Positions 1-64,000 of a DNA stretch of 64,000 nucleotides are shown here, piece by piece. Position numbers and translations under genes: made by a program. Within the stretch, counting starts at the first letter, position 1. Each line of letters opens with the position of its first letter. A model generated the notes under the pieces. That model made no database searches and was not told the DNA's origin. It worked only from the letters and a program-made list of their open reading frames with translations. The stretch is taken from contig NZ_CP042829.1 in NCBI RefSeq assembly GCF_008838325.1, positions 1,736,001 to 1,800,000 on the forward strand. Reading direction: 5' to 3'. The stretch comes from Tepidiforma bonchosmolovskayae. GTDB taxonomy: Bacteria > Chloroflexota > Dehalococcoidia > Tepidiformales > Tepidiformaceae.

Positions 1-882
1 GGGGAGAATCCCCACCGTCGAAAACAGCACCGTCATCGCGTACCCCGAAAGCGCGACGACCGGGCTCACCGGCTCGCCCAGTGCCCGCAGCACGGCCCAC
101 AGCAGCCCAACACCGGCCAGCTCAACCGCCATGCCCCAGGCGAACGCGCCTGCCAGCCTCCCGGGCGCGCGCCGAAGCGCAGCCAGCACGTCGAACAGCT
201 CGTCCGCGGCGGCATCATTCGCCACGTAGACGTCCCGGGTGAGTCCCAGGAGCCGGCGCAGGGCGTGGCTCGCCATCCCCGTCAGCCGGTACACCCGGCG
301 CACCATCCCACGGCTCCAGAGCGCCGCCCCCAGGATTGCCGCCTGCCCTGCCGCGTACACGGCGAACAGCGCGCCTGCTGCAATTTCCAGCCGCGTGACA
401 TGCCCATCGAACCACATCACCACGAAGACCACCGCCAGCGTCAGCGCGAACGTTGCATGGCTGACCACGACCACGGCCGTGTAGGCCGTGGTCGCCAGCC
501 CCGCAGGCTCGCCGCGCCGCTTCGCTCCCGCGAGAAAAACCGCCAGCCCGCCCATGCCGCCCGATTTCGATACGATGTTCAGCGCTCCCGCAGCCAGCGC
601 CGGCACCACCATCCCCGCCGTCGTCGCCGGAAGGCCCACCGCACGCCGGGCGCTCGCATACATGCCGGCCTGTCCCGCGAGAAACAGCACCACCCACCCC
701 AGCGCCGCCGCAAGCCAGGCGGGGTTGGCTGAGGTCGCGCTCCGCCAGGCGTCCGGCAGGTCCTGCCGGTTCGCCCACAGGAAGAACGCCACAGCGGCGG
801 CCAGTGCTGCCCACAGCACGGCCCTGAGCGCGGCCGTCCGGCCCTTCCGGGCTTCCTCGGCATGCGGTTCCGTGCCCGTCAC
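1..882 (-). CDS. Lysylphosphatidylglycerol synthase TM-region / flippase-like membrane protein, C-terminus cut by window edge
   Basis: An open frame of 294 codons runs off the left edge without a stop. The GTG at 882 is the best start, with GGAGG-rich sequence about 12-20 nt upstream. The translation is hydrophobic: one membrane segment near residues 18-33, then several more (for example AWLAAALGWVVLFLAG). The segment LNIVSKSGGMGGLAVFLAGA matches the conserved core of the UPF0104/YbhN/AglD family, membrane proteins of about 300-340 residues related to the MprF flippase domain. By family it should handle lipid or polyprenyl-linked substrates at the inner membrane; the substrate cannot be told. 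Other frames here are arginine/alanine-rich shadows. It is divergent from the methyltransferase at 1046. Confidence 0.75.
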   Translation of the reverse strand, partial: MTGTEPHAEEARKGRTAALRAVLWAALAAAVAFFLWANRQDLPDAWRSATSANPAWLAAALGWVVLFLAGQAGMYASARRAVGLPATTAGMVVPALAAGALNIVSKSGGMGGLAVFLAGAKRRGEPAGLATTAYTAVVVVSHATFALTLAVVFVVMWFDGHVTRLEIAAGALFAVYAAGQAAILGAALWSRGMVRRVYRLTGMASHALRRLLGLTRDVYVANDAAADELFDVLAALRRAPGRLAGAFAWGMAVELAGVGLLWAVLRALGEPVSPVVALSGYAMTVLFSTVGILP

Positions 883-1030
883 GTCAGGTCAAGTTTCCTC
901 CGGCTCCTCCCACAGAACAGATGCCCGTACCGTCCCTTTTCGGCTTCCTTACCGGGCGCTGTCTGCGCCGGCGCGCCCCGGCCCTCCCCTGGGCCGCCCG
1001 CCCCCGTTCGACGTCGCGCCCGCCTTCCGG

Positions 1031-1036
1031 CACAAT
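1031..1036 (+). promoter_or_regulatory. -10 box of the methyltransferase gene
   Basis: CACAAT ends 9 nt before the ATG at 1046 in GC-rich sequence. No Shine-Dalgarno is visible, so the transcript is probably leaderless or nearly so. Confidence 0.4.
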
Positions 1037-1045
1037 TCGGATTCC

Positions 1046-2275
1046 ATGCAGCCGCCCCCGGTCTCCGAACGCGACCCGGAGTCGCTCGAGCGCTACCTCC
1101 TCTCCTTCCGCTGGCCCTACCGCAACGAGGAGGTCCACCGCATCCTCGTCAACGGAGGCCTCCCCCTCTGGCGCCAGGTCCTCCGCTTCGTCCCCAACCC
1201 GAAGGAGCGCGGCAGGGCCCTCGAGCTCGGCAGCCCCCCCTTCCACATCACCCTCCTCCTCCAGCGCTTCCGCAACTACGACCTCGTCCTCACCGGCTAC
1301 GCCGCCGACGGCCGCCCGGAGCTCCGCCAGCAGCTCGAAAGCCCCGAATTCGGCGAAACGTACGAATTCGTCTGCACCTGCTTCAACGCCGAGGCCGATA
1401 CCTTCCCGTATCCCGACAACTCCTTCGACCTCGTCACCTGGTGCGAAGTCATCGAGCACCTCACCGAGAACCCCGTCCATACGCTCGCCGAGATCCACCG
1501 TGTCCTCAAACCGGGCGGCGCCCTCGTCATCTCCACCCCGAACGCTTCCCGCGCCGACTCCATCGCCAACTTCCTCGCCGGCCGCAACATCTACGACCCC
1601 TACCACCTCGGCGCCCCCCTCAAGGGCTCCCGCCACAGCCGCGAGTACACCCTCGCCGAGCTCACCGACCTCCTCGAAGGGTGCGGCTACACCATCGAGC
1701 GCGCTGCCGATATCGACATCTACCCCCCGGCCAGCCGCAACCGCCGCATCTTCCGCTGGCTGATGAACAACGTCGTGAGCCGCATCACCGGCGGCCACTA
1801 CCGCTACCACCTCTTCGTCCGCGCCCGCAAAACCGACGCTCCCTTCCGCTGGTACTTCCCGCCCTCCCTCTTCGACCTGGGGCACCTCGCCTTCTACATG
1901 GCCCCGCGCCACCCCGAGGTCACCTTCGGCATCAACGACGTGCCGCACATCGCTATGGGCTGGGGCGACCTCCAGCGCGACCCCTCCGGCCGCGCATACC
2001 GCCGCTCCGGGCAGGTCGGCGATATCTACCTCCTCGTCCGCGAACCCCGCACCGCCGCCACCGTCACCCTGGCCGGCGGCCGCGGCGAGGCCCAGGCCTG
2101 GCACGATAACGGCGGCAACCTCGTCCTCCTTGGCTCGACCCGCTTCGATGCCCCGCCCGGCCGCTGGACCGACGTCACCATCCCCCTCTCCGCCGACTTC
2201 GAACCCGGCAATCCCCTCCATATCCGGCTCGATACCGAGGCCGGCGTCGACGTCCATCGCGTCACGACGACATAA
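1046..2275 (+). CDS. Class I SAM-dependent methyltransferase with C-terminal beta-rich extension
   Basis: The 409-residue protein has a methyltransferase type 11 core. FDLVTWCEVIEHL (about residues 127-139) and HRVLKPGGALVISTPN (about 150-165) are the typical motif after the SAM-binding strand and the post-motif loop. The N-terminal 60 residues are charged and aromatic. The last 150 or so residues form an extension rich in predicted strands (DIYLLVREP, TVTLAGG, WTDVTIPLSADF) that I cannot assign. Such proteins often act on lipids or cell-surface sugars, but the substrate is unknown. The ATG at 1046 is chosen because a -10-like box lies 9 nt upstream; the longer open frame from 488 has shadow-type composition and overlaps the divergent gene. 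Confidence 0.8.
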   Translation: MQPPPVSERDPESLERYLLSFRWPYRNEEVHRILVNGGLPLWRQVLRFVPNPKERGRALELGSPPFHITLLLQRFRNYDLVLTGYAADGRPELRQQLESPEFGETYEFVCTCFNAEADTFPYPDNSFDLVTWCEVIEHLTENPVHTLAEIHRVLKPGGALVISTPNASRADSIANFLAGRNIYDPYHLGAPLKGSRHSREYTLAELTDLLEGCGYTIERAADIDIYPPASRNRRIFRWLMNNVVSRITGGHYRYHLFVRARKTDAPFRWYFPPSLFDLGHLAFYMAPRHPEVTFGINDVPHIAMGWGDLQRDPSGRAYRRSGQVGDIYLLVREPRTAATVTLAGGRGEAQAWHDNGGNLVLLGSTRFDAPPGRWTDVTIPLSADFEPGNPLHIRLDTEAGVDVHRVTTT

Positions 2276-2304
2276 CCCGCCAGGTCCAGGTTAACGGCCC
2301 GCAA

Positions 2305-2334
2305 TTGCTGACCCTTCGCGCAGTTTGCTACGAT
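2305..2334 (+). promoter_or_regulatory. Promoter of the HNH endonuclease gene
   Basis: TTGCTG (2305-2310), an 18-nt spacer and TACGAT (2329-2334), with TGC directly before the -10 as in an extended -10 element. Transcription would begin near 2341, giving a leader of about 23 nt that carries GGAGG at 2351-2355. Confidence 0.6.
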
Positions 2335-2363
2335 CCCGCAAAGGCAGGCCGGAGGCTCCGCCC

Positions 2364-2903
2364 GTGGGGGTAGATGGCATAGCCGTCCTGGTGCTGAACC
2401 AGAACTACGAGCCGCTCAACGTGTGCTCCGTCCGGCGTGCCATCGTCCTCGTCCTCCGCGGGAAAGCCGAAGTCATCGAAACCGCCCGCGCCGTCCTCCA
2501 CACCGCCCGCACCACGCTCGCCCTTCCCTCCGTCATCCGCCTCGTCCACATGGTCCGCCGCCCGCGGCCGAAAGTCCGCCTCACCCGGCGCGAAATCTTC
2601 CAGCGCGACGGCTGGCAGTGCGTCTACTGCGGCCGCCAGACCCGCGACCTCACCCTCGACCACGTCATCCCCCGCCACCGCGGCGGCCCGCACACCTGGG
2701 AGAACCTCGTCGCCGCCTGCCGCACCTGCAACCACCGCAAGGCGGGCCGCACCCCCCAGGAAGCCCGCATGACCCTCCTCCGCGAGCCCGCCGCCCCCCG
2801 CGTCAGCATCTACCACGCTTTCTACCCCTACCTCGAAAGCGAAGAAGCCTGGCGCAAGTTCATCCCCGGCTGGGACGACGCCGTCCTCGCCGCCGCCGGC
2901 TGA
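2364..2903 (+). CDS. HNH endonuclease (HNH_5-like)
   Basis: A 179-residue protein. The N-terminal half has the signature VLVLNQNYEPLNVCSVRRAI seen in stand-alone bacterial HNH proteins. The zinc-binding HNH module has CVYCG near residue 86, LDHVIPRHRGG with the catalytic DH pair, the asparagine of ENLVAAC, and CRTCNHRK. The GTG at 2364 has GGAGG 8 nt upstream; the in-frame TTG at 2325 lies on the promoter -10 region and is rejected. Such stand-alone HNH proteins occur as chromosomal singletons in many phyla and their role is not settled; no methylase, transposon or phage neighbour points to restriction or mobility. Confidence 0.88.
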   Translation: MGVDGIAVLVLNQNYEPLNVCSVRRAIVLVLRGKAEVIETARAVLHTARTTLALPSVIRLVHMVRRPRPKVRLTRREIFQRDGWQCVYCGRQTRDLTLDHVIPRHRGGPHTWENLVAACRTCNHRKAGRTPQEARMTLLREPAAPRVSIYHAFYPYLESEEAWRKFIPGWDDAVLAAAG

Positions 2904-2943
2904 CCGTCCAGCAAACGTCACTCGTCCGCAGCCGCGCCTCCGG

Positions 2944-2949
2944 TATCAT
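2944..2949 (+). promoter_or_regulatory. -10 box of the CoA-transferase gene
   Basis: TATCAT, about 31 nt before the GTG at 2981. GGAGGT at 2968-2973 serves as ribosome site with a 7-nt spacer. Confidence 0.5.
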
Positions 2950-2980
2950 CTCCGTTCGAATCTCCCCGGAGGTCGAACCG

Positions 2981-4309
2981 GTGAAGCCAACGGCACCCAA
3001 CTGGCGCGAACTCGTCGCCGATAAACTCGTCTCCCCCGAAGAAGCCGTCGCCGTCGTCAAAGATGGCGACTGGGTCTGGACTGGCGGCTGGACGTCCGTC
3101 CCGCCCCAGCTCTGCGCTGCCCTCGCCGCCCGCGCCGGCCAGGTCAAAGACGTCACCATCGTCAACTTCCTCTCCCCCTTCAACTGGGACAGGCCGGAAG
3201 TCCTCGCCCACTGGAAGGTCATCACCGGCTATTGCAGCCCCTTCGACCGCAAGGCCGCCCGCGAAGGGCGCATCGAATACGTCCCGGTCTCCCGCTTCCG
3301 CGAGGGCAAAATGCCGCCCGGCCTCGACCGGCTCGACGTCGCCCTCATCCCGATCTCCCCGCCCGACGAGGACGGCTGGTGCTCCTTCGGCTCCGGGGTC
3401 TTCTTCGGCCCCACCGTCTCCAGCATCGCCACCACCCTCATCGGCGAAATCCACGAGAACTTCATCCGCACCGGCGGCGGCAACCGCATCCACATCGACC
3501 GCTTCGCCCGCGTCTGCGAATACACCCTCCCCCCGGCTGCGGCACCCATCCCGCCGCGCACCGAAGAGACCGAAATCGCCGCCAACGTCATCTGCACCCT
3601 CGTCGCCAACGAAATCGTCTACGACGGCGCCACCCTCCAGTTCGGCATCGGCGATGTCTCGGCCGCCCTGCCCGTCTTCCTCGAAGAGAAGCACGACCTC
3701 GGCGTCCATACCGAACTCCTCCCCGGCGGCATCCCCGACCTCGTCGAAAAGGGCGTCATCACCGGCAAGTACAAGCCCCACCACGTCGGCAAGGTCGTCG
3801 CCAGCGCCCTCGGCCAGGTCCCGCCAGAGGACCTCGCCCGCATCGACGGCAACGACACCTACGAGCTCTACGACTTCACCCATACCGACGACATCCGCCT
3901 CCTCCTCCAGATCGAAAACTTCATCGCGGTCAACAATGCCATGGCCGTCGACCTGACCGGGAACGTCTCCTCCGAGACCCAGGGCAACCTCGTCTACTCC
4001 GGCACCGGCGGCCAGGCCGTCTTCGCCATCGGCGCCTCCACCGCCGCCAACGGCTCCGTCATCGTCCTCCCCTCCAGCTCGCTCATCGGCGATACCCGCC
4101 ACACCCGCATCGTCGGCGGCCACCCGCCCGGAACGGTCGTCACCGTCCACCGCGGCTTCGTCGACTACGTCGTCACCGAGCAGGGCATCGCGAAGCTTAC
4201 GGGCAAGTCCATCCGCGAACGCATCAACGAAATGATCTCCGTCGCCCACCCCGACTTCCGCGGCGAACTGAAGAAGGAGGCCCAGCGCCTCTACGGCATC
4301 ACCGTCTAG
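2981..4309 (+). CDS. Acetyl-CoA hydrolase/transferase family protein (4-hydroxybutyrate CoA-transferase type)
   Basis: A 442-residue member of the class I CoA-transferase/acetyl-CoA hydrolase family (Cat1/AbfT type, usual length 430-450). The two halves are visible: the N-terminal domain with DWVWTGGW and the C-terminal domain with QFGIGDVSAALP, DLGVHTELLPGGIPDLVEKG, VNNAMAVDLTGNVSSETQG and VVTEQGIAKL. Family members move CoA between acyl-CoAs and carboxylates or hydrolyse acetyl-CoA in the cytoplasm; the substrate is not readable. The GTG start is fixed by GGAGGT 7 nt upstream. A second, distinct paralogue lies at 8042-9340, and a crotonase follows, pointing to short-chain acyl-CoA metabolism. 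Confidence 0.88.
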   Translation: MKPTAPNWRELVADKLVSPEEAVAVVKDGDWVWTGGWTSVPPQLCAALAARAGQVKDVTIVNFLSPFNWDRPEVLAHWKVITGYCSPFDRKAAREGRIEYVPVSRFREGKMPPGLDRLDVALIPISPPDEDGWCSFGSGVFFGPTVSSIATTLIGEIHENFIRTGGGNRIHIDRFARVCEYTLPPAAAPIPPRTEETEIAANVICTLVANEIVYDGATLQFGIGDVSAALPVFLEEKHDLGVHTELLPGGIPDLVEKGVITGKYKPHHVGKVVASALGQVPPEDLARIDGNDTYELYDFTHTDDIRLLLQIENFIAVNNAMAVDLTGNVSSETQGNLVYSGTGGQAVFAIGASTAANGSVIVLPSSSLIGDTRHTRIVGGHPPGTVVTVHRGFVDYVVTEQGIAKLTGKSIRERINEMISVAHPDFRGELKKEAQRLYGITV

Positions 4310-4331
4310 CTCCTGCCCTCCGCCCCGCTCC

Positions 4332-4367
4332 GAAGCGCCCGCCGTGCCCGCCGCCGGCGGGCGCTTC
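4332..4367 (+). terminator. Strong hairpin after the CoA-transferase gene
   Basis: GAAGCGCCCGCC (4332-4343) and GGCGGGCGCTTC (4356-4367) form a perfect 12-bp stem with a 12-nt loop, starting 23 nt after the stop codon. No long T-tract follows, so it is a terminator-like or mRNA 3'-end hairpin rather than a classical intrinsic terminator. Confidence 0.5.
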
Positions 4368-4397
4368 CCGTTCCCGCAGGCCCCTGTTGCACCGGGC

Positions 4398-4403
4398 TAT
4401 ACT
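4398..4403 (+). promoter_or_regulatory. -10 box of the crotonase gene
   Basis: TATACT, 22 nt before the ATG at 4426. CGGAGG lies about 9 nt before the start, so this gene has a short leader with a ribosome site. Confidence 0.6.
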
Positions 4404-4425
4404 CGCCTCCCACGGAGGCAGCAGC

Positions 4426-5328
4426 ATGAACGACTACCGCACCATCCTCTACGAAGTCGAACGCGGCCGCGCCCGCATCACCCTCAACCGCCCCGAAAAG
4501 CTGAACGCCCTCAGCCTCGAACTCCAGCAGGAGCTCCACGACGCCCTCTGGGAGGCCGACAACGATACCCGCGTCCACGCCGTCATCATCCGCGGCGCCG
4601 GCCGCGCCTTCTCCGCCGGCTACGACCTCACCCCCCTCGGCAACCGCCGGCCCGCGCCCGAGGGCGACCACTACACCGCGGTCTACCGCGGCGCACGCAC
4701 CTTCGACGACGACGCCTGGCAGCTCGAGCGCGCCCAGCGGCTCCGCATGGCCATCTTCGATATGCACAAGCCTGTCGTCGCCCAGGTCCACGGCTACTGC
4801 CTCGCCGGCGGCACCGATATCGCCTTCCTCTGCGACATCGTCATCGCCGCCGAGGACGCCGTCATCGGCTTCCCGCCCGCCCGCGCCATGGGCTCCCTCC
4901 CCAACCAGATGTGGGTCTACCACTGCGGCCCCCAGTGGGCGAAGCGCCTCTTCCTCACCGGGGACACCATCACCGGCGCCGAGGCCGCGAGAATCGGCCT
5001 CGTCCTCAAGGCCGTCCCCGCCAGCCTCCTCGCCCAGGAGGTCGAAGGCCTCGTCGACCGCATGGCCATGATCGACACCGACCTCCTCTCCGCCAACAAG
5101 CGGATCGTCAACCTCGCCCTCGAACTGATGGGCGCCCGCACCATGCAGCGCCTCGGCGCCGAGAACGACGCCCGCGCCCACCTCGCTCCCTCCGTCCGCG
5201 AATTCGGCCGCATCGCCGCCGAGCAGGGCCTCAAGGCTGCCCTCCACTGGCGCGACGCGAAGTTCGGCGACGGCCGCGCCCGCGTCGAAGGCCCCGAAAT
5301 CCGCGACGAGCACGGCCGCCTGGTCTGA
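4426..5328 (+). CDS. Enoyl-CoA hydratase/isomerase (crotonase) family protein
   Basis: A 300-residue crotonase-fold protein. The CoA-binding and oxyanion-hole segments are visible: VERGRARITLNRPEKLNALS (about 11-30), RAFSAGYDL (about 64-72) and VHGYCLAGGTDIAFLCDI (about 121-138). The usual first catalytic Glu (GG-x-E) is Asp here (GGTD), and the segment around MGSLPNQM has no obvious second Glu. It may therefore not be a plain enoyl-CoA hydratase; related proteins with GGTDI are common in high-GC bacteria, annotated only as the superfamily. The length is slightly above the usual 260 because of an insert around DDDAWQLERAQR. It sits downstream of the CoA-transferase with its own promoter. Confidence 0.85.
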   Translation: MNDYRTILYEVERGRARITLNRPEKLNALSLELQQELHDALWEADNDTRVHAVIIRGAGRAFSAGYDLTPLGNRRPAPEGDHYTAVYRGARTFDDDAWQLERAQRLRMAIFDMHKPVVAQVHGYCLAGGTDIAFLCDIVIAAEDAVIGFPPARAMGSLPNQMWVYHCGPQWAKRLFLTGDTITGAEAARIGLVLKAVPASLLAQEVEGLVDRMAMIDTDLLSANKRIVNLALELMGARTMQRLGAENDARAHLAPSVREFGRIAAEQGLKAALHWRDAKFGDGRARVEGPEIRDEHGRLV

Positions 5329-5347
5329 CCGCGACGCCGCCCTGCGG

Positions 5348-5353
5348 TACCAT
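5348..5353 (+). promoter_or_regulatory. -10 box for a leaderless gene
   Basis: TACCAT ends exactly 6 nt before the GTG at 5360; CTGACC at 5325-5330 is a possible -35 with a 17-nt spacer. Confidence 0.55.
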
Positions 5354-5359
5354 CGCCTC

Positions 5360-5581
5360 GTGCACCCCGACGACGACGACCGCATCCCCCTCGGCCAGCC
5401 CGGCGATGACCGCGACCTCGGCCCCGATGAGCGCGACCGCGACCTGATGGACGGGACCTGGGAGCAGCAGTACTACAGCGGCCAGCTCCGCACCCGCGAC
5501 TGGAACACCATCGCGCTCGGCGTCGCCATCCTCGTCGTCCTTGCCCTCGTCCTGCCGATGGTCCTGGTGGTGCTCCGATGA
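5360..5581 (+). CDS. Small single-pass membrane protein
   Basis: A 73-residue protein. The N-terminal 45 residues are strongly acidic and hydrophilic (DPD/DDRD-rich), followed by one membrane segment near residues 50-72 (TIALGVAILVVLALVLPMVL) that reaches almost to the C-terminus, as in tail-anchored proteins. The GTG is chosen because a -10 box ends 6 nt upstream. The stop codon overlaps the next start (ATGA at 5578), so it is translationally coupled to the SDR-like gene. I do not recognise the family. Confidence 0.65.
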   Translation: MHPDDDDRIPLGQPGDDRDLGPDERDRDLMDGTWEQQYYSGQLRTRDWNTIALGVAILVVLALVLPMVLVVLR

Positions 5582-6162
5582 ACCGGCCCGTCGCGCTGGT
5601 CGGCCCCGGCGGCCCGCCGCTGCGCGCCCTCGCGCTCGCCCTCGCCGAAGTCGGCCGCCCCATCGGCCTCGCCACCCTCGCGCCGGCCCAGGCCCACGAG
5701 TTCGCCACTGCCAGCATCGCCAACGAACTCTGGGCCCTCGGCGCCGACCACCTCCACCGCGTCCTCGACGCCGCCGACCCCGCCGCCCTCGGCGCGTTCC
5801 TCGCCGAGCTCGAAGACCGCTTCGGCCCGCTCGCAGCGCTCGCCGTCGACCCCGGCCCGCTCCCGGACATCCCCTTCGACGAGTTCTCCATCGACGAGTG
5901 GCTCCCCCTCGCCCGCGAACGGCTCGGCGCAGCGCTCGTCGCGATCCGCTGCGCGGCCCCGCTGCTCGAACGTGCCGGCGGCGGCCCGGTCGCCATCGTC
6001 CGCCACCCCGCACCCGCCACCGCCGCCCCGGCGCTGATCGATGCCGCCCTCGCACAGCTGCCCGCCGCCCTGGAGGCCGAGCTCGCCGGGCGCCCGCTCC
6101 GCCTGGCCGCCCTCGACGCCGCCAGCGACCCCGCTGCCGCCTTCCTCCCGCTTCTCGCCTGA
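5578..6162 (+). CDS. SDR-like protein lacking the catalytic motif
   Basis: A 194-residue protein whose start VALVGPGGPPLRALALALAE resembles the Rossmann strand and glycine loop of short-chain dehydrogenases, and whose middle (IDEWLPLARERLGAALVAIR, then AAPLLERAGGGPVAIV) resembles the SDR helix and strand before the active site. The glycine loop is not a proper TGxxxGxG, there is no NNAG, and no Tyr-x3-Lys is present. It is shorter than typical SDRs (about 250). I read it as a degenerate, probably non-enzymatic SDR. It is coupled by ATGA to the small membrane protein upstream, which suggests the two act together. Function unknown. Confidence 0.6.
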   Translation: MNRPVALVGPGGPPLRALALALAEVGRPIGLATLAPAQAHEFATASIANELWALGADHLHRVLDAADPAALGAFLAELEDRFGPLAALAVDPGPLPDIPFDEFSIDEWLPLARERLGAALVAIRCAAPLLERAGGGPVAIVRHPAPATAAPALIDAALAQLPAALEAELAGRPLRLAALDAASDPAAAFLPLLA

Positions 6163-6231
6163 TTCCGCCCTGCCGCCTGCCGGTCTCCCGCAGCGCCCGC
6201 AGCGCCGCTGTGCCGCGCTTGCCTCACACGA

Positions 6232-6268
6232 TCTGAAGTTCAGAATCAAATTTCTCAAGTGCTACATT
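6232..6268 (+). promoter_or_regulatory. Putative promoter with palindromic operator
   Basis: The perfect palindrome TCTGAAGTTCAGA (6232-6244) overlaps a possible -35 (TTCAGA 6239-6244). After an 18-nt spacer comes TACATT (6263-6268), preceded by TGC. This is an AT-rich island in GC-rich DNA, consistent with a regulated promoter for the genes from 6330. Confidence 0.45.
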
Positions 6269-6329
6269 GACTGTCTTGCGCGAGTAGGCAAGAATGGCAC
6301 TCGGGGCCGCTGCCCCCGGGAGACCCGCC

Positions 6330-6560
6330 ATGTTCGACCTCAACCTCTGGTTCATCGCCGCCTTCAGCGACCACTACGTCGACAGCCGCCGTGCCTCGGC
6401 CGCGCGCTACCGCCTGGGGCGTCCCGGGCCCATGCCCGCTATGATCGGCCGGTGCGCCGTGGCGCTTCGTCGCGCTGCTGCCGCCCTCGAGGCCTGGGCA
6501 GCCGGCAGCGCCGCCGAGCTCCCCGACTCCGCCCTGCTCGACCCGCGCGGCGCCCGCTGA
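6330..6560 (+). CDS. Hypothetical protein
   Basis: A 76-residue open frame with GGGAG at 6318-6322, 7 nt before the ATG. The N-terminus (MFDLNLWFIAAFSDHYVDSR) looks protein-like, while the rest is alanine/arginine-rich and less convincing. An in-frame ATG at 6294 lacks a ribosome site. It is the first frame after the palindrome promoter, ahead of the DUF2089 gene. No family recognised. Confidence 0.4.
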   Translation: MFDLNLWFIAAFSDHYVDSRRASAARYRLGRPGPMPAMIGRCAVALRRAAAALEAWAAGSAAELPDSALLDPRGAR

Positions 6561-6583
6561 AATCCACCGCCCAGGACATCCCC

Positions 6584-6967
6584 ATGGCTCGACTGATCGG
6601 CGCCTGCCCCAGCTGCGAAAGCCCCATGGTCGTCCGCCGCCTCGAATGCCCCGAGTGCGGCACCGGCGTCGATGGCCACTTCGATGCCGGCCCCCTCGCC
6701 CGCCTCAACCGCGAGCAGCTCGCCTTCGTCGAAACGTTCCTCCGCGCCCGCGGCAAGATTAAGGACGTCGAAGAAGAGCTCGGCATCTCCTACCCCACCG
6801 TCGTCGCCCGCCTCAACGACGTCCTCGTCGCCCTCGGCTTCGAAGCCGGAGAAGACCCCCGCGACGCCGAGCGCCGCCAGCGCATCCTCGACGAGCTCGC
6901 CGCCGGGCGCATCTCCGCAGCCGAGGCCGCCGAACAGCTCCGCGCCCTGGCTTCCCGCGATGGCTGA
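6584..6967 (+). CDS. DUF2089 family zinc-ribbon / helix-turn-helix protein
   Basis: A 127-residue protein with an N-terminal zinc ribbon (C8-x2-C11, C22-x2-C25), a helix-turn-helix-like middle (residues 45-82: EQLAFVETFLRARGKIK, then SYPTVVARLNDV) and a C-terminal helical module (98-122). This is the DUF2089 architecture, thought to be transcription-factor-like. The C-terminal pattern LxxGRIxxxEAAxxLxAL recurs at the C-terminus of the next protein. The stop overlaps the next start by 8 nt, so the two are coupled. A plausible reading is a cytoplasmic regulator working with the downstream toast-rack protein; this is inference from adjacency. Confidence 0.75.
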   Translation: MARLIGACPSCESPMVVRRLECPECGTGVDGHFDAGPLARLNREQLAFVETFLRARGKIKDVEEELGISYPTVVARLNDVLVALGFEAGEDPRDAERRQRILDELAAGRISAAEAAEQLRALASRDG

Positions 6968-8045
6968 GCTCGACCCCGAAGTCCAGCGCCTCTTCGACGA
7001 AGCCCGCCGCGCCCGCGAGGCCGCCGAGCGCCTCCGCCGCGAAGCAAGGGCCGAGGCCGAACGTCTCAAGGCCGAGGCGCGCCGCGCCCGCGAAGAGGCC
7101 CGCCGTCAGCGCGAGGCCGCCCGCGCCGAACGCCGCGGCGCCGCCGACCCCGCCGATGACGCCGGCGCGGCCCGTGTCGAGCGCCCCCTCCCGCCGCTCG
7201 AGGGCATCAGCCGTCTCGAAATCGACAACACCGCCGGCAAGCTCACCGTCCGCACCTGCCTCGAGGGCGAAACGCCCGCCGTCGCCGCTGCAGCCAGCCG
7301 CTCCGCCCCCGAGGTCGCCATCGAACGTGACGGCGATACCCTCCGCATCCACGTCCGCGTCGCCCGCGGTTGGCTCTTCCGCCGGCGCCAGGGCGCCACC
7401 GCCCTGGTCCGCCTCCCGGCCCGCCCGTTCCGTGCGCTCCGAATCGCCAACGGCTACGGGGAGATCGAGGCCGCCGGCCTGGCCGCCGAAACCATCCGCC
7501 TCAGCACCGGCGCCGGGACCGTCACCGCCGTCCAGCTCACCGGCGACCTCGACGTCAGCGCAGGCGCCGGCCGTATCAGCATCCTCGCCCACGAGGGCAT
7601 CGCCAGCGCCCAGTCCGGCACCGGCGATATCACCCTCGACCTCGCGGCCGTCCGCCCCGGCCGGTACCGCGTCGATGTCGGCCTCGGCCGCGCCGAGGTC
7701 CGCATCCCGCCCGGCGCTGCGGTCGAAATCCGCGCTGCCTCCGGCCTCGGCAAGTCCGCCATCGAGGTGCCGTCCGTCCCGGGCGCACCCGCCATCATCA
7801 GCGTCAACAGCGGCATCGGCGAGGCCGCCGTCCGCTGGCGCGTCCCCGGCGAACCCCCTCCCGCGCGGCCCTCCCGCCCCGGCCCCCCCGCTCGCGCCGC
7901 CGACCGCCGCCGCGAAGCCGAAGAACTCCGCGTCCTCCAGCTCCTCGAACAGGGCCGCATCACGCCCCAGGAGGCCGCCGACCTCATCGCCGCGCTCCGC
8001 GGCGCCCCCGGCCCGGCCTTCCCCGGCGAGCCCCCGGGCGCCTAG
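6960..8045 (+). CDS. DUF4097-like toast-rack (beta-helix) protein with coiled-coil N-terminus
   Basis: A 361-residue protein. Residues 5-60 are an Ala/Arg/Glu-rich coiled coil. Residues 75-290 form repeating short strands (IETLRLSTGAG-type patterns such as LDVSAGAGRISI, AQSGTGDITLDL, VDVGLGRAEVRI, VNSGIGEAAVRW) typical of the DUF4097/toast-rack fold. A proline-rich linker then leads to a C-terminal module (about 320-347) with LEQGRITPQEAADLIAAL, which resembles the C-terminus of the DUF2089 protein upstream. No signal peptide or membrane segment is visible, so it should be cytoplasmic. The function is unknown. It starts 8 nt before the upstream stop and ends inside the CTAG shared with the convergent gene. 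Confidence 0.75.
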   Translation: MAELDPEVQRLFDEARRAREAAERLRREARAEAERLKAEARRAREEARRQREAARAERRGAADPADDAGAARVERPLPPLEGISRLEIDNTAGKLTVRTCLEGETPAVAAAASRSAPEVAIERDGDTLRIHVRVARGWLFRRRQGATALVRLPARPFRALRIANGYGEIEAAGLAAETIRLSTGAGTVTAVQLTGDLDVSAGAGRISILAHEGIASAQSGTGDITLDLAAVRPGRYRVDVGLGRAEVRIPPGAAVEIRAASGLGKSAIEVPSVPGAPAIISVNSGIGEAAVRWRVPGEPPPARPSRPGPPARAADRRREAEELRVLQLLEQGRITPQEAADLIAALRGAPGPAFPGEPPGA

Positions 8046-9340
8046 AGCCCGGGGATGTGTTCGTGCCGCCCCAGGTAGCCGAGCTCCGTCGCCCGCCGCG
8101 CCAGCTCCTCCCGGAACTTCGGGTGCGCAATCTCGATCAGCATCCGCGCCCGCTCCCGGATCGTCCGCCCGTGCAGGTTCCGCGCCCCGTACTCCGTCAC
8201 CACCCAGTGCACATCCCCGCGCGTCGTCACCACCCCGCTCGCCGGCGCCAGCTCCGGGCAGATACGCGACACCGTCCCGCCCTTCGCCGTCGAGGGCAGC
8301 GCGATGATGGGCACCCCGCCCTTCGACCGCGCCGCCCCGCGGATGAAGTCCACCTGTCCCCCGATGCCGCTGTAGAACCGCGGCCCGATCGAGTCCGCGA
8401 CCACCTGCCCGGTCAGGTCCACACTCAGCGCGGAGTTGATCGCCACCATCCGCTCCTGCGACGCAATCACGTCGACATCATTCGTGTAGTCCACCGGGTG
8501 GAACTCCACCTCCGGGTTCCAGTCCACGAAGTCGTACAGCTCCTGGTTCCCCACCGCGAACGCCGAGACCACCTTCCCCCGGTCCCGCGTCTTCCGTGCG
8601 CCGTTCACAACCCCCGCCCGGATGAGCGGCAGCAGCGCCTGGGTGAACATCTCCGTGTGCACGCCCAGGTCGCGGTGCCCGGCCAGGTGCCGCAGCACCG
8701 CACTCGGAATCGTCCCGATGCCCATCTGCAGCGTCGACCCGTCCGCCACCAGCCCCGCCACGTGCCGGCCGATGTCCATCGCTTCCGGGCCCGGCTCTTC
8801 GAGCACCACCTGCGGCAGCGGCTCGTCCACCTCAATCGCCAGGTCGATGAAGCTCGCGTCGAGGCTGTGCCCGAACGTCCGCGGCATCCGCGGGTTGACC
8901 TGCGCCACTACCGTCCGCGCGTGGATCGCCGCCGCCATCGCGCAGTCGACCGACACCCCCAGCGTGCACCGGCCCTCCCGGTCCGGCGGGCTCACCTGGA
9001 TGAACGCCACGTCGAGCGGCAGCGCCCCGCCCGGCTCGAACTGCCGCGGGATGTCCGAAAGGAAAATGGGCGTGTAGTCGGCCCGCCCCTCCTGCACCGC
9101 CTGCCGCACGTTCGGCCCGATGAACAGCGCGTTGTGCCGGAACCGCTCCTCCATCCCCGGCTCGACGTACGGCGCCGGCGCATCGGTGTGCAGGTGGACG
9201 ATCTCCACGTCCCGCAGGTCCTGCCGAATCGCCACCAGCCCTTCGACCAGCACGCGGGGCGTGCACACCCCGCCGTGCACGTACACCCGGTCGCCGTGCT
9301 GGACCACACCGACCGCTTCGTCCAGTCCCACAATCCGCAT
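8042..9340 (-). CDS. Acetyl-CoA hydrolase/transferase family protein (second copy)
   Basis: A 432-residue class I CoA-transferase family member. Matching landmarks with the protein at 2981 are LVADGSTLQMGIGTIPSAVL, DLGVHTEMF, INSALSVDLTGQVVADSIG, FYSGIGGQVDF and WVVTEYGARNLHGRTIRERA. This copy is closer to the Cat/butyrate-type subgroup (SVDLTGQV, GGQVDFIRGA). The ATG at 9340 begins MRIVGLDEAV; the longer frame to 9424 overlaps the photolyase promoter. It is divergent from the photolyase and convergent with the toast-rack gene, whose TAG lies in the same CTAG. Confidence 0.88.
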   Translation of the reverse strand: MRIVGLDEAVGVVQHGDRVYVHGGVCTPRVLVEGLVAIRQDLRDVEIVHLHTDAPAPYVEPGMEERFRHNALFIGPNVRQAVQEGRADYTPIFLSDIPRQFEPGGALPLDVAFIQVSPPDREGRCTLGVSVDCAMAAAIHARTVVAQVNPRMPRTFGHSLDASFIDLAIEVDEPLPQVVLEEPGPEAMDIGRHVAGLVADGSTLQMGIGTIPSAVLRHLAGHRDLGVHTEMFTQALLPLIRAGVVNGARKTRDRGKVVSAFAVGNQELYDFVDWNPEVEFHPVDYTNDVDVIASQERMVAINSALSVDLTGQVVADSIGPRFYSGIGGQVDFIRGAARSKGGVPIIALPSTAKGGTVSRICPELAPASGVVTTRGDVHWVVTEYGARNLHGRTIRERARMLIEIAHPKFREELARRATELGYLGRHEHIPGL

Positions 9341-9421
9341 GCGGTTCAGCCTGCCCGGCCGCACGTGAACGGCGCAACCCCCATGCGGGCGCGATGACGG
9401 CGGCCCTTCGCCCGCTTCTGC

Positions 9422-9427
9422 CACACT
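9422..9427 (+). promoter_or_regulatory. -10 box of the photolyase gene
   Basis: CACACT preceded by TGC, ending 8 nt before the ATG at 9436; no ribosome site is visible. Confidence 0.4.
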
Positions 9428-9435
9428 TGCACCGC

Positions 9436-10848
9436 ATGCCCAGCGTCCTCTGGTTCCGCCGCGACCTCCGCCTCCACGACCACCCGGCCCTCCAGGCAGC
9501 CATCGAAGCCGGCCCCGTCGCGCCCCTGTTCGTCCTCGACCCCGCGCTCCTCCGCGGGCGCTGGGCCTCCCCGAACCGCACGGCCTTTCTCCTCGCCTCG
9601 CTCCGCGAACTCGATGCGGCCCTCCGCGAACGCGGCGCCCGTCTCCACATCCGCCTCGGCCGCCCGGCCGAGGTCGTGCCCCGCTTCGCCTCCCAAGTCG
9701 CCGCCGCAGACGTCTTCGTCTCCCGCGACTACACCCCCTGCGCCCGCCGCCGCGATGCCGCCGTCGCCCGCGCCCTCGAGGCAGCCGGCATCCGCTTCCA
9801 CGCCCGCCGCGGCACCCTCGTCCACGAGCCCGAAGACGTGCGCGGTGCCGCTGGCCAGCCCCTCTCCGTCTTCACCCCCTTCTTCCGCGCCTGGTCTGCG
9901 CTCCCGCTCCGCGCCGTGCTCCCCGCCCCCGGACGCATCCCCAGCGCCTCCGCCGAGCCCGGCACCATCCCGCAGCTCGCCAGCCTCGGCCTGCCCCCGG
10001 CGGTCGATGCCCTGCCGCCTGCCGGCGAGGCCGCGGCCCGCGCCCGCCTCGAACGGTTCCTCGCCGGCCCCGTCTGCGCCTACGCCGAAACCCGCGACCG
10101 CCTCGACCTGGCCGGCACCTCGCGTATCAGCCAGGACCTCCACTTCGGCCTCCTCTCGCCCCTCGAGGTCGTCACCCGTGCCCGCGCCGTCCCCTGCGAT
10201 GCCGGGAAGTTCGTCGCCGAGGTCGCCTGGCGGGAGTTCTACCACCACATCCTCTGGCACCACCCCCGCGTCCTCCGCGAGCCGTTCCAGCCCGCCTTCG
10301 CCGCCATCCCCTGGCGCAATGCCCCCGCCGACTTCGAAGCCTGGGCTGCCGGCCGCACCGGCTACCCCGTCGTCGATGCCGCCATGCGCGAACTCCTCGC
10401 CACCGGCTACATGCACAACCGCGCCCGGATGATCGTCGCCTCCTTCCTCGCCAAGGACCTCCTCATCGACTGGCGCCTCGGCGAAGCCCACTTCATGCGC
10501 CACCTGGTCGATGGCGACGTCGCCAACAACGATGGCGGCTGGCAGTGGGCCGCCTCCGTCGGCACCGATGCCCAGCCCTACTTCCGCATCTTCAACCCGG
10601 TCGCCCAGTCGAAGAAGTTCGACCCCGAGGGTGCCTTCATCCGCCGCTGGCTCCCCGAACTCCGTCGCGTGCCCGACCGCTACCTCCACGAGCCGTGGAC
10701 CATGCCCGCCGATGTCCAGCAGGCCGCCGGCTGCATCATCGGCCGCGACTACCCCGCGCCCATCGTCGACCACCACGCCGCCCGCGCGCGCGCCCTCGCC
10801 GCCTACGAAGCCGTCCGTCGCGCCGCTCCTACGACAGCCGGTCGATGA
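9436..10848 (+). CDS. phr: Deoxyribodipyrimidine photolyase (class I cryptochrome/photolyase family)
   Basis: A 470-residue protein of normal length. The N-terminal antenna-binding domain starts at once (MPSVLWFRRDLRLHDHPAL). The C-terminal FAD domain shows WREFYHHILW, YMHNRARMIVASFLAKDLLI, DWRLGEAHFMRHLVDGD, NNDGGWQWAASVGTDA and PYFRIFNPV, the core of CPD photolyases. It would repair UV-induced cyclobutane dimers using blue light and FADH-. ATG 9436 is chosen over 9394 because the conserved SVLWFRRDLR begins here. It is monocistronic; its 3' end overlaps the convergent mgtE by 20 nt. Confidence 0.93.
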   Translation: MPSVLWFRRDLRLHDHPALQAAIEAGPVAPLFVLDPALLRGRWASPNRTAFLLASLRELDAALRERGARLHIRLGRPAEVVPRFASQVAAADVFVSRDYTPCARRRDAAVARALEAAGIRFHARRGTLVHEPEDVRGAAGQPLSVFTPFFRAWSALPLRAVLPAPGRIPSASAEPGTIPQLASLGLPPAVDALPPAGEAAARARLERFLAGPVCAYAETRDRLDLAGTSRISQDLHFGLLSPLEVVTRARAVPCDAGKFVAEVAWREFYHHILWHHPRVLREPFQPAFAAIPWRNAPADFEAWAAGRTGYPVVDAAMRELLATGYMHNRARMIVASFLAKDLLIDWRLGEAHFMRHLVDGDVANNDGGWQWAASVGTDAQPYFRIFNPVAQSKKFDPEGAFIRRWLPELRRVPDRYLHEPWTMPADVQQAAGCIIGRDYPAPIVDHHAARARALAAYEAVRRAAPTTAGR

Positions 10849-12214
10849 GCAGCGTTCCCGTCCCGAGGAGGATGATGAAGCCGATGATATCGGTGAACGT
10901 CGTCAGCCAGATCGCGCCGGCGATCGCCGGGTCGCCTCCAGATCGCTTGATCGCCAGGGGGATTACCGCTCCCAGCACCCCGGCGATGATGACGTCGGCG
11001 ACCAGCGCAAAAAAGACCACCGCCCCGAGCCACGGGTTGAACGACAGCATCAGGCCGAGCAACGCTGTTGGGATGCCCGCAACTGCCCCGTGAATCAGCC
11101 CGAAGGCCAGCTCCTTCCGCAATACCGTCCACCAGTCCGAGAGCTTAACCTCGCCGATCGCCAGCCCGCGCACCACCAGCGTCACGACCTGCGTCCCGGT
11201 GTTCCCCGCGTGCCCGGCGATGATCGGCATGAACACCGCCAGCGTCGCTGCTCGTGAAATTGTCCCCTCGAACGGCGCCACCGCGAACGCCGCCAGGAAC
11301 GCCGTCGCGAGGTTCACCAGCAGCCACGGCACCCGCCGCCGCACCGACCGCCACACCGGCGCCATCACGCTCTCCGCCTCGTCGAGGCCGACCATCCGGT
11401 ACATGTCCTCGGTGGCCTCTTCCTGGAGCACGTCGATCAGGTCGTCGGCGGTCATCACGCCTTCGAGCCGCCCCTCCGCATCCACCACCGGCACGGCCAG
11501 CAGGTTGTACTTCTGCAGAATGCGCGCCGCCTCCTCCTGGTCCGCGTCCGTCGTCACCGCGTGGACGTCCCGCTGGGTGATCTCCCTCAGCAGCGTCTTC
11601 GGCGACGACACCAGCAGGTCGCGGATCGACACCACGCCCTGCAGCACCCGGTTGTCATCGACCACGTACAGGTAGTACGCCCGGTCCGCCGGCGGCCGCA
11701 GCACCCGCAGATAGTCGATCGCCTGCTGCACCGTGATCCCTTCGTTGAGGGCCACGAAGCCGCGCGACATAATGCCGCCGGCCGACTCGTCGCCGTACTG
11801 CAGCAGCTCCGCGACTTCCTCGCCGCGGTCCATCTGCGCCAGCGTCTCCGCCTGCTCCTCCGGTTCCAGCTGCTGGATGACGTCCGCCGCAACGTCGTCC
11901 TCCACCTCCTCCAGGACGGCCGGCAGGTCCTTCACCCCGACGCCGCGGATCAGCTCCTTCAGGTCGTCGTCCTCGACGTACTCGAAGAGGTCGGCCACCA
12001 CGTCCGTCGGCAGGTGGTCGAGCAGCGCCACGCGCTCCTCTTCCGGGAGCTCGAGCACCAGTTCCGCGAGGTCAGCAGGATGGAGAGACGTTACAAGCGC
12101 GACGAGTTTCGCCCACTCGCCGTTCGCCGCCAGCGCGCGTGCGTCATCGAAAAGCTCCCGGACAGCCACATCATCGGCCACGGAAGTGTCCTGCGTTGCG
12201 GAGGTTCGAGGCAC
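10829..12214 (-). CDS. mgtE: Magnesium transporter MgtE
   Basis: A 461-residue protein with the full MgtE layout. There is an N-terminal helical domain (about 25-135) rich in ELPEEERVALLDHLP-type repeats, two CBS domains (about 145-275, beginning at MSRGFVALNEGITVQQAIDY), and a C-terminal channel domain with five membrane segments including FMPIIAGHAGNTGTQ and the final TTFTDIIGFIILLGTGTLL. MgtE is a Mg2+-gated Mg2+ channel in the inner membrane. The start is GTG at 12214. TACGTT about 26 nt upstream may be its -10. No M-box-like leader is evident. Confidence 0.93.
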   Translation of the reverse strand: MPRTSATQDTSVADDVAVRELFDDARALAANGEWAKLVALVTSLHPADLAELVLELPEEERVALLDHLPTDVVADLFEYVEDDDLKELIRGVGVKDLPAVLEEVEDDVAADVIQQLEPEEQAETLAQMDRGEEVAELLQYGDESAGGIMSRGFVALNEGITVQQAIDYLRVLRPPADRAYYLYVVDDNRVLQGVVSIRDLLVSSPKTLLREITQRDVHAVTTDADQEEAARILQKYNLLAVPVVDAEGRLEGVMTADDLIDVLQEEATEDMYRMVGLDEAESVMAPVWRSVRRRVPWLLVNLATAFLAAFAVAPFEGTISRAATLAVFMPIIAGHAGNTGTQVVTLVVRGLAIGEVKLSDWWTVLRKELAFGLIHGAVAGIPTALLGLMLSFNPWLGAVVFFALVADVIIAGVLGAVIPLAIKRSGGDPAIAGAIWLTTFTDIIGFIILLGTGTLLIDRLS

Positions 12215-12322
12215 GCGGGTGTGCGCACGTGCCGAACGTACGCCCGGCCTCCCGAACGGTCAAACTGCATCCGTTAACACCCCGTTGGTGCGCAATTTGC
12301 TTACCGGCCTACGCAGGTGCGC

Positions 12323-12328
12323 TATAAT
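12323..12328 (+). promoter_or_regulatory. Consensus -10 box TATAAT
   Basis: The only perfect TATAAT seen at a start region in the window. It lies 29 nt before the GTG at 12358, with GAGGAGG at 12346-12352. CTTACC at 12300-12305 is a weak -35 with a 17-nt spacer. Confidence 0.65.
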
Positions 12329-12357
12329 CCCGCCGATTGCAATCCGAGGAGGCGCCC

Positions 12358-13413
12358 GTGGCCCGTAACCGCATCCTCACCCTCGCAGCAGCGGCGCTCG
12401 GCCTTGCTGCCCTCGTCCCCATCGCCACCGCCATCGGCGACGACGCCCCCGGGGGCTCCCGCGTCGAGTCCGCCACCGCCCTCACGACCACGTTCACCTA
12501 CCAGGGCCGCCTCACCGACGGCGGCAGCCCCGCCAACGGCGCCTACGACCTCCGCTTCATCCTCTACGACGCCGAATCCGGCGGCGCCCAGGTCGGCGCC
12601 ACCGTCACGAAAGACGACGTGCCCGTCGCCAACGGCCTCTTCACCGTCGACCTCGATTTCGGCGCCAACGCCTTCCGCGGCGACGCCCGCTGGATGGAGA
12701 TCGCCGTCCGGCCCGGCACCTCGACCGGCACCTACACGGTCCTCTCGCCGCGGCAGCCGGTCAGCCCGGCGCCCTACGCCCTCTTCGCTGCGGCCGCCGG
12801 CAGCCTCAAGGTCCCCCTCACGGTCACCGGCACCTCCGCAGGCGTCCCGTTCACCACCGAGAACCTCGGCCTGGTCACCGTCAACCAGCAGGGCACCGGC
12901 ATCGCGGTTGCCGGGCTCCGCACCACGACCGACTCCGCGGTCTACCCCGCCGTCTACGGCTACAACGCGGGCGGCGGCGCCGCCATCCAGGGCGAAACGA
13001 CCGCAACCAACGGCATCGGCGTGCAGGCCTTCGCCACCCAGGGCACTGCCGGCAGTTTCGTCGGCCCCACCGCCATCGACCTCGATGGCGCCATCAAAGT
13101 CTCCGGAAGCGCCCCCGCCGCGTTCGTCCACACCGTCCGCACGACGGGCGGAGGCAAGAACACGTGCGCCGGCTCCGATAAGGTGACCGTCCTCGACCAC
13201 CCGCTCCTGAATGAAAAGCCAGACGCCATCGTGTTCGTCACGCCCCGCGCCGACGCCCCTGGCGGGACCACCGGCCCGACGCAAATCGGCGTGAGCTACC
13301 GCGCAACTGAGTCCGCCCCGTGCACAGGCGTCTCAAACAGGTGGGTTATCTACACGACCGGCACCGACTTCGTTGACGGCGCCACCTTCAACGTCCTGGT
13401 TATCAGCAAGTGA
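12358..13413 (+). CDS. Exported protein with YQGRL domain
   Basis: A 351-residue protein. Residues 1-22 form a signal peptide (ILTLAAAALGLAALVPIATA). The segment FTYQGRLTDGGSPANGAYDL with FILYDAESGGAQVG and NGLFTVDLDFG is a widespread extracellular domain of unknown function, found in surface or fibre-like proteins. The middle is glycine/threonine-rich with tail-fibre-like repeats (NAGGGAAIQGET, TNGIGVQAFATQG). The C-terminus has two Cys (KNTCAGSD and SAPCTGVS) that could form a disulfide. The GTG has GAGGAGG 5 nt upstream and the strongest -10 in the window, suggesting high expression. It is coupled by GTGA to the next gene. Confidence 0.75.
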   Translation: MARNRILTLAAAALGLAALVPIATAIGDDAPGGSRVESATALTTTFTYQGRLTDGGSPANGAYDLRFILYDAESGGAQVGATVTKDDVPVANGLFTVDLDFGANAFRGDARWMEIAVRPGTSTGTYTVLSPRQPVSPAPYALFAAAAGSLKVPLTVTGTSAGVPFTTENLGLVTVNQQGTGIAVAGLRTTTDSAVYPAVYGYNAGGGAAIQGETTATNGIGVQAFATQGTAGSFVGPTAIDLDGAIKVSGSAPAAFVHTVRTTGGGKNTCAGSDKVTVLDHPLLNEKPDAIVFVTPRADAPGGTTGPTQIGVSYRATESAPCTGVSNRWVIYTTGTDFVDGATFNVLVISK

Positions 13414-13703
13414 ACGTCCGCCGCACGCTCGCCCTCGTCGCTGCCGCCTGCGCCGGCCTCGCAACCCTCGCAGCCGTCCTCGCGCAGGTCTCCTCCGGCT
13501 CCTACGAACTCTGGTGGCGCACGACCTCCGGCGGCGGCCGCTCGGCCGGCGGCTCTTACGAGCTCCGGGCCGCCATCGGCCAGCCCTTCGCCGGCAGCTC
13601 GACCGGCGGGAGCTTCACCGTGGCGTCCGGGTTCCTCGGCGGCGGCGGCCAGGACAAGTACTACCGCTACCTGCCGCTCCTCGCGACCGACGGCACCAAC
13701 TGA
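13410..13703 (+). CDS. Small exported protein with YLPLL tail
   Basis: A 97-residue protein: signal peptide (about 1-26, TLALVAAACAGLATLAAVLA), a glycine/serine-rich body with two related half-repeats (SGGGRSAGGSYELRAAIGQP and SSTGGSFTVASGFLGGGG), and a C-terminal KYYRYLPLLATDG. The body pattern is typical of small exported proteins of Chloroflexota, and YLPL near the end resembles the C-terminal YLPLV tail common there (family knowledge, not checked). The GTG overlaps the upstream stop, so it is co-translated with the YQGRL protein. Role unknown, probably cell-surface. Confidence 0.65.
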   Translation: MNVRRTLALVAAACAGLATLAAVLAQVSSGSYELWWRTTSGGGRSAGGSYELRAAIGQPFAGSSTGGSFTVASGFLGGGGQDKYYRYLPLLATDGTN

Positions 13704-13724
13704 CCCCTTCCGCCGTCGCGATGC

Positions 13725-13761
13725 CCGGGGCCGCAGCCAGTGGGAGAGGCTGCGGCCCCGG
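13725..13761. terminator. Bidirectional terminator
   Basis: CCGGGGCCGCAGCC (13725-13738) and GGCTGCGGCCCCGG (13748-13761) form a perfect 14-bp stem with a 9-nt loop, followed by CCGTTTC. It lies between the exported-protein operon (+) and the convergent methyltransferase gene (-), so it can stop both. Confidence 0.8.
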
Positions 13762-13816
13762 CCGTTTCAGTCAGTGACGTCCCATCCCGGGCTGGACGCT
13801 GCGCCGGCGGTCCCCG

Positions 13817-14686
13817 TCAGGAGTTCCGCTCCGCCGGCCACGAAATCACCGACGAGTACCGCCGCACCACCGGCGGCCGCGCCAGCCCCTCTCCGGCCCC
13901 GCAGTGGCGGGCCACCAGCTCCCTGAACCGTGCCAGCTTCTCCTCGTACCCCTCCGTGCCCGGCCGCACGTGGTACATCCACGCATACTCCGCGGCGACG
14001 TCATCGAGCGGCCGCGGCTCCTGCGGCTGCGGCGGAAGCGGCTCCACCCGGACACGCCGGCCCATCGCCAGCAGCACCGCGAGTAGCTCCCGCAGCGCTG
14101 GCAGCTCCCGGAACTCGCTGCCCCACAGCTCGTGCCAGATCGCCGGCACGGGCGTGCTCGGCGCACGATCGAACACCACCACCGCGCAGGTCCGCCGCGC
14201 GTGCCGCTCCATCGCCGCGATGAACCCCCCGACATCCTCGATCGCGTAGAGCACGTTCGCCGCCAGCGCGACGTCGCCCTCCGGCGCTGCGGCACCAGGG
14301 TCCGGCGGCCACGCCATGTCCACGATCTCGATGTTCGTCCGCCCCGCCTCCTGCGCTGCCCCGGCCAGCTGCTCCCGCATCGACGGCGACGGCTCGATCG
14401 CTATGACCCGGGCAACATGCTCCGCGAGCGGGACCGCGAACCGCCCGCCGCCCGCGCCGATATCGAGCCAGGTGTCGCCCGGCTCAGCCAGCGCAAGGAG
14501 CGCGCCCAGTTCTGGAACCGGCATCCGCCCCGGGCGGAACGCCGCGGCGCGGGCGGCCCAGTAGTCCTGCCCCGGCCGCGGCGGGCCCTCGATCGAGTGG
14601 ATGTACGCCCGGTTGGCAGCCACCTGCGCGGCGTACGCTGCCAGCGCCTTCTCCGGCGTCGGCCTGAGCGTCACCATCGCGGTCAC
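13817..14686 (-). CDS. Class I SAM-dependent methyltransferase
   Basis: A 289-residue protein. The SAM-binding motif TWLDIGAGGGRFAVPLAEHV is followed by the acidic strand VIAIEPSPSMREQL; the later motif is DVALAANVLYAIEDVGGFI. The sequence YAAQVAANRAYIHSIEGPP near the start is shared by uncharacterised bacterial methyltransferases. GTG 14686 or ATG 14677 are both possible starts; the longer open frame to 14794 runs into the tRNA-His gene and is rejected. It begins 63 nt after the tRNA on the same strand. Substrate unknown. Confidence 0.78.
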   Translation of the reverse strand: MTAMVTLRPTPEKALAAYAAQVAANRAYIHSIEGPPRPGQDYWAARAAAFRPGRMPVPELGALLALAEPGDTWLDIGAGGGRFAVPLAEHVARVIAIEPSPSMREQLAGAAQEAGRTNIEIVDMAWPPDPGAAAPEGDVALAANVLYAIEDVGGFIAAMERHARRTCAVVVFDRAPSTPVPAIWHELWGSEFRELPALRELLAVLLAMGRRVRVEPLPPQPQEPRPLDDVAAEYAWMYHVRPGTEGYEEKLARFRELVARHCGAGEGLARPPVVRRYSSVISWPAERNS

Positions 14687-14749
14687 GGCCGGGCCTCGCG
14701 GCGGGCCGCGCCAGTCCGTGCCCGGGTCCGGAGGGAAGGGAGAAAGCAA

Positions 14750-14826
14750 TGGGGCGAGCGGTGGGATTCGAACCCACGATCTTCTGAGCCACAATCAGAC
14801 GCGTTAACCACTACGCTACGCCCGCC
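14750..14826 (-). tRNA. tRNA-His (GTG anticodon)
   Basis: A full cloverleaf can be folded. The acceptor stem is GCGGGCG with CGCTCGC; an extra 5' G (-1) faces C73, the tRNA-His identity mark. The D-arm is GCGTAGTGGTTAACGC. The anticodon stem is TCTGA/TCAGA around loop TTGTGGC (anticodon GTG). The T-arm is GTGGG-TTCGAAT-CCCAC. CCA is encoded (14752-14750). A TAGGAT -10 box lies just upstream at 14845-14840. Confidence 0.95.
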
Positions 14827-14839
14827 ATGGCGCACCTTC

Positions 14840-14845
14840 ATCCTA
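14840..14845 (-). promoter_or_regulatory. -10 box of tRNA-His
   Basis: Reads TAGGAT on the minus strand, preceded by TGC; 13 nt before the tRNA 5' end, a normal distance for a tRNA promoter. Confidence 0.5.
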
Positions 14846-14881
14846 GCAGCCCCCCGGCAGATGGCGCCAACTGCCCGGGCC

Positions 14882-15547
14882 TCAGTAGTTCGAAACGTTC
14901 AGCTCGTCCATGTGCCCGGTGACCGTGTAGATCACCCGCTCGCAGATGTTCGTGCACCGGTCAGCGATTCGCTCCAGGTTGTGGGCGGTCCAGAGAAGAT
15001 ACGTGTTCCGCTGGATCGTCGACGGGTCGGCAACCATCGCCCGGAACGCCTCCTCGTACACACTGTCCTGCAGCCGGTCCACCTCGTCGTCCGCGTGGCA
15101 GATCTGCCGCGCCGCATCGACATCGAGGTCGATGTACGCCTTCAGCGAATCCCGGAGCATCGCCACGGCCCGGTCGGCCATCGCCGGGATGTACCCCAGC
15201 TTCCGCGGCAGCGGCTCCGGCTCCATCATCGTGTTGATCCGGGCTACCCCTTCCGCGTGGTCGGCGATCCGCTCGAGGTCCGTGATGATATACAGCACGC
15301 TCACCAGCGCCCGCAGGTCCGTCGCCATCGGCTGCTGCGTGGCCACAACGGCAATCGTCCGGTCTTCAATCTCGAAGCGCTTGCGATTGATCTTCGCGTC
15401 GTCTGCAATGATTCGCCGCGACCACTCCACGTCGCCGTCGCGCAGGGATTCCATCGCGTCGAGGATGGCTTTCTCGGTCATCGAGCCGAGCGTCAGCACG
15501 TCGTCCTGGAGCTGCCGGAGCTCCGCCTTGAACAGGTCCCGTGTCAT
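14882..15547 (-). CDS. phoU: Phosphate signalling protein PhoU
   Basis: A 221-residue all-helical protein made of two PhoU repeats. The metal-binding motifs are visible: LVSVLYIITDLERIADHAEG (first half) and LLWTAHNLERIADRCTNICE (second half), both of the ExxRxxDxxxN/E type. PhoU links the Pst transporter with the PhoR kinase and keeps the Pho regulon off when phosphate is plentiful. It is the last gene of the pstSCAB-phoU operon, 23 nt after pstB, as in many bacteria. Confidence 0.95.
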   Translation of the reverse strand: MTRDLFKAELRQLQDDVLTLGSMTEKAILDAMESLRDGDVEWSRRIIADDAKINRKRFEIEDRTIAVVATQQPMATDLRALVSVLYIITDLERIADHAEGVARINTMMEPEPLPRKLGYIPAMADRAVAMLRDSLKAYIDLDVDAARQICHADDEVDRLQDSVYEEAFRAMVADPSTIQRNTYLLWTAHNLERIADRCTNICERVIYTVTGHMDELNVSNY

Positions 15548-15570
15548 CCCCGCGCCCCTTCCTCGACGCC

Positions 15571-16458
15571 TTAGCCGAAGCGTCCGCTGATGTAGTCCTC
15601 GGTACGCCGGTCTTTCGGAGTCGTAAAGAGTTCCTCAGTGGGGCCGTATTCTACCAGCTGCCCGGCCACCCGCTCGTCCGTGAGCATGAACGCCGTGTAG
15701 TCCGAGACGCGCGCCGCCTGCTGCATGTTGTGCGTCACGATGATGATCGTGTAGTCCTTCGCAAGCTCCCGCATCAGGTCCTCGATCTTCAGCGTCGCGA
15801 TCGGGTCCAGCGCCGAACACGGCTCGTCCATCAGGATGATGTCCGGCGCAGTCGCAATCGCCCGCGCGATGCACAGCCGCTGCTGCTGGCCGCCCGAGAG
15901 CGCCAGCCCCGACTTGTTCAGGTCGTCCTTCACCTCGTCCCAGAGCGCCGCCCGCCGGAGCGACTCCTCCACCAGCCGGTCCTTGTCCCCCTTGAACCCG
16001 TTGACCTTCGCCCCGAACAGGATGTTTTCTTTAATCGACCGCGGGAACGGGTTCGGCTTCTGGAACACCATCCCGACCCGCCGGCGAACCTCCACCGGGT
16101 CAACCGACTTGTCGTAAATATCCTGCCCGTCGAGGTAGACCGTTCCCTCGATCCGCACATTCGGGATCAGGTCGTTCATCCGGTTGAAGCAGCGCAGGAG
16201 CGTGCTCTTCCCGCAGCCCGAGGGCCCGATGAGCGCCGTTACCTTGTTCCGCGGAATCTTGAACGAGACGTTCGTCAGCGCCTGCTTCTGCCCGTACCAG
16301 AGCGAAAGCCCCCGCACTTCGATCGTCGGGTTCGGAATATCCTCCAGGATGGCACCCTGGCTCGCTCCCTGCGGCCGGAGATGCTGCTCGGCGCCGTCCC
16401 GGCCGAGGGCCGGCACCCGCGTCAGCGTCGTCGGCTGCGTCTGCTGTTCAGTCATCAC
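15571..16458 (-). CDS. pstB: Phosphate ABC transporter ATP-binding protein PstB
   Basis: A 295-residue ABC ATPase. It has Walker [21 protein letters not shown], the Q-loop FQKPNPFP, the signature [16 protein letters not shown], Walker [14 protein letters not shown] and the switch [14 protein letters not shown]. The phosphate-specific motifs CFNRMND and VFQKPNPFP identify it as PstB. An N-terminal extension of about 40 residues ([15 protein letters not shown]) precedes the domain, longer than in E. coli. GTG at 16458 and ATG at 16455 both follow a GAGGAGG site; either could be used. Confidence 0.95.
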
Positions 16459-16476
16459 GTCCTACCTCCTCGGCGC

Positions 16477-17373
16477 CTAGAACCGCCGCTGCAGCTTCTG
16501 CCGCAGGAAAATTGCCACGGAATTCATCAACAGCAACACCACCAGCAGCACGATGATGCCTGCCGCGGCCACCCCCTGGAAATCCTGCTGCGGCCGCGAC
16601 ACCCAGTTGAAAATCTGGATCGGCAGCACCGTGAACCGGTCGAGCGGCCCGCTGGGCGTGAACGGCACATACGTCAGTGCGCCAATCGTAATCAGCGGCG
16701 CGCTCTCGCCGATCGCCCGGGAGGCGGCAAGGATGTTCCCGGTCAGGATGCCCGGCAGCGCGTACGGCAGCACGTGGTACCGGATCGTTTCCCACCGCGT
16801 CGCGCCCACCCCGTACGACGCATCCCGGATGCTCGGCGGAACGGCCCGCAGCGCCTCCTGCGTCGCCACCACGATGATCGGCAGAATCAGCAGCGCCATC
16901 GTCAGCGAACCCGCCAGCACGCTCCGCCCGAGCTCCATCCACCGCACAAACACCTGCAGCCCCAGCAGCCCGTAGATGATGGAGGGCACCGCCGCCAGGT
17001 TCGAAATGTTAATCTGGATGAAGCTCTTCAGCTTCCCCTCCCGCGCGTACTCCTCCAGGTAGATCGCCGACATCACCCCAATCGGCAGCGCAATGACGAT
17101 CGTAAAAAACATCATGTACGCCGTGCCGTAGATCGCCGCCTTCGCCCCGGCCCGGTCCGGGAACCGCGAGTCGAAGCTCGTCAGGAACTGCCAGTCCAGC
17201 CACGGGAGGCCGGACACGAACGTATCGATGAGCAGCCAGACGAGCATCCCCAGACCGACCGCAATGGCGACCAGGCCGATGCCCGTGAAAATGACCCCCG
17301 TCACCTTCCGGAAGCCCAGCCGCGGCCGAAACTGCTCCCGCGCCGGGAACTGCTCCGCAGTCGTTACTGCCAT
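16477..17373 (-). CDS. pstA: Phosphate ABC transporter permease PstA
   Basis: A 298-residue permease with six membrane segments and the binding-protein-dependent permease EAA loop (LPYALPGILTGNILAASRAI then GESAPLITIGA). The segments LEEYAREGKLKSFIQINI and AVPSIIYGLLGLQVFV are typical of PstA. With PstC it forms the inner-membrane channel for phosphate. Its ATG overlaps the pstC stop by one base (TGATG), so the two are coupled. Confidence 0.94.
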   Translation of the reverse strand: MAVTTAEQFPAREQFRPRLGFRKVTGVIFTGIGLVAIAVGLGMLVWLLIDTFVSGLPWLDWQFLTSFDSRFPDRAGAKAAIYGTAYMMFFTIVIALPIGVMSAIYLEEYAREGKLKSFIQINISNLAAVPSIIYGLLGLQVFVRWMELGRSVLAGSLTMALLILPIIVVATQEALRAVPPSIRDASYGVGATRWETIRYHVLPYALPGILTGNILAASRAIGESAPLITIGALTYVPFTPSGPLDRFTVLPIQIFNWVSRPQQDFQGVAAAGIIVLLVVLLLMNSVAIFLRQKLQRRF

Positions 17374-18317
17374 CAGTCGTACACCTCACGGAATTTCCGC
17401 ACGAACCAGAAGCTGAAGATGTTCATCACGAACGTCAGCACGAACAGCGTGGTCCCGACCGCGAACAGCGTCCGGTACGCGAGCGAGCCGTACGGCGTAT
17501 CCCCCAGGCTGACCTGCACGATGTAGGTCGTCATCGTCTCGACCGGCACCCGCGGGTCGAAGGTGAACGTTGGGTTCTGCCCGGCCGCAATCGCCACAAT
17601 CATCGTCTCGCCGACCGCTCGCGAGAGCGCCAGGATGATGGACGCCACGATGCCGGAGAGTGCCGCCGGCACCACGACCCGCGTTGCCACCTCCATCCGC
17701 GTCGCCCCGAGCCCGTACGCCCCTTCCCGCAGCGCCTGCGGCACCGACGACATCGCGTCCTCGCTGAGCGAGGCCACCAGCGGTACGATCATCACGCCCA
17801 TCACGATGCCCGGGCTGAGCGAGTTGAACAGCGTCATGTCAATGAACCGCTGCAGGAACGGTGTCATCACCGTCAGCGCGAAGAAGCCGTACACCACCGT
17901 CGGCACCCCGGCCAGCACCTCGAGCGCCGGCTTCAGCACCGCCCGCGCCTTCGGGTGCGCGAACTCGCTCAGGTAGATTGCCGACATCAGCCCCAGCGGC
18001 ACCGCGACCACCAGCGCGATGAGCGACGTCAGCGCCGTCGCCGAAACCAGCGGCCAAATGCCGAACTTCTTAATCGAGAAGAGCGGCGTCCACTGGGTCT
18101 CCGTAATGAACTCGACGAACGAGACCACCCGGAAGAACGCGATCGTCTCGCCCGCCAGCGACAGGATGATGCCCGCCGTCGTGAACGCCCCGATCGTCGC
18201 TGCCACAAAGAACAGCCCTGCGATAGCGCCCTCTTTGAGCTGCCGCGACCGCTTATGCCCAAGGCTTACCCGCGACGGGTAGGCCCCCTTCCAAACGTCC
18301 TGCGCCACGGTTCGCAC
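17373..18317 (-). CDS. pstC: Phosphate ABC transporter permease PstC
   Basis: A 314-residue permease with six membrane segments. The long periplasmic loop after the first segment ([15 protein letters not shown]) and the PstC hallmark [19 protein letters not shown] are present, as are [20 protein letters not shown] and [20 protein letters not shown] (EAA loop). It starts with GTG at 18317, 94 nt after pstS; the gap holds a strong hairpin (18337-18370). Confidence 0.94.
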
Positions 18318-18336
18318 CCCACCTCAGAAACGTCGT

Positions 18337-18370
18337 GCTGGCAGGGGGTACGGCTGCACCCCCTGCCAGC
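18337..18370 (-). promoter_or_regulatory. Hairpin between pstS and pstC
   Basis: GCTGGCAGGGGGT (18337-18349) and ACCCCCTGCCAGC (18358-18370) form a perfect 13-bp stem with an 8-nt loop and no T-tract on the pstS transcript strand. Such hairpins after a binding-protein gene typically block 3'-5' decay or partly terminate, giving more binding protein than permease. Confidence 0.7.
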
Positions 18371-18411
18371 CTCCGCGCTGACCGGTCAGGTTGTCGCCGG
18401 CCGTCAGCACC

Positions 18412-19542
18412 TTACTTCAGGTACCGGTCGAGCGTCGCGCCCACCTCTGCGCCGTTCGGGAAGAGCGTGCCGAGCGTCTTCGCCTCGAACCGCTTGGTGA
18501 TCGCCGCGTACAGCTCGTCGGTCAGCGGGATGTAGCCCACTTCCTTCGTCGGGATGATCGGCGTGAAGCTCTTGCTCAGGTAGAACTTCACGAACGCCTG
18601 CACTTCCGGCCGCTCGGCGGCTTCCTTGCGGACGTAGATGAAGATCGGGCGCGAGAGCGGCTGGTACTCGCCGGACTTAATCGTCTCCGGGCTGGGCAGC
18701 ACACACTTGCCGTTATTGTTGTCAATGGCGACGAGCTTCAGCTTCCCCGTGTTCTCCACATAGTACGCATACCCGAAGTAGCCAAGCGCATTCTCGTCGC
18801 CGCTCACGCCCTGCACGAGGATGTTGTCATCCTCCGATGCCTGGTAGTCGCCGCGGCTCGCCTTCTCCTTGCCGTTGATGGCCTGCGTGAAGTAGTCAAA
18901 CGTCCCTGAGTCGGTACCAGCACCGTACAGCTTCAGCGGCCTGTCCGGGAAGGAATCCCGCACCTGCTTCCAGTTCGTGATCTTCCCCTGGGCATCCGGC
19001 TCCCAGATCTTCTTCAGCTCCGCGACCGTCAGGCACTGGGCCCACGTGTTCTTCGGGCTCACCACCACCGACAGCCCGTCGTAGGCCACCGGGAGCTCGA
19101 TGTACTCGATCCCCTTCGCCTTGCATGCGTCGACTTCCTTCGGATCGATCGGCCGCGAGGCGTCCTGGATGTCCGTTTCGCCGTTGCAGAACTTCTTGAA
19201 GCCGCCGCCCGTGCCGGAGATGCCGACCGAAATGCGGACGTCCTTCGCGTACTTGCGGAACTCCTCCGCCGCCGCTGCCGTCACCGGGTACACCGTCGAC
19301 GACCCGTCGATGATGATCTCGCCCTTCAGCTTCGCGAGCTCATCCTTGTTCGCCGGCGGCACCGGCTTCCCCGCCGCGGTCGTCGGCTTGTCGCCAGGCA
19401 TCGTCGCCGTGGAGCCGCCTGCCGGCGTCTCCTTCGTGGTGTCATCGTCGTCGCCGCCGCACGCGACCGCGACCAGGGCGATGAGGGCCACGAGCGCCCC
19501 AAACAGGAACGCCCACTGCCCTCCCCGTACGTTGCGAAGCAT
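18412..19542 (-). CDS. pstS: Phosphate-binding lipoprotein PstS
   Basis: A 376-residue protein with a lipoprotein signal (residues 11-28, [13 protein letters not shown], lipobox Cys28), then an acidic linker GGDDDDTTK and a Thr/Gly/Pro-rich spacer. The phosphate-binding protein motifs follow: [32 protein letters not shown] and [17 protein letters not shown]. By family it catches phosphate outside the membrane for PstCAB. ATG 19542 follows AGGGGGA; the longer frame to 19602 lacks a site and starts within the promoter. The gene is first in the operon and has a CATACT -10 box and PHO-like repeats upstream. Confidence 0.95.
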
Positions 19543-19563
19543 CAAAATCTTCCCCCTGAAGTC

Positions 19564-19569
19564 AGTATG
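19564..19569 (-). promoter_or_regulatory. -10 box of the pst operon
   Basis: Reads CATACT on the minus strand. The sequence 17 nt upstream (AGGATG) does not resemble a -35, as expected for an activator-dependent promoter. Confidence 0.55.
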
Positions 19570-19600
19570 GTTGGTGCTTCGTGCCGCATCCTCCTCCCGC

Positions 19601-19620
19601 ACCTTTAACCCCGGTTTAAC
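19601..19620 (-). promoter_or_regulatory. Putative PHO box upstream of pstS
   Basis: On the minus strand GTTAAA occurs twice with start-to-start spacing of exactly 11 bp (19620-19615 and 19609-19604), within GTTAAACCGGGGTTAAAGGT. Direct repeats spaced 11 bp are the hallmark of PhoB/PhoP sites in E. coli, Bacillus and Streptomyces. It lies about 35 bp upstream of the -10 box, between pst and the divergent PhoB-like gene. Confidence 0.6.
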
Positions 19621-19792
19621 GCCCCGGCACCGCCCCGAGCGCCAATCGCCAACGTTTTACACGCCATTTGCACCCCGTCGCGGATCCCCGCACCCCCGCC
19701 GCCGAACATACCCGCAGGCAGCAGGCGGACGACGGCCCCGCCCCGCTGCCTCCCCTCAGGCGGCCGGGGGCTCCGGCCCCGTCAGCTCCCCC

Positions 19793-19825
19793 GCTCCGGT
19801 ACCCGCCGGGTGGCGGGCCCGGAGC
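19793..19825. promoter_or_regulatory. Inverted repeat over the regulator promoter
   Basis: GCTCCGG (19793-19799) pairs with CCGGAGC (19819-19825), and CCCGCC (19802-19807) with GGCGGG (19812-19817), around a 4-nt loop, with a small internal mismatch. It ends 8 bp before the -10 box at 19834, so it covers the expected -35 region of the response-regulator promoter. It could be an operator or only a chance GC-rich structure. Confidence 0.35.
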
Positions 19826-19833
19826 TCCCGGCG

Positions 19834-19839
19834 CATACT
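19834..19839 (+). promoter_or_regulatory. -10 box of the PhoB-like gene
   Basis: CATACT, 29 nt before the ATG at 19869. AAGG at 19860-19863 is only a weak ribosome site. Confidence 0.4.
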
Positions 19840-19868
19840 CGAACTACCCCAACGGCCGCAAGGCGCCC

Positions 19869-20549
19869 ATGGCCCAGAAAATCCTCCTCGTCGACGACGA
19901 AGCCAACATCCGCGACCTCAGCGCCCTCTACCTCGAAAAAGAGGGTTTCACCGTCGAGCACGCCGCCGACGGCCGCGATGCCCTCGCCCGCTTCGCCCAG
20001 TCGCCGCCGGCCCTCGTCGTTCTCGACGTCATGATGCCCGGCCTCGATGGCTTCGAAGTCCTCCGCGAACTCCGCCGCGAAAGCGACGTCCCCGTCATCA
20101 TGCTCACCGCACGCTCCGAAGACATCGACAAGATTGTCGGCCTCGAACTCGGCGCCGACGATTACATGGCCAAGCCCTTCAACCCCCGCGAACTCGTGGC
20201 CCGCGTCAAGCGCATCCTCCACCGCGTCGAAGGCGGCCGGAAGCCGCAAACTGCCATCACCATCGGCAACCTCAGCGTCGATAAAGCCCGCCGCGAAGCC
20301 CGCGTCGACGGCCAGCTCCTCGACCTCCGCACCAAGGAGTTCGACCTCCTCGTCGCCTTCGTCGAAAACCCCGGCATCGCCCTCACCCGCGACCAGCTCC
20401 TCGGTTCCGTCTGGGGCTACGACTTCGCCGGCGAAACCCGCACCGTCGATGTCCACGTCCAGCACCTCCGCTCTAAACTGGTCAACGCGACCGTCCAGAT
20501 CGAAACCCTGCGCGGAGTCGGCTACAAACTCGTCGAACCCGAGCCCTGA
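19869..20549 (+). CDS. PhoB/OmpR-family response regulator
   Basis: A 226-residue protein of standard length. The receiver domain (1-115) has the acidic pair DD in [13 protein letters not shown], the phosphorylated Asp in [15 protein letters not shown] (near residue 53), Thr in IMLTARSE and Lys in [10 protein letters not shown]. The winged-helix domain (about 130-225) has [45 protein letters not shown] and the wing [10 protein letters not shown]. Its place, divergent from pst and followed by a kinase, makes it the likely PhoB/PhoP of the phosphate regulon. This role is inferred from context. Confidence 0.9.
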
Positions 20550-20626
20550 ATCGCCGGTCGCCCATCTTTCCCCCGGGAGCCCGCCCGCCGTGACCCGCCG
20601 GCTGCCTCGCATCCCCCGCCTGCGCC

Positions 20627-22150
20627 ATGGGTAGCCTCCAGGTCCGCCTGCTCTTCACCTACCTCTTCATCATCGCGGTCACCCTCTTCCTCGCCGCCCT
20701 CTCCCTCTTCCTCCAGATCGGCGGCTACCGCGACGACATCTCCTACGGCAACCTCGAGGACCTCGGCCGCCTCATCAACGCCCAGGCCAACGCCGAGCTC
20801 CAGGCACGCCTCGAAACCGCCCCCGGCGACCCCGTCCCGACCACCAACGACCTCCTCCTCACCCTCCGCAGCTTCCTCGGCCGGCCCAACCGCGTCTCCG
20901 CCGAAACCGCCCTCGCCCTCGTCGACGCGAACGGACGCGTCATCCCCGGGCTCACCTCCGCCCCCGCCGACCTCTCCCTCGACGACGCCGTCGTCCGCGA
21001 CCTCGCCAGCCAGCCGCTCCCCCCGCCCGGCTCCCCCGCCGCCCTCGAACCCCGCCGCTGCCGCCTTGAGGTCCCCGGGCGCGAACCCCTCCTCTGCGTC
21101 TCCATGGCCCTCGAGCCCGAAGTTCTCCGGGCCCTCAGCGAAACCGGCGCCGCCGCCATCATCGTCGCCCGGCCCGCCGCCTCCCTCGGCGAAATCGTCG
21201 GCGACCTCATGCCCCGCCTCCTCTTCTCGGGCCTCATCGGCGTCGCCGCTGCCCTCGTCCTCGGCTTCGCCTTCAGCCAGAGCGTCGCCGCCCCCCTCCG
21301 CAACATCGCCCGCGCGGCCCGCTCCGTCGCTCGCGGCAACTACCGACAGCGCGTGCCCGCCACCGGCCCCCGCGAGGTCCGCGACCTCGCCGCCAATTTC
21401 AACCGCATGACCGAAGAAGTCCAGCGCTCCCAGCAAACCCTCCGCGACTTCCTCGCCAACATCTCCCACGAACTCAAGACCCCCCTCACCTCCATCCGTG
21501 GCTTCAGCGAGGCCATCCTCGACGGCACCATCGATGACCCCGAGGGCATCCAGCGCTCCGCCCGCGTCATCAGCGACGAATCCGCCCGCGTCCTCCGCCT
21601 CGTCCAGGAGCTCCTCGACCTCTCCCGCATCGAATCCGGCCAGGTCTCCATGGAGCAGAACGACGTCGACCTCAGCGAGCTCTTCGCCCACCTCGCCGAT
21701 GTCTTCAGCCTCCGCGCCGAAGAGCACGGCATCCGCCTCGAGTTCGCCCCCTCCGGCACGGCCCGCGTCCGCGGCGACTTCGACCGCCTCGAGCAGGTCA
21801 TGAACAACCTCATCGACAACGCCCTCCGCTACACCCCGCCCGGCGGCACCGTCCGCGTCACCTGCCGCGACCTCCAGCCGGGCACCCTCCAGGTCGCCGT
21901 CTCCGATACCGGCCCCGGCATCCCGGCCGAAGACCTGCCCCACCTCTTCGAGCGCTTCTACCGCAGCCGCAACAGCCGCGAATCCCCCGGCAGCCGCAGG
22001 GGCCACGGCCTCGGCCTCGCCATCGCCCGCGAAATCGTCCGGGCCCACGGCGGCGAAATCTGGGCCACCAGCGAACTCGGCCGCGGCACCACCTTCGTCT
22101 TCACCCTTCCCATTGCGGGCCGAGCAGCGCCGCGAGCCGCCGCGCGATGA
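20627..22150 (+). CDS. PhoR-like sensor histidine kinase
   Basis: A 507-residue membrane kinase. There are two membrane segments (about 8-32 and 200-225) enclosing a periplasmic region of about 165 residues. A HAMP domain follows (APLRNIARAARSVARGNYRQ), then HisKA with FLANISHELKTPLTSIRGFS (phosphorylated His near 288) and HATPase_c with N (NNLIDNALRYTPPGG), G1 (VSDTGPGIP), F (LFERFYRS) and G2 (GHGLGLAIAREIV) boxes. It begins 77 nt after the response regulator and is probably its partner; phosphate sensing is inferred from the pst neighbourhood. The 3' end overlaps the convergent gene by 50 nt. Confidence 0.9.
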   Translation: MGSLQVRLLFTYLFIIAVTLFLAALSLFLQIGGYRDDISYGNLEDLGRLINAQANAELQARLETAPGDPVPTTNDLLLTLRSFLGRPNRVSAETALALVDANGRVIPGLTSAPADLSLDDAVVRDLASQPLPPPGSPAALEPRRCRLEVPGREPLLCVSMALEPEVLRALSETGAAAIIVARPAASLGEIVGDLMPRLLFSGLIGVAAALVLGFAFSQSVAAPLRNIARAARSVARGNYRQRVPATGPREVRDLAANFNRMTEEVQRSQQTLRDFLANISHELKTPLTSIRGFSEAILDGTIDDPEGIQRSARVISDESARVLRLVQELLDLSRIESGQVSMEQNDVDLSELFAHLADVFSLRAEEHGIRLEFAPSGTARVRGDFDRLEQVMNNLIDNALRYTPPGGTVRVTCRDLQPGTLQVAVSDTGPGIPAEDLPHLFERFYRSRNSRESPGSRRGHGLGLAIAREIVRAHGGEIWATSELGRGTTFVFTLPIAGRAAPRAAAR

Positions 22151-23063
22151 CCTCCAGCGTGTGCCCCGCCGACATCGCGCCGAACCGGCCCGCCCAGCCC
22201 GCCATCACAATCGCCATCCGGTAGAGGCCGAGCGCCTCGTAGTACTCCAGCGACGTCATCTGCTGCCCGGTCACCGCCGCGTACGCCTCCGAGAGCAGCG
22301 TTTCGCCCCGCGGCCCGCCCATTCCGCCGAACACCGTCTGCAGCGCCGCATAGAACCCCAGGTCCGAGCGCGGGTCGCCCAGCGCCGCCAGCTCCCAGTC
22401 GAGCACCGCGACCACCTGCCTGCCCGCGAACAGGTAGTTGCCCGGGTTCGGGTCGCCGTGCAGCAGCGCCACCCGCGCATCCGCCGGCTGGTTCGCGCGC
22501 AGCCACTCGCTCAGGGCAATGAGGAGCGGCGCCCGCGCAATCCGCAGCCGCTCCGCCCGCGCCCGCCACGGCCCCAGCTCAGCCTCGAGCGGGTCCTCGG
22601 CCGCTCCCTCCGCCAGGAACTCGAGCCCCGCCGCCTGCCAGTCCACCGCGTGCACCGCCGCCAGCGCCGCTGCCGCCGCCGGCAGCCGCTCCGACCTCCC
22701 GTGCCAGAAAAGCGGCAGGGTCTCCCCGCGCACGCGGCTCATCACGTAGAACGGCACGCCCAGCACCGCGCCCGTCGGTTCGAGCCAGGCCGCCGTTGGG
22801 ACCGGCACGCGCGTGCCCGCCAGCGCCCGCAGCACCCGGTACTGCCGGCTCACGTCGTACGGCGCGAGGATGCCTGTCTCCCGCTGCGGCCGCAGCACCA
22901 TCGGCAGCGACCAGGTGCACCCATCGGCCCACACACACAGGTCGAACCCCACCGTTTCATTGCTCGCCCCCGCCGGCATCGCCCGCGGATTCCTCACTTC
23001 CACCCGCTCGGCCGCCGGTAGCTGCTCCCTGAGGTACGCCGCCAGCCGCTCCGTCCAGTGCAT
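22101..23063 (-). CDS. Phosphotransferase family protein (APH/choline kinase fold)
   Basis: A 320-residue aminoglycoside-phosphotransferase-fold protein. The catalytic loop LLHGDPNPGNYLFAG carries the HGD-x4-N motif, and the metal-binding VVAVLDWELAALGDPRSDLG follows. The N-lobe has SNETVGFD and MVLRPQRETGI. The family includes acyl-CoA-linked kinases such as the ACAD10/11 kinase domain that phosphorylate hydroxyacyl groups. Its ATG overlaps the stop of its paralogue by one base. Together with the two upstream SDRs this suggests acyl or hydroxyacyl metabolism rather than antibiotic resistance (inference). Confidence 0.82.
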   Translation of the reverse strand: MHWTERLAAYLREQLPAAERVEVRNPRAMPAGASNETVGFDLCVWADGCTWSLPMVLRPQRETGILAPYDVSRQYRVLRALAGTRVPVPTAAWLEPTGAVLGVPFYVMSRVRGETLPLFWHGRSERLPAAAAALAAVHAVDWQAAGLEFLAEGAAEDPLEAELGPWRARAERLRIARAPLLIALSEWLRANQPADARVALLHGDPNPGNYLFAGRQVVAVLDWELAALGDPRSDLGFYAALQTVFGGMGGPRGETLLSEAYAAVTGQQMTSLEYYEALGLYRMAIVMAGWAGRFGAMSAGHTLEVIARRLAALLGPQWEG

Positions 23064-23998
23064 CAGTCCAGCTCAGCCAGCGCCATCAGGAGCAGCTCCG
23101 AAGCCTGCTCCAGCGAATACCAGGGAGCGCTGCCGTTGCCGTACCGCCGCCACCCGTGGTGGATGACCGCCAGCTGCCAGAGCCACATCGCCCGGAACCA
23201 GCGCAGGTCGCCCGGGTCCGCCCCCGCAGCCGCCCGGTAGCGCACCGCAAAGGGCATCCGCTCCGCCGGCCCGAACGGCGCACCCTTCAGGAGCGAGAGC
23301 GCCAGCAGCTGCCCGACATCGACCCGCGGGTCCGAAATCCGCGCCTGCTCCCAGTCGACCACCGCAGCCACCTCGCCGGCGCGGAACAGGTAGTTGAACA
23401 CGTTGATATCGCCCTGGCAGAGCGCCAGCCTCCCTTCCGCAGGGACCGTTGCACGCAGGCGCGACAGCGCGTCCTCCAGCAGCGGCTCGCCCGCGCAGCC
23501 GAACCCCGGCATCCGCGCCTCAACCGCCGCAAGGTCACGCTCCAGCGCCTCCGGCACGCTCGCCGGAACGCCGAGGAACGCCAGCCCGGCTGCCTGCCAG
23601 TCGACCGCATGGATCCGCGCCACCATCCGCGTGAACGCATCGAAGTCCGCATCCGGCGCCAGCCCCATGTGCGGCGCATCGACCCACTCCAGCACGATGA
23701 ACGGCGCGCCGAGCGGCTCTGCCGAGGGCTCCATCCCCAGCAGTCGCGGCACCGGCACATCCGTCGCAGCCAGCGCCGCGATGACCCGCCCCTCGCGGAT
23801 CACGTCGTACGGCTCGAAAATTCCCCGCTCCCGCTGCAGCCGCAGGCACACCCGCTGCACCGTCCCCGAGAGCAGCTCCACCCGGCAGGTCACATTCGAG
23901 GCGCCGCCGTCGACCGCCGTAATCGACCCCACCCGGGCATCCTCGAAGCCCGGCAGCCGGTTCAGCCACGGTTCGAAGTCGGCCGGGCGCGGCACCAT
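23063..23998 (-). CDS. Phosphotransferase family protein (APH fold), paralogue
   Basis: A 311-residue protein with the same fold as the next gene: SNVTCRVEL, VCLRLQRERGIFEPYDVI, IHAVDWQAAGLAFLG, and the catalytic loop LALCQGDINVFNYLFR followed by VAAVVDWEQARISDPRVDVG. The catalytic motif is QGD rather than HGD, with Asp and Asn kept. The shared AVDWQAAGL segment in both proteins points to a tandem duplication. ATG 23998 has TACAAT 7 nt upstream, so this pair may also be transcribed from an internal leaderless promoter. Confidence 0.8.
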   Translation of the reverse strand: MVPRPADFEPWLNRLPGFEDARVGSITAVDGGASNVTCRVELLSGTVQRVCLRLQRERGIFEPYDVIREGRVIAALAATDVPVPRLLGMEPSAEPLGAPFIVLEWVDAPHMGLAPDADFDAFTRMVARIHAVDWQAAGLAFLGVPASVPEALERDLAAVEARMPGFGCAGEPLLEDALSRLRATVPAEGRLALCQGDINVFNYLFRAGEVAAVVDWEQARISDPRVDVGQLLALSLLKGAPFGPAERMPFAVRYRAAAGADPGDLRWFRAMWLWQLAVIHHGWRRYGNGSAPWYSLEQASELLLMALAELD

Positions 23999-24005
23999 CC
24001 CCCGG

Positions 24006-24011
24006 ATTGTA
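24006..24011 (-). promoter_or_regulatory. Internal -10 box before the phosphotransferase pair
   Basis: Reads TACAAT on the minus strand and ends 7 nt before the ATG at 23998. Confidence 0.5.
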
Positions 24012-24034
24012 CGGCCCTGCCCGCTGCCCGGCCT

Positions 24035-24811
24035 TCAACGCGCGTCGTAGCCGCCGTCGACCGGCAGCACCGCCCCCGTGATGAACGAGGCGTCGTCGCT
24101 CGCGAGGAACGCTGCCGCCGCGGCCACCTCCTCCGGCCGCCCCAGCCGCCCCATCGGGTGGAGGCCGACCAGGAACTCCTCCGCCATCTCCAGCGAACGG
24201 ATCTCCGCCGTCATCGGCGTGACGATGTACCCCGGCGCCACGGCGTTCACCCGCACCCCGCGCCTCCCGTAGATGATGGCAAACTGCCGCGTCAGCCCCA
24301 CCACGCCGTGCTTCGCCGCCGTGTAGGCGCCCGCGCCGGGCAGCACCGGCGAAAGCTCGGCGCCCGGCAGCGGCGGCCCGACGAGGCCGTTCAGCCCCGC
24401 CACCGAGGCCGTGTTCACCACCGCGCCCCCGCCCAGCTCGGCCAGCCGGGCGCACCCGTGGAAGCAGCCGTAGTACACCCCCGTCAGGTTCACCGCGATC
24501 GTCCGCTCCCACGAGTGGCCGCGCCCGCCGATCCCGGCGTTGTTGAACACCACGTGCAGCCCGCCCAGTTCCCGGACAGTCCGGTCCAGCGCAGCCACGA
24601 ACGCTGCCTCATCGGTCACATCCAGTTCAAGCGCGAGGCTGCGCCCTCCGTGCTCCGCGACCCGCGCCGCGACCGCCTCCGCAGCCGCGCCGTCGATATC
24701 CGCGCACGCCACGGCTGCCCCCTCCGCCGCAAAGCGCAGGGCCGAGGCTTCGCCGATCCCCGACCCTGCGCCCGTGACGAACGCGACACGCCCCGCGAGC
24801 CGCCCCGCCAC
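24035..24811 (-). CDS. Short-chain dehydrogenase/reductase (SDR) family oxidoreductase
   Basis: A 258-residue classical SDR: NAD(P) loop VTGAGSGIGEASAL (about 12-25), acidic residue ADID after the second strand favouring NAD, NNAG (HVVFNNAGIGG), catalytic Tyr-x3-Lys in YTAAKHGVVGLT and the ending FITGAVLPVDGGYDAR. It would oxidise or reduce a hydroxy/keto group; the substrate is unknown. An insert around PPLPGAELSPVLPGAGAY before the catalytic Tyr is slightly longer than usual. It follows the next SDR by one codon boundary (24811/24812) in one operon. Confidence 0.9.
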   Translation of the reverse strand: MAGRLAGRVAFVTGAGSGIGEASALRFAAEGAAVACADIDGAAAEAVAARVAEHGGRSLALELDVTDEAAFVAALDRTVRELGGLHVVFNNAGIGGRGHSWERTIAVNLTGVYYGCFHGCARLAELGGGAVVNTASVAGLNGLVGPPLPGAELSPVLPGAGAYTAAKHGVVGLTRQFAIIYGRRGVRVNAVAPGYIVTPMTAEIRSLEMAEEFLVGLHPMGRLGRPEEVAAAAAFLASDDASFITGAVLPVDGGYDAR

Positions 24812-25762
24812 TCAGCTCTGCTCCGGCGGCCGCGGATTCACCAGCCCGGCGCCCAGCGTCCCCGGGAACACCTCGATGAGCGATTCGAGGTCCCATCCGC
24901 CCTTCTTGTAAATCGTCTTCTCCCGCGTCGGCAGGCTCATCAGGCTGATCTCGTCGCCTCCAACGATGAAGTCTCGCCCGTTGACGTTCGCCGCCTCCGG
25001 CAGGCAGAGGTACACCACCAGCGGCGCCACCAGCTCCGGCGACATCGACGCGATCCGCGCGATCGCATCCTCCGCCGAGGTGGGCGGCGTCGCCGGCTCC
25101 TGCCCCTGCGCCGCGAGCTGCGCCCGCCGCGCCCGGGCCGCCTCCATCTCAGGGCTGAGCGTCAGCCGCGTCGCCGCCCGCGGCCGGATGGCGTTCGCCG
25201 TCACCCCGTACTTGCCGAGGTCGAGCGCCAGCGTCCGCGTCAGCCCGACAATGCCCTCCTTAGCCGCCGCGTAGTTCGCCTGCCCGAGGTTGCCGAGCCC
25301 CGACTCCGAGCTCGTGTTGATGATCCGGCCGCTCCGCTGCTGCCGGAACACCATCGCCGCATGCTTGGTGACGGTGAAATGGCCCTTCAGGTGCACCGCG
25401 ATGACCGCATCCCACTCCGCCTCCGTCATGTTGAAGATGATCCGGTCGCGCAGGATGCCCGCGTTGTTCACGAGGATGTCGAGCCGGCCCCACGTATCGA
25501 GCGCCTGCTTCACCATCGCCTCGCCGTCTGCCATCGACGTCACGTCGCCGAAGTTCGGGACCGCCTCGCCGCCCATCTTCTTGATTTCCGCCACCACCTC
25601 CTCCGCGGGCGTCGTATCGCGCCCCTCGCCGGCCGCGCTCCCGCCCACGTCGTTCACGATGACGCGGCACCCCTCGCGCGCCAGCGCCAGCGCCTCGGCC
25701 CGGCCGATGCCCCGGCCAGCACCCGTCACAATCGCAACTTTGCCTTCCAGTCTCCCGGCCAT
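24812..25762 (-). CDS. SDR family oxidoreductase, 3-hydroxyacyl-CoA dehydrogenase (MFE-2) like
   Basis: A 316-residue SDR. It has VTGAGRGIGRAEALALAREG, VNDVGGSAAGEGRDTTPAEE (the longer loop typical of the multifunctional-enzyme-2 dehydrogenase group), ILVNNAGILRDR, SSESGLGNLGQANYAAAKEG with the catalytic Tyr/Lys, and a C-terminal extension of about 50 residues. In the MFE-2 family this domain oxidises 3-hydroxyacyl-CoA. First gene of the operon SDR-SDR-phosphotransferase-phosphotransferase. The ATG follows GAGGAG about 10 nt upstream. Confidence 0.88.
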   Translation of the reverse strand: MAGRLEGKVAIVTGAGRGIGRAEALALAREGCRVIVNDVGGSAAGEGRDTTPAEEVVAEIKKMGGEAVPNFGDVTSMADGEAMVKQALDTWGRLDILVNNAGILRDRIIFNMTEAEWDAVIAVHLKGHFTVTKHAAMVFRQQRSGRIINTSSESGLGNLGQANYAAAKEGIVGLTRTLALDLGKYGVTANAIRPRAATRLTLSPEMEAARARRAQLAAQGQEPATPPTSAEDAIARIASMSPELVAPLVVYLCLPEAANVNGRDFIVGGDEISLMSLPTREKTIYKKGGWDLESLIEVFPGTLGAGLVNPRPPEQS

Positions 25763-25832
25763 GCTGCTGTTCGAACTCCTCTGCAGGGGTCTTCGCGGCC
25801 ACCCGGGGATTCCTGCCCCGTCGGCCGGCGAG

Positions 25833-25838
25833 AATCTA
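25833..25838 (-). promoter_or_regulatory. -10 box of the SDR operon
   Basis: Reads TAGATT on the minus strand, about 70 nt before the ATG at 25762, whose GAGGAG site lies 10 nt upstream. Confidence 0.35.
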
Positions 25839-25891
25839 CCACCTCACCGGCCGCCTGTCTTTCGCCCCTGACGAACCATCGTCCCGGCACG

Positions 25892-25897
25892 TACCAT
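25892..25897 (+). promoter_or_regulatory. -10 box for a leaderless gene
   Basis: TACCAT ends exactly 6 nt before the GTG at 25904. Confidence 0.55.
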
Positions 25898-25903
25898 GGC
25901 CCT

Positions 25904-26653
25904 GTGCCCCGCATCCTCGCCCTCGTCCCCCACCCCGACGATGAGGCCTACAGCGTCGCCGGGACCCTCGCCCTCGCCGCCCGCGCCGGCTGGAGCTGCA
26001 CCGTCATCGCCGTCTCCGCCGGCGAGGCCGGCCGCTGCTACACCGGCGACGCAGCTGACCCGGCTGCCCTCGCCGACCTCCGCCTCGCCGAACTCGCCCG
26101 CTCCTGCGCTGCGCTCGGCGCCGAACCCGGCCCCTCCCCCCGTCTCCCCGACGGCGGCCTCGCCCGCGACCCCCGCCTCAGCGACGCCGTCGCCGCCGCC
26201 ATCCGCGCCGCCGCCCCCGACCTCCTCCTCACCATCGGCCCCGACGGCGCCTACGGCCACCCCGACCACCTCGCCCTCCACCGCGCCGTCGTCGCCGCCG
26301 TCGAAGCCGCCCCCGCGCCGCCGGCCGTCCTCTTTGCTGCCTTCCCCTCCGGCCTCTTCCGCCCCCAGTACGACCTCTGCCGGCCGATCCTCGGCGACCC
26401 GCCCGCCATCGCACCGGCCGACCTCGGCGTCGAACGCCCCGACGTCCGCATCCCCATCGCCGCCGTCGCCGACCGCAAGCTCGCGGCGCTCGCTGCCCAT
26501 GCCTCCCAGCTCCCCGGCGGCGACCCGGCCGCCATCTTCCCGCCCGGCATCGTGCCCGCCCTCCTCCGCGACGAGTGGTTCCTCCTCCGCTGCCCCGCCG
26601 ATATGGCCCGGGTCGCCCGCCTCCTCCTCGATATCGAAGCTGCCTGCCCCTAA
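25904..26653 (+). CDS. PIG-L family deacetylase
   Basis: A 249-residue protein beginning MPRILALVPHPDDEAYSVAG. HPDDE is the zinc-binding and catalytic motif of LmbE/PIG-L enzymes such as MshB and Bca. The second zinc ligand region is GPDGAYGHPDHLALHRAVVA. These enzymes remove N-acetyl groups from GlcNAc-linked substrates, including mycothiol and bacillithiol precursors. The substrate is not determinable here. The GTG is set by the -10 box 6 nt upstream and by the motif starting at residue 10. Confidence 0.88.
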   Translation: MPRILALVPHPDDEAYSVAGTLALAARAGWSCTVIAVSAGEAGRCYTGDAADPAALADLRLAELARSCAALGAEPGPSPRLPDGGLARDPRLSDAVAAAIRAAAPDLLLTIGPDGAYGHPDHLALHRAVVAAVEAAPAPPAVLFAAFPSGLFRPQYDLCRPILGDPPAIAPADLGVERPDVRIPIAAVADRKLAALAAHASQLPGGDPAAIFPPGIVPALLRDEWFLLRCPADMARVARLLLDIEAACP

Positions 26654-26691
26654 CCGGAACATTCCGGGGAGGCTTCCGCGTCTCCACGGTT

Positions 26692-26844
26692 ATGGGACCC
26701 GCCGCCGTCCTCGAAGTGCTCGCCCGCTCCGCCGCGCCCGCCGATGACTCGCCGTTCTGGATCGCCGCCATCGTCGGAGCCGGCGCACTGCTGGTCGTCC
26801 TCGTCCTCCTCCTCGGCGGCCCCCGCAACGACCGGCCCCGCTGA
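26692..26844 (+). CDS. Small membrane protein
   Basis: A 50-residue open frame: 20 polar residues, one membrane segment (WIAAIVGAGALLVVLVLLLG, about 22-41) and a short basic tail. GGGGAGG lies 19 nt upstream, too far to be a convincing site. Kept because the hydrophobic segment uses the local codon style and the frame fills the space between two real genes. No family recognised. Confidence 0.4.
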   Translation: MGPAAVLEVLARSAAPADDSPFWIAAIVGAGALLVVLVLLLGGPRNDRPR

Positions 26845-26873
26845 CACAGTCGCTCCGCCCCGCAGCCGCCGCC

Positions 26874-26879
26874 TACACT
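26874..26879 (+). promoter_or_regulatory. -10 box for a leaderless gene
   Basis: TACACT ends exactly 6 nt before the ATG at 26886. Confidence 0.55.
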
Positions 26880-26885
26880 GGCGCC

Positions 26886-27173
26886 ATGACCGTCGGCGTC
26901 CTCCGCATGTCGCTCCGCATCCCCTCCCGCACCCTCAAGGAGAAGCGCGCCATCGTCCGCCCGGTGGTTGAGCGCCTCCGCAGCCGCTTCAACGCGTCCG
27001 TTGCCGAAATTGATGCCCTCGATGCCGTCGGCCTGGCGGTCATCGCTGCCGCCGTCATCTCCAACGACCCGCGCCACGCCGACGAACAGCTCCAGGCGAT
27101 TGCCGCCGCCGTCCAGGACTGGCGGCTCGACGCCGAACTCGTCGACCTCGAAACCGAACTCCTCGATGCCTGA
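26886..27173 (+). CDS. DUF503 (YlxP-like) protein
   Basis: A 95-residue protein matching DUF503 in length and pattern: VGVLRMSLRIPSRTLKEKRA at the start, then VERLRSRFNASVAEIDALDA and VGLAVIAAAVISND. Members (YlxP) are small ferredoxin-like-fold proteins often encoded near rbfA/truB in Firmicutes; their role, perhaps RNA or ribosome related, is unsettled. Here it stands alone. It ends 3 nt before the convergent glycosyltransferase. Confidence 0.85.
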   Translation: MTVGVLRMSLRIPSRTLKEKRAIVRPVVERLRSRFNASVAEIDALDAVGLAVIAAAVISNDPRHADEQLQAIAAAVQDWRLDAELVDLETELLDA

Positions 27174-27176
27174 GGG

Positions 27177-28079
27177 TCAGCCCTCCCGCCGAGGCCCCAT
27201 CCGGCCGAGCGCGAAGTCCCGCATGCCGGCGGCCGTCGCCCGGACGAGGTCCCATCGTCCCTCCTGCGCCCAGAGCGCCATCCGCACTGCCCGCGTCGCC
27301 AGGTAGTACACCAGGAACGCCCCGAACGCCGCCCGCCCGCGGTGCTTCCGGATCAGGTACGGCCGGTTCCGCGCCAGGTAGTAGCAGCCGAACGCGCTCG
27401 CCTGCCCGCCCAGCGTCGCCCCCTTCCGGTGGTACACCACTGACCGCGGCTCGTAGAACAGCCGGTAGCCTGCCGCCCGCGCCCGCCGGCAGAAGTCCGT
27501 GTCGTCGTAGTAGACGAAGAACGCATCGTCGAGCAGTCCCACCTCCCGGAACGCCCCGGCGGGCACCAGCAGGCACGAGAGGTTCGCCGTCTCGACCGCA
27601 TGCGCGTACCGGTCCTCCGGCCCCTCCGGCCGGCCGAGCACCCGCCGCTTCCACGTCCCCCGGAGCCAGTCGAACGTCCCTGCGGCATCGTCGAGCACCC
27701 CCGGCTGCCCCGCCAGGTACGTCTTCGGCGCCACCATCGTCCGTTCGTCGGCCAGCGCCACGAGCGGCTCCAGGAAGTCGGGCGTCACCTCGGTGTCGTC
27801 GTTCAGGAAGAGCACATAGTCCAGGTCGTCCCGCTCGCGGAGCAGCGCCAGGGCCCGGTTGCACGCTCCGGTAAAGCCGAGGTTCGCCCCGTTCTCCAGC
27901 ACGGTTGCAGCAGGCAGCCGCTCCCGCACCATGGCCGCCGAACCGTCCGCCGAACCGTTGTCGACCACCCAGAGCTCCCACGCCGGGTACGTCACCCGCT
28001 CCAGCGCCGCAAGGTAGGCGGCGAGGTGCGGCCCCGCGTTGGTCGTCACGGTCAGGATGGCCACCCGCGGAGCCGTCAT
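27177..28079 (-). CDS. Glycosyltransferase family 2 protein
   Basis: A 300-residue GT-A glycosyltransferase of the rhamnosyltransferase-like type. It has VAILTVTTNAGPHLAAYLAA, the nucleotide-binding LWVVDNGSADGSAAMV, metal-binding FLNDDTEV (DxD-like) and the acceptor-side YDDTDFCRRARAAGYRLFYE with VVYHRKGATLGG. The C-terminal helices have no clear membrane segment. It is the last gene of the exporter operon; ATGA overlap with the acyltransferase. Likely adds a sugar to the polysaccharide exported by the Wzm/Wzt pair. Confidence 0.9.
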   Translation of the reverse strand: MTAPRVAILTVTTNAGPHLAAYLAALERVTYPAWELWVVDNGSADGSAAMVRERLPAATVLENGANLGFTGACNRALALLRERDDLDYVLFLNDDTEVTPDFLEPLVALADERTMVAPKTYLAGQPGVLDDAAGTFDWLRGTWKRRVLGRPEGPEDRYAHAVETANLSCLLVPAGAFREVGLLDDAFFVYYDDTDFCRRARAAGYRLFYEPRSVVYHRKGATLGGQASAFGCYYLARNRPYLIRKHRGRAAFGAFLVYYLATRAVRMALWAQEGRWDLVRATAAGMRDFALGRMGPRREG

Positions 28080-28711
28080 CCCCTCGGGGGCTCCCAGGTC
28101 TCCGTCTCCCGCCGGCGCCCGCCCGGGATCGCCCGCGCCGGCACGCCCACCGCCGTGTGGAACGGCGGGATATCGCTCACGACCACCGCATTCGCGCCGA
28201 TCTTCACGCCCTCGCCGACCTTCACCCGCCCGATCACCTTCGCCCCGGTCCCGATGTTCACATCGTCGCCGATCTCTGGGCCCCACAGTTCGAACGGCCG
28301 CCGTGAGCTGTTGCCGATGCCCAGCGTCACGAACGGGTTGATCTCCACCCGCTTCCCCAGCTTCGTCCAGCCGTCGAGCACCACGTGCCCGTGGGCGATC
28401 AGGAGCCCGCCGCCGGCCCGCACGTGATTTCCGATCGTCACGTCGAACAGGAACGCGTTCAGCCGCGAGACCGCCGTCGCTGCCCGCGGGAACCCGCTCT
28501 CGTACAGGAACACCTGCAGCCGGTAAAGCACCACCGCCGGGAACATATGAATCGCGAACAGCAGGTACAGGAACGTGAACCACGTCGGCCGGTCCCTCCG
28601 GATCAGCCCGAAGGTTCGGGGCCACGCCGCGTGCAGTTCGATGTCCTCCCGCAGCAGGGCCCGCAGCTCCCGCCAGTTCGCCCGGATCCGTTGCAGCCGT
28701 CCGCCCATCAT
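28076..28711 (-). CDS. Hexapeptide-repeat (left-handed beta-helix) acyltransferase
   Basis: A 211-residue protein. The C-terminal half shows hexapeptide [LIV]Gxxxx repeats (VTIGNHVRAGGGLLIAHG, EIGDDVNIGTGAKVIG, VKVGEGVKIGANAVV) of the serine acetyltransferase/colanic acid acetyltransferase type; HGHVVLDGW supplies the likely catalytic His. The N-terminal 90 residues are helical with one hydrophobic stretch (TFLYLLFAIHMFPAVVLYRL), unlike plain CysE. Two adjacent ATGs (28711, 28708) overlap the upstream stop. Probably acetylates the exported polysaccharide or its precursor. Confidence 0.82.
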   Translation of the reverse strand: MMGGRLQRIRANWRELRALLREDIELHAAWPRTFGLIRRDRPTWFTFLYLLFAIHMFPAVVLYRLQVFLYESGFPRAATAVSRLNAFLFDVTIGNHVRAGGGLLIAHGHVVLDGWTKLGKRVEINPFVTLGIGNSSRRPFELWGPEIGDDVNIGTGAKVIGRVKVGEGVKIGANAVVVSDIPPFHTAVGVPARAIPGGRRRETETWEPPRG

Positions 28712-29649
28712 CCGCTGCGCTCCCGCTCCGCCTGCTCGCGCAGCCGCTCGTGGAACGCCGGGTTCCGCTCGAGCGCCGCCGCAAACGCCGCTGCCCACTC
28801 GGGGTCCTCCTCCAGCATCCGCCGGACCCGCTCCTCGTCGGCCTCCATCCCCTCGTGGATCGCCTGCCGGATCTCCGGCGACGTCTCGGCCAGCCGTTCG
28901 AGGTGCAGCCCGATCACCTTCCGCGGCGGGCCGATCGCGACCATCCGGCCCCGTTCCATCAGCGCCGCCCGGTCCGAAAACCGCTCCACCGCGCCGAGGT
29001 CGTGCGAGACCATCACCATCGTCACCCCCTTCCGCTGCAGCCCCGCAATGTGCTCGTAGCACTTCTCCTGGAACTTCGCATCCCCCACCGCCAGCACCTC
29101 GTCGACCAGCAGGATCTCCGGGTCCATGAACGCCGCGATGGCGAACCCCAGCCGCACGTACATGCCCGACGAGTACGTCCGCATCGGCTGGTCGATGAAC
29201 TCCTGCAGTCCCGAAAACTCCACAATCGCCGGCAGCAGCGCCTCCATCTCCCGCCTCGTCCGGCCCATCAGCAGGCCGTTCATGATCACGTTCTCCCGGC
29301 CGCTCACCTGCGGGTGGAACCCGCTCCCCAGCTCGAGCAGCGTGCTCACCCGGCCCCGCACCTCCACCGACCCCCGCGTCGGCTTCGAAAGGCCGGCCAG
29401 CAGCCGCAGCAGCGTGCTCTTCCCGCTGCCGTTCGCCCCGACAATCGAGAAGAACTCCCCGCGCCGCACCTCGAAGCTCACATCCCGCACGGCCCACAGC
29501 TCCCGCCGCCGGCGCGTCCGCCACGCCCGCAGCGCCTGCCCCGGGTGCAGGAGCGTCGTCTTCAGCGCCTGCCCCGGCACCGCCAGCGGGTACCGCCGCG
29601 ATACCCCGCGCGCCGCCAGCACCACCTCGCCGTCAGATGGCGTCGGCAA
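28708..29649 (-). CDS. Polysaccharide ABC exporter ATP-binding protein (Wzt/TagH-like)
   Basis: A 313-residue ATPase. It has Walker A FSIVGANGSGKSTLLRLLAG, signature region MRTYSSGMYVRLGFAIAA (YSSGM is characteristic of the Wzt/TagH exporter group), Walker B ILLVDEVLAVGD and MVSHDLGAVE. A 60-residue N-terminal stretch with LKTTLLHPGQALRAWRTRRR and a C-terminal helical tail of about 70 residues complete it; there is no large sugar-binding C-domain. It energises export of a lipid-linked polysaccharide through the permease next door (17-nt overlap). Confidence 0.9.
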   Translation of the reverse strand: MPTPSDGEVVLAARGVSRRYPLAVPGQALKTTLLHPGQALRAWRTRRRRELWAVRDVSFEVRRGEFFSIVGANGSGKSTLLRLLAGLSKPTRGSVEVRGRVSTLLELGSGFHPQVSGRENVIMNGLLMGRTRREMEALLPAIVEFSGLQEFIDQPMRTYSSGMYVRLGFAIAAFMDPEILLVDEVLAVGDAKFQEKCYEHIAGLQRKGVTMVMVSHDLGAVERFSDRAALMERGRMVAIGPPRKVIGLHLERLAETSPEIRQAIHEGMEADEERVRRMLEEDPEWAAAFAAALERNPAFHERLREQAERERSG

Positions 29650-30424
29650 AGCCGTCCTCCAGCCGCCGGAACGTGACCCAGCCCGCCCCCAGCGCCGCCG
29701 CCGTCAGCGCCGCCGATGCCCCGAGGTGGCTCCATGCCGGCAGCGCCCCGTCGAGCAGAATGCTCCGCCACCCCTCCATGATCGGCGCCAGCGGATTCAC
29801 ATACGTCAGCCAGCGGTACCCCTCCGGCACCCGGTCGACGCTGTAGATGATCGGCGTCGCGTAGAACAGCAGCGTCAGGAGCACCTCGGTGATGTGCTCC
29901 AGGTCGCGGAAGTACACGGTCACGCTCGCCACGAACAGCCCCAGCCCCGCCGTCAGCCCCAGCTGCAGGACGAACACCAGCGGCAGTCCCAGCCAGGCCG
30001 CCGACGGCTCGTTGCCAGCCGCCACCACGAACCCGACCAGCACCGGCAGCGACAGCGCGAACTGGAGCGTCGCCCCCAGCACCGTGCTCAGCGGCAGCAC
30101 CGCCCGCGGGAAACGCACCTTCTTCAGCAGCCCGCCGTTCCCGATGAAGCTCCCGGCCGCGCCCTGCACCCCGCCCTGGAACCAGAACCACGGGAACAGC
30201 CCCGCCAGCAGGAACTCTGCCGTAATTCCCGTGCCCAGCACGCGCCCCAGCGCAAACGCCAGCACCGCTCCCAGCGCCAGCGGCCGCGCCAGCGACCACG
30301 CCCAGCCCAGCACGCTCCCCTGGTACCGCAGCTTCAGGTCGCGGCTCGTGAGCGCCGTCACCAGCTCGAACGCGTTGCGCAGGCTCCGCTGCGGCGCCGG
30401 CCGGGCCATCGCCATCGCCGTCAT
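29633..30424 (-). CDS. Polysaccharide ABC exporter permease (Wzm/TagG-like)
   Basis: A 263-residue ABC-2 type permease with six membrane segments. SRDLKLRYQGSVLGWAWSLA near the start and FFVASVTVYFRDLEHITEVL-like text in the second half (FVASVTVYFRDLEHITEVLL) are the classical Wzm/TagG signatures. ATG 30424 has a GATACT box exactly 6 nt upstream, so it is probably leaderless and heads the permease-ATPase-acyltransferase-glycosyltransferase operon. The four products together would modify and export an O-antigen or teichoic-type polymer. Confidence 0.9.
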   Translation of the reverse strand: MTAMAMARPAPQRSLRNAFELVTALTSRDLKLRYQGSVLGWAWSLARPLALGAVLAFALGRVLGTGITAEFLLAGLFPWFWFQGGVQGAAGSFIGNGGLLKKVRFPRAVLPLSTVLGATLQFALSLPVLVGFVVAAGNEPSAAWLGLPLVFVLQLGLTAGLGLFVASVTVYFRDLEHITEVLLTLLFYATPIIYSVDRVPEGYRWLTYVNPLAPIMEGWRSILLDGALPAWSHLGASAALTAAALGAGWVTFRRLEDGFADAI

Positions 30425-30430
30425 GCCGCC

Positions 30431-30436
30431 AGTATC
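30431..30436 (-). promoter_or_regulatory. -10 box of the exporter operon
   Basis: Reads GATACT on the minus strand and ends exactly 6 nt before the ATG at 30424. It is back-to-back with the promoter at 30478. Confidence 0.55.
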
Positions 30437-30477
30437 CCCCGCCCGCACCCGTCGGAGAAGCGCCCGCCAATCCCGTC

Positions 30478-30483
30478 TATACT
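30478..30483 (+). promoter_or_regulatory. -10 box for a leaderless gene
   Basis: TATACT ends exactly 6 nt before the GTG at 30490, which is followed directly by an in-frame ATG. Confidence 0.6.
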
Positions 30484-30489
30484 CGAACG

Positions 30490-31626
30490 GTGATGCGCCG
30501 AATCTTCGCCGCCGCCTGCATCGCCCTCGGCCTCCTCGCCGCCTGCTCCGGCGACCAGCCGCCCGAGGGTGCCGTCCACGTCGCCCGCGTCGACGGCACC
30601 GTCGGCCCCATCATGGCCCGCTACATCGACCGCGTCATTTCCGACGCCGAAGACCGCAATGCCCGGCTCGTCGTCCTCGAACTCGATACCCCCGGCGGCC
30701 TCGATACCTCCATGCGCGAGATCGTCCAGCGCATCGGCCGCGCCGATGTCCCCGTCGCCGTCTACGTCGCCCCCATCGGCGCCCGGGCCGCCAGCGCAGG
30801 CACCTTCATCACCATGGCCGGCCACATCGCCGCCATGGCCCCCAACACCGCCATCGGCGCCGCCTCCGCCATCAACGCCGACGGCTCCGACATCGGGGGC
30901 ACCCTCGGCAAGAAAATCGAGAACGACGCCGTCGCCTACATCCGCGGCATCGCCGAACTCCGCGGCCGCAACGCCGACTGGGCAGAGCAGGCCGTCCGCG
31001 AGGCCGTCGCCGTCAACGAAAACGAGGCCGCCCGCCTCGACGTCGTCGATTTCGTCGCCGCCGACCTCGATGACCTCCTCCGCCAGTGCGAAGGACGCAC
31101 CGTCACGCTCCGCCCCGGCGTCACCGCCGAACTCACGGGCCTCCTGGCGGCCCCCCGCATCAACCTCGAGATGACCGTCTGGGAGCGGTTCCTCGCCTTC
31201 ATCGCCGACCCGGCGGTCGCCTCGCTGCTCCTCTCCATCGGCTTCCTCGGCATCATCATCGAGCTCTTCTCGCCCGGCCTCGGCGTCCCGGGTGTGGCCG
31301 GCGCCATTGCCGTCATCCTCGGCTTCCTCGGCTTCGGCCTGCTGCCCGTCGATACTGCCGGCCTCGTGCTCATCGCCCTCGGTCTCGCCCTCGTCGCTGC
31401 CGAGCTGTTCGTCACCAGCGGCATACTCGGCGCCGCGGGAGCAGTCGCCATCGTCCTCGGCGCCATCATCGCGTTCCGCGACACCCCCGCCGACTTCCGC
31501 CCGCCGGCCTGGGCATTCGCCACCGCGGGCGGCATCCTCCTCGCCGTCCTGCTCCTCCTCATCGCACTCGTCATCGTCGCCGACCGGTCGGCCCGGCGCG
31601 CCCGCTCCGACCCCTTCGCCTTCTGA
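30490..31626 (+). CDS. NfeD-like membrane-bound ClpP-class serine protease
   Basis: A 378-residue protein. The N-terminus looks like a lipoprotein signal (CIALGLLAACSGD, Cys19). The protease domain (about 30-210) is SppA/ClpP-like: LVVLELDTPGGLDTSMREIV, the catalytic Ser in GARAASAGTFITMAGH, and a Lys in LGKKIENDAVAYIRG. Four membrane segments follow (about 235-365), but no soluble OB-fold NfeD domain is visible at the end, so this is the shorter NfeD1b-type arrangement. Such proteases (for example PH1510) are usually partnered with an SPFH protein; one is encoded nearby at 33762. Three start options exist: GTG 30490, ATG 30493. Confidence 0.85.
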   Translation: MMRRIFAAACIALGLLAACSGDQPPEGAVHVARVDGTVGPIMARYIDRVISDAEDRNARLVVLELDTPGGLDTSMREIVQRIGRADVPVAVYVAPIGARAASAGTFITMAGHIAAMAPNTAIGAASAINADGSDIGGTLGKKIENDAVAYIRGIAELRGRNADWAEQAVREAVAVNENEAARLDVVDFVAADLDDLLRQCEGRTVTLRPGVTAELTGLLAAPRINLEMTVWERFLAFIADPAVASLLLSIGFLGIIIELFSPGLGVPGVAGAIAVILGFLGFGLLPVDTAGLVLIALGLALVAAELFVTSGILGAAGAVAIVLGAIIAFRDTPADFRPPAWAFATAGGILLAVLLLLIALVIVADRSARRARSDPFAF

Positions 31627-31633
31627 CCCGGCC

Positions 31634-32407
31634 CTACTGGTGCCGCGTCGACATGCCGCCGTCGACCGGCAGGACCACGCCCGTCACGTACGCGCCCGCC
31701 TTCGACGCCAGGTAGATCGCCGTCCCCGCCATGTCCTCCGGACGCCCGATCCGGCCCAGCGGATTGCTCGCCCGGATGCTGTCGCCGAACCGCCGCAGCG
31801 TCTCCGCCATCATCTTGCTCTCGAACGGCCCCGGCGCAATCGCGTTCACCGTAATCCGGCTCGGCGCCAGCTTCTGCGCCAGGTGCCGCGTCAGGTGGTG
31901 CACCGCCGCCTTGCTCGAGGAGTACGCGTAGGTGTCGAAGGTCGGCGCCTGCAGCCCGTCGATCGAGCCGATGTTGATCACCCGCGCCGGGTCGTCATCC
32001 GTCGCGGCCCGCTCCAGCAACGGCACAAGGAACCGCGTCAGGTGAAACACGCCCTTCACATTCAGGTTCATCACCTTGTCCCAGGCGTCATCCGGGAACT
32101 CCGCCAGCGGCGCATTCCAGTTCGCCCCGGCATTGTTCACGAGAATGTGGAGCCGCTCCTCCCGCTTCGCGATCTCGTCCGCGAGGTACCGGCAGCCTGC
32201 CTCCGTCCCCAGGTCCGCCGGGATGGCGATGCACGTCCCCGTCTTCGAAAGCTCCGCGGCCACCTCCTCGCACACGTCCGCCTTGCGCGACGAAATGTAG
32301 GTCTTCGCGCCCGCCTCCACGAAGCCGCGCGCAATCATCAGCCCGATCCCGCGCGACCCGCCCGTGACGAGCGCCACCTTCCCGGAAATGTCGAACAAAC
32401 CGGTCAT
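31634..32407 (-). CDS. SDR family oxidoreductase (RhlG/FabG-like)
   Basis: A 257-residue classical SDR: VTGGSRGIGLMIARGFVEAG, SSRKAD (basic residues after strand 2, favouring NADP), LVNNAGANW, catalytic Ser in INIGSIDG, YAYSSSKAAVHHLTRHLA and VTGVVLPVDGGMS. The pattern YISSRK with CEEVAAELS is typical of RhlG-like ketoacyl reductases. ATG 32407 begins the conserved MFDISGK-like start (MTGLFDISGKVALVTGG); the longer frame to 32635 overlaps the MFS gene. Confidence 0.88.
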   Translation of the reverse strand: MTGLFDISGKVALVTGGSRGIGLMIARGFVEAGAKTYISSRKADVCEEVAAELSKTGTCIAIPADLGTEAGCRYLADEIAKREERLHILVNNAGANWNAPLAEFPDDAWDKVMNLNVKGVFHLTRFLVPLLERAATDDDPARVINIGSIDGLQAPTFDTYAYSSSKAAVHHLTRHLAQKLAPSRITVNAIAPGPFESKMMAETLRRFGDSIRASNPLGRIGRPEDMAGTAIYLASKAGAYVTGVVLPVDGGMSTRHQ

Positions 32408-32474
32408 CGGCCACCGCCTTTCCGTACCGAAACGTCGTTCTGAGGGGCAGCCGGTATTGTCGCCCGCAGGAGCC

Positions 32475-33722
32475 TTACGGTCCGCCGGCCGCTCCCGGCT
32501 CCGCCGCCGGCCCGGCGTCCGGCGCACGCGACCTCCACGCCGCCAGCGCCGGCCCGCCGAACGCCAGCGTGCCCGCCGCCGCTGCCGCCGCGCCCAGCCC
32601 GAAGGCCGCGCCCACGCCCCACGTGTCGACGGCAAACCCGATCGCCGGCGCCAGCACCGCCATCCCGATGCTCAGGCTCATGCTCCCGATCGAGAGCACC
32701 GTCGCTCGCCGCTCCGACCCCACCTGCCGGTTGATCGCGCCGGTCAGCAGCGGGTACGCGCACGAATTGAGCGCCATCAGCGCCGGCAGGGCTCCGTACA
32801 GCCACAGGGTCGGGGAGAGCGCCAGCATCCCCAGCAGCACCGCGCCGCACGCGCCGAGCGCGAGCACCGCACCGATTGGCCCTGCCAGCCGCTCCACCCG
32901 CCCCGCAGCCAGCGCGCCGGCCATCCCCGCCGCGAACAGCGGGACCTGCAGCAGCGAGAACGCCGCGCCGACCTCGACCCCGTTCTCCACGAGGTACGGC
33001 TGGACCAGGTAGTGCACCGTCTCAATCCCGGCGACGGCCACGCCGAACAGCAGCACCACGTACCGGATCGCCCTGGTGCCCCACGCCTCCCGGAACGCCC
33101 GGCCGATCGTGCCGAGGTACCCGCGGACACCGCCCTCGTGCGTCGCTGCCGCCCGGGGCGGTTCCCAGAGAGCGAAAGCGATCGCCGCTGCCGCCAGGCA
33201 CGTGGCCGCCCCAATCAGGATCGTCGCCCGGATATCGAGGACCGCGGCCACCGGCCCGCCGAACAGCGTCGCCAGCCCCGCCCCCGCCCACGACACCGCC
33301 TGCCCGCGCCCGGCAGCCCGTCCGTACCGGTGCTCCTGCCCGGCCGCCTTCAGCGTGTCGTACAGCAGGGCCATATCCGCCCCCGACATCAGCGTCGTCG
33401 CGACGGCCCACCACGCGAACGACGCGAACAGCACCGCCGGCGACGTCGTGAACGCGAAAATCGTCACCGAGGACGCCAGGCTGATCGCCCCCAGCCCCAG
33501 CGACACCCGCCGCCCGAACCGGTCCGCAATCGCCCCGGTCGGCACTTCCAGCGCAAGGACCCCGACAAGGTACAGGCTCTCGGCAGCCGTGATCTGCGTG
33601 AACGAAAACCCCCGCTCGAAGGTCAGGTAGACAATCCAGACCGGGATCCACAGCTGAAACTCCCGCAGGAACCAGAACGCCCCGAGCAGGCGGAGGTTGC
33701 GGCCGACAGGCGCCTCAGGCAT
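32475..33722 (-). CDS. MFS transporter
   Basis: A 415-residue protein with twelve hydrophobic segments. The first cytoplasmic loop motif GAIADRFGRRVSLGLGA is the MFS signature (GxxxDRxGRR). An Asp in MSGADMALLYDTLKAAG and the following RGQAVSWAGAG fit drug or metabolite exporters. The substrate is unknown. ATG 33722 has a TAGGCT box 6 nt upstream; the downstream SDR may share the transcript (67-nt gap). Confidence 0.85.
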   Translation of the reverse strand: MPEAPVGRNLRLLGAFWFLREFQLWIPVWIVYLTFERGFSFTQITAAESLYLVGVLALEVPTGAIADRFGRRVSLGLGAISLASSVTIFAFTTSPAVLFASFAWWAVATTLMSGADMALLYDTLKAAGQEHRYGRAAGRGQAVSWAGAGLATLFGGPVAAVLDIRATILIGAATCLAAAAIAFALWEPPRAAATHEGGVRGYLGTIGRAFREAWGTRAIRYVVLLFGVAVAGIETVHYLVQPYLVENGVEVGAAFSLLQVPLFAAGMAGALAAGRVERLAGPIGAVLALGACGAVLLGMLALSPTLWLYGALPALMALNSCAYPLLTGAINRQVGSERRATVLSIGSMSLSIGMAVLAPAIGFAVDTWGVGAAFGLGAAAAAAGTLAFGGPALAAWRSRAPDAGPAAEPGAAGGP

Positions 33723-33728
33723 CCCGCC

Positions 33729-33734
33729 AGCCTA
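33729..33734 (-). promoter_or_regulatory. -10 box of the MFS gene
   Basis: Reads TAGGCT on the minus strand and ends exactly 6 nt before the ATG at 33722. Confidence 0.45.
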
Positions 33735-33761
33735 CCAGCTCCCTCTGCCCCCGCGCCGCGG

Positions 33762-34709
33762 CTACCGATTCCCGGGGTTCTGTCCCAGCAGCGTCGCCGG
33801 GTCGATGATGATCCCCTGCCCGGCCGGCAGCAGCGCAATCTGGATGTTATCGCCCAGCTTCTGCAGCGCCTGGAACTGGATCACCTCCGGCGTCAGCGAC
33901 TGCGCGAGCAGCCGGTTCGCCTCCGCCTGGCCCTCGGCCCGCACCCGGATCGACTCCGCCTCGCCCCGGGCCAGCTCGATCTGCTGCTGCGCCTCGAACT
34001 GCCGCTGCCGCACCCGCTCCTGCTCCCGCAGCGCATCCTGCGTCGCAATCTGCTTCTGCTCAATCGCCGCCTTGAACTCCGCGCTGAACTCGATGTTGTC
34101 GATCAGCAGGTCGTTAATTTCGATCGAAAACGGCGCCAGCTCCTGGCTCAGCCGCGCCCGCACCGCCGACCGGATCTTCTCCCGGTTCGGGCCGACGTCC
34201 ACCGTCTGGTACTTCACCGTCTCCTCTTTGAAGAAGTTCAGCACCCGCGGCTCAATCAGCCGGTCGAACCAGCGCGGGCCCACCGTCCGGTAGAGCGTCT
34301 GCACCGCCGACGGCGACACCGAGTAGTTCAGCGTCGCGATGAAGAAGACGTCCTGGGTCTCCTGCGAAAACGCCGTGATGTTCTCGAACCGGTACCGCTG
34401 CACCTGCACGCTCTCGATGCGCAGGTCCTGCCACGGCCAGATGAACTGCAGCCCCTCCGGCTTCTGTCCCACAATCTCGCCGAACTGGTACACCACCCCC
34501 ACGTGGCCAGCCTCGATCGGCTTCACCGAGCGGAGCGCCGTATGCACCCCGACCCAGGCGACGAACACGGCAGCTGCGGCGCCCATGATGATTCCGCCGC
34601 GAATCCGCTCGGGCGTGCCCGGCGCCGCCGCACCGCGTGCCGCCCGCCCGACCACAAACACCGCCCCGCAGAGAATCACCGCGAGGAACACACTCACAAC
34701 CCAGGGCAT
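33762..34709 (-). CDS. SPFH/prohibitin-like membrane protein (HflK/HflC type)
   Basis: A 315-residue protein with two N-terminal membrane segments (about 2-20 and 40-60) followed by the SPFH domain: IEAGHVGVVYQFGEIVGQKP, TLNYSVSPSAVQTLYRTVG, VRARLSQELAPFSIEINDLL. A long Glu/Gln/Ala/Arg coiled coil follows (about 215-275, QERVRQRQFEAQQQIELARG), then QALQKLGDNIQIALLPAG. It should form membrane microdomain scaffolds or regulate proteases such as FtsH. GGAGG lies 9 nt before the ATG. The NfeD-like protease at 30490 is a candidate partner by family knowledge. Confidence 0.87.
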   Translation of the reverse strand: MPWVVSVFLAVILCGAVFVVGRAARGAAAPGTPERIRGGIIMGAAAAVFVAWVGVHTALRSVKPIEAGHVGVVYQFGEIVGQKPEGLQFIWPWQDLRIESVQVQRYRFENITAFSQETQDVFFIATLNYSVSPSAVQTLYRTVGPRWFDRLIEPRVLNFFKEETVKYQTVDVGPNREKIRSAVRARLSQELAPFSIEINDLLIDNIEFSAEFKAAIEQKQIATQDALREQERVRQRQFEAQQQIELARGEAESIRVRAEGQAEANRLLAQSLTPEVIQFQALQKLGDNIQIALLPAGQGIIIDPATLLGQNPGNR

Positions 34710-34807
34710 CGAACCGCCTCCGAAACGCGTGATGTCCCGGTCACTCTACCCGCTCTGGCCGAACCCTGCCGTCACCGCCCCCGGCCGCGGCGCCACCACC
34801 AGCCGCT

Positions 34808-35854
34808 TCAGGACGCCCCAGCGCCGTCCCACAGCGCGGCCTGCGCAGGGCGGTCCCGCGGCGGCTCCAGCCCAAGGTGGCGGTACGCCGCCTCCGTCGC
34901 CACCCGCCCGCGCGGCGTCCGGTTCAGGAAACCGCACTTCAGGAGGAACGGCTCGTACACGTCCATGATCGTGTCCGCCTCCTCCGAAATCGCCGCTGCA
35001 ATCGTCTCCAGCCCGACCGGCCCCCCGTTGAACTTCTCGACCACCGCCCGCAGCACCGCCCGGTCCGATTCGTCCAGCCCCAGTTCGTCAACCTCCAGCA
35101 TCGCCAGCGCTTCGCGCGCCGCCTCCACCGTCACCGCGCCGCCGTTCCGTACTGCCGCGAAGTCCCGCACCCGCCGCAGCAGCCGGTTCGCAATCCGCGG
35201 CGTCCCCCGCGAGCGCCGGGCGATCTCCATCGCCGCATCATCCGGCAGCGCCACCCCGAGAATCGACGCCGACCGCCGCAGGATGAGCGCCAGCGTCTCC
35301 GGCTCGTAGAAATCGAGCCGGTACACCGAGCCGAACCGGTCCCGCAGCGGCGCGCTCACCATCGCATACCGCGTCGTCGCACCGATCAGCGTGAACCGCG
35401 GCATCGCCAGCCGCACCGACCGCGCCCCGGCCCCTTTCCCGATGACGAGGTCGAGCGCGAAATCCTCCATCGCCGGGTAGAGGATCTCCTCCACCGCGCT
35501 CGAAAGCCGGTGAATCTCGTCGACGAAGAGGATGTCGCCCTCTTTCAGGTTCGTCAGCACCGCCGCAAGGTCGCCCGGCCGCTCGAACGCCGGCCCGCTC
35601 GTCGTCCGGATCGAAACCCCCATCTCGTGCGCGATGATGTTGGCCAGCGTCGTCTTCCCCAGCCCCGGCGGCCCGTACAGCAGCACGTGGTCGAGCGGCT
35701 CCCCCCGCTGCTTCGCCGCCGCGATTGCGATCGCAAGGTTCCGCTTCGTCCGCTCCTGCCCCGGGAACTCCTCGAGCCGCCGCGGCCGCAGCGAACGCTC
35801 CAGCTCCGCGTCCTCGGCCTGTGCCTGCGGCGCCACCAGCCGTTCCTCGGTCAC
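34808..35854 (-). CDS. ruvB: Holliday junction branch-migration ATPase RuvB
   Basis: A 348-residue AAA+ motor of normal length. It shows [20 protein letters not shown], Walker [21 protein letters not shown], Walker [17 protein letters not shown], sensor 1 [20 protein letters not shown], arginine finger in the same segment, and the C-terminal winged helix with [20 protein letters not shown]. It drives branch migration with RuvA during recombination repair; ruvA and ruvC are not in this window. GTG 35854 is set by the TATACT box 6 nt upstream. Confidence 0.95.
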
Positions 35855-35860
35855 GCCGGC

Positions 35861-35866
35861 AGTATA
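35861..35866 (-). promoter_or_regulatory. -10 box of ruvB
   Basis: Reads TATACT on the minus strand and ends exactly 6 nt before the GTG at 35854; it sits in the 25-nt gap after the upstream kinase gene. Confidence 0.6.
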
Positions 35867-35879
35867 ACGTACAGATGTT

Positions 35880-38800
35880 CTAGGGCGTCGAATCCCCCGC
35901 CACCCGCCGCACCAGCTCCTGCAGCCCCCGCAGCTCATACGGCTTCTGGAGGAACCCGGCCAGTCCGCCTTCGCTGAACTGCTCGGCCGCCTCCTGTTCC
36001 GTGTAGCCGCTCATCAGCACCACCTTCGCCCCCGGGTCCAGCGCCCGGATCGCCCGGAACGCAGCCTGCCCGTTCATCCGCGGCATCGTCATGTCCAGCA
36101 GCACCAGCACCACGCGGTCGCGGTGCTGTTCGAACAGCTCCACAGCCGCCTGCCCGTCCTCGGCCTCCATCACCTCGAACCCCATCCCCCTCAGCGCCCG
36201 CGCCGTCACCTTCCGAACGCCCGGTTCATCGTCGGCGACGATCACCAGCCCCGCGCCCCGCCATTCGCCCTCCGGGCGCCCGGAATCGTCCTCCTGCGCA
36301 GCCGCGGCCGCCGCCGGGAGCATCACCCGGAACCGCGTCCCCTCGCCCGGTGCGCTCGTCACTGCAATCCCGCCCCGGTGTCCCCGCACGATCCCCAGCA
36401 CGGCTGCCAGCCCAAGGCCGCGCCCCGTGAACTTCGTCGTAAAGAACGGGTCGAAAATCCGCGCCAGCGTCGCCGCATCCATCCCCGCGCCCGTGTCGGC
36501 CACCTCCAGCACCACATACTCCGCAGCCAGCTCCTCCGGCGTCACCACCGCCCCGGCGAACAGCTCCGGCCGTCCCGATGCCGCGGACGTCGTGACCCGG
36601 ATCGTGCCTTCCCCCTGCCCAATCGCATCCGACGCGTTGATGACAAGGTTCATGATCACCTGCCGAAGCTGCGTCGCATCCCCCACCACCGGGGGCAGCC
36701 CCGGCGCCAGGTCGAGCACCAGCCGCACGCCCGCCCCCACCGACACGCGCAGCAGGTGCGCCATCTCCTCCACCAGCGCGTTCAGCTGCAGCGGCCCGAC
36801 CACGAACTTCCCCCGACCCGAGTACGCCAGCATCTGCTTCGCCAGGTCGGCCGCCCGCTGCCCCGCGGTCTCGATATCCGCAATCGTCGCCCGCACCGGC
36901 GACTCCGGCGGCAGCTCGGCCAGCGCCAGCCCCGCGTTCCCGAGGATGCCCACCAGCAGGTTGTTGAAATCGTGCGCAATCCCCCCGGCCAGCACCGCCA
37001 GCGACTCCGCCCTCTGCGCCTGCAGCAGCCGCTCGTCCGTCCGCTTCCGTTCCGTCACGTCCCGCAGCGTCACCGCAACGCCGCGGACGCTCCCGTCGGC
37101 CAGCAGCACGCGCCCCAACGAGAGCTCCAGCACCCGCTCCTCCCCCGCCCGGTCGGTCACGGTTTGCTCGAACGACGGCGTCTCCCCCGCCAGCGTTGCC
37201 GCCACGACCTCGCCGAAGCCTGCCCGGTGCTCCTCCGGCACTACCTCCTCCCAGTGCATCCCCGGCTCGGGCACGACCCCGGAGATGCCGGAGATCGCCT
37301 CCTGCATCGCCGGGTTCACGAGGAGCACCCGGCCTTCCGGGTCCAGCAGCGCCAGCCCCTCGTGGATCGCCCGGAGCGTGCCCTCGAGGTCGGCCGCCTG
37401 TTCCGCAATCCGCCGCTCCATCTCCCGCTGGCGCGTCACATCGTGCGAGGTGCACCCGACGCCGACGACCGTGCCCGCTGCGTCGCGCAGCGGGAAGTAC
37501 GCCGACTCCACAAGGATGCGCCGCCCATCTTTCGTGACCCGCGGCATTTCGCCTCGCAGCGCCTCCCCCGAGAGCAGCCGCGCGAACAGCGCAGCGCCCC
37601 GCTCCGCTTCCTCCGGCGGGAGGATCATCGTGAGCGGCTGACCGAGCGCCTCGTCCGCCGTCCATCCGTAGAGCTCTTCCGCCGCCCGGTTCCAGCTCTC
37701 AATCCGCCCGTCCCGTCCGATGGCGACCACCGCCTCCGTCGAGCTCTCGACCACCGTCGCCAGCCGCCGGGCCTCGGCGAGCGCGGCCTCGCGCTCCAGC
37801 TCCAGCATGCGCCGCCCGGTTACATCCCTCCCGGTGTACACCACCCCGGTCACCTCGCCGTCCTTCCCGGTGACCGGCCGGATGCGCACCTCGAACCAGC
37901 GCTGCTGTCCCGGCGTCTGCGATTGCACATCGAAGGCGACCCATCGGCCCCCGAGCGCCTCACGGACCCGCGCCACGAGGTACGCCGCGCTCTCCGGCGA
38001 AACGCACGCCTCGAACGGCATCCCCGGCTCCGGCGAAACCCCCCGCCGGAGCCGCGTCCCTTCGGCGAAGGTCGAGTTGAAGGCGATCAGTCGGAGGTCG
38101 CGGTCGAGCAGCACCACGCCTTCATCCGAGTTCTCGATGATCGTCGCGAGCTTCGCGTACTCGGCAGCCAGCTCCTCCCGCGCCCGGCGCAGCTCCCGCC
38201 GCGCCGCGACCTGTTCCGTCACATCCCGCGCGGCCACCAGCACGCCGGTGACCGCGCCGCCGTCACTGCGAACCGGGGTAACGTGCACGCTAAACCACAG
38301 TCTGCCGCCGTCTGACCGGGTGAATGGCATCTCGGCGACGGTCGCCTCGCCGTCGAGGGCCCGTTTGACAGCCGCCTCTGCGGCGGCTCTCCACCGATCC
38401 CTAAAGAACGTCGCAATTGTGGCGCCCCGGGCAGGCACCCGTCCGAACTGTTGGAATGCGAACGCCTCCGCCGAGGGGTTGAACGTGACGAGTCTCCCAT
38501 CCGTCTCCAGCAGCCAGAGCTGATCGCTCGTGCTTTCGAAGATGCCGCGCAGCAGCGCCTCCCGCTCGCGCAACGCCTCCGTCATCGCCCGCTCCCGGCT
38601 GATGTCGCGGACGAACGATGCCGCGCCCGTCGGCCGGCCGTCCCGGTCGTACACCAGGAACGTCGATGCCTGCGCAGGGAACACCCGCCCCCACCGGTCC
38701 ATCCGCTCCATCTCCACCACCTCCGGCGCCGCGCCCGGGTCGTGGGGGCGTTCTGCCGCCGCCGCGATGCGGGCCAGCCGCGCGAGGTACTCCTCCCGGC

Positions 38801-40016
38801 GGTGCCCGGGGACCGTCTCGAGGCCCAGCCCGCCGACCATCTCCGCTGCCGTGTAGCCGAACAGCCGCTCCGCCCCGCGGTTCCAGCTCGTGATCCGCCC
38901 CTCCAGGTCCCGCCCGATAACCGCGTCTTCTGCCGACTCTACAATTGCCGCCAGCCGCGCCAGCTCCGCCTGGCGCGCCCGCTCCGCACTGAGGTCCAGG
39001 ATCGCTCCGACCGACCCGACCACCGCCCCACGCTCGTCCCGCAGCGGCGTCGCCCGCACCAGCGCCGGGAAGCTGGACCCGTCGGCCCGCCGCAGCTCCA
39101 GCTCGACCGTTACGTCGGCCCCTGCCGCCAGCCTGGCAACCTCACGCATCGCCGCCTCCCCGGCAGCCGCAGCCACCAGCTCCATAGCGTTCATCCCGCG
39201 CATCTCCGCCTCGCTCCGCCCGAAGAGCCGCTCCGCCTCCCGGTTCCACGTCAGGATCCTGCCCTCGCGGTCCGTTGCCACCGCCGCCACGCCGAGGTGT
39301 GCGAACAGCTCCGCCTCCTGCCGCAGCCGCTCCTCCAGCGCCCGCCGCGGCCGCAGGTCCCGCGCCACCCCCTCCACCGCCCACGGCCGGCCCTCCCGCG
39401 TCACGACCCGGCTGTTCACCTCCACCGGCACAACCTCGCCCGCTGCCGTAGTGATGTGCAGGGTGAGCAGCGACGCATCGAGGAGCCCATCCCGCTTCAG
39501 TTGCAGCTCCTCGGCGGCCCGCGCCGCCTCCGCCGGGTCGCGTACCAGCGCCCAAATGTGCATCCCCACCAGCTGGTCGCGGCGGTAGCCCGTCAGCCGC
39601 TCCGCCGCCGGGTTCACCCACCGCAGCCGGCCGTCGAACCCGAGCGTGAACATGGCATCGTTGACCGCCGTTGCAGCCAGGCCAGCGCCGGCCTCCTGCG
39701 GCCCCAGCCGCTCGAGCACCGCCAGCCGCGCCAGCAGGGCAGCCACGTCCCCCGCCGGGTAGACGTCGGCAATCCCGGCACTGAGCGCCGCCTCCACCCC
39801 TCCCGGGATGTCGGTCAGTCCCGCGACCACCGGGAGCGGCCCCGGTTCCGCCTCCGCCGCCCACCGCGCCGCCTCCGCGCCGCTGACGCCGTCGACCACC
39901 ACAACCGGCGCAGGCCCCTCTTCCTGCCCGTCCGCCGCCAGCACATGCCCCGCTGCGCGGAGCCCGTTTGCAAGCTCCTCCGCGCCGCCCGCAGCGGCGA
40001 CAAGACGAACCCTCAC
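35880..40016 (-). CDS. Multi-PAS hybrid histidine kinase with C-terminal receiver
   Basis: A 1378-residue cytoplasmic protein with no membrane segment. Residues 1-105 look like a receiver-type alpha/beta domain ([19 protein letters not shown]). Seven PAS domains follow (about 112-235, 236-350, 352-478, 487-605, 620-735, 748-865, 870-985), recognised by repeats such as [20 protein letters not shown] and [12 protein letters not shown]. Then come HisKA ([13 protein letters not shown], His near 1015), HATPase_c ([34 protein letters not shown]) and a REC domain ([13 protein letters not shown], Asp near 1307; SGYTEQEA). GTG 40016 follows GGAGGG. The partner and signal are unknown; several PAS domains could bind haem, flavin or small ligands. 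Confidence 0.9.
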
Positions 40017-40078
40017 CCGTCCCTCCGCATCTCAGCGCGGATACTAGCCCAGGGCGCCTCCCCTCCGCGTAGGGGAAA

Positions 40079-42142
40079 TTACCGAATTTCCGCGGCCCGC
40101 CCGCCCCGGAGCCGCCCCAGCAGCCCCCGCCTCCGGCGCCCCAGTCCGCCCGGCTGGTAGACGTACCGCTCCACCCGGACCCGCTTCCGCCCGCTGACCT
40201 TCCGGGCGATAGCGCCGGCGCTCTGGTTCAGCAGCAGCCGCTCGTACCACTTCCCCGGCACCACAATCGGCAGCAAGACCACCACCTCGTAGGGCGGCTC
40301 CCGCAACCGGTCCTCCACATACCGCGCAAACGGGTCGGCAACGTTCCGGTACGGCGAATCAATCACCACGAGGGGCAGCCGCGGGAACTGCATGCGCCAC
40401 CGCGCCTCCAGGTCGGAAGGCCGGTCCGGGTCGACCACCACGTGCACCGCCGTCACATCCCGCGACTGCTCACAGGCCGCGGCAAGCGCCATCACGGTTG
40501 CCGTATTCACCTGCTGCACCGGCACAACCACCGGCGTGCCCGATTTCCCCCGCGGGGCCAGGTCGAACACCGCCTCCACGGGCACGTGCAGCAGCCGTTC
40601 GAGCCGCCGGTACGCCCGGTGCACGCCCCACAGCAGCAGCGCCAGCACCGGCATTGCGACGAGCACGACCCAGCCGCCCTCGCGGAATTTCGCAACGGCA
40701 ATCACGCCGGTCACGATGCCGGTCAGCACCGCCCCGGTCCCGTTCAGCCCCATGGCAGCCGCCCAGCCGCGGCCGCGTTCCCGCCACCAGTGCCGCACCA
40801 TCCCGGCCTGGCTCAGCGTGAACGAGATGAAGACCCCGAGCGCATAGAACGGGATGAGCCGCGTCGTCGTCGCATTGGTCGCCGTCAGCATCACCATCGC
40901 CAGCAGCGCCAGCGTCATGATCCCGTAGCTGAAGACCAGCCGGTTCCCCCGCTGGGTGAAGATCCGCGGGAGAAACTCATCGTGCGCAAGGATCGCAGAG
41001 AGGCGCGGGAAGTCCGCAAACGCCGTGTTCGCCGCGATCAGCAGGATGCCCGTCGTGCTCAGCTGGAACACCCAGAACAGCACCGACCCATCCCCAAACG
41101 CCTCGGCGCCCAGCTGGCTCGGAATCGTCTGGTTCTCGCTCGGCACGAACCCGAAATGCCGCGCCATCAGCGTCAGGCCCAGCACCATGAACCCGAGCAG
41201 GAACGCCATCACCGTCAGCGTCTTCTGCGCGTTCTTCCACGCCGGCTCACGGAAGGCGCCTACCCCGTTGCTCATCGCTTCCACACCCGTCATCGCTGTG
41301 CAACCGTTCGCGAACGCCCGCAGCAGCAGGAAGACCGTCACGCCCTGCGCGGCCACCAGCGGTTCGCGCGGCTCACCTGCCGCCAGCGGATTGCCGCCGC
41401 CGGCAACCACCCGCACGAAAGTCACCACAATCGCTGAGACCATCATTGCCACGAACAGGTAGGTGGGCACCGCGAAGACCGCCCCCGACTCCCGCACCCC
41501 CCGCAGGTTCATCAGCGCAATGAACGCCACGAACCCAATCGTCAGCTCCAGCGCTGCCGGCCGGAGACCAGGGTCCAGCGACGCCAGCGCGTCCATCCCC
41601 GCGGCCACCGATACCGCCACCGTCATCGTGTAGTCGATGAGCAGCGCGCTCGCTGCCAGCAGCCCCGCAGCCGTCCCGAGGTTCTCCCGCGCCACCGTGT
41701 AGGCGCCGCCCCCGTGCGGGTAGGCCCGGATTGTCTGCCGGTAGCTCGTCACCACGGTCGCCAGCAGCGCAACGATCCCAATCGCGATCGGCAGCGAGTA
41801 CTGCATCCCCGCTGCACCCGCCAGCACCAGCACGAACAGGATCTCCTGCGTCGCATACGCCGTCGACGACAGGGCATCCGACGAAAACACCGCGAGCGCA
41901 ATTCGGTTGCTCAGCCGCTGCTCCCCCAGCCGCGCGCTGGGAATCGATTCGCCGACGATGACATCCTTCAGAGCCAGCGCCCGGCCGGCCAGCCCGCGCC
42001 GCCGTTCCGCATACCGCGTCGCCTCGTAGTGTCCCGCCGAGGTCTCGACGATCCCCGCCCGCGGAGGGGCCACGCGGTAGCGCGTCACCCGGCCGCCCGC
42101 CCCGACCAGCGGCGTGAGCTCAGGACCTTCGCCACCTTCCAC
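40079..42142 (-). CDS. APC superfamily amino-acid/potassium permease with cytoplasmic C-domain
   Basis: A 687-residue protein with 12 membrane segments (about 75-480) and a 190-residue soluble C-terminus. VFSSDALSSTAYATQEIL and YPHGGGAYTVARENLG are the first conserved APC motifs (GGGAY), and GVEAMSNGVGAF and IPFYALGVFISFTLSQAG follow. The C-domain (VVVPVQQVNTATVMALAAAC, VTAVHVVVDP) looks like a universal-stress-protein fold, as in APC permeases of high-GC bacteria. Substrate not determinable. GTG 42142 has a TACAGT box 9 nt upstream; the longer frame to 42958 overlaps the divergent gene. Confidence 0.85.
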   Translation of the reverse strand: MEGGEGPELTPLVGAGGRVTRYRVAPPRAGIVETSAGHYEATRYAERRRGLAGRALALKDVIVGESIPSARLGEQRLSNRIALAVFSSDALSSTAYATQEILFVLVLAGAAGMQYSLPIAIGIVALLATVVTSYRQTIRAYPHGGGAYTVARENLGTAAGLLAASALLIDYTMTVAVSVAAGMDALASLDPGLRPAALELTIGFVAFIALMNLRGVRESGAVFAVPTYLFVAMMVSAIVVTFVRVVAGGGNPLAAGEPREPLVAAQGVTVFLLLRAFANGCTAMTGVEAMSNGVGAFREPAWKNAQKTLTVMAFLLGFMVLGLTLMARHFGFVPSENQTIPSQLGAEAFGDGSVLFWVFQLSTTGILLIAANTAFADFPRLSAILAHDEFLPRIFTQRGNRLVFSYGIMTLALLAMVMLTATNATTTRLIPFYALGVFISFTLSQAGMVRHWWRERGRGWAAAMGLNGTGAVLTGIVTGVIAVAKFREGGWVVLVAMPVLALLLWGVHRAYRRLERLLHVPVEAVFDLAPRGKSGTPVVVPVQQVNTATVMALAAACEQSRDVTAVHVVVDPDRPSDLEARWRMQFPRLPLVVIDSPYRNVADPFARYVEDRLREPPYEVVVLLPIVVPGKWYERLLLNQSAGAIARKVSGRKRVRVERYVYQPGGLGRRRRGLLGRLRGGRAAEIR

Positions 42143-42151
42143 GGCACCTTC

Positions 42152-42157
42152 ACTGTA
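42152..42157 (-). promoter_or_regulatory. -10 box of the APC permease gene
   Basis: Reads TACAGT on the minus strand, preceded by TGC (extended -10), ending 9 nt before the GTG at 42142. It is divergent from the promoter at 42243. Confidence 0.5.
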
Positions 42158-42242
42158 GCACTCGCCCCATTCCGCAACAGATGCCCGCCACGTCCCCAAT
42201 CGCCACGGCCATTCGGCCCTCCCGGGTCCGCCGAAGCTCCGC

Positions 42243-42248
42243 CATACT
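42243..42248 (+). promoter_or_regulatory. -10 box for a leaderless gene
   Basis: CATACT ends exactly 6 nt before the ATG at 42255. Confidence 0.5.
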
Positions 42249-42254
42249 GGCGCC

Positions 42255-43088
42255 ATGGCTCTCCTTTGCGCACTTCCCCTCCCCGACCTCCACGCCCTCC
42301 CCGCGGCCGCCCGGCCGCTTGCCGACGCTCTCGGCCTGCCGCTCATCGGCACCGCCGTCTTCGACCCCGCCGCGAGCGCCGACCCGGCCCGCCCCGCTGA
42401 ACTCGTCGCCGCCATCCGCTCCGCGGCCGCCGACCTCGAGGCGATGCTCCCCGCCGGCGTCCAGCCCGCCGGCCTCGCCCTTCGCCTCAACGGCGAACCC
42501 GAGTGGGCCCCGCCCGTCCGCCGCGCCATCGAGCTCGATGCACGTCTCCTCGCCGTCGACTCCCGCGAAGGCCCCGGCCTCAGCAGCCTCGGCGAAATCG
42601 TCCGGGCCGCTCCCATGCCCGTCGTCGCTATCGGTCCCCGCTTCGAACCCGGCAGCCCTGCCCCGGTCCGGGTCCTCGCCCTCACCGACGGGAGCCCCAC
42701 GGCCGCCGCGGTCGGCCCCGGCCTCACGCGCCTGCTCGCCGGCTCCGCTGTCCCGGTCGAACTGCTTGCCGTCGCCGTCCCCGCCCTCGGCGAAGCCCCC
42801 CGCGAACGTGAACTCGAACTCGCCCGCGCCCTCGAAGAGCTCGAGGCCGCCATGCCCGGCGTCCAGGTGGTCCATCGCCGCGTGGAGCCCGCGCGCTCCT
42901 TCGAATCGGTCGCCGCCGCCGCCATCCGCGTCGCTCGCGAATCCGCGGCGACCCACATCGCCCTCTCTACCCACGGCCGTGGCCGCGCCCTCCGCTTCCT
43001 CCTCGGCTCGGTTGCCGATGCCCTCGTCCGCTCCAGCCCGCTGCCCCTCCTCCTCGTCGCGCCCCCCGGGGAACCGTCCGGTGGCTGA
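42255..43088 (+). CDS. Universal stress protein (UspA) domain protein
   Basis: A 277-residue protein. The C-terminal half (about 140-277) is a UspA domain: VRVLALTDGSPTAAAVGPGL at the first strand and ALSTHGRGRALRFLLGSVAD near the end, the ATP-binding G-2x-G-9x-G region. The N-terminal half is a more degenerate copy, so it is a tandem-Usp-like protein. The stop overlaps the GTG of the P-type ATPase by 8 nt, so both are made together, linking stress signalling with cation pumping. No membrane segments. Confidence 0.8.
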   Translation: MALLCALPLPDLHALPAAARPLADALGLPLIGTAVFDPAASADPARPAELVAAIRSAAADLEAMLPAGVQPAGLALRLNGEPEWAPPVRRAIELDARLLAVDSREGPGLSSLGEIVRAAPMPVVAIGPRFEPGSPAPVRVLALTDGSPTAAAVGPGLTRLLAGSAVPVELLAVAVPALGEAPRERELELARALEELEAAMPGVQVVHRRVEPARSFESVAAAAIRVARESAATHIALSTHGRGRALRFLLGSVADALVRSSPLPLLLVAPPGEPSGG

Positions 43089-45759
43089 GCAGCCGCCCGT
43101 TCCGGCCTGGCACACCCTCCCCGCCGACGAGATCGCTGCCGTGCTGGGTACCGGCCCGCACGGCCTGGCCAGCCGGGAGGCCGCCGAACGCCTCACCCGC
43201 TCCGGCCCCAATGTGATCGACCCCGTCCCGCCGCCGCCCTGGTACGCCACCCTCCTCCATCAGTTCACCTCCCCGGTCATCTACATCCTCCTCGTCGCCG
43301 CGCTGGTCACACTCGCCCTCGAGGAATGGATCGATGCGGGCGTCATCGCGGCCGTCCTCGCCCTCAACGCCACCATCGGCTTCACTCAGGAGCGCCGCGC
43401 CGAGCGCTCCGTCCGCGCCCTCATGGGCCTCGTCGCCCCCCGCGCCCGCGTCATCCGCGACGGCCACGAACGCGACATCGACAGCCGCGACCTCGTCCCC
43501 GGCGACCTCGTCCTGCTCGAATCCGGCATGCGCGTCCCCGCCGATATCCGCCTCATCGCCGTCAACGGCCTCGTCGTCGACCAGGCCCTCCTCACCGGCG
43601 AGTCCGAAGGGGTCGCGAAATCCGCCGACCCCAGCCCCGACCCCGCGACCCCGATCGCCGAGCGCTCCTGCATGGCCTACTCCGGCACCGTCGTCGTCCG
43701 CGGCCGCGGCCGCGGGTACGTCGTCGCCACCGGCATGCAGACCGAACTCGGCGCCATCGCCGGCAGCATGCGTGCCCAGGAGCTCCCTGCGACTCCCCTC
43801 CAGGAGCGGATGGAGCGCTTCGCCCGCGCAATCGGAATTCTCGTTGCGGCCGGGGCCCTCGCCTCCTTTGTCCTCGGTGTCATCGTCGGCGAATCCCCCT
43901 CCCAGATGTTCCTCGTCGCGGTGGCGCTCGCGGTTGCCGTCGTCCCGGAGGGCCTCCCTGTCGCGTTCACCATCGCCCTCGCCCTCGGCGTCCGCCGCAT
44001 GGCCCGCCGCAACGCCATCATCCGCAAGCTCCCCGCCGTCGAAACCCTTGGCAGCACCACCGTCATCGGCTCCGACAAAACCGGCACCCTCACCGAAAAC
44101 CGCATGACCGTCCGCGAAGCCTGGACGGCGGCCGGCACCCGCCCCGTGCCGCCGCCCGGCTCCGGCCCGGCGCCGGACATCTCCGAACTGGAGCGCCTCC
44201 TCTTCGTCACCGGCGTCATGACCAACGAGGCTGACGCCTTCCTCACCGATGATGGCTACGAAACCAGCGGCGACCCCACCGAGGCCGCCCTCCTCCTCGC
44301 TGCCATCGCTGTCGGCCTCGAACCTGCCGACCTCCGCGCCGCCCCTGTCCTCGCCGATATCCCGTTCGAATCAGAGCGTCAGTACTCCGCCAGCTGCCGC
44401 ACCTGGGAGGGCCGCACGGCCTGGTTCGTCAAGGGCGCCCCGGAGCGCATCGCCGAGCGCTCCACCCGCATGCTCACCGCTGACGGCGAAGCGCCGGTGG
44501 ACCGCGCCGCCATCCTCGCGGCCGCCCACGACCTCGCCAGCCGCGGCTACCGCGTCCTCGCCATGGCCTGGCGCCCCCTCGAGGGCCCGCCCGACCTCGA
44601 CGATCACCCCCGCGACCTCGTCTTCCTCGGCCTCCAGGCGATGATGGACCCGCCGCGTCCCGGCGTCCGCGAGGCGATCCGCGGCTGCCAGCAGGCCGGC
44701 ATGCGCGTCATCATGATTACCGGCGACCATGCCATCACCGCCAGCGCCATCGCTGCCGAGCTCAGCATCGCCCCTCCGGGCGCCCCCGTCCTGCCTGGCC
44801 CGGAAATCGACTCCCTCGATGACGAAGCCCTCCGCGCCCGCCTGCGCGAGATTGCCGTCATCGCACGCGCCGCGCCCGAACATAAGCTCCGCACCGTCCG
44901 TGCCCTCCGCGCCGACGGCCACGTTGTCGCTGTCACCGGGGACGGTGTCAACGACGCCCCCGCCCTTCGCGCCGCCGATATCGGCATCGCCATGGGCCGC
45001 TCCGGCACCGACGTCGCCCGCGAAGCCGCCGATATGGTCCTCGCCGACGACAACTTCGTCACGATCTACGCCGCCGTCGAAGAAGGCCGCGTTACCTTCG
45101 AAAACGTCCGCAAGGTCACCTTTTTCCTGGTCTCCACCGGCGCCGCCCTCCTCATCGCCATTCTCGCCTCCGTCGCACTCCAGTGGCCCGTGCCAATGGT
45201 CGCTGCCCAGTTCCTCTGGCTGAACCTGGTCACCAACGGCCTCCAGGATGTCGCCCTCGCCTTCGAACCCGGCGAAAAGGATGTCCTCCGCTACCCACCG
45301 CGCCGGCGCTCCGAAGGCATCATCTCGCCCCTCCTCTGGGAGCGCACGGTCGTCGCCGGCATCGTCATGTGCATCGGCACCCTCGCCCTTTTCCGCTGGG
45401 AACTCGACCAGGGCGCCAGCCTGGAAGCCGCCCGCACCGTCGCCCTCACCACCATGGTCCTCTTCCAGAACTTCCACCTCGGCAACGTCCGCGTCGAGCG
45501 CCAGTCCGCCTTCGCCCGCAGCCCCCTCGGAAACCCGTTCCTCTTCTACGCCGCAGCGGCTGCCCTGGGGCTCCACATTGCCTCGCTCTACCTCCCGCCC
45601 ACCCAGTACGTCCTGCGCGTCGAGCCGCTCCCCCTCGAAGCCTGGCTCCGGATGATCCCGGTGGCAGCCTCCGTCATCGTCGTCGTCGAACTCCACAAGC
45701 TCCTCGTTCGCCTTCGCGGCGGCACCCCCCTCTACCGTGTAGTTGTGCGCCGCCCCTGA
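43081..45759 (+). CDS. P-type cation-transporting ATPase (P2A, calcium-pump-like)
   Basis: An 892-residue P-type ATPase. It has an N-terminal cation-ATPase domain (DEIAAVLGTGPHGLASREAA), the actuator motif LLTGES (near 172), VAVVPEGLPVAFTIALALGV in segment 4 with the PEGL ion site, phosphorylation site SDKTGTLTENRM (Asp near 331), the ATP-site KGAPERIAE, hinge GDGVNDAPALRAADIG (near 620) and six C-terminal membrane segments. PEGLP, with the full C-terminal bundle, places it with Ca2+/cation pumps of type II. The GTG start overlaps the Usp gene. The exact ion cannot be read. Confidence 0.9.
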   Translation: MAEQPPVPAWHTLPADEIAAVLGTGPHGLASREAAERLTRSGPNVIDPVPPPPWYATLLHQFTSPVIYILLVAALVTLALEEWIDAGVIAAVLALNATIGFTQERRAERSVRALMGLVAPRARVIRDGHERDIDSRDLVPGDLVLLESGMRVPADIRLIAVNGLVVDQALLTGESEGVAKSADPSPDPATPIAERSCMAYSGTVVVRGRGRGYVVATGMQTELGAIAGSMRAQELPATPLQERMERFARAIGILVAAGALASFVLGVIVGESPSQMFLVAVALAVAVVPEGLPVAFTIALALGVRRMARRNAIIRKLPAVETLGSTTVIGSDKTGTLTENRMTVREAWTAAGTRPVPPPGSGPAPDISELERLLFVTGVMTNEADAFLTDDGYETSGDPTEAALLLAAIAVGLEPADLRAAPVLADIPFESERQYSASCRTWEGRTAWFVKGAPERIAERSTRMLTADGEAPVDRAAILAAAHDLASRGYRVLAMAWRPLEGPPDLDDHPRDLVFLGLQAMMDPPRPGVREAIRGCQQAGMRVIMITGDHAITASAIAAELSIAPPGAPVLPGPEIDSLDDEALRARLREIAVIARAAPEHKLRTVRALRADGHVVAVTGDGVNDAPALRAADIGIAMGRSGTDVAREAADMVLADDNFVTIYAAVEEGRVTFENVRKVTFFLVSTGAALLIAILASVALQWPVPMVAAQFLWLNLVTNGLQDVALAFEPGEKDVLRYPPRRRSEGIISPLLWERTVVAGIVMCIGTLALFRWELDQGASLEAARTVALTTMVLFQNFHLGNVRVERQSAFARSPLGNPFLFYAAAAALGLHIASLYLPPTQYVLRVEPLPLEAWLRMIPVAASVIVVVELHKLLVRLRGGTPLYRVVVRRP

Positions 45760-45778
45760 CGCTGCCGCCCGTGCGGCG

Positions 45779-45784
45779 TACGAT
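45779..45784 (+). promoter_or_regulatory. -10 box of the LLM oxidoreductase gene
   Basis: TACGAT, 30 nt before the GTG at 45815, which has GGAG at 45803-45806 as ribosome site. Confidence 0.45.
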
Positions 45785-45814
45785 GCTCGCCACATCACAT
45801 CCGGAGCGCCGCCC

Positions 45815-46720
45815 GTGAAATTCGCCGTCTGGCCCAGCATGAACGACCCCTGGGCCGAAACCCTCGCCATCGCCCGCCACGCCGAAGCCACCGGCTGGGA
45901 CGGCGTCTACTACGCCGACCACTTCATGCCGAACGATGCCGACGTCTCCGCCCCCGTCGGCGAATGCTGGACCACCCTCGCTGCCCTCGCCGCAGCCGTC
46001 CCCCGCATCCGGATCGGCCCGCTCGTCACTGGCAACACCTACCGCCACCCTGCCGTCCTCGCCAAGATGGCCGCCACCGTCGACATCATCAGCGGCGGCC
46101 GCCTCGTCCTCGGCCTCGGCGCCGGCTGGCAGGAGAACGAACACCGCGCCTACGGCATCGAATTCTCAACCGTCGGCGGCCGCCTCTCCCGCCTCGAAGA
46201 AGCCTGCCACGTCATCACCAGCCTCTTCGCCAATCGCCGCACCACCTTCGCCGGCCGCTACTACCAGCTCACCGATGCCCCCCTCGAGCCGAAACCGGTC
46301 CAGTCCCCGGTCCCGCTCCTCATCGGCGGGGGCGGCGAACAGCGCACCCTCCGCATCGCGGCACGCTACGCAAACGAGTGGAACGCCTGGGGCACCCCGG
46401 AAGTCCTCGCCCGCAAAGGCCAAATCCTCGACCGCTACTGCGAAGAGCTCGGCCGCGACCCCCGCACCATCCGCCGTTCCGCACAGGCGCTCCTTGTCAT
46501 GACCGACGACCGGTCGCTCATAGAACGCGTCCGCGCCTCCGGGCGCCCCGTCCTCGGCGGGACAGGCCCCGAACTCCGGGCGCTCGTCGAGCAGTACGCC
46601 GAAGCCGGAGTCAACGAACTCATCATCCCCGGCTTCACCATCGGCCGTACCCTTGACGAGAAGCTCGCCACGCTCGACCGCTTCAACGAAGAGGTCATCA
46701 CGCGCGTGAGCAGGGAGTAA
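45815..46720 (+). CDS. LLM-class flavin/F420-dependent oxidoreductase
   Basis: A 301-residue luciferase-like monooxygenase. It has MNDPWAETLAIARHAEATGW, VYYADHFMP, the strand IRIGPLVTGNTYRHPAVLAK, MAATVDIISGGRLVLGLGAG and PLLIGGGGEQRTLRIAARYA, all typical of the F420-dependent subgroup (TIGR-type LLM_F420). The cofactor is inferred from the subgroup. The reaction is unknown; many members reduce or oxidise secondary alcohols or xenobiotics. GTG with GGAG 8 nt upstream decides the start. Confidence 0.88.
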   Translation: MKFAVWPSMNDPWAETLAIARHAEATGWDGVYYADHFMPNDADVSAPVGECWTTLAALAAAVPRIRIGPLVTGNTYRHPAVLAKMAATVDIISGGRLVLGLGAGWQENEHRAYGIEFSTVGGRLSRLEEACHVITSLFANRRTTFAGRYYQLTDAPLEPKPVQSPVPLLIGGGGEQRTLRIAARYANEWNAWGTPEVLARKGQILDRYCEELGRDPRTIRRSAQALLVMTDDRSLIERVRASGRPVLGGTGPELRALVEQYAEAGVNELIIPGFTIGRTLDEKLATLDRFNEEVITRVSRE

Positions 46721-46725
46721 CCCCA

Positions 46726-46869
46726 ATGCGAACGCTCGCTGCCATGCCCCTCCGCCTCATTCGCCGCCTTGTGCGCGTCGCCATCATCACGCTCGTGCTG
46801 GTCGGCCTCTACGCCGTCCTCGATGCGCTCCTGCTCCCCGGCGAACCCCGCGGTCGGCCGGCCGCCTGA
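46726..46869 (+). CDS. Small single-pass membrane protein
   Basis: A 47-residue frame: a basic amphipathic start (MRTLAAMPLRLIRRLVRV), one membrane segment (AIITLVLVGLYAVLDALLL) and a short tail. GGGAG lies about 9 nt before the ATG, which begins 5 nt after the LLM oxidoreductase stop, so it is probably the second gene of that operon. No family recognised. Confidence 0.55.
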   Translation: MRTLAAMPLRLIRRLVRVAIITLVLVGLYAVLDALLLPGEPRGRPAA

Positions 46870-46872
46870 GAC

Positions 46873-47745
46873 TTACTCGTCGCCCCGGCCTTCCCGCTGC
46901 TCCCGGAGGAACCGCTCGATATCGAGCACGAGGTCCTCCCCTCGCGGCAGCTGGGGCGCCTCGAGCCTCGCCTCTTCGTAGCTCGCCTCGAGCCGCCGCA
47001 CGTACTCCTGCGCTTCCGGGTTCGCCTGCAGCGCTCCCTCCACCTCGGCCACGAACCGCTGCGCAGCGGCATCCATCTCGGCAAGGTCGAACTCCACCTC
47101 GAGCAGCCCCGAAATGCGGCGCAACAGCGCCGCCGTCGCTGCCGGGTTCTGGCTCGCCGTCAGGTAGTGCGGCACGTTCGCCCAGAGGCTCGCGCCCGGC
47201 AGCCCCGCATCCCGCAGCGCCGTGTGCAGCACCCCCACGATGCCCGTCGGCCCCTCGTACCGCGACGGCTGCAGCCCCAGCCGCTCACCGACCGCCGGGT
47301 CGAAGGCGCTCCCCGTCACCCGCACCGGCCGCGTGTGCGGCACATCCGCCAGCAGCGCCCCGAGCGACACCACGAGATCCGTCCGCATCCACGTGGCCAG
47401 CTCCACCAGCTCCCCGGCATACGTCCGCCACTTCAGGTTCGGCTCCGTGCCGATGAACACCAGCACATCGTGCGGCCCCATCGGGTTCCGCGCGTAGTAC
47501 AGGTCGTTCGCCGGCCAGATCACCTCACGCTCCCCCCGCACCGTCAGCCGCACCTGCGGACGCACCTCGCGGAAGTCGAAAAACGGCTCCGGGTCGAAGC
47601 TCCCAAACTTCCGGGCGCCGAACCGCCGCACCACGAACCGCGCAGCATTCGTCGCCGCCGAAGCAGCGTCGTTCCACCCCGCGAACGCGCAGATGAACAC
47701 CGGCGAGCGCAGCTCCGGCAGATTCTCCAGCCGCAGGTACTCCAT
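46873..47745 (-). CDS. PAC2 family protein
   Basis: A 290-residue protein of the PAC2 (proteasome assembly chaperone 2-like) family of actinobacteria, archaea and Chloroflexota. The segments PVFICAFAGWNDAASAATNA, DVLVFIGTEPNLKWR, LVVSLGALLADVPHTRPVRV and LWANVPHYLTASQNPAAT are characteristic. The C-terminus is a long acidic helix (QRFVAEVEGALQANPEAQEY). Bacterial function is unknown, though often co-occurring with proteasome or Lon-type systems. ATG 47745 has TATGCT 6 nt upstream. It is divergent from DNA polymerase IV. Confidence 0.85.
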   Translation of the reverse strand: MEYLRLENLPELRSPVFICAFAGWNDAASAATNAARFVVRRFGARKFGSFDPEPFFDFREVRPQVRLTVRGEREVIWPANDLYYARNPMGPHDVLVFIGTEPNLKWRTYAGELVELATWMRTDLVVSLGALLADVPHTRPVRVTGSAFDPAVGERLGLQPSRYEGPTGIVGVLHTALRDAGLPGASLWANVPHYLTASQNPAATAALLRRISGLLEVEFDLAEMDAAAQRFVAEVEGALQANPEAQEYVRRLEASYEEARLEAPQLPRGEDLVLDIERFLREQREGRGDE

Positions 47746-47751
47746 GCCCCC

Positions 47752-47757
47752 AGCATA
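47752..47757 (-). promoter_or_regulatory. -10 box of the PAC2 gene
   Basis: Reads TATGCT on the minus strand and ends exactly 6 nt before the ATG at 47745. Confidence 0.55.
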
Positions 47758-47791
47758 CACCCCGCCCCGTCACGCGCGGCTCCCTGCCTGC

Positions 47792-47797
47792 TACCAT
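47792..47797 (+). promoter_or_regulatory. -10 box of the DNA polymerase IV gene
   Basis: TACCAT preceded by TGC, ending 8 nt before the ATG at 47806. No LexA-like palindrome is evident around it. Confidence 0.5.
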
Positions 47798-47805
47798 CCG
47801 AACAA

Positions 47806-49005
47806 ATGGTCGGCACCGCCACTATCCTCCACGTCGACCTCGACGCCTTCTTCGTCGCCATGGAGCTCCTCCGCCGTCCGGAGCTCCGGGGAAAACCGGT
47901 CGTGGTCGGCTACCTCGGGCCCCGCGGCGTCGTCAGCACCGCCAGCTACGAGGCCCGCCGCTACGGCATCCGCTCCGCCATGCCCACCCTCCGCGCGCGC
48001 GAACTCTGTCCTTCCGCCGTCTTCCTCCCGCCCGATTTCTCGTGGTACGCACCCGCCTCGAAGACCTTCCACGCTATCCTTCGCAGCTATACCCCCGTCG
48101 TCGAATCGGTCAGCGTCGACGAAGCCTACCTCGATGTCGCCGGCTCCGAGCAGCTCTTCGGCACCCCCGTCGAAATCGCCGAAGCCATCCGGCGCCGCGT
48201 CCGCGACGAAATCGGCATCACCGCCTCGGTCGGCATCGCCGCGAACCGCCTCGTCGCGAAAGTGGCCAGCGACGCCGCCAAGCCGGACGGCCTGCTCCGC
48301 GTCCCGCCCGGCGAGGAGGCGGCCTTCCTCGCGCCCCGCCCCGTCCGCGACCTCCCCGGCATCGGGCGCCGCACGGCCGCGGTCCTCGAACGGCTCGGCG
48401 TCGCCACCATCGGCGACCTCGCCGCCCTGCCCGAGTCGGTCCTCGTCGCGAAGTTCGGCCGCCACGGCGCCGACCTCCGCCGGCGCGCCCTCGGCATCGC
48501 CGATGGACCCGTCGTCGCCCTCCGCCCCGACCGCCGCTCCATCTCCCGCGAACACACCTTCGGCCGCGACGAGCCCTCCGCCGACGTGCTCCGCGCCACC
48601 CTGCTCCGCCAGGCCGAGCGCGTCGCCGACGACCTCGCCCGCGAGCAGCGCGCCGCCCGCACCGTCGTGCTCAAGCTCCGCTTCCCGCCCTTCGAAACCC
48701 TCACGCGCTCCCACACACCCGGCCGGCAGCTCCTCTTCGCCGATGAGCTGTACAGCGAGGCCCTCCGCCTCTTCGAAGCCGCCTGGGCCGAGCACGCCCG
48801 CCGGCCGGTCCGCCTGATCGGCCTCGGCGTCACCGGCCTCACCGAGCGCGCCCGCCAGCTCGCCCTCGGCGAAACTGCCGCGCCGGCCGCCCTCCAGCGG
48901 GCCCTCATCGAGCTCCGCGACCGCTTCGGTGATACCGTCATCCGCCGTGCGGCCGAACTGCGCGAGCCCGCGCCCGGCGATGGCCCGGCGCCGCCCCCGC
49001 ATTGA
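47806..49005 (+). CDS. dinB: DNA polymerase IV (Y family)
   Basis: A 399-residue Y-family polymerase. The catalytic acids are in HVDLDAFFVAME (about 10-20) and SVDEAYLDVAG (about 103-113), with the finger segment YEARRYGIRSAMPT. Helix-hairpin-helix motifs follow (VRDLPGIGRRTAAVLERLGV), then the little-finger domain (SISREHTFGRD). The C-terminal tail PAPGDGPAPPPH lacks an obvious beta-clamp motif. It does error-prone translesion synthesis. The stop overlaps the -35 element of the next gene. Confidence 0.93.
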   Translation: MVGTATILHVDLDAFFVAMELLRRPELRGKPVVVGYLGPRGVVSTASYEARRYGIRSAMPTLRARELCPSAVFLPPDFSWYAPASKTFHAILRSYTPVVESVSVDEAYLDVAGSEQLFGTPVEIAEAIRRRVRDEIGITASVGIAANRLVAKVASDAAKPDGLLRVPPGEEAAFLAPRPVRDLPGIGRRTAAVLERLGVATIGDLAALPESVLVAKFGRHGADLRRRALGIADGPVVALRPDRRSISREHTFGRDEPSADVLRATLLRQAERVADDLAREQRAARTVVLKLRFPPFETLTRSHTPGRQLLFADELYSEALRLFEAAWAEHARRPVRLIGLGVTGLTERARQLALGETAAPAALQRALIELRDRFGDTVIRRAAELREPAPGDGPAPPPH

Positions 49006-49031
49006 CACCTTCCCGCGAATGGCGAAAGAAT
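49002..49031 (+). promoter_or_regulatory. Promoter of the MerR-like gene inside the polymerase stop
   Basis: TTGACA (49002-49007, a perfect -35 sharing the TGA stop of dinB), an 18-nt spacer and AAGAAT (49026-49031). The likely TTG start at 49041 is 9 nt downstream. Confidence 0.5.
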
Positions 49032-49040
49032 TGGCACGCT

Positions 49041-49706
49041 TTGGACAAGTTTGACGACCCCCTGCCCGAGCTCGAAACCGGCAGCAGCCGCTGGCTCACC
49101 CTCGGCGCGGCCAGCAAACTCCTCGGCGTTAGCGAATCCACCATCCGCCGCTGGGCCGATGCCGGGGAAATCCGTTCCTACCGGACGAGCGGCGGCCACC
49201 GCCGCATCCTGGCCGAAGACCTCAAACACATCGTCGCCAGCATGGCCCCCCAGCAGGCCGCCCGCGACCCCTCCCGCATCAGCGACCTCGCCACCGCCAG
49301 GGTCCGCCGTCGCCTCCATCCCCGCGGCCGCGCCGCCCACGCAGCGCCCGCCTTCGACCAGCTCAGCCCCGACGCCCTCGACCGGCTCCGCCTCCTTGGC
49401 CGCCAGGTCGTCGACCTCTTCTCCCGCATCATCGCCGGCGAGGCCAGGCGCGATCGGGCGATCGAAGATGCCCGCTCCATCGGCCGCGAGTACGGACGCA
49501 CCCTCGTCAGCGAGCACATCAGCCTCACCACCGCTGTCGCCACCTTCAACGCGCTTCGCCGCTCCCTCGAAGAAACGGCCGCCCAGATCGCCACCGAGGC
49601 CGGCCTCTCCGCCGAGGAGGCCGTCGACGCCATCGAAAACGTCCTCTCCCTCGCCGATGTCATGCTCGAGGGCATGGCCTCCGTCTACGAAGCCCAGTCG
49701 CGCTGA
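49041..49706 (+). CDS. MerR/BldC-type helix-turn-helix regulator with helical C-domain
   Basis: A 221-residue protein from the TTG at 49041 (an alternative TTG at 49002 adds 13 residues but is the promoter -35). Residues about 17-60 are a winged helix-turn-helix: WLTLGAASKLLGVSESTIRR, then ADAGEIRSYRTSGGHRRI. The C-terminal domain (about 105-220) is all helical (LGRQVVDLFSRIIAGEARRD, SLTTAVATFNALRRSLEETA), resembling the helical sensor domains of stress-type regulators. Ligand and targets are unknown. No SD is visible, in line with a leaderless start. Confidence 0.7.
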   Translation: MDKFDDPLPELETGSSRWLTLGAASKLLGVSESTIRRWADAGEIRSYRTSGGHRRILAEDLKHIVASMAPQQAARDPSRISDLATARVRRRLHPRGRAAHAAPAFDQLSPDALDRLRLLGRQVVDLFSRIIAGEARRDRAIEDARSIGREYGRTLVSEHISLTTAVATFNALRRSLEETAAQIATEAGLSAEEAVDAIENVLSLADVMLEGMASVYEAQSR

Positions 49707-49734
49707 GGACCTGGCGCCGCTGCCGCGCCTGGGC

Positions 49735-50835
49735 CTACCGCCCCTCCCAGGCTGCGTCGTTCAGCGCCATCAGCCCGCCCGAGACGAGCGAATGCCCGCC
49801 GAGCACCACCGGCACCGGCGCCTCCAGCGCCGCCTTCGTAAACCGCCGCAGCTCCGGCTCCGCCACCCGCTCCCACGCCCCCAGGTCGCTCTGGAACCGG
49901 TCCTCCCGCGAGGGCGTAATCCCGAGGTGCGCCTCGATCACCCGCGTATCGATCACCACCGCGTCCCCCAGCTCCGCCATCCGCTGGAAGAACCGCTCCG
50001 GCCCGACCTCCTCCAGCAGAAAGCCGAGCAGGCTCCGCGGCCGGTGCCCCTCCGGCGCCGTCGCCAGCCCCCGCTCCTCGCTGAACACCCGCACCCGGCA
50101 CGCCGTCTCCCGCTCCAGGTACTGCCACGCCTGGCTTCCCACCCTCCCGGCGACCACCAGCTGCGCCGACCGGTCGCAAAGCAGCGGCATCACCGCCCGC
50201 AGCCGCTCCGTCAGCCCTGCCACCGGCACAGCCGCCGCCCGCAGCGCCGGCGGAACCCCCGGCGCCAGCCCCAGCACCGCCAGGTCCGTCGGCGTGTCCA
50301 GGTCGAACTGCGTCGCCGTGGTCCGCGGCAGCATCACCGGCGCTAGCTCCGCCTCGTCCCGCAGCCGCCGCGGCAGCAGATTGTCCCGCCCGAACGGGCC
50401 CAGCCGCCGGACCGCCTCGCCCGGCGTCCACCCCGTCAGGTCTGCCGAGTAGAAATTGTTCGTCACAAACCGGCCGTCGCGCGCCTGGAGCTGCTCCACC
50501 ACCAGCGCGAACTCCTCCGCGCCGAGCAGCGGCACCGACCCCGACCCCATCACCGCCGGCCGCGCCAGCCCGTACCGCTCGATCAGCCGCACCAGCCGCT
50601 CCTGGTACACGAACGGCTCCCCTGCCGGGTCCGCATCGAGCAGCATCCCCGGTTCCGGCGGTTCGAACGCCCCGGGGTCGTCCGTCGCCACGATGACCGC
50701 CTCGAAGCCCGCTGCCAGCGCCGCCCGCGCCGTCTCCCGGGCCGCGGCCACCCGCGCCCGGGCCATCAGCCGCTCCGCCTCGCCCGTGCCCGTGCCCCCG
50801 TGAAAAATCACCAGCACCGGCTGCTCATAGCCCAT
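49735..50835 (-). CDS. Nucleotidyltransferase-like protein
   Basis: A 366-residue protein. The N-terminal half resembles a nucleotide-diphosphosugar transferase: VLVIFHGGTGTGEAERLMAR start, FEAVIVATDDPGAF, YGLARPAVMGSGSVPLLGAE, and ATQFDLDTPTDLAVLGLAPG, where DLDTPTDL is like the metal-binding motif of MobA/CofC-type enzymes. The C-terminal 160 residues are unlike any family I know. With an F420-type oxidoreductase nearby (45815) a cofactor role is conceivable but speculative; the protein is much longer than CofC. A TACGCT box ends 7 nt before the ATG. Confidence 0.6.
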   Translation of the reverse strand: MGYEQPVLVIFHGGTGTGEAERLMARARVAAARETARAALAAGFEAVIVATDDPGAFEPPEPGMLLDADPAGEPFVYQERLVRLIERYGLARPAVMGSGSVPLLGAEEFALVVEQLQARDGRFVTNNFYSADLTGWTPGEAVRRLGPFGRDNLLPRRLRDEAELAPVMLPRTTATQFDLDTPTDLAVLGLAPGVPPALRAAAVPVAGLTERLRAVMPLLCDRSAQLVVAGRVGSQAWQYLERETACRVRVFSEERGLATAPEGHRPRSLLGFLLEEVGPERFFQRMAELGDAVVIDTRVIEAHLGITPSREDRFQSDLGAWERVAEPELRRFTKAALEAPVPVVLGGHSLVSGGLMALNDAAWEGR

Positions 50836-50842
50836 GGCCCAC

Positions 50843-50848
50843 AGCGTA
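50843..50848 (-). promoter_or_regulatory. -10 box of the nucleotidyltransferase-like gene
   Basis: Reads TACGCT on the minus strand and ends 7 nt before the ATG at 50835. Confidence 0.45.
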
Positions 50849-50974
50849 GGACGCTCGCTGCTTCGCCGCGAATCGCGCCCCTTCCGCCGGCACGCGACAG
50901 CATCTGTCGCCGGGAGCTGCTATCCATAAGCCAGCGCGAACGTGAACGTCCCGTCAAAACCTTGCACACCTGAC

Positions 50975-51087
50975 CATAATCGCTGGAACCGGTATGCTGA
51001 CCTCTCTACCCTGCCCCCGGGATCGCACCGGGCGGGATTCCACCCCGCCGGGACCCGCCGGGCCATCCCGCAAACCCCGAGGTCATC
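50975..51087 (+). promoter_or_regulatory. Promoter and leader of rplI
   Basis: Two -10 candidates, CATAAT (50975-50980) and TATGCT (50993-50998), lie 107 and 89 nt before the ATG at 51088. The leader has GGCGGG (51031-51036), which can pair with CCCGCC in either of two tandem CCCGCCGGG copies (51044-51052, 51054-51062). GAGGT at 51079-51083 is the ribosome site. The rest of the 252-nt gap (50849-50974) shows nothing else clear. Confidence 0.4.
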
Positions 51088-51609
51088 ATGAAGGTCGTCT
51101 TTTTCGAAGACGTTGAAGGCACCGCCCAGGCCGGCGAAGTCAAAGAAGTGCGGAACGGCTTCGCCCGCAACTTCCTCCTGCCCCGCGGCATCGCCGGCCC
51201 CACCACGAAGGAAAACCTCCGCCGCGCGAACGCCATCGCCCAGCGTGAGGCCCGCCGCCAAGAGAAGCTCGATAACGAGGCCCGCGCCATCGCCGCGAAG
51301 CTCGAAAACCTCGTCGTCAGCATCGAGGCCCGCGTCGGCGAAACCGGCCGCCTCTTCGGCTCCGTAACCAACCGCGATGTCGCCGCCGCCATCCAGGCGG
51401 CCGCCGGTGTCGAGCTCGAGCACCAGCAGGTCCTCCTCCCCGAGCCAATCCGCGAACTCGGCCAGCGGCCCGTCGAAATCAAGTTCACCCGGAACGTCAG
51501 CGTCACCGTCACCGTCGACGTCGTCCCGGACGCCGCCTCGAAGCCCGTGGTCGAAAAGCTGCAGGCCGCCCGCGCTGCCGAAGCGCCCGCCGCCGAACCC
51601 GCCGAATAA
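51088..51609 (+). CDS. rplI: 50S ribosomal protein bL9
   Basis: A 173-residue protein with the bL9 N-domain MKVVFFEDVEGTAQAGEVKE, VRNGFARNFLLPRGIA, the long linking helix (REARRQEKLDNEARAIAAKL) and the C-domain VGETGRLFGSVTNRDVAAAI. It is about 25 residues longer than E. coli L9 because of an Ala/Glu-rich tail (AARAAEAPAAEPAE). It binds 23S rRNA near the L1 stalk. It is followed by dnaB, an arrangement seen in several phyla. Confidence 0.96.
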   Translation: MKVVFFEDVEGTAQAGEVKEVRNGFARNFLLPRGIAGPTTKENLRRANAIAQREARRQEKLDNEARAIAAKLENLVVSIEARVGETGRLFGSVTNRDVAAAIQAAAGVELEHQQVLLPEPIRELGQRPVEIKFTRNVSVTVTVDVVPDAASKPVVEKLQAARAAEAPAAEPAE

Positions 51610-51687
51610 CCGCGAAAGGAGGGCCGTAGGGACAGGACTCGCATCCCCGCCGCGCACGCCAGCGTCTCCCGCGTCCCTCCTTCACCC

Positions 51688-53082
51688 ATGACCCTCGCAC
51701 CCCTCGAACGCCTCCCTCCGCATGACATCGAGGCCGAGGAGGCCGTCATCGCCTCTCTCATGGTCGACCCCGATGCCATGCTCGCGGTCGTCAACATCCT
51801 CAAGCCTTCCGACTTCTTCCGCGAAAAGCACGGCTGGATCTACGACGCCTGCCTCGCCCTCTGGAACCGCGACGAAGTCATCAACCAGATCACCGTCGCC
51901 CACGAACTTGCCGTCCGCGACCAGCTCGAGGACGTCGGCGGCCAAACCTTCCTCGCCGACATCATCCGCCGCCTGCCCACCTCCATCGGCGTCGAGTTCT
52001 ACGCCCGCATCGTCAAGCGCGATGCCACCTACCGCGGCCTCATCCACGCGGCGGCAGCCATCATGCAGATGGCCTACGAGGCCCCGGCCGAAATCGAAAC
52101 CGTCTTCACCCGCGCCGAATCGCTCATCCAGCGCCTCCGCGGTGGCGAGTCCTTCCGCGATTTCGTCCACATCCGGCAGGTCCTCGATTCCTACCTCGAA
52201 CAGGACCCCGCCGAAGCCGAGCGCCTCCAAATCTCCGCCATCCGCTCCGGCTTCACCGACCTCGATACCCTCCTCGGCGGCTTCAAGCGCTCCGACCTCG
52301 TCATCATCGGCGCCCGCCCCAGCGTCGGGAAATCCAGCTTCGCCCTCGGCATCGCCCGCAACGCCGCCATCCTCCAGAAGGCGAACGTCGCCGTCTTCTC
52401 CCTCGAAATGTCCGCCGAGCAGCTCGCCGTCCGCCTCCTCAGTGCAGAAGCCGGCGTCGAAAGCAACCGTCTCCGCCTCGGCCAGAACACCGAATTCGAA
52501 GAGCGGAAGGTCATCAACGCCGCATCCCGCCTCTCCGAAGCCAACATCTGGTTCGATGACTCGCCCTTCCTCACCGTCGCCGAGCTCCGCGCACGCGCCC
52601 GCCGCCTCGCCGGGCAGGCCGGCGGCCTGGACCTCATCATCATCGACTACCTCCAGCTCATGCAGGGCGAGTCCACCAGCTCCCGCGAAAACCGCGTGCA
52701 GGAGATCTCCTACATCTCCCGCACCCTCAAGAGCCTTGCCCGCGAGCTCGATGTCCCCATCATCGCCCTTGCCCAGCTCTCCCGCGCCATCGAAAACCGC
52801 CACCCCCGCATCCCGATGCTCTCCGACCTCCGAGACTCCGGCTCCATCGAACAGGACGCCGATATTGTCATCTTCCTCAGCCGCGAAGAGCTCTACGTCA
52901 CCCCTGAGCAGTGGGCCCAGCAGCACCCCGACCTCCCCGAGTCCGCCTACCCCCGCGGCGTCGCACAGGTCATCGTCGCCAAGAACCGCCACGGCCCCAT
53001 CGGCACCATCGAACTCCGCTTCCGCGCCCCCTTCGCACGCTTCGAAGACTGGGTCCTGAAGACCGATGACGACCTCCTCTGA
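51688..53082 (+). CDS. dnaB: Replicative DNA helicase DnaB
   Basis: A 464-residue helicase of normal length. The N-terminal domain begins LPPHDIEAEEAVIASLMVDP. The RecA-like motor has Walker A IGARPSVGKSSFALGIARNA (near 209), FSLEMSAEQLAVRLLSAEAG, Walker B LDLIIIDYLQLMQG, LKSLARELDVPIIALAQLSR and the arginine finger region. No intein is present. No ribosome site or -10 box is visible before the ATG, so it is likely read from the rplI transcript (78-nt gap). It is coupled to the DnaD-like gene by a 17-nt overlap. Confidence 0.96.
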   Translation: MTLAPLERLPPHDIEAEEAVIASLMVDPDAMLAVVNILKPSDFFREKHGWIYDACLALWNRDEVINQITVAHELAVRDQLEDVGGQTFLADIIRRLPTSIGVEFYARIVKRDATYRGLIHAAAAIMQMAYEAPAEIETVFTRAESLIQRLRGGESFRDFVHIRQVLDSYLEQDPAEAERLQISAIRSGFTDLDTLLGGFKRSDLVIIGARPSVGKSSFALGIARNAAILQKANVAVFSLEMSAEQLAVRLLSAEAGVESNRLRLGQNTEFEERKVINAASRLSEANIWFDDSPFLTVAELRARARRLAGQAGGLDLIIIDYLQLMQGESTSSRENRVQEISYISRTLKSLARELDVPIIALAQLSRAIENRHPRIPMLSDLRDSGSIEQDADIVIFLSREELYVTPEQWAQQHPDLPESAYPRGVAQVIVAKNRHGPIGTIELRFRAPFARFEDWVLKTDDDLL

Positions 53083-53794
53083 CCCCGACGCCTTCGCCGG
53101 CTTCCCGGGCATCGGCAAGGCCACCGCCATCCCCAACCTCTTCTTCGCCGCCGTCCTCCCCCGCATGGAGGCCCCCGGCGACCTCCTCGCCTTCCTCTGG
53201 GTCGCCCGCCTCACGCAGGAGCTGAAGGCCGAGCCCCGCTGCGTCGCCGCCGAAGCCATCTGGGCCCACGAGCCGGCCCGCCTCTCCTTCGAACGCCTCG
53301 CCGGCGGCCGCCCCGGCCTCGATACTGGCCTCCAGCGCTGCCTCGAACTCCGCGCGCTCCTCGCCCTTGAAGTGCGCGGCCCCGGCGGCCCCGAAGCCCT
53401 CTACTTCGTCAACACCCCCGCTGCCCGCCGGTCGATAGCCCGCGCCCTCGCCGGCGAACTCGAACTCCGGCCCGGCGCAGCTGTCGCCCCGCTCCGCGCC
53501 CGCGAAGAGCGCCCCGGCATCTTCCGCCTCTACGAAGAGCACATCGGCACCATCACCCCCCTCGTCGCCGAAAAGCTCGTTGAGGCCGAAGCCGCCTATC
53601 CCCCAGACTGGATTGAAGACGCCTTCCGCGAAGCCGCCGAACGCAACATCCGCAACTGGCGCTACATCCAGCGCATGCTCGAGACCTGGGCTCTGGAGGG
53701 CCGCCCCGATGAAACGACTGGACGAGATTCTCTCGAAGACGCGAAACGCCGCTTCCTCGGCGGACCCTTCGGCAGCATCGCCCGCTACCGCTGA
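53066..53794 (+). CDS. DnaD-like primosomal protein
   Basis: A 242-residue protein. The N-terminal part (about 10-130) is a winged-helix-like domain (VARLTQELKAEPRCVAAEAI). The C-terminal segment FRLYEEHIGTITPLVAEKLV, IEDAFREAAERNIRNWRYIQ and RMLETWALEGRPDE is the DnaD/DnaB2 domain that in Firmicutes recruits the replicative helicase at the origin and at stalled forks. It starts inside dnaB (17-nt overlap) and itself overlaps the start of the next gene by 86 nt. The three products are probably one helicase-loading unit. Confidence 0.83.
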   Translation: MTTSSDPDAFAGFPGIGKATAIPNLFFAAVLPRMEAPGDLLAFLWVARLTQELKAEPRCVAAEAIWAHEPARLSFERLAGGRPGLDTGLQRCLELRALLALEVRGPGGPEALYFVNTPAARRSIARALAGELELRPGAAVAPLRAREERPGIFRLYEEHIGTITPLVAEKLVEAEAAYPPDWIEDAFREAAERNIRNWRYIQRMLETWALEGRPDETTGRDSLEDAKRRFLGGPFGSIARYR

Positions 53795-55112
53795 CTCCCC
53801 CGACCCCGAAGAGGAGGCCGCCTGCCCCATCTGCCGCGGCGCCGGCTTCGTCCGCCGCCCCTACCCCGTCGGCCATCCCCGCTTCGGCCGCGCCGAACCG
53901 TGCGACTGCGTCCTCGATGAAGCCGAAGACCAGCGCCGCGAACGGCTCACCCGCCTCAGCAACATCGGCGCCCTCGCCCGCTTCACCTTCGCCACCCTCA
54001 ACCCCCGCGGCCGCACCGGCGCCGACGACGCCTTCGAAGCCGCCGTAGCCGCCGCCCGCGCCTACGCGGAGCGCCCCGAAGGCTGGCTCGTCCTCTCCGG
54101 GCCCTCCGGCACCGGCAAAACCCACCTCGCCGCAGCCCTCGCCAACCGCCGCATCGAACTCGGCCACCCCGTCCTCTTTATGGTCGTCGCCGACCTCCTC
54201 GACCACCTCCGCGCCGGCTACGACACCGATGACGAGGACCTCTCCTTCAACCGCGTCTTCGAACAGGTCCGCAACGCCCCGCTGCTCATCCTCGACGACC
54301 TCGATGGCGCGTCCGGAACGCCATGGGCCCGCGAGAAGCTGCTCCAGGTCATTAACCACCGCTTCAACCTCGCCCTGCCGACCGTCATCACCACGAGCAC
54401 CCCGCCCGCCGCGCTTGACCCGCGCCTCGCCACCCGCCTCCTCGACCCTGCCCTCGCCCGCGTCATCACCCTCGGCCGCGGCCAGGCCGCAGGCTACTTC
54501 GAAATCGGCGGCATGAGCCGTGAGCGGCTCGCCGCCTGCCAGTTCCGCACCTTCGAGACCCGCGTCCCGGGCCTCCGCGAGGAAGAGCGCGCCTCCCTCG
54601 AAGCCGCCTTCGACGCCGCCCGCAGGTACGCCGAGGACCCCCAGGGCTGGCTCGTCTTTTGCGGCACCAACGGCTGCGGCAAGACCCACCTCGCCGGCGC
54701 CATCGCCAACCGCGCCCTCGAACGCGGCCAGTCGGTCGTCTTCGCCGTCGTCCCCGACCTCCTCGACCACCTCCGCGCCTCCTTCGCACCCGGCCGCGAA
54801 CTCCCCTACGACGAACTCTTCGAACGCGTCCGCACCGCCGACCTCCTCGTCCTCGACGACTTCGGCGCCCAGGCCGCCACCCCCTGGGCCCAGGAAAAGC
54901 TCTACCAGGTCGTGAACTACCGCCACGTCGCCGGCCTGCCGACCGTTGTCACCTCCGACCGCTCCCTCGAGGAGCTCCAGGCCGTCAATCCCCGAATCGT
55001 CGCCCGCATCGCCGACCCCCGCGCCGGCGCCATCATTGTCATCCTCGCCCCACACTACCACCTCGGCCGCGGCGCAGGCGGCCCGCCCCGTCCCTCCCGG
55101 CGCACGCGGTAA
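53709..55112 (+). CDS. DnaC-like helicase loader with zinc motif and two tandem AAA+ domains
   Basis: A 467-residue protein. An N-terminal zinc-like motif has C39-x2-C42 and C65-x-C67. The first AAA+ module has Walker A GPSGTGKTH (about 131-139), Walker B LLILDDLD (about 192) and RLATRLLDP. A linker near 265-280 leads to the second module, with Walker A GTNGCGKTH (about 318-326), Walker B LLVLDDFG (about 378) and RIVARIADP. DnaC/DnaI loaders have one module and about 250-310 residues, so this is a duplication-fusion; 37 of 57 aligned positions around the two Walker A motifs are identical. ATG 53709 lies inside the DnaD-like gene. It probably loads DnaB onto DNA; whether the two modules act as a dimer in one chain is inference. 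Confidence 0.85.
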   Translation: MKRLDEILSKTRNAASSADPSAASPATADSPDPEEEAACPICRGAGFVRRPYPVGHPRFGRAEPCDCVLDEAEDQRRERLTRLSNIGALARFTFATLNPRGRTGADDAFEAAVAAARAYAERPEGWLVLSGPSGTGKTHLAAALANRRIELGHPVLFMVVADLLDHLRAGYDTDDEDLSFNRVFEQVRNAPLLILDDLDGASGTPWAREKLLQVINHRFNLALPTVITTSTPPAALDPRLATRLLDPALARVITLGRGQAAGYFEIGGMSRERLAACQFRTFETRVPGLREEERASLEAAFDAARRYAEDPQGWLVFCGTNGCGKTHLAGAIANRALERGQSVVFAVVPDLLDHLRASFAPGRELPYDELFERVRTADLLVLDDFGAQAATPWAQEKLYQVVNYRHVAGLPTVVTSDRSLEELQAVNPRIVARIADPRAGAIIVILAPHYHLGRGAGGPPRPSRRTR

Positions 55113-55124
55113 CGCTCCAGCCGT

Positions 55125-55130
55125 TACGAT
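55125..55130 (+). promoter_or_regulatory. -10 box for a leaderless gene
   Basis: TACGAT ends exactly 6 nt before the GTG at 55137. Confidence 0.55.
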
Positions 55131-55136
55131 GCATCC

Positions 55137-55670
55137 GTGACCTGGAAGCGCGGGCTCGCGATCTTCGCCGCTGGCGTGCTCCTGCTCCTCGTCGGCCTCG
55201 CCGTCTTCCTCGCCCGCGAAGCCGAGCGCATCTCCGTGACCACACCGCCTTCCGCTGAGCCGCTCGCCCGCCCGGCCGCACTGGACGGCCCCGATGCGCC
55301 CCCCGCCGACCCCTCGCCCTCCGCCGTGCACCGGGGCATCCGCTTCACCGTCCTCCGGGTTGCCGACCCTGAACCGCCGGGGCTCTACCCGGTCAAGACC
55401 GGGCTCCGCCGCGTCGGCATCCTCCTCCGCCTCGAACCTGTCGAGCCCGGCGCCGCCTACAGCGTCGCCTCCATCCGGCTCCGCGGCAGCGACGGCGTCC
55501 GCTACGGCTGGGCGCTCACGAACCAGGAGCCCGCCCTGCACACGGGCACCCTCGCAGCCGGCGATGCCGTCAATGGCTGGGTCGCCTTCGACCTCCCTCC
55601 CGGCGTCCAACCGGCAGCCCTCGAGTACGGCACCGCTGCCCGCTCCGAGCCGCTCCTCACCCTGCCCTGA
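55137..55670 (+). CDS. Membrane-anchored protein with DUF4352-like immunoglobulin domain
   Basis: A 177-residue protein. One N-terminal membrane segment (about 5-24, GLAIFAAGVLLLLVGLAVFL) anchors an extracytoplasmic part: a Pro/Ala-rich spacer (about 40-65) and a beta domain (about 70-177) with RFTVLRVADPEPPG, GILLRLEPVEPGAAYSV, VNGWVAFDLPPGVQPAALEY. The last pattern (GWVAFDLP) is typical of DUF4352/telokin-like Ig domains. Role unknown. Ends 14 nt into the convergent Nudix gene. Confidence 0.65.
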   Translation: MTWKRGLAIFAAGVLLLLVGLAVFLAREAERISVTTPPSAEPLARPAALDGPDAPPADPSPSAVHRGIRFTVLRVADPEPPGLYPVKTGLRRVGILLRLEPVEPGAAYSVASIRLRGSDGVRYGWALTNQEPALHTGTLAAGDAVNGWVAFDLPPGVQPAALEYGTAARSEPLLTLP

Positions 55671-56199
55671 GCCCCGGGATATCCAGCCCGCGCTGCTGCG
55701 CCCACGCCCGCAGCGCAGCCTCCGTGCTGTCGAACGCCAGCTCGTCCCACGGGATCGCCTCCGGCGCGAACCACCGCACCTCGCTCGTCTCGTGGCCCGG
55801 CGCCCCTTCGCCCAGCGCCCGCCCCTCGTACACGATCACCACAATCCCGGGCCCGGTCCGCGTGAACACCCCGACCAGCCGCAGGTCCGCCACCTCCAGG
55901 TGCGCCTCCTCCAGCGTCTCCCGCATCGCCGCCTCCTCGGCCGTCTCCCCGAGGTCCATGTAGCCGCCGGGGAACACCCAGGTCCCGCTCCGCGGCTCGA
56001 TCGTCCGCCGCACCAGCAGCAGCCGGCCGTCCTCCCGTACCGGGATGATGCCCACCACCGGCCGCGGGTTCAGGTAGTGCACGAACCCGCAATCGAGGCA
56101 GACCATCCGCCGCTTCGTATCCCCTTCCGGGATCGCCGTCGTCAGCCGCTGCCCGCAGTGCATGCAGTACCGGCTGAAGGCATGCGGGTGGCTCGTCAT
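55657..56199 (-). CDS. Nudix hydrolase with N-terminal zinc ribbon
   Basis: A 180-residue protein. A zinc ribbon (CMHCGQ and CLDCGF, about 13-40) precedes the Nudix domain with box GGYMDLGETAEEAAMRETLE-EA (about 75-97), the GX5EX7REUXEE core. Zinc-ribbon Nudix proteins of this type (NudC-like and relatives) hydrolyse NADH, ADP-ribose or other nucleoside diphosphates. ATG 56199 shares ATGA with the moaE stop, so it is the last gene of moaD-moaE-nudix; whether it joins in molybdopterin metabolism is unclear. Confidence 0.85.
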   Translation of the reverse strand: MTSHPHAFSRYCMHCGQRLTTAIPEGDTKRRMVCLDCGFVHYLNPRPVVGIIPVREDGRLLLVRRTIEPRSGTWVFPGGYMDLGETAEEAAMRETLEEAHLEVADLRLVGVFTRTGPGIVVIVYEGRALGEGAPGHETSEVRWFAPEAIPWDELAFDSTEAALRAWAQQRGLDIPGLRAG

Positions 56200-56648
56200 G
56201 GGCGCATGCTCGCCGGCGCCTGCTGCATCCCCAGCGATTCCGGCCCTTCGATCCATTCCTCCCCGTCCTCCCAGACTTCCTTCTTCCACACCGGCACCCG
56301 CTTCTTCACCTCGTTCACGACCCACAGCCCCGCCTCGTACGACTCCCGCCGGTGCCCGCAGCTCACCGCGACCACCAGGCTCGTCTCCCCGATTTCCAGC
56401 CGCCCCGTCCGGTGCAGGATCGCGCAGCCCTCCAGCCCGAACCGCGCCTTCGCCTCCTCCGCGATCGCCCGCATCTCCTTCTCCGCCATCGACGGGTAGG
56501 CGTCGTACACCAGGTGCGAGACTGCGCGCCCCAGGTTGGTGTTCCGCACCACCCCGAGGAAGACGTTGATCGCCCCGGCCGCCGGCGAGGCCACCGCCCG
56601 CGCAGCCTCGTCCGCCGAAAGCGGCTCCTCCGTCACCCGGATCAGCAT
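56196..56648 (-). CDS. moaE: Molybdopterin synthase catalytic subunit MoaE
   Basis: A 150-residue protein with the MoaE features GAINVFLGVVRNTNLGRAV, YDAYPSMAEKEMRAIAEEAK, ILHRTGRLEIGETSLVVAVS and VKKRVPVWKKEVWEDGEEWI. The conserved Lys residues of KKRVPVWKKE form the active site. It takes sulfur from the MoaD C-terminus to make molybdopterin. The start is 2 nt after the moaD stop. Confidence 0.93.
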   Translation of the reverse strand: MLIRVTEEPLSADEAARAVASPAAGAINVFLGVVRNTNLGRAVSHLVYDAYPSMAEKEMRAIAEEAKARFGLEGCAILHRTGRLEIGETSLVVAVSCGHRRESYEAGLWVVNEVKKRVPVWKKEVWEDGEEWIEGPESLGMQQAPASMRP

Positions 56649-56650
56649 CG

Positions 56651-56899
56651 TCAACCTCCCGAAACCGGCGGGATCAGCGCGAGCGTCGCACCGGCCCGCA
56701 CCGGCGCATCCTCCCGCGCGTACTCCTCGTCCAGCGCATACATCAGCGTCGGCACGGCCGCGGCCAGCTGCGGATATCGCGCCACCACCCGGTCGCGCAC
56801 GTCCCGCACCAGCTCCCCCTCGCCGACCTCGACCTCGAGCCGCCGGGTCCCGGCCCGTTCCGCCAGCGAAGCAAAGAGCAGCACCGTGACCGAACCCAT
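56651..56899 (-). CDS. moaD: Molybdopterin synthase sulfur carrier subunit MoaD
   Basis: An 82-residue ubiquitin-fold protein ending in the required Gly-Gly (ALIPPVSGG). VTVLLFASLAERAG and YALDEEYAREDAPVRAGATL are typical. The terminal glycine is thiocarboxylated and donates sulfur through MoaE. ATG 56899 has TACAAT 6 nt upstream; it heads the moaD-moaE-nudix operon. Confidence 0.92.
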   Translation of the reverse strand: MGSVTVLLFASLAERAGTRRLEVEVGEGELVRDVRDRVVARYPQLAAAVPTLMYALDEEYAREDAPVRAGATLALIPPVSGG

Positions 56900-56905
56900 G
56901 CCCCC

Positions 56906-56911
56906 ATTGTA
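56906..56911 (-). promoter_or_regulatory. -10 box of the moaDE operon
   Basis: Reads TACAAT on the minus strand and ends exactly 6 nt before the ATG at 56899. Confidence 0.6.
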
Positions 56912-56935
56912 GCCCCGCCCGGTGCCGGCGGTTGC

Positions 56936-56941
56936 TATCCT
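56936..56941 (+). promoter_or_regulatory. -10 box of the comF gene
   Basis: TATCCT preceded by TGC (extended -10), ending 7 nt before the ATG at 56949; divergent from the moaD promoter with only 24 nt between the two boxes. Confidence 0.5.
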
Positions 56942-56948
56942 CCCCGCG

Positions 56949-57659
56949 ATGCGTCCCCGCACCCTGCTCGACCGCGCCGTCGACCTCCTCTTTCCCCTCC
57001 GCTGCGCCGGCTGCGGCGCCTTCGATACCGCCCTCTGCCCCGCCTGCGAAGCCCGCCTCGAGCCTGCCGTCGGTCCCGGCCGCTGCGGCAACTGCTCCGC
57101 CGCCTGGGACGGAGCCGATTTTTGCCCCCGCTGCTTCGGCTGGCGCGAACTCGCCGGCGTCCGCTCCGTCTACGAACACGCCGGCGCCGCGCGCGCCCTC
57201 GTCCACCGCCTCAAATACCAGCGCTACCGCGCCCTCGCTCCTTTGATGGCCGCCCGCGTGGCCCCGCTTGCCGCGTCTCTCCCCGTCGACGGCTGGGTCG
57301 CCGTTCCCCTCCACCGGAGCCGCGAGCGCGACCGCGGCTTCAACCAGGCCGAACTCCTCCTCCGCCATGCCGGCCTCCCGCCCGCCCCGGCCCGCCTGCG
57401 CCGCGTCCGCAACACCGGCAGCCAGGTGCGCCGCACGGCCGCCGCCCGCGCCGCAGCCCTGGCCGGCGCCTTCGCCGCCGAAGGCCCGCCCCTCGATGGT
57501 CTCGTCGTCGGCCTGATCGACGATGTCATCACCTCCGGCGCCACAGCCCGCGAATGCGCCCGCGCCCTCCTCGACCACGGCGCCTGCCGGGTCTGGGCCG
57601 TCAGCTTCACCCGCGCCAGCCTCGACCTCTCGGCCCCGGAGGCCCCGATCGACGACTGA
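56949..57659 (+). CDS. ComF family amidophosphoribosyltransferase-like protein
   Basis: A 236-residue protein. Paired zinc-binding cysteines (CAGCGAFDTALCPACEA, then CGNCSAAW and CPRCF) precede the phosphoribosyltransferase domain with VHRLKYQRYRALAPLMAARV, VPLHRSRERDRGFNQAELL and the PRPP loop GLIDDVITSGATARECARAL. This is the ComFC/GntX layout; ComFC helps DNA uptake during natural transformation. No other competence gene is visible here. ATG 56949 is chosen by the nearby -10 box. Confidence 0.9.
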   Translation: MRPRTLLDRAVDLLFPLRCAGCGAFDTALCPACEARLEPAVGPGRCGNCSAAWDGADFCPRCFGWRELAGVRSVYEHAGAARALVHRLKYQRYRALAPLMAARVAPLAASLPVDGWVAVPLHRSRERDRGFNQAELLLRHAGLPPAPARLRRVRNTGSQVRRTAAARAAALAGAFAAEGPPLDGLVVGLIDDVITSGATARECARALLDHGACRVWAVSFTRASLDLSAPEAPIDD

Positions 57660-57670
57660 CCCGCCGCGCC

Positions 57671-57700
57671 GCCGGGAAAGCGCGCACCCCCCGGCTTTAC
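57671..57700 (+). terminator. Weak terminator-like hairpin after comF
   Basis: GCCGGG (57671-57676) and CCCGGC (57690-57695) with a 13-nt loop, followed by TTTAC. Short stem and short T-tract, so low confidence. Confidence 0.3.
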
Positions 57701-57712
57701 CTGCCGCCCGCC

Positions 57713-57718
57713 TACAAT
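57713..57718 (+). promoter_or_regulatory. -10 box of the MoxR/Bat operon
   Basis: TACAAT, 29 nt before the GTG at 57748, whose ribosome site CCGGAG lies about 7 nt upstream. Confidence 0.6.
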
Positions 57719-57747
57719 ACGGGCACCCTGTAGCCCCGGAGCCTGCC

Positions 57748-58737
57748 GTGCCGCCCGGCGCATCCGCCCTCCCGCCTGCCGCCGCCCTCGCCGCCGATAC
57801 CCTCGCCCGCGTCCGCGCCGAGGTCCACCGCGTCATCATCGGCCAGGACCGCCTCATCGACCGCCTCCTCATCGGCCTCCTCTGCAACGGCCACATCCTC
57901 GTCGAGGGCGTCCCCGGCCTCGCCAAGTCCCTCACCGTCTCCACCCTCGCCCGCGCCCTTGACCTTCACGCCGTCCGCATCCAGTTCACTCCCGACCTCC
58001 TCCCCGCCGACCTCGTCGGCACCGAGGTCTTCAACGCCCGCGATGGCCAGTTCACCATCCGCAAGGGCCCCATCTTCGCCAACTTCGTCCTCGCCGACGA
58101 AATCAACCGCGCCCCCGCCAAGGTCCAGTCCGCCCTCCTCGAAGCGATGCAGGAGCGCCAGGTCACCATCGGCGGCCAGACCTTCCCGCTCGATGACCCC
58201 TTCCTCGTCATCACCACCCAGAATCCGATCGAGCAGGAAGGCACCTACCCCCTGCCCGAGGCCCAGCTCGACCGCTTCCTCCTCAAGGTCCGCGTCGACT
58301 ACCCCTCCCGCGCCGAGGAGCGGCAGGTCCTCGAACTCAGCCTCGCCCCGGAGCCGCCCCGCGTCGGCGTCGTCGCCTCCCGCCAGTCCATCCTCGATGC
58401 CCGCGCCGCCGTCCACGAGGTCGCCCTTGACGACGCCATCCGCGACTACATCACCCAGCTCGTCGCGGCCACCCGGCGCCCCGCCGACTACCGCCTCCCC
58501 GACCTCCAGCCACTCATCGCCTTCGGCGCCTCCCCGCGCGCCTCGATCAGCCTCGCCCTCGCCGCACGCGCCCACGCGTTCCTCCACGGCCGCGGCTACA
58601 CCACGCCCGATGACGTCAAAGCGGTCGCCCACGAGGCACTCCGCCATCGCATCATCACCACCTACGAAGCCGACGCCCGCGAGCTGACGCCCGACGACCT
58701 CATCGACCGCCTGCTCGAAGGCGTCGACGTGCCCTGA
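57748..58737 (+). CDS. MoxR family AAA+ ATPase
   Basis: A 329-residue ATPase. It has [20 protein letters not shown], Walker [21 protein letters not shown], Walker [21 protein letters not shown], sensor [20 protein letters not shown] and [12 protein letters not shown], all diagnostic of MoxR. MoxR proteins act as chaperones for von Willebrand factor A proteins; the four following genes fit this. GTG 57748 has CCGGAG upstream; a small gap separates it from DUF58. Confidence 0.93.
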
Positions 58738-58758
58738 ACGTTCCCTGCCGGGGGTCGC

Positions 58759-59700
58759 ATGCTCCGTCTCCCCATCCCCTTCCCCCGCACCGCTCCTTCC
58801 CGGGCAGCCCCCGCGCTCGATGACCCCCTCACCCCCGCGCTCCTCGCCCGCGTCCGCGCCATCGAGCTGCGCGCCCGCCGCCTCGTCAACACCCTCTTCC
58901 TCGGCGAATACCACGCCGTCTTCCGCGGCCGCGGCCTCGAGTTCGATGAACTCCGCCCCTACGTCCCCGGCGACGACGTCCGCGCCCTCGACTGGAACGC
59001 CTACGCCCGCACCGGCGAGCCGTTCATCCGCCGCTACCGCGAAGACCGCGACCTCACCGTCATCTTCGTCGTCGATGTCTCCGCCTCCCAGTTCGCCGGC
59101 GCCGCGCCCGTCGCAAAAAGCGCCCTCGCCGCCGAAATCGCCGCCGTCCTCGCCCTCGCTGCCGTCCGCAACAAGGACCGCGTCGGCCTCCTCCTCTTCG
59201 CCGGCCGCCCCCAGCGCTACGTCCGCCCTGCTGGCGGCGCAACCCACGTCCTCCGCGTCATCCGCGAAATCCTCCGCGCCCGCCCGGCGCATCCCGGTAC
59301 CGACCTCGCCGCCGCGCTCCAGTACCTCGTCGGCGTACAGCGCCGCCGCGCCACCGTCTTCCTCATCTCCGACTTCCTCGCTCCGGTCGAACCGGCCCGC
59401 CTCCGCGCCGCGGCCAGCCGCCACGACCTGATCGCCGTCACCGTCCGCGACCCCGTCGACGAAGCCCTCCCCGATGCCGGAGTCGTCACCGTGGCCGACG
59501 CCGAAACCGGCGCCGTGCTCGAGCTCGACACCTGCGACCCGGCCGTGCGCGAGGCCTACGCCCGCCGCGTCCGCGAACTCGACGCCGACCGCGCTGCCCT
59601 CTTCGGCCAGCTCGGCATCGACGAAATCCGCGCCGTCGCCGGCGAGGACTACGTCCCCGCCCTCCTCCGCTTCTTCCGCCGCCGGGGGGCCGCCGCATGA
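58759..59700 (+). CDS. DUF58 domain-containing protein (BatA/MoxR-associated)
   Basis: A 313-residue protein with the DUF58 core LVNTLFLGEYHAVFRGRGLE, FDELRPYVPGDDVRALDWNA, ARTGEPFIRRYREDRDLTV, and a VWA-like fold after it (VIFVVDVSASQFAG). DUF58 proteins always accompany MoxR ATPases. No membrane segment. The GGGGG stretch 6 nt before the ATG at 58759 is a possible ribosome site. Overlaps the next gene by 4 nt (ATGA at 59697). Confidence 0.9.
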   Translation: MLRLPIPFPRTAPSRAAPALDDPLTPALLARVRAIELRARRLVNTLFLGEYHAVFRGRGLEFDELRPYVPGDDVRALDWNAYARTGEPFIRRYREDRDLTVIFVVDVSASQFAGAAPVAKSALAAEIAAVLALAAVRNKDRVGLLLFAGRPQRYVRPAGGATHVLRVIREILRARPAHPGTDLAAALQYLVGVQRRRATVFLISDFLAPVEPARLRAAASRHDLIAVTVRDPVDEALPDAGVVTVADAETGAVLELDTCDPAVREAYARRVRELDADRAALFGQLGIDEIRAVAGEDYVPALLRFFRRRGAAA

Positions 59701-60623
59701 TGCGCCGCGCTCTCCCGGCTGCCCTGCTCGGCGTGCTTGCGGTCCTCGCCGCCGCCCTCGCGGGTCCCGGCGCCCGGGCCCAGCCCGCCCCCGTGCCGGA
59801 GGTGACGGTCCAGCCGGCCAGCGCCCGCATCGGCGACCACCTCCGCCTGGCGGTCCGCATCGTCCTTCCCCCGGGCAGGCAGCCGGAGCTCGCCCCCGGC
59901 ACCGCGGGCTGGGGCGCCGTCGAACTGGTGCGTCTCGAACCTCCGCGCCAGCTCCGCACCACGTCCGCCGGCACCGAGTGGCTGCTCGAAGCCGTCGTCG
60001 CCCCGTTCGCCCTCGGCGACCTCCCCTTCTCCCCGACCATCGCCGTCGCTGCCGGCGCCGAGCTCTCGACGCTCGAACCCCCTCCGGTCACCATCGCCGT
60101 CCTCCCCACCCTCCTCCCGGATGCCCCGCTCGAACTCACCCCGCTCCCGCCCCCGGCTGCCATTGCCGGCGCCGAATCCCCGCTCCTCCGCCCCGCGCTG
60201 GCTGCCGCCGCAGTTGCAGCCGCGGCAGTCGTTCTGCTCGGCGCCGCCATGCTCATCCGGCGGCTGGCGCGCCGCCCCGCCCGGCCCGTGCCGGCTCCGC
60301 CCCCGCCCGCCGAACCCGCCCTCCCCGGCCTGCTCCTCGCCGAATCCGCCATCGATACCGACCCCGTCGCCGCCTACCGCGCTCTCGCCGCCACGGTCCG
60401 CGCCGAGCTTGCCCGCCGCTTCGCCATCCCCGCCACCGCCCTCACCGCCGCCGAGCTCCGCGCCCGCCTCGAAGCCTCCGGCGCCGACCGCTGGGTCGCC
60501 CGCCTCGCCGGCGGCCTCCTCGAGGAGTGCGACGCCGTCGTCTACGCAGGCTACCGTCCCGCACCCGAGCGCCGCCGCGCCGACCTCGCCATGGCCTACG
60601 AACTCATCGGAGGGCCGCAGTGA
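59697..60623 (+). CDS. BatD-like membrane protein
   Basis: A 308-residue protein. Signal peptide (LLGVLAVLAAALAGPGARAQ, about 9-28), an extracytoplasmic beta domain (about 33-150, VTVQPASARIGDHLRLAVRI, WLLEAVVAPFALGDLPFSPT), a membrane segment (about 170-190, ALAAAAVAAAAVVLLGAAML) and a cytoplasmic helical tail with LARRFAIPATALTAAELRAR and ADLAMAYELIGG. This matches BatD/DUF4381-type proteins found in MoxR-DUF58-VWA operons. Overlaps both neighbours by ATGA/GTGA. Confidence 0.75.
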   Translation: MMRRALPAALLGVLAVLAAALAGPGARAQPAPVPEVTVQPASARIGDHLRLAVRIVLPPGRQPELAPGTAGWGAVELVRLEPPRQLRTTSAGTEWLLEAVVAPFALGDLPFSPTIAVAAGAELSTLEPPPVTIAVLPTLLPDAPLELTPLPPPAAIAGAESPLLRPALAAAAVAAAAVVLLGAAMLIRRLARRPARPVPAPPPPAEPALPGLLLAESAIDTDPVAAYRALAATVRAELARRFAIPATALTAAELRARLEASGADRWVARLAGGLLEECDAVVYAGYRPAPERRRADLAMAYELIGGPQ

Positions 60624-61564
60624 ACGGCCTCGAATTCGCCGCCCCCGCGGGGCTCGCCCTCGCCCTCCTCGCCATCCCGCTCGCGTGGGCCGTCCGTCGC
60701 CCCCGCCCGGCCGTGCCCGTCGCTGCCATCCCGCCGCTCGCCGGGGCCCGCCCGGGCTGGCGCCTCCGTTTCGCACGCGCCCTGCCGGCGCTGCGCGTGC
60801 TCGCCGTCGTCCTCCTCGCCATCGCTGTCGCCGGGCCCCGCCGTGGCGACGCCCGCACGCTCGTCCCGGGCGAAGGCATCGACATTGTCCTCTCCCTCGA
60901 CCTCTCCAGCTCCATGCTCGCGAGCTTCGGCGATTCCACCCGCCTCGCCGTAACCAAAGACGTCGTGCGCGAGTTCATCCGCTCCCGCGAGAACGACCGC
61001 GTCGGCCTCGTCGTCTTCCAGCAGGACGCCCTCCCCCTCTCCCCGCCGTCCACCGACTACGCCGCCCTCGACCGCATGGTCGCCGACCTCGACTCCGGCC
61101 TCCTCCCCGATGGCACGGGCATCGGCGTCGGCCTCGCCGCCGCCCTCTCCATGCTGCAGGAATCCACCGCCGCCAGCCGCGTCGTCATCCTCCTCACCGA
61201 CGGCGAACACAACGCCCCATCCATCCGGCCTGAGGCTGCCGCAGCACTCGCCGCCGCGCTCAAGGTGCGCGTCTATACCATCGGCGTCGTGAGCCCCTCG
61301 CCCATCGACCGCGGTCGCGAAATCGACGAACGCCTGCTCCGGGAAATCGCCGCCCAGACCGGCGGCCGCTACTTCGCCGCCAGCGACCCCGGCCAGCTCG
61401 CCGACGTCTACGACGAAATCTCCTCCCTCGAACGCTCCCGCATCACCCGCGAATCCTTCGACGACTACGACTACTTCGCCCCCTGGTTCGCCGGCGCTGG
61501 GGCCGCGCTCCTCGCCCTCGAACTCCTCCTCGCCGGCACCCTCCTCCGGAGGCTCCCCGCATGA
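60620..61564 (+). CDS. VWA domain membrane protein (BatA-like)
   Basis: A 314-residue protein: a BatA-type N-terminal segment with two membrane spans (LEFAAPAGLALALLAIPLAW and ALRVLAVVLLAIAVAGPRRG), a von Willebrand A domain with MIDAS motif (VLSLDLSSSMLASF, D-x-S-x-S; near 95) and LLTDGEHNAPS, and a C-terminal membrane span (APWFAGAGAALLALELLL). In Bacteroides the Bat (aerotolerance) proteins are needed for oxygen tolerance and stress. It is GTGA-coupled to the upstream gene. Confidence 0.87.
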   Translation: MNGLEFAAPAGLALALLAIPLAWAVRRPRPAVPVAAIPPLAGARPGWRLRFARALPALRVLAVVLLAIAVAGPRRGDARTLVPGEGIDIVLSLDLSSSMLASFGDSTRLAVTKDVVREFIRSRENDRVGLVVFQQDALPLSPPSTDYAALDRMVADLDSGLLPDGTGIGVGLAAALSMLQESTAASRVVILLTDGEHNAPSIRPEAAAALAAALKVRVYTIGVVSPSPIDRGREIDERLLREIAAQTGGRYFAASDPGQLADVYDEISSLERSRITRESFDDYDYFAPWFAGAGAALLALELLLAGTLLRRLPA

Positions 61565-63411
61565 GCGGCATCACCTTCGCCCACCCCTGGGCGCTTCTCC
61601 TCCTGCCCCTCCCCTTCCTCGCGCTCGCGGCCTGGGCCTTCGGCATGGCCCGCGGGCGGCGCCGCGCCCGCCGCCTCTCCCGCTTCCTCCCCTCCCGCCC
61701 CTCTATCACCGCCGCGGTGCTCTACAGCCTCGCTGCTGCCCTGGCCATCGTCGCCGCCGCCCAGCCGCGCTGGGGCACCCGCGTCTCCCAGGTTCCCCGC
61801 ACCGGCGCCGACCTCGTCATCGTCATGGACATCTCCCGCAGCATGGACGTCCCCGACGTCGAACCCTCCCGCCTCGCTGCCGCAAAGGCTGCCGCGGTCC
61901 AGTCCATCGACCGTCTCGCCGGGGACCGCATCGGCCTCGTCATCTTTGCCGGCAGCGCCCGCATCCGCTTCCCCCTCACAACCGACGCCGCTGCTGCCGC
62001 CCGCGTCGTCGAATCGCTCGAAACCGGCGTCGTCCTCGTCGAAGGCGGCACCGACGTTGCCCGCGGCCTCGAACTCGCCCTCGACCTCCTCGCCGACGAC
62101 TCCTCCGCCGGCCGCCTCGTGCTGCTCCTCACCGACGGCGACAACCTCGGCGGCGACGTCGCTGCCGTCGCCGAACGCTTCCGCGCCGCCGGCGTCGAGC
62201 TGCTCGTCGCCGGGGTCGGCACCCCCGAGGGCGGCATCGTCCCTGCCGTCGACCCCATCACCGGCCGCGTCGGTCCCCGGCGTGATGCCGCCGGCCAGCC
62301 CATCGTCTCCCGCCTCGATGAGCCGTTCCTCCGCGCGCTCGCAGTTGCCGCGGGCGGCCGCTACCTCGGCACCAATCTCGCCGTCGTCCCCGGCGTCGTC
62401 GAGGGCCGCATCCGCGCCCTTGAGCGCACCCGCCTCGACGAGCGCACCACGACCCTCCCTGTCGAGCGGTTCCAGCTCTTCGCCGGCGCTGCCCTCGCCG
62501 TCGTCATCCTCGGCACCCTCGTAGAACGGTTCCGGCCGCGGCGCGCCGTCCTCCTCGCGCCCGCCGCCGCGCCGCTCCTCCTGCTCCTCCTTGCCGGCTG
62601 CGCCTCCCCGGCCTACGAAGCGAACGAACGCGGCCGCGCCGCGCTCGAAGCCGGCGACGCCGAAGCCGCCATCGAGGCCTTCCTCCAGGCCCAGGTCGAG
62701 CGCCCGAACGACCCGGCCATCGCCCTCAACCTCGCCGCCGCCTACCACGCCGCCGGCCGTTACGAAGACGCCATCCGCACCGCCCGGCGCGCCCTCGAAT
62801 CGAACGACCCGGAAATCCGTCGGCGCGCCTTCGCCAGCATCGGCCACCACCAGTTCGAAGCCGGCCGCCTCCCCGAAGCCCTCTCCGCCTTCCGCGATGC
62901 CCTGCTCCTCGACCCCGCCGACGACGCGTCCCGCCACGACTTCGAGGTCGTCCTCCGCCTGCTCTATCCGCCGTCGCCCGCCCCCTCGCCTTCGCCCCCC
63001 GCCACGCCTTCGGCCTCGCCGTCGCCGTCGCCCGGGCAGTCGCCGTCCCCCGCTCCGGATGGCGCACCCGGCACGCCGGCCCCCTCCGCCGATGGCACCC
63101 CCGTGCCGGGCCAGGGCACGCCGGGACCCGGCCAGACCGGCCAAACGCCGCAGCCCGGCGCCACGCCCCAGCCGACGCCGGGCGGTGGCGGCACGCCGGT
63201 CCCGGGGTCCGGCGGCACGCCGGGCCCGACCATCGCCGAACTCAACCGCCGCATCGAGGCCATCGACCGCCAGGTCCGCGAACTCCTCCTCGAAGCCGGC
63301 GAGCAGCCGACCCCCGCCCAGGCCCTCCGCATCCTCGAACTCCTCGCCGAGCGCAGCCGCCTCGCCCAGCAGCGCGACGCCCTCGCCGGCCGGCCCGGCA
63401 CCGACTACTGA
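61561..63411 (+). CDS. BatB-BatC type fusion: VWA domain plus TPR and low-complexity tail
   Basis: A 616-residue protein. Part 1 (1-330) is BatB-like: two N-terminal spans (WALLLLPLPFLALAAWAFG, LYSLAAALAIVAAAQPRW), VWA MIDAS DLVIVMDISRSMDVPDV and LLTDGDNLGGD, and a span at about 305-320. At about 340-350 sits LLLLLLAGCASPA, which looks like a lipoprotein signal with Cys347. Part 2 (350-470) has TPR repeats (AIEAFLQAQVERPNDPAIAL, AGRYEDAIRTARRALESNDP) as in BatC. A Pro/Ser/Gly/Thr-rich tail (about 475-560) and a coiled-coil end follow. The internal lipobox suggests a fusion of a BatB gene with a lipoprotein BatC gene. Confidence 0.83.
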   Translation: MSGITFAHPWALLLLPLPFLALAAWAFGMARGRRRARRLSRFLPSRPSITAAVLYSLAAALAIVAAAQPRWGTRVSQVPRTGADLVIVMDISRSMDVPDVEPSRLAAAKAAAVQSIDRLAGDRIGLVIFAGSARIRFPLTTDAAAAARVVESLETGVVLVEGGTDVARGLELALDLLADDSSAGRLVLLLTDGDNLGGDVAAVAERFRAAGVELLVAGVGTPEGGIVPAVDPITGRVGPRRDAAGQPIVSRLDEPFLRALAVAAGGRYLGTNLAVVPGVVEGRIRALERTRLDERTTTLPVERFQLFAGAALAVVILGTLVERFRPRRAVLLAPAAAPLLLLLLAGCASPAYEANERGRAALEAGDAEAAIEAFLQAQVERPNDPAIALNLAAAYHAAGRYEDAIRTARRALESNDPEIRRRAFASIGHHQFEAGRLPEALSAFRDALLLDPADDASRHDFEVVLRLLYPPSPAPSPSPPATPSASPSPSPGQSPSPAPDGAPGTPAPSADGTPVPGQGTPGPGQTGQTPQPGATPQPTPGGGGTPVPGSGGTPGPTIAELNRRIEAIDRQVRELLLEAGEQPTPAQALRILELLAERSRLAQQRDALAGRPGTDY

Positions 63412-63502
63412 CGTTCGGCCGCCTTGTCTCCGCCATTCGGCCGCTCCCCGCAGGCCCGCCGTCGGTGACCATCGCTACCGCCGGGACCGGCCGGCGGTGG
63501 CG

Positions 63503-63508
63503 TACACT
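63503..63508 (+). promoter_or_regulatory. -10 box for a leaderless gene
   Basis: TACACT ends exactly 6 nt before the ATG at 63515. Confidence 0.55.
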
Positions 63509-63514
63509 CATCCC

Positions 63515-63760
63515 ATGCGCGCTGTTTTCGTCATGATCAAAACCGACCCCGGCCACACCACCGCCGTCGCCAACCGCGTCGCCGAAGTGCCCTCCTTCTC
63601 CGAGTGCTACAGCATCACCGGCCAGTACGACCTCCTGGCCAAGCTCTACGTCGACGACATCGACAGCATCGGCCGCGTCATCGAACGCGACATCCACGCC
63701 ATCCCCCACGTCCGCGAAACCTACACCATCCTCACCTTCGAAGCCTTCGGAGTGCGCTGA
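63515..63760 (+). CDS. Stand-alone Lrp/AsnC ligand-binding (RAM) domain protein
   Basis: An 81-residue protein consisting only of the RAM domain: VFVMIKTDPGHTTAVANRVA, EVPSFSECYSITGQYDLLAK and HAIPHVRETYTILTFEAFG. Normal Lrp/AsnC regulators carry an N-terminal helix-turn-helix, absent here. Stand-alone RAM proteins form octamers and bind amino acids; they may modulate full-length Lrp proteins (family knowledge). The ATG has a -10 box 6 nt upstream. Confidence 0.88.
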   Translation: MRAVFVMIKTDPGHTTAVANRVAEVPSFSECYSITGQYDLLAKLYVDDIDSIGRVIERDIHAIPHVRETYTILTFEAFGVR

Positions 63761-63763
63761 CCC

Positions 63764-64000
63764 GTGACCTTCGCCGGCTGGACGCTCGACCCGCTCTGGC
63801 TCCCGGCCGCCATCCTCGCCCTCGCGGCCTATGCCCGCGCATGGCGGGCCGCCGCCGGCGCCCACCCCCGCTGGCGCGCAGCCGCCTTTGCCGCCGGAGT
63901 CGCAGTCGTCCTCGCCGCCGCGGTGACCCCCATCGAGCACCTCGGCAACCGGGTCCTCTGGATCAACTTCCTCGGCTTCCTCCTGCTCACCATGGTCGCG
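63764..64000 (+). CDS. CtaG-like cytochrome c oxidase assembly protein, N-terminal part
   Basis: A partial frame of 79 codons cut by the window end. It begins with GTG 3 nt after the previous stop. Residues FAGWTLDPLWLPAAILALAA and WRAAAFAAGVAVVLAAAVTP match the start of CtaG (caa3-type oxidase assembly factor), with at least three hydrophobic segments. The segment where CtaG proteins usually have His residues (HMxQH) reads WINFLGFLLLTMVA here, without His, so copper-related function is less certain. The rest is outside the window. Confidence 0.65.
   Translation, partial: MTFAGWTLDPLWLPAAILALAAYARAWRAAAGAHPRWRAAAFAAGVAVVLAAAVTPIEHLGNRVLWINFLGFLLLTMVA

Follow-up and report, generated by a model that had tools for sequence, protein, structure and literature searches.

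A putative 11-bp-spaced PHO box upstream of the pstSCAB-phoU operon of Tepidiforma bonchosmolovskayae and its counterparts in related genomes

The PhoP box of Bacillus is of the TTAACA type, with a TTAA-like half-site and a spacing similar to those of the element described here. According to two reports (PMC4415409, PMC1906773), the E. coli pho box consists of two 11-nt units followed ten bp downstream by a -10 of the type TAN3T/A, with no -35. PMC1906773 describes the cyanobacterial Pho box bound by SphR as CTTAACCT, with 8-bp repeats separated by a 3-bp linker and at least three such repeats for PCC6803, and PMC4415409 gives GTTCACC as the consensus of the Streptomyces PhoP box. Phosphate regulators also act on arsenic genes: control by PhoB is known in Agrobacterium and Halomonas, and in Halomonas HAL1 PhoB bound to a putative Pho box at aioBA, as stated in PMC7533571, with related evidence in PMC3834237. 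No PHO box described for Dehalococcoidia was found in the non-subscription literature searched.

The DNA analysed here (the window, a stretch of 64,000 nucleotides) carries an intact pstSCAB-phoU operon on the minus strand, in which pstS, encoding a phosphate-binding lipoprotein (18412..19542, ATG at 19542; TIGR02136, 329 bits, cut-off 206.6), is followed by pstC (17373..18317; TIGR02138, 257.5 bits, cut-off 196.45), pstA (16477..17373; TIGR00974, 283.6 bits, cut-off 193.45), pstB (15571..16458; TIGR00972, 394.9 bits, cut-off 343.2) and phoU (14882..15547; TIGR02135, 192.1 bits, cut-off 130.25). A response regulator (RR) gene (19869..20549, plus strand) and a sensor histidine kinase gene (20627..22150, plus strand; HAMP, HisKA and HATPase_c), whose product is likely the partner of RR, lie divergently on the other side of the repeat. 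Of the loci that come from a named relative, the closest is L005 of Tepidiforma sp. KatS3mg062, whose pstS is 85% identical to that of the window. In another genome (G022, locus L090), RR is 96% identical and the upstream region is kept, but pstS is only 50% identical to that of the window, so that the body of pstS seems to have been exchanged while its promoter and start were retained. Two further loci (G032:C12, L102; G033:C7, L104) contain two tandem PstS matches that share one open frame, 660 or 663 aa long, which suggests a fused double PstS.

A direct read of the minus strand from 19620 to 19601 gives GTTAAACCGGGGTTAAAGGT, with GTTAAA beginning at 19620 and again at 19609, an offset of exactly 11 bp, as the original prediction stated. 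The promoter-distal half-site occupies 19615..19620 and the promoter-proximal half-site 19604..19609, both on the minus strand. With up to two mismatches, GTTAAA-N5-GTTAAA matches once in the 64-kb window, against a mean of 0.05 in 100 shuffles, and the exact form (minus strand, 19620-19604) is a single copy in the whole genome of 2,746,948 bases. The repeat was also said to lie upstream of the pstS -10, and this part of the claim stands; the hexamer presumably meant, CATACT (minus strand, 19564..19569), is not the one that keeps its distance from the box. CATACT is conserved within the rows of the genus only and lies 34 nt from the box, and on both grounds it is rejected as a PHO-dependent -10; it is possibly a second promoter or a conserved leader. 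The pstS -10 of the window is most likely GAGGAT (minus strand, 19593-19588), because an xAxxxT hexamer 10 nt past the proximal half-site is invariant in the family alignment; GAGGAT itself is a poor match to TATAAT. Two 11-nt direct repeat units are followed about 10 nt downstream by the predicted -10, and the repeat stands where a -35 would be.

The conservation of this arrangement was examined in 13 distinct family regions between divergent genes, in each of which RR is divergent to pstS or to a PstS-like gene (L005 and L006 were left out as copies of L087 and L088). GTTAAN-N5-RTTAAN at 11 bp is present in 11 of these regions, and the remaining two (L089 and L105) retain the promoter-proximal GTTAAC alone. 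All 13 aligned rows agree in the TTAA of the proximal half-site and, 10 nt further on, in the A and T of xAxxxT, while their flanks have diverged. Outside the genus, the -10 hexamer is TAnnnT in seven of eight rows and GAACCT in L100; the genus rows have GAGGAT or GAGCAT there.

As a control for the period, TTAA pairs at spacings of 8 to 14 bp were counted in the 200 bp upstream of pstS and compared with shuffles. A pair at 11 bp is present in 19 of the 23 family regions, against a shuffle mean of 0.01; at 8, 9, 10, 12, 13 or 14 bp none of these 23 regions has one. The corresponding count for other Chloroflexota is 11 of 22, with two at 9 bp and none at the remaining spacings, and that for Cyanobacteria is six of nine, with 2, 3 and 2 at 8, 12 and 14 bp, respectively. 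Among the remaining, largely proteobacterial, regions, a pair at 11 bp occurs in 4 of 47 (shuffle mean 0.47). By these counts, pst promoters often carry the TTAA-type box in Chloroflexota and Cyanobacteria and seldom do so elsewhere.

The recurrence of the motif depends on how it is counted. The bare pattern GTTAA-N6-GTTAA occurs at 22 places in 16 of the 38 family genomes, against 21 reversed controls (22 against 13 if the eight controls of the AT-rich genome G017 are left out), and this bare count proves nothing, because the reversed control is approximately equal. The family box is distinguished from the control solely by its location and its -10 phase. Fifteen of the 22 places precede pstS, a second pstS (in G009) or pstC (in G004 and G035), and one further place (L123) is divergent to RR, its gene being truncated where the contig ends. 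When the phased -10 is added and at most one mismatch is allowed, 78 places are found against 40 reversed controls in the 38 genomes, or 71 against 11 in 37 genomes without G017 (7 against 29); these places include pstC sites of the g17 genus, two of which were read (L163 and L164). The GTTAA-N6-GTTAA matches in L119, L135 and L136 look like chance. A GTTAA repeat is also present upstream of an orthologous gene in three g3 genomes (L118, L131 and L132), which carries a PEP-utiliser mobile domain as scanned in L118; the -10 is out of phase, and these three are not counted as PHO sites.

Across the class, the exact box with TAnnnT is found 31 times, spread over 25 of the 245 genomes, and the reversed control 8 times; the site of the window escapes this pattern, since its -10 starts with G. 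The family accounts for four of these 31 places, one is outside it without a locus, and 26 are readable outside the family. A pst gene is located downstream in 13 of these 26 (tblastn), and one more (L318) lies upstream of a PBP-domain protein, which brings the pst or phosphate-binding-type loci to 14 of 26. Four box sites with a TATAAT-type -10 are present in a single class genome (G106), and the three that were read (C4, C52 and C76; L314, L318 and L319) precede a PstS-like gene, the PBP gene and a gene for a coiled-coil-like protein.

Relatives keep the repeat, at the same spacing, before phosphate-transport genes, and for this reason it is very probably the landing site of a regulator that responds to phosphate starvation. 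The reading as a PHO box, which the original prediction put forward, is supported by the 11-bp period (19/23), the -10 phase (13/13) and the recurrence in relatives before pst genes, pstS, a second pstS and pstC among them. The further suggestion that it may be the lineage's own PHO box needs amending: judged from its distribution, the element is not confined to the lineage, and it is a putative PHO box of the TTAA type that occurs across the class and is near in sequence to the cyanobacterial one.

In the own genome, GTTAAA-N5-GTTAAA with up to two mismatches yields 4 matches (pstS and L002-L004) against 10 reversed controls, which gives no support to a many-site regulon of the exact hexamer motif there. 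Recurrence upstream of other phosphate genes had been named as a check; with the strict and relaxed patterns, whose reach does not extend to strongly degenerate boxes, no other phosphate gene with a box was found in the own genome, and the strict motif is present at pstS only. A single box can serve the entire pstSCAB-phoU operon. The relaxed pattern GYTMA-N6-GTTMA-N11-12-ANNNT identifies two sites in the own genome, that of pstS and GCTAATCTCCCGTTAACCCCGCGACAGGAGCAT at G000:C1:1372107, with 0 controls, and 76 sites against 22 controls in the family (70 against 17 without G017). An own-genome scan allowing two mismatches, including the -10, returns 9 sites against 8 controls, and all of these except the pstS and aquaporin sites are treated as noise.

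The second relaxed site (L166; G000:C1:1372107-1372139, outside the window) is PHO-box-like and starts 41 nt upstream of an aquaporin gene (PF00230), which is followed by an arsC-like gene whose product is of the low-molecular-weight-phosphatase type and arsenate reductase-like (PF01451; TIGR02689, 73.7 bits, below the cut-off of 157.6). The site is found at -41 in all four genus genomes with a close aquaporin (G000, G022, G024 and G026), and G023 and G025 give no match. A weight matrix trained on hand-chosen pst sites only, with 300 shuffles per locus and hence a lowest possible p of 0.003, reaches p≤0.01 at 10 of 30 aquaporin loci, namely at 8 of the 11 with an arsC match beside them and at 2 of the 19 without. 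The matrix fails at L185, L186 and L191, which have arsC beside them, and at all seven g17 loci (L196-L202), and at L187 and L195 the reverse strand outscores the forward strand. The case for a regulatory link to arsenate at the aquaporin/arsC-like operon, which may serve arsenic resistance, is suggestive.

The original prediction of a PhoB-like regulator encoded divergently is confirmed by the OmpR/PhoB-type RR, whose ATG at 19869 lies opposite that of pstS at 19542 and which would be the PHO regulator. RR has a receiver and a winged-helix effector domain (Response_reg, PF00072; Trans_reg_C, PF00486) and scores 216 bits against the PhoB equivalog (TIGR02154), under the curated cut-off of 296.2; it is classed, on these scores, only as an OmpR/PhoB-type regulator. 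RR is likely the binder of the box. The box might instead be the site of another OmpR/PhoB-family regulator, MtrA- or RpaB-like and serving general stress, with the phosphate link being secondary, which we regard as unlikely. All NCBIfam equivalogs shown for RR score under cut-off, the top models being MtrA, CreB, CseB and RpaB, as such an alternative would have it, whereas the closest solved relative of RR is RegX3 (2oqr, E 1.7e-56), followed by MtrA. RegX3 is a phosphate-responsive regulator. The g17 genus also speaks for another regulator: an RR ortholog at E≤1e-70 is absent from all nine of its genomes, the best RR homologs are 43-47% identical in the four genomes examined, and no RR is present in 12-14 kb around the pst genes in the two examined (G033 and G035), and yet most g17 genomes keep their pst boxes. 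A regulator other than RR must therefore, as far as sequence comparison can tell, serve the g17 boxes, and the pairing of RR with the box is one that we infer. The weaker direct repeats upstream of the aquaporin/arsC-like operons point in the same direction, but the divergence of RR from pstS or a PstS-like gene in 13 intergenic regions, and the 13 pst loci and one PBP locus among the 26 outside the family, which exceed the expectation for a general regulator, argue for a phosphate regulator.

Two other explanations concern the DNA itself, and both are very improbable. The hexamers could have arisen by chance or merely be AT-rich parts of the promoter, in either case with no regulator of their own, as any AT hexamer is conspicuous in a GC-rich region and the bare pattern equals its control in the family; against this stand the 11-bp period, with no pair at six other spacings, the constancy of TTAA and of the -10 phase in rows with diverged flanks, and the excess over controls when a phased -10 is required (71 against 11 without G017). 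Alternatively, a repressor dimer could bind a partial palindrome (AACCCCGGTT, plus strand), given that the spacer CCGGG of the window completes a short inverted repeat. The relatives keep the direct repeats and not the spacer, which reads TGCGA, AGCCG, TCTGC, TGTTA, TCCGT or CCGGC, and a palindromic operator is rejected on account of this lack of conservation. With considerable confidence, we take the repeat for the PHO box that governs pstSCAB-phoU, probably worked by RR through the 11-bp repeats and GAGGAT.

In the proposed mechanism of this PHO box, phosphate limitation would lead the histidine kinase (20627) to phosphorylate RR (19869), and two RR molecules would bind in head-to-tail order, one to each of the GTTAAA copies that start 11 bp apart at 19620 and 19609 of the minus strand. 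Standing in for the absent -35, the bound RR would bring RNA polymerase, with sigma attached, to GAGGAT (19593-19588) as the -10, with the result that pstS and the genes behind it would be switched on. RR would probably also act on its own promoter, through an array of half-sites at 19655, 19666 and, in degenerate form, approximately 19688, with a -10 at 19704-19709.

At E≤1e-70, 26 of the 38 family genomes have an RR ortholog, and its upstream DNA is readable in 25 of them (the other, L264, has 28 nt only). In the window, the array on the plus strand comprises TTTTAC at position 0 (19655..19660), ATTTGC at +11 (19666..19671) and a degenerate CCGCAC at +33 (19688..19693), followed by the predicted RR -10, GAACAT (19704..19709). 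The TTAC anchor at 0 is found in 25/25 readable regions, NTTTGC at +11 in 20/25 and TTAC or TAAC at +33 in 17/25, the last being lost in five genus rows; xAxxxT is located at +49 in 23 rows and at +50 in two. The anchor was picked by the half-sites and not by the -10, and the test was composed after the pattern had been seen in a few rows. The distance from the array to the RR -10 is constant, whereas that to the pstS box is variable, which indicates that the 11-bp-phased array probably belongs to RR and suggests that RR is autoregulated through it.

Additionally, the predicted leader of the RR mRNA contains a hairpin (19752..19840, plus strand) that is conserved, with covariation, in 25 family genomes. 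Its folding z is -3.15 in the window and -5.08, -6.93 and -4.52 in L098, L153 and L106, respectively. On 17 sequences, both-side changes occur in 12 of 23 pairs and 92.8% of cells are paired, against 39.0-51.9% when the pairing is slid by 1-3 columns, and none of the five measures is reached in 500 shuffles. There are 31 G-U pairs and only 7 C-A mismatches on the RR strand, a balance that speaks for an RNA read together with RR. The model R1, built on 17 of the 25 genomes (the other eight being G002, G004, G011, G012, G013, G019, G020 and G021), finds the hairpin in 25 of the 38 family genomes at one place each, always upstream of RR, and hence in 25 of the 26 genomes with RR, the 26th being unreadable. 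Against 46 loci outside the family, R1 gives no accepted match (best E 0.043, L007). Rfam gives no match at E≤1 in 19400-20000 of the window, and for L098, L153 and L137 three sub-threshold microRNA matches only, of which MIR160 (24.2 of 48 bits) lies over the L137 hairpin. A nearly invariant GCGCATACT (19832-19840, plus strand) is located right after the hairpin and could be a second -10 (CATACT/TATACT) for RR.

We tentatively propose, as a joint reading that is somewhat less likely than not, that RR may be controlled by its own 11-bp operator and by an undescribed structured RNA in its leader, and that its regulon may extend to the aquaporin/arsC-like operon. If this is true, cells that raise high-affinity phosphate (and hence arsenate) uptake would raise their arsenate defence via the same box. 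The analysis provides a concrete PHO box candidate for Dehalococcoidia, which lets phosphate regulons be read from the genomes of the class. It also suggests that the regulation of phosphate and of arsenic genes may be linked in Chloroflexota of hot springs, and it draws attention to a conserved RNA hairpin of the RR leader for which Rfam has no matching family.

The element resembles the PhoB box of E. coli in its two 11-nt head-to-tail units before pst genes and in the -10 approximately 10 bp downstream, and differs in its half-site, GTTAA[ACT] rather than the CTGTCAT type, and in a regulator that scores under the PhoB equivalog cut-off. With the SphR box it shares the TTAA core, the 11-bp period and the location upstream of pst genes; here, however, TTAA is preceded by G, compared with C/T in Cyanobacteria, and two half-sites are present rather than the at least three of PCC6803. 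The 11-bp direct repeats are also those of the Streptomyces PhoP box, and the relaxed aquaporin sites of L188 and L189 include GTTCA half-sites, but the pst boxes use GTTAA and not GTTCACC, in agreement with the original statement that the motif is neither the E. coli nor the Streptomyces consensus. At the arsenic genes, the likeness to Agrobacterium and Halomonas lies in a phosphate regulator acting there, which in our case is a prediction only; their target is arsenite oxidation (aio), whereas the predicted target here is an aquaporin and arsC-like pair.
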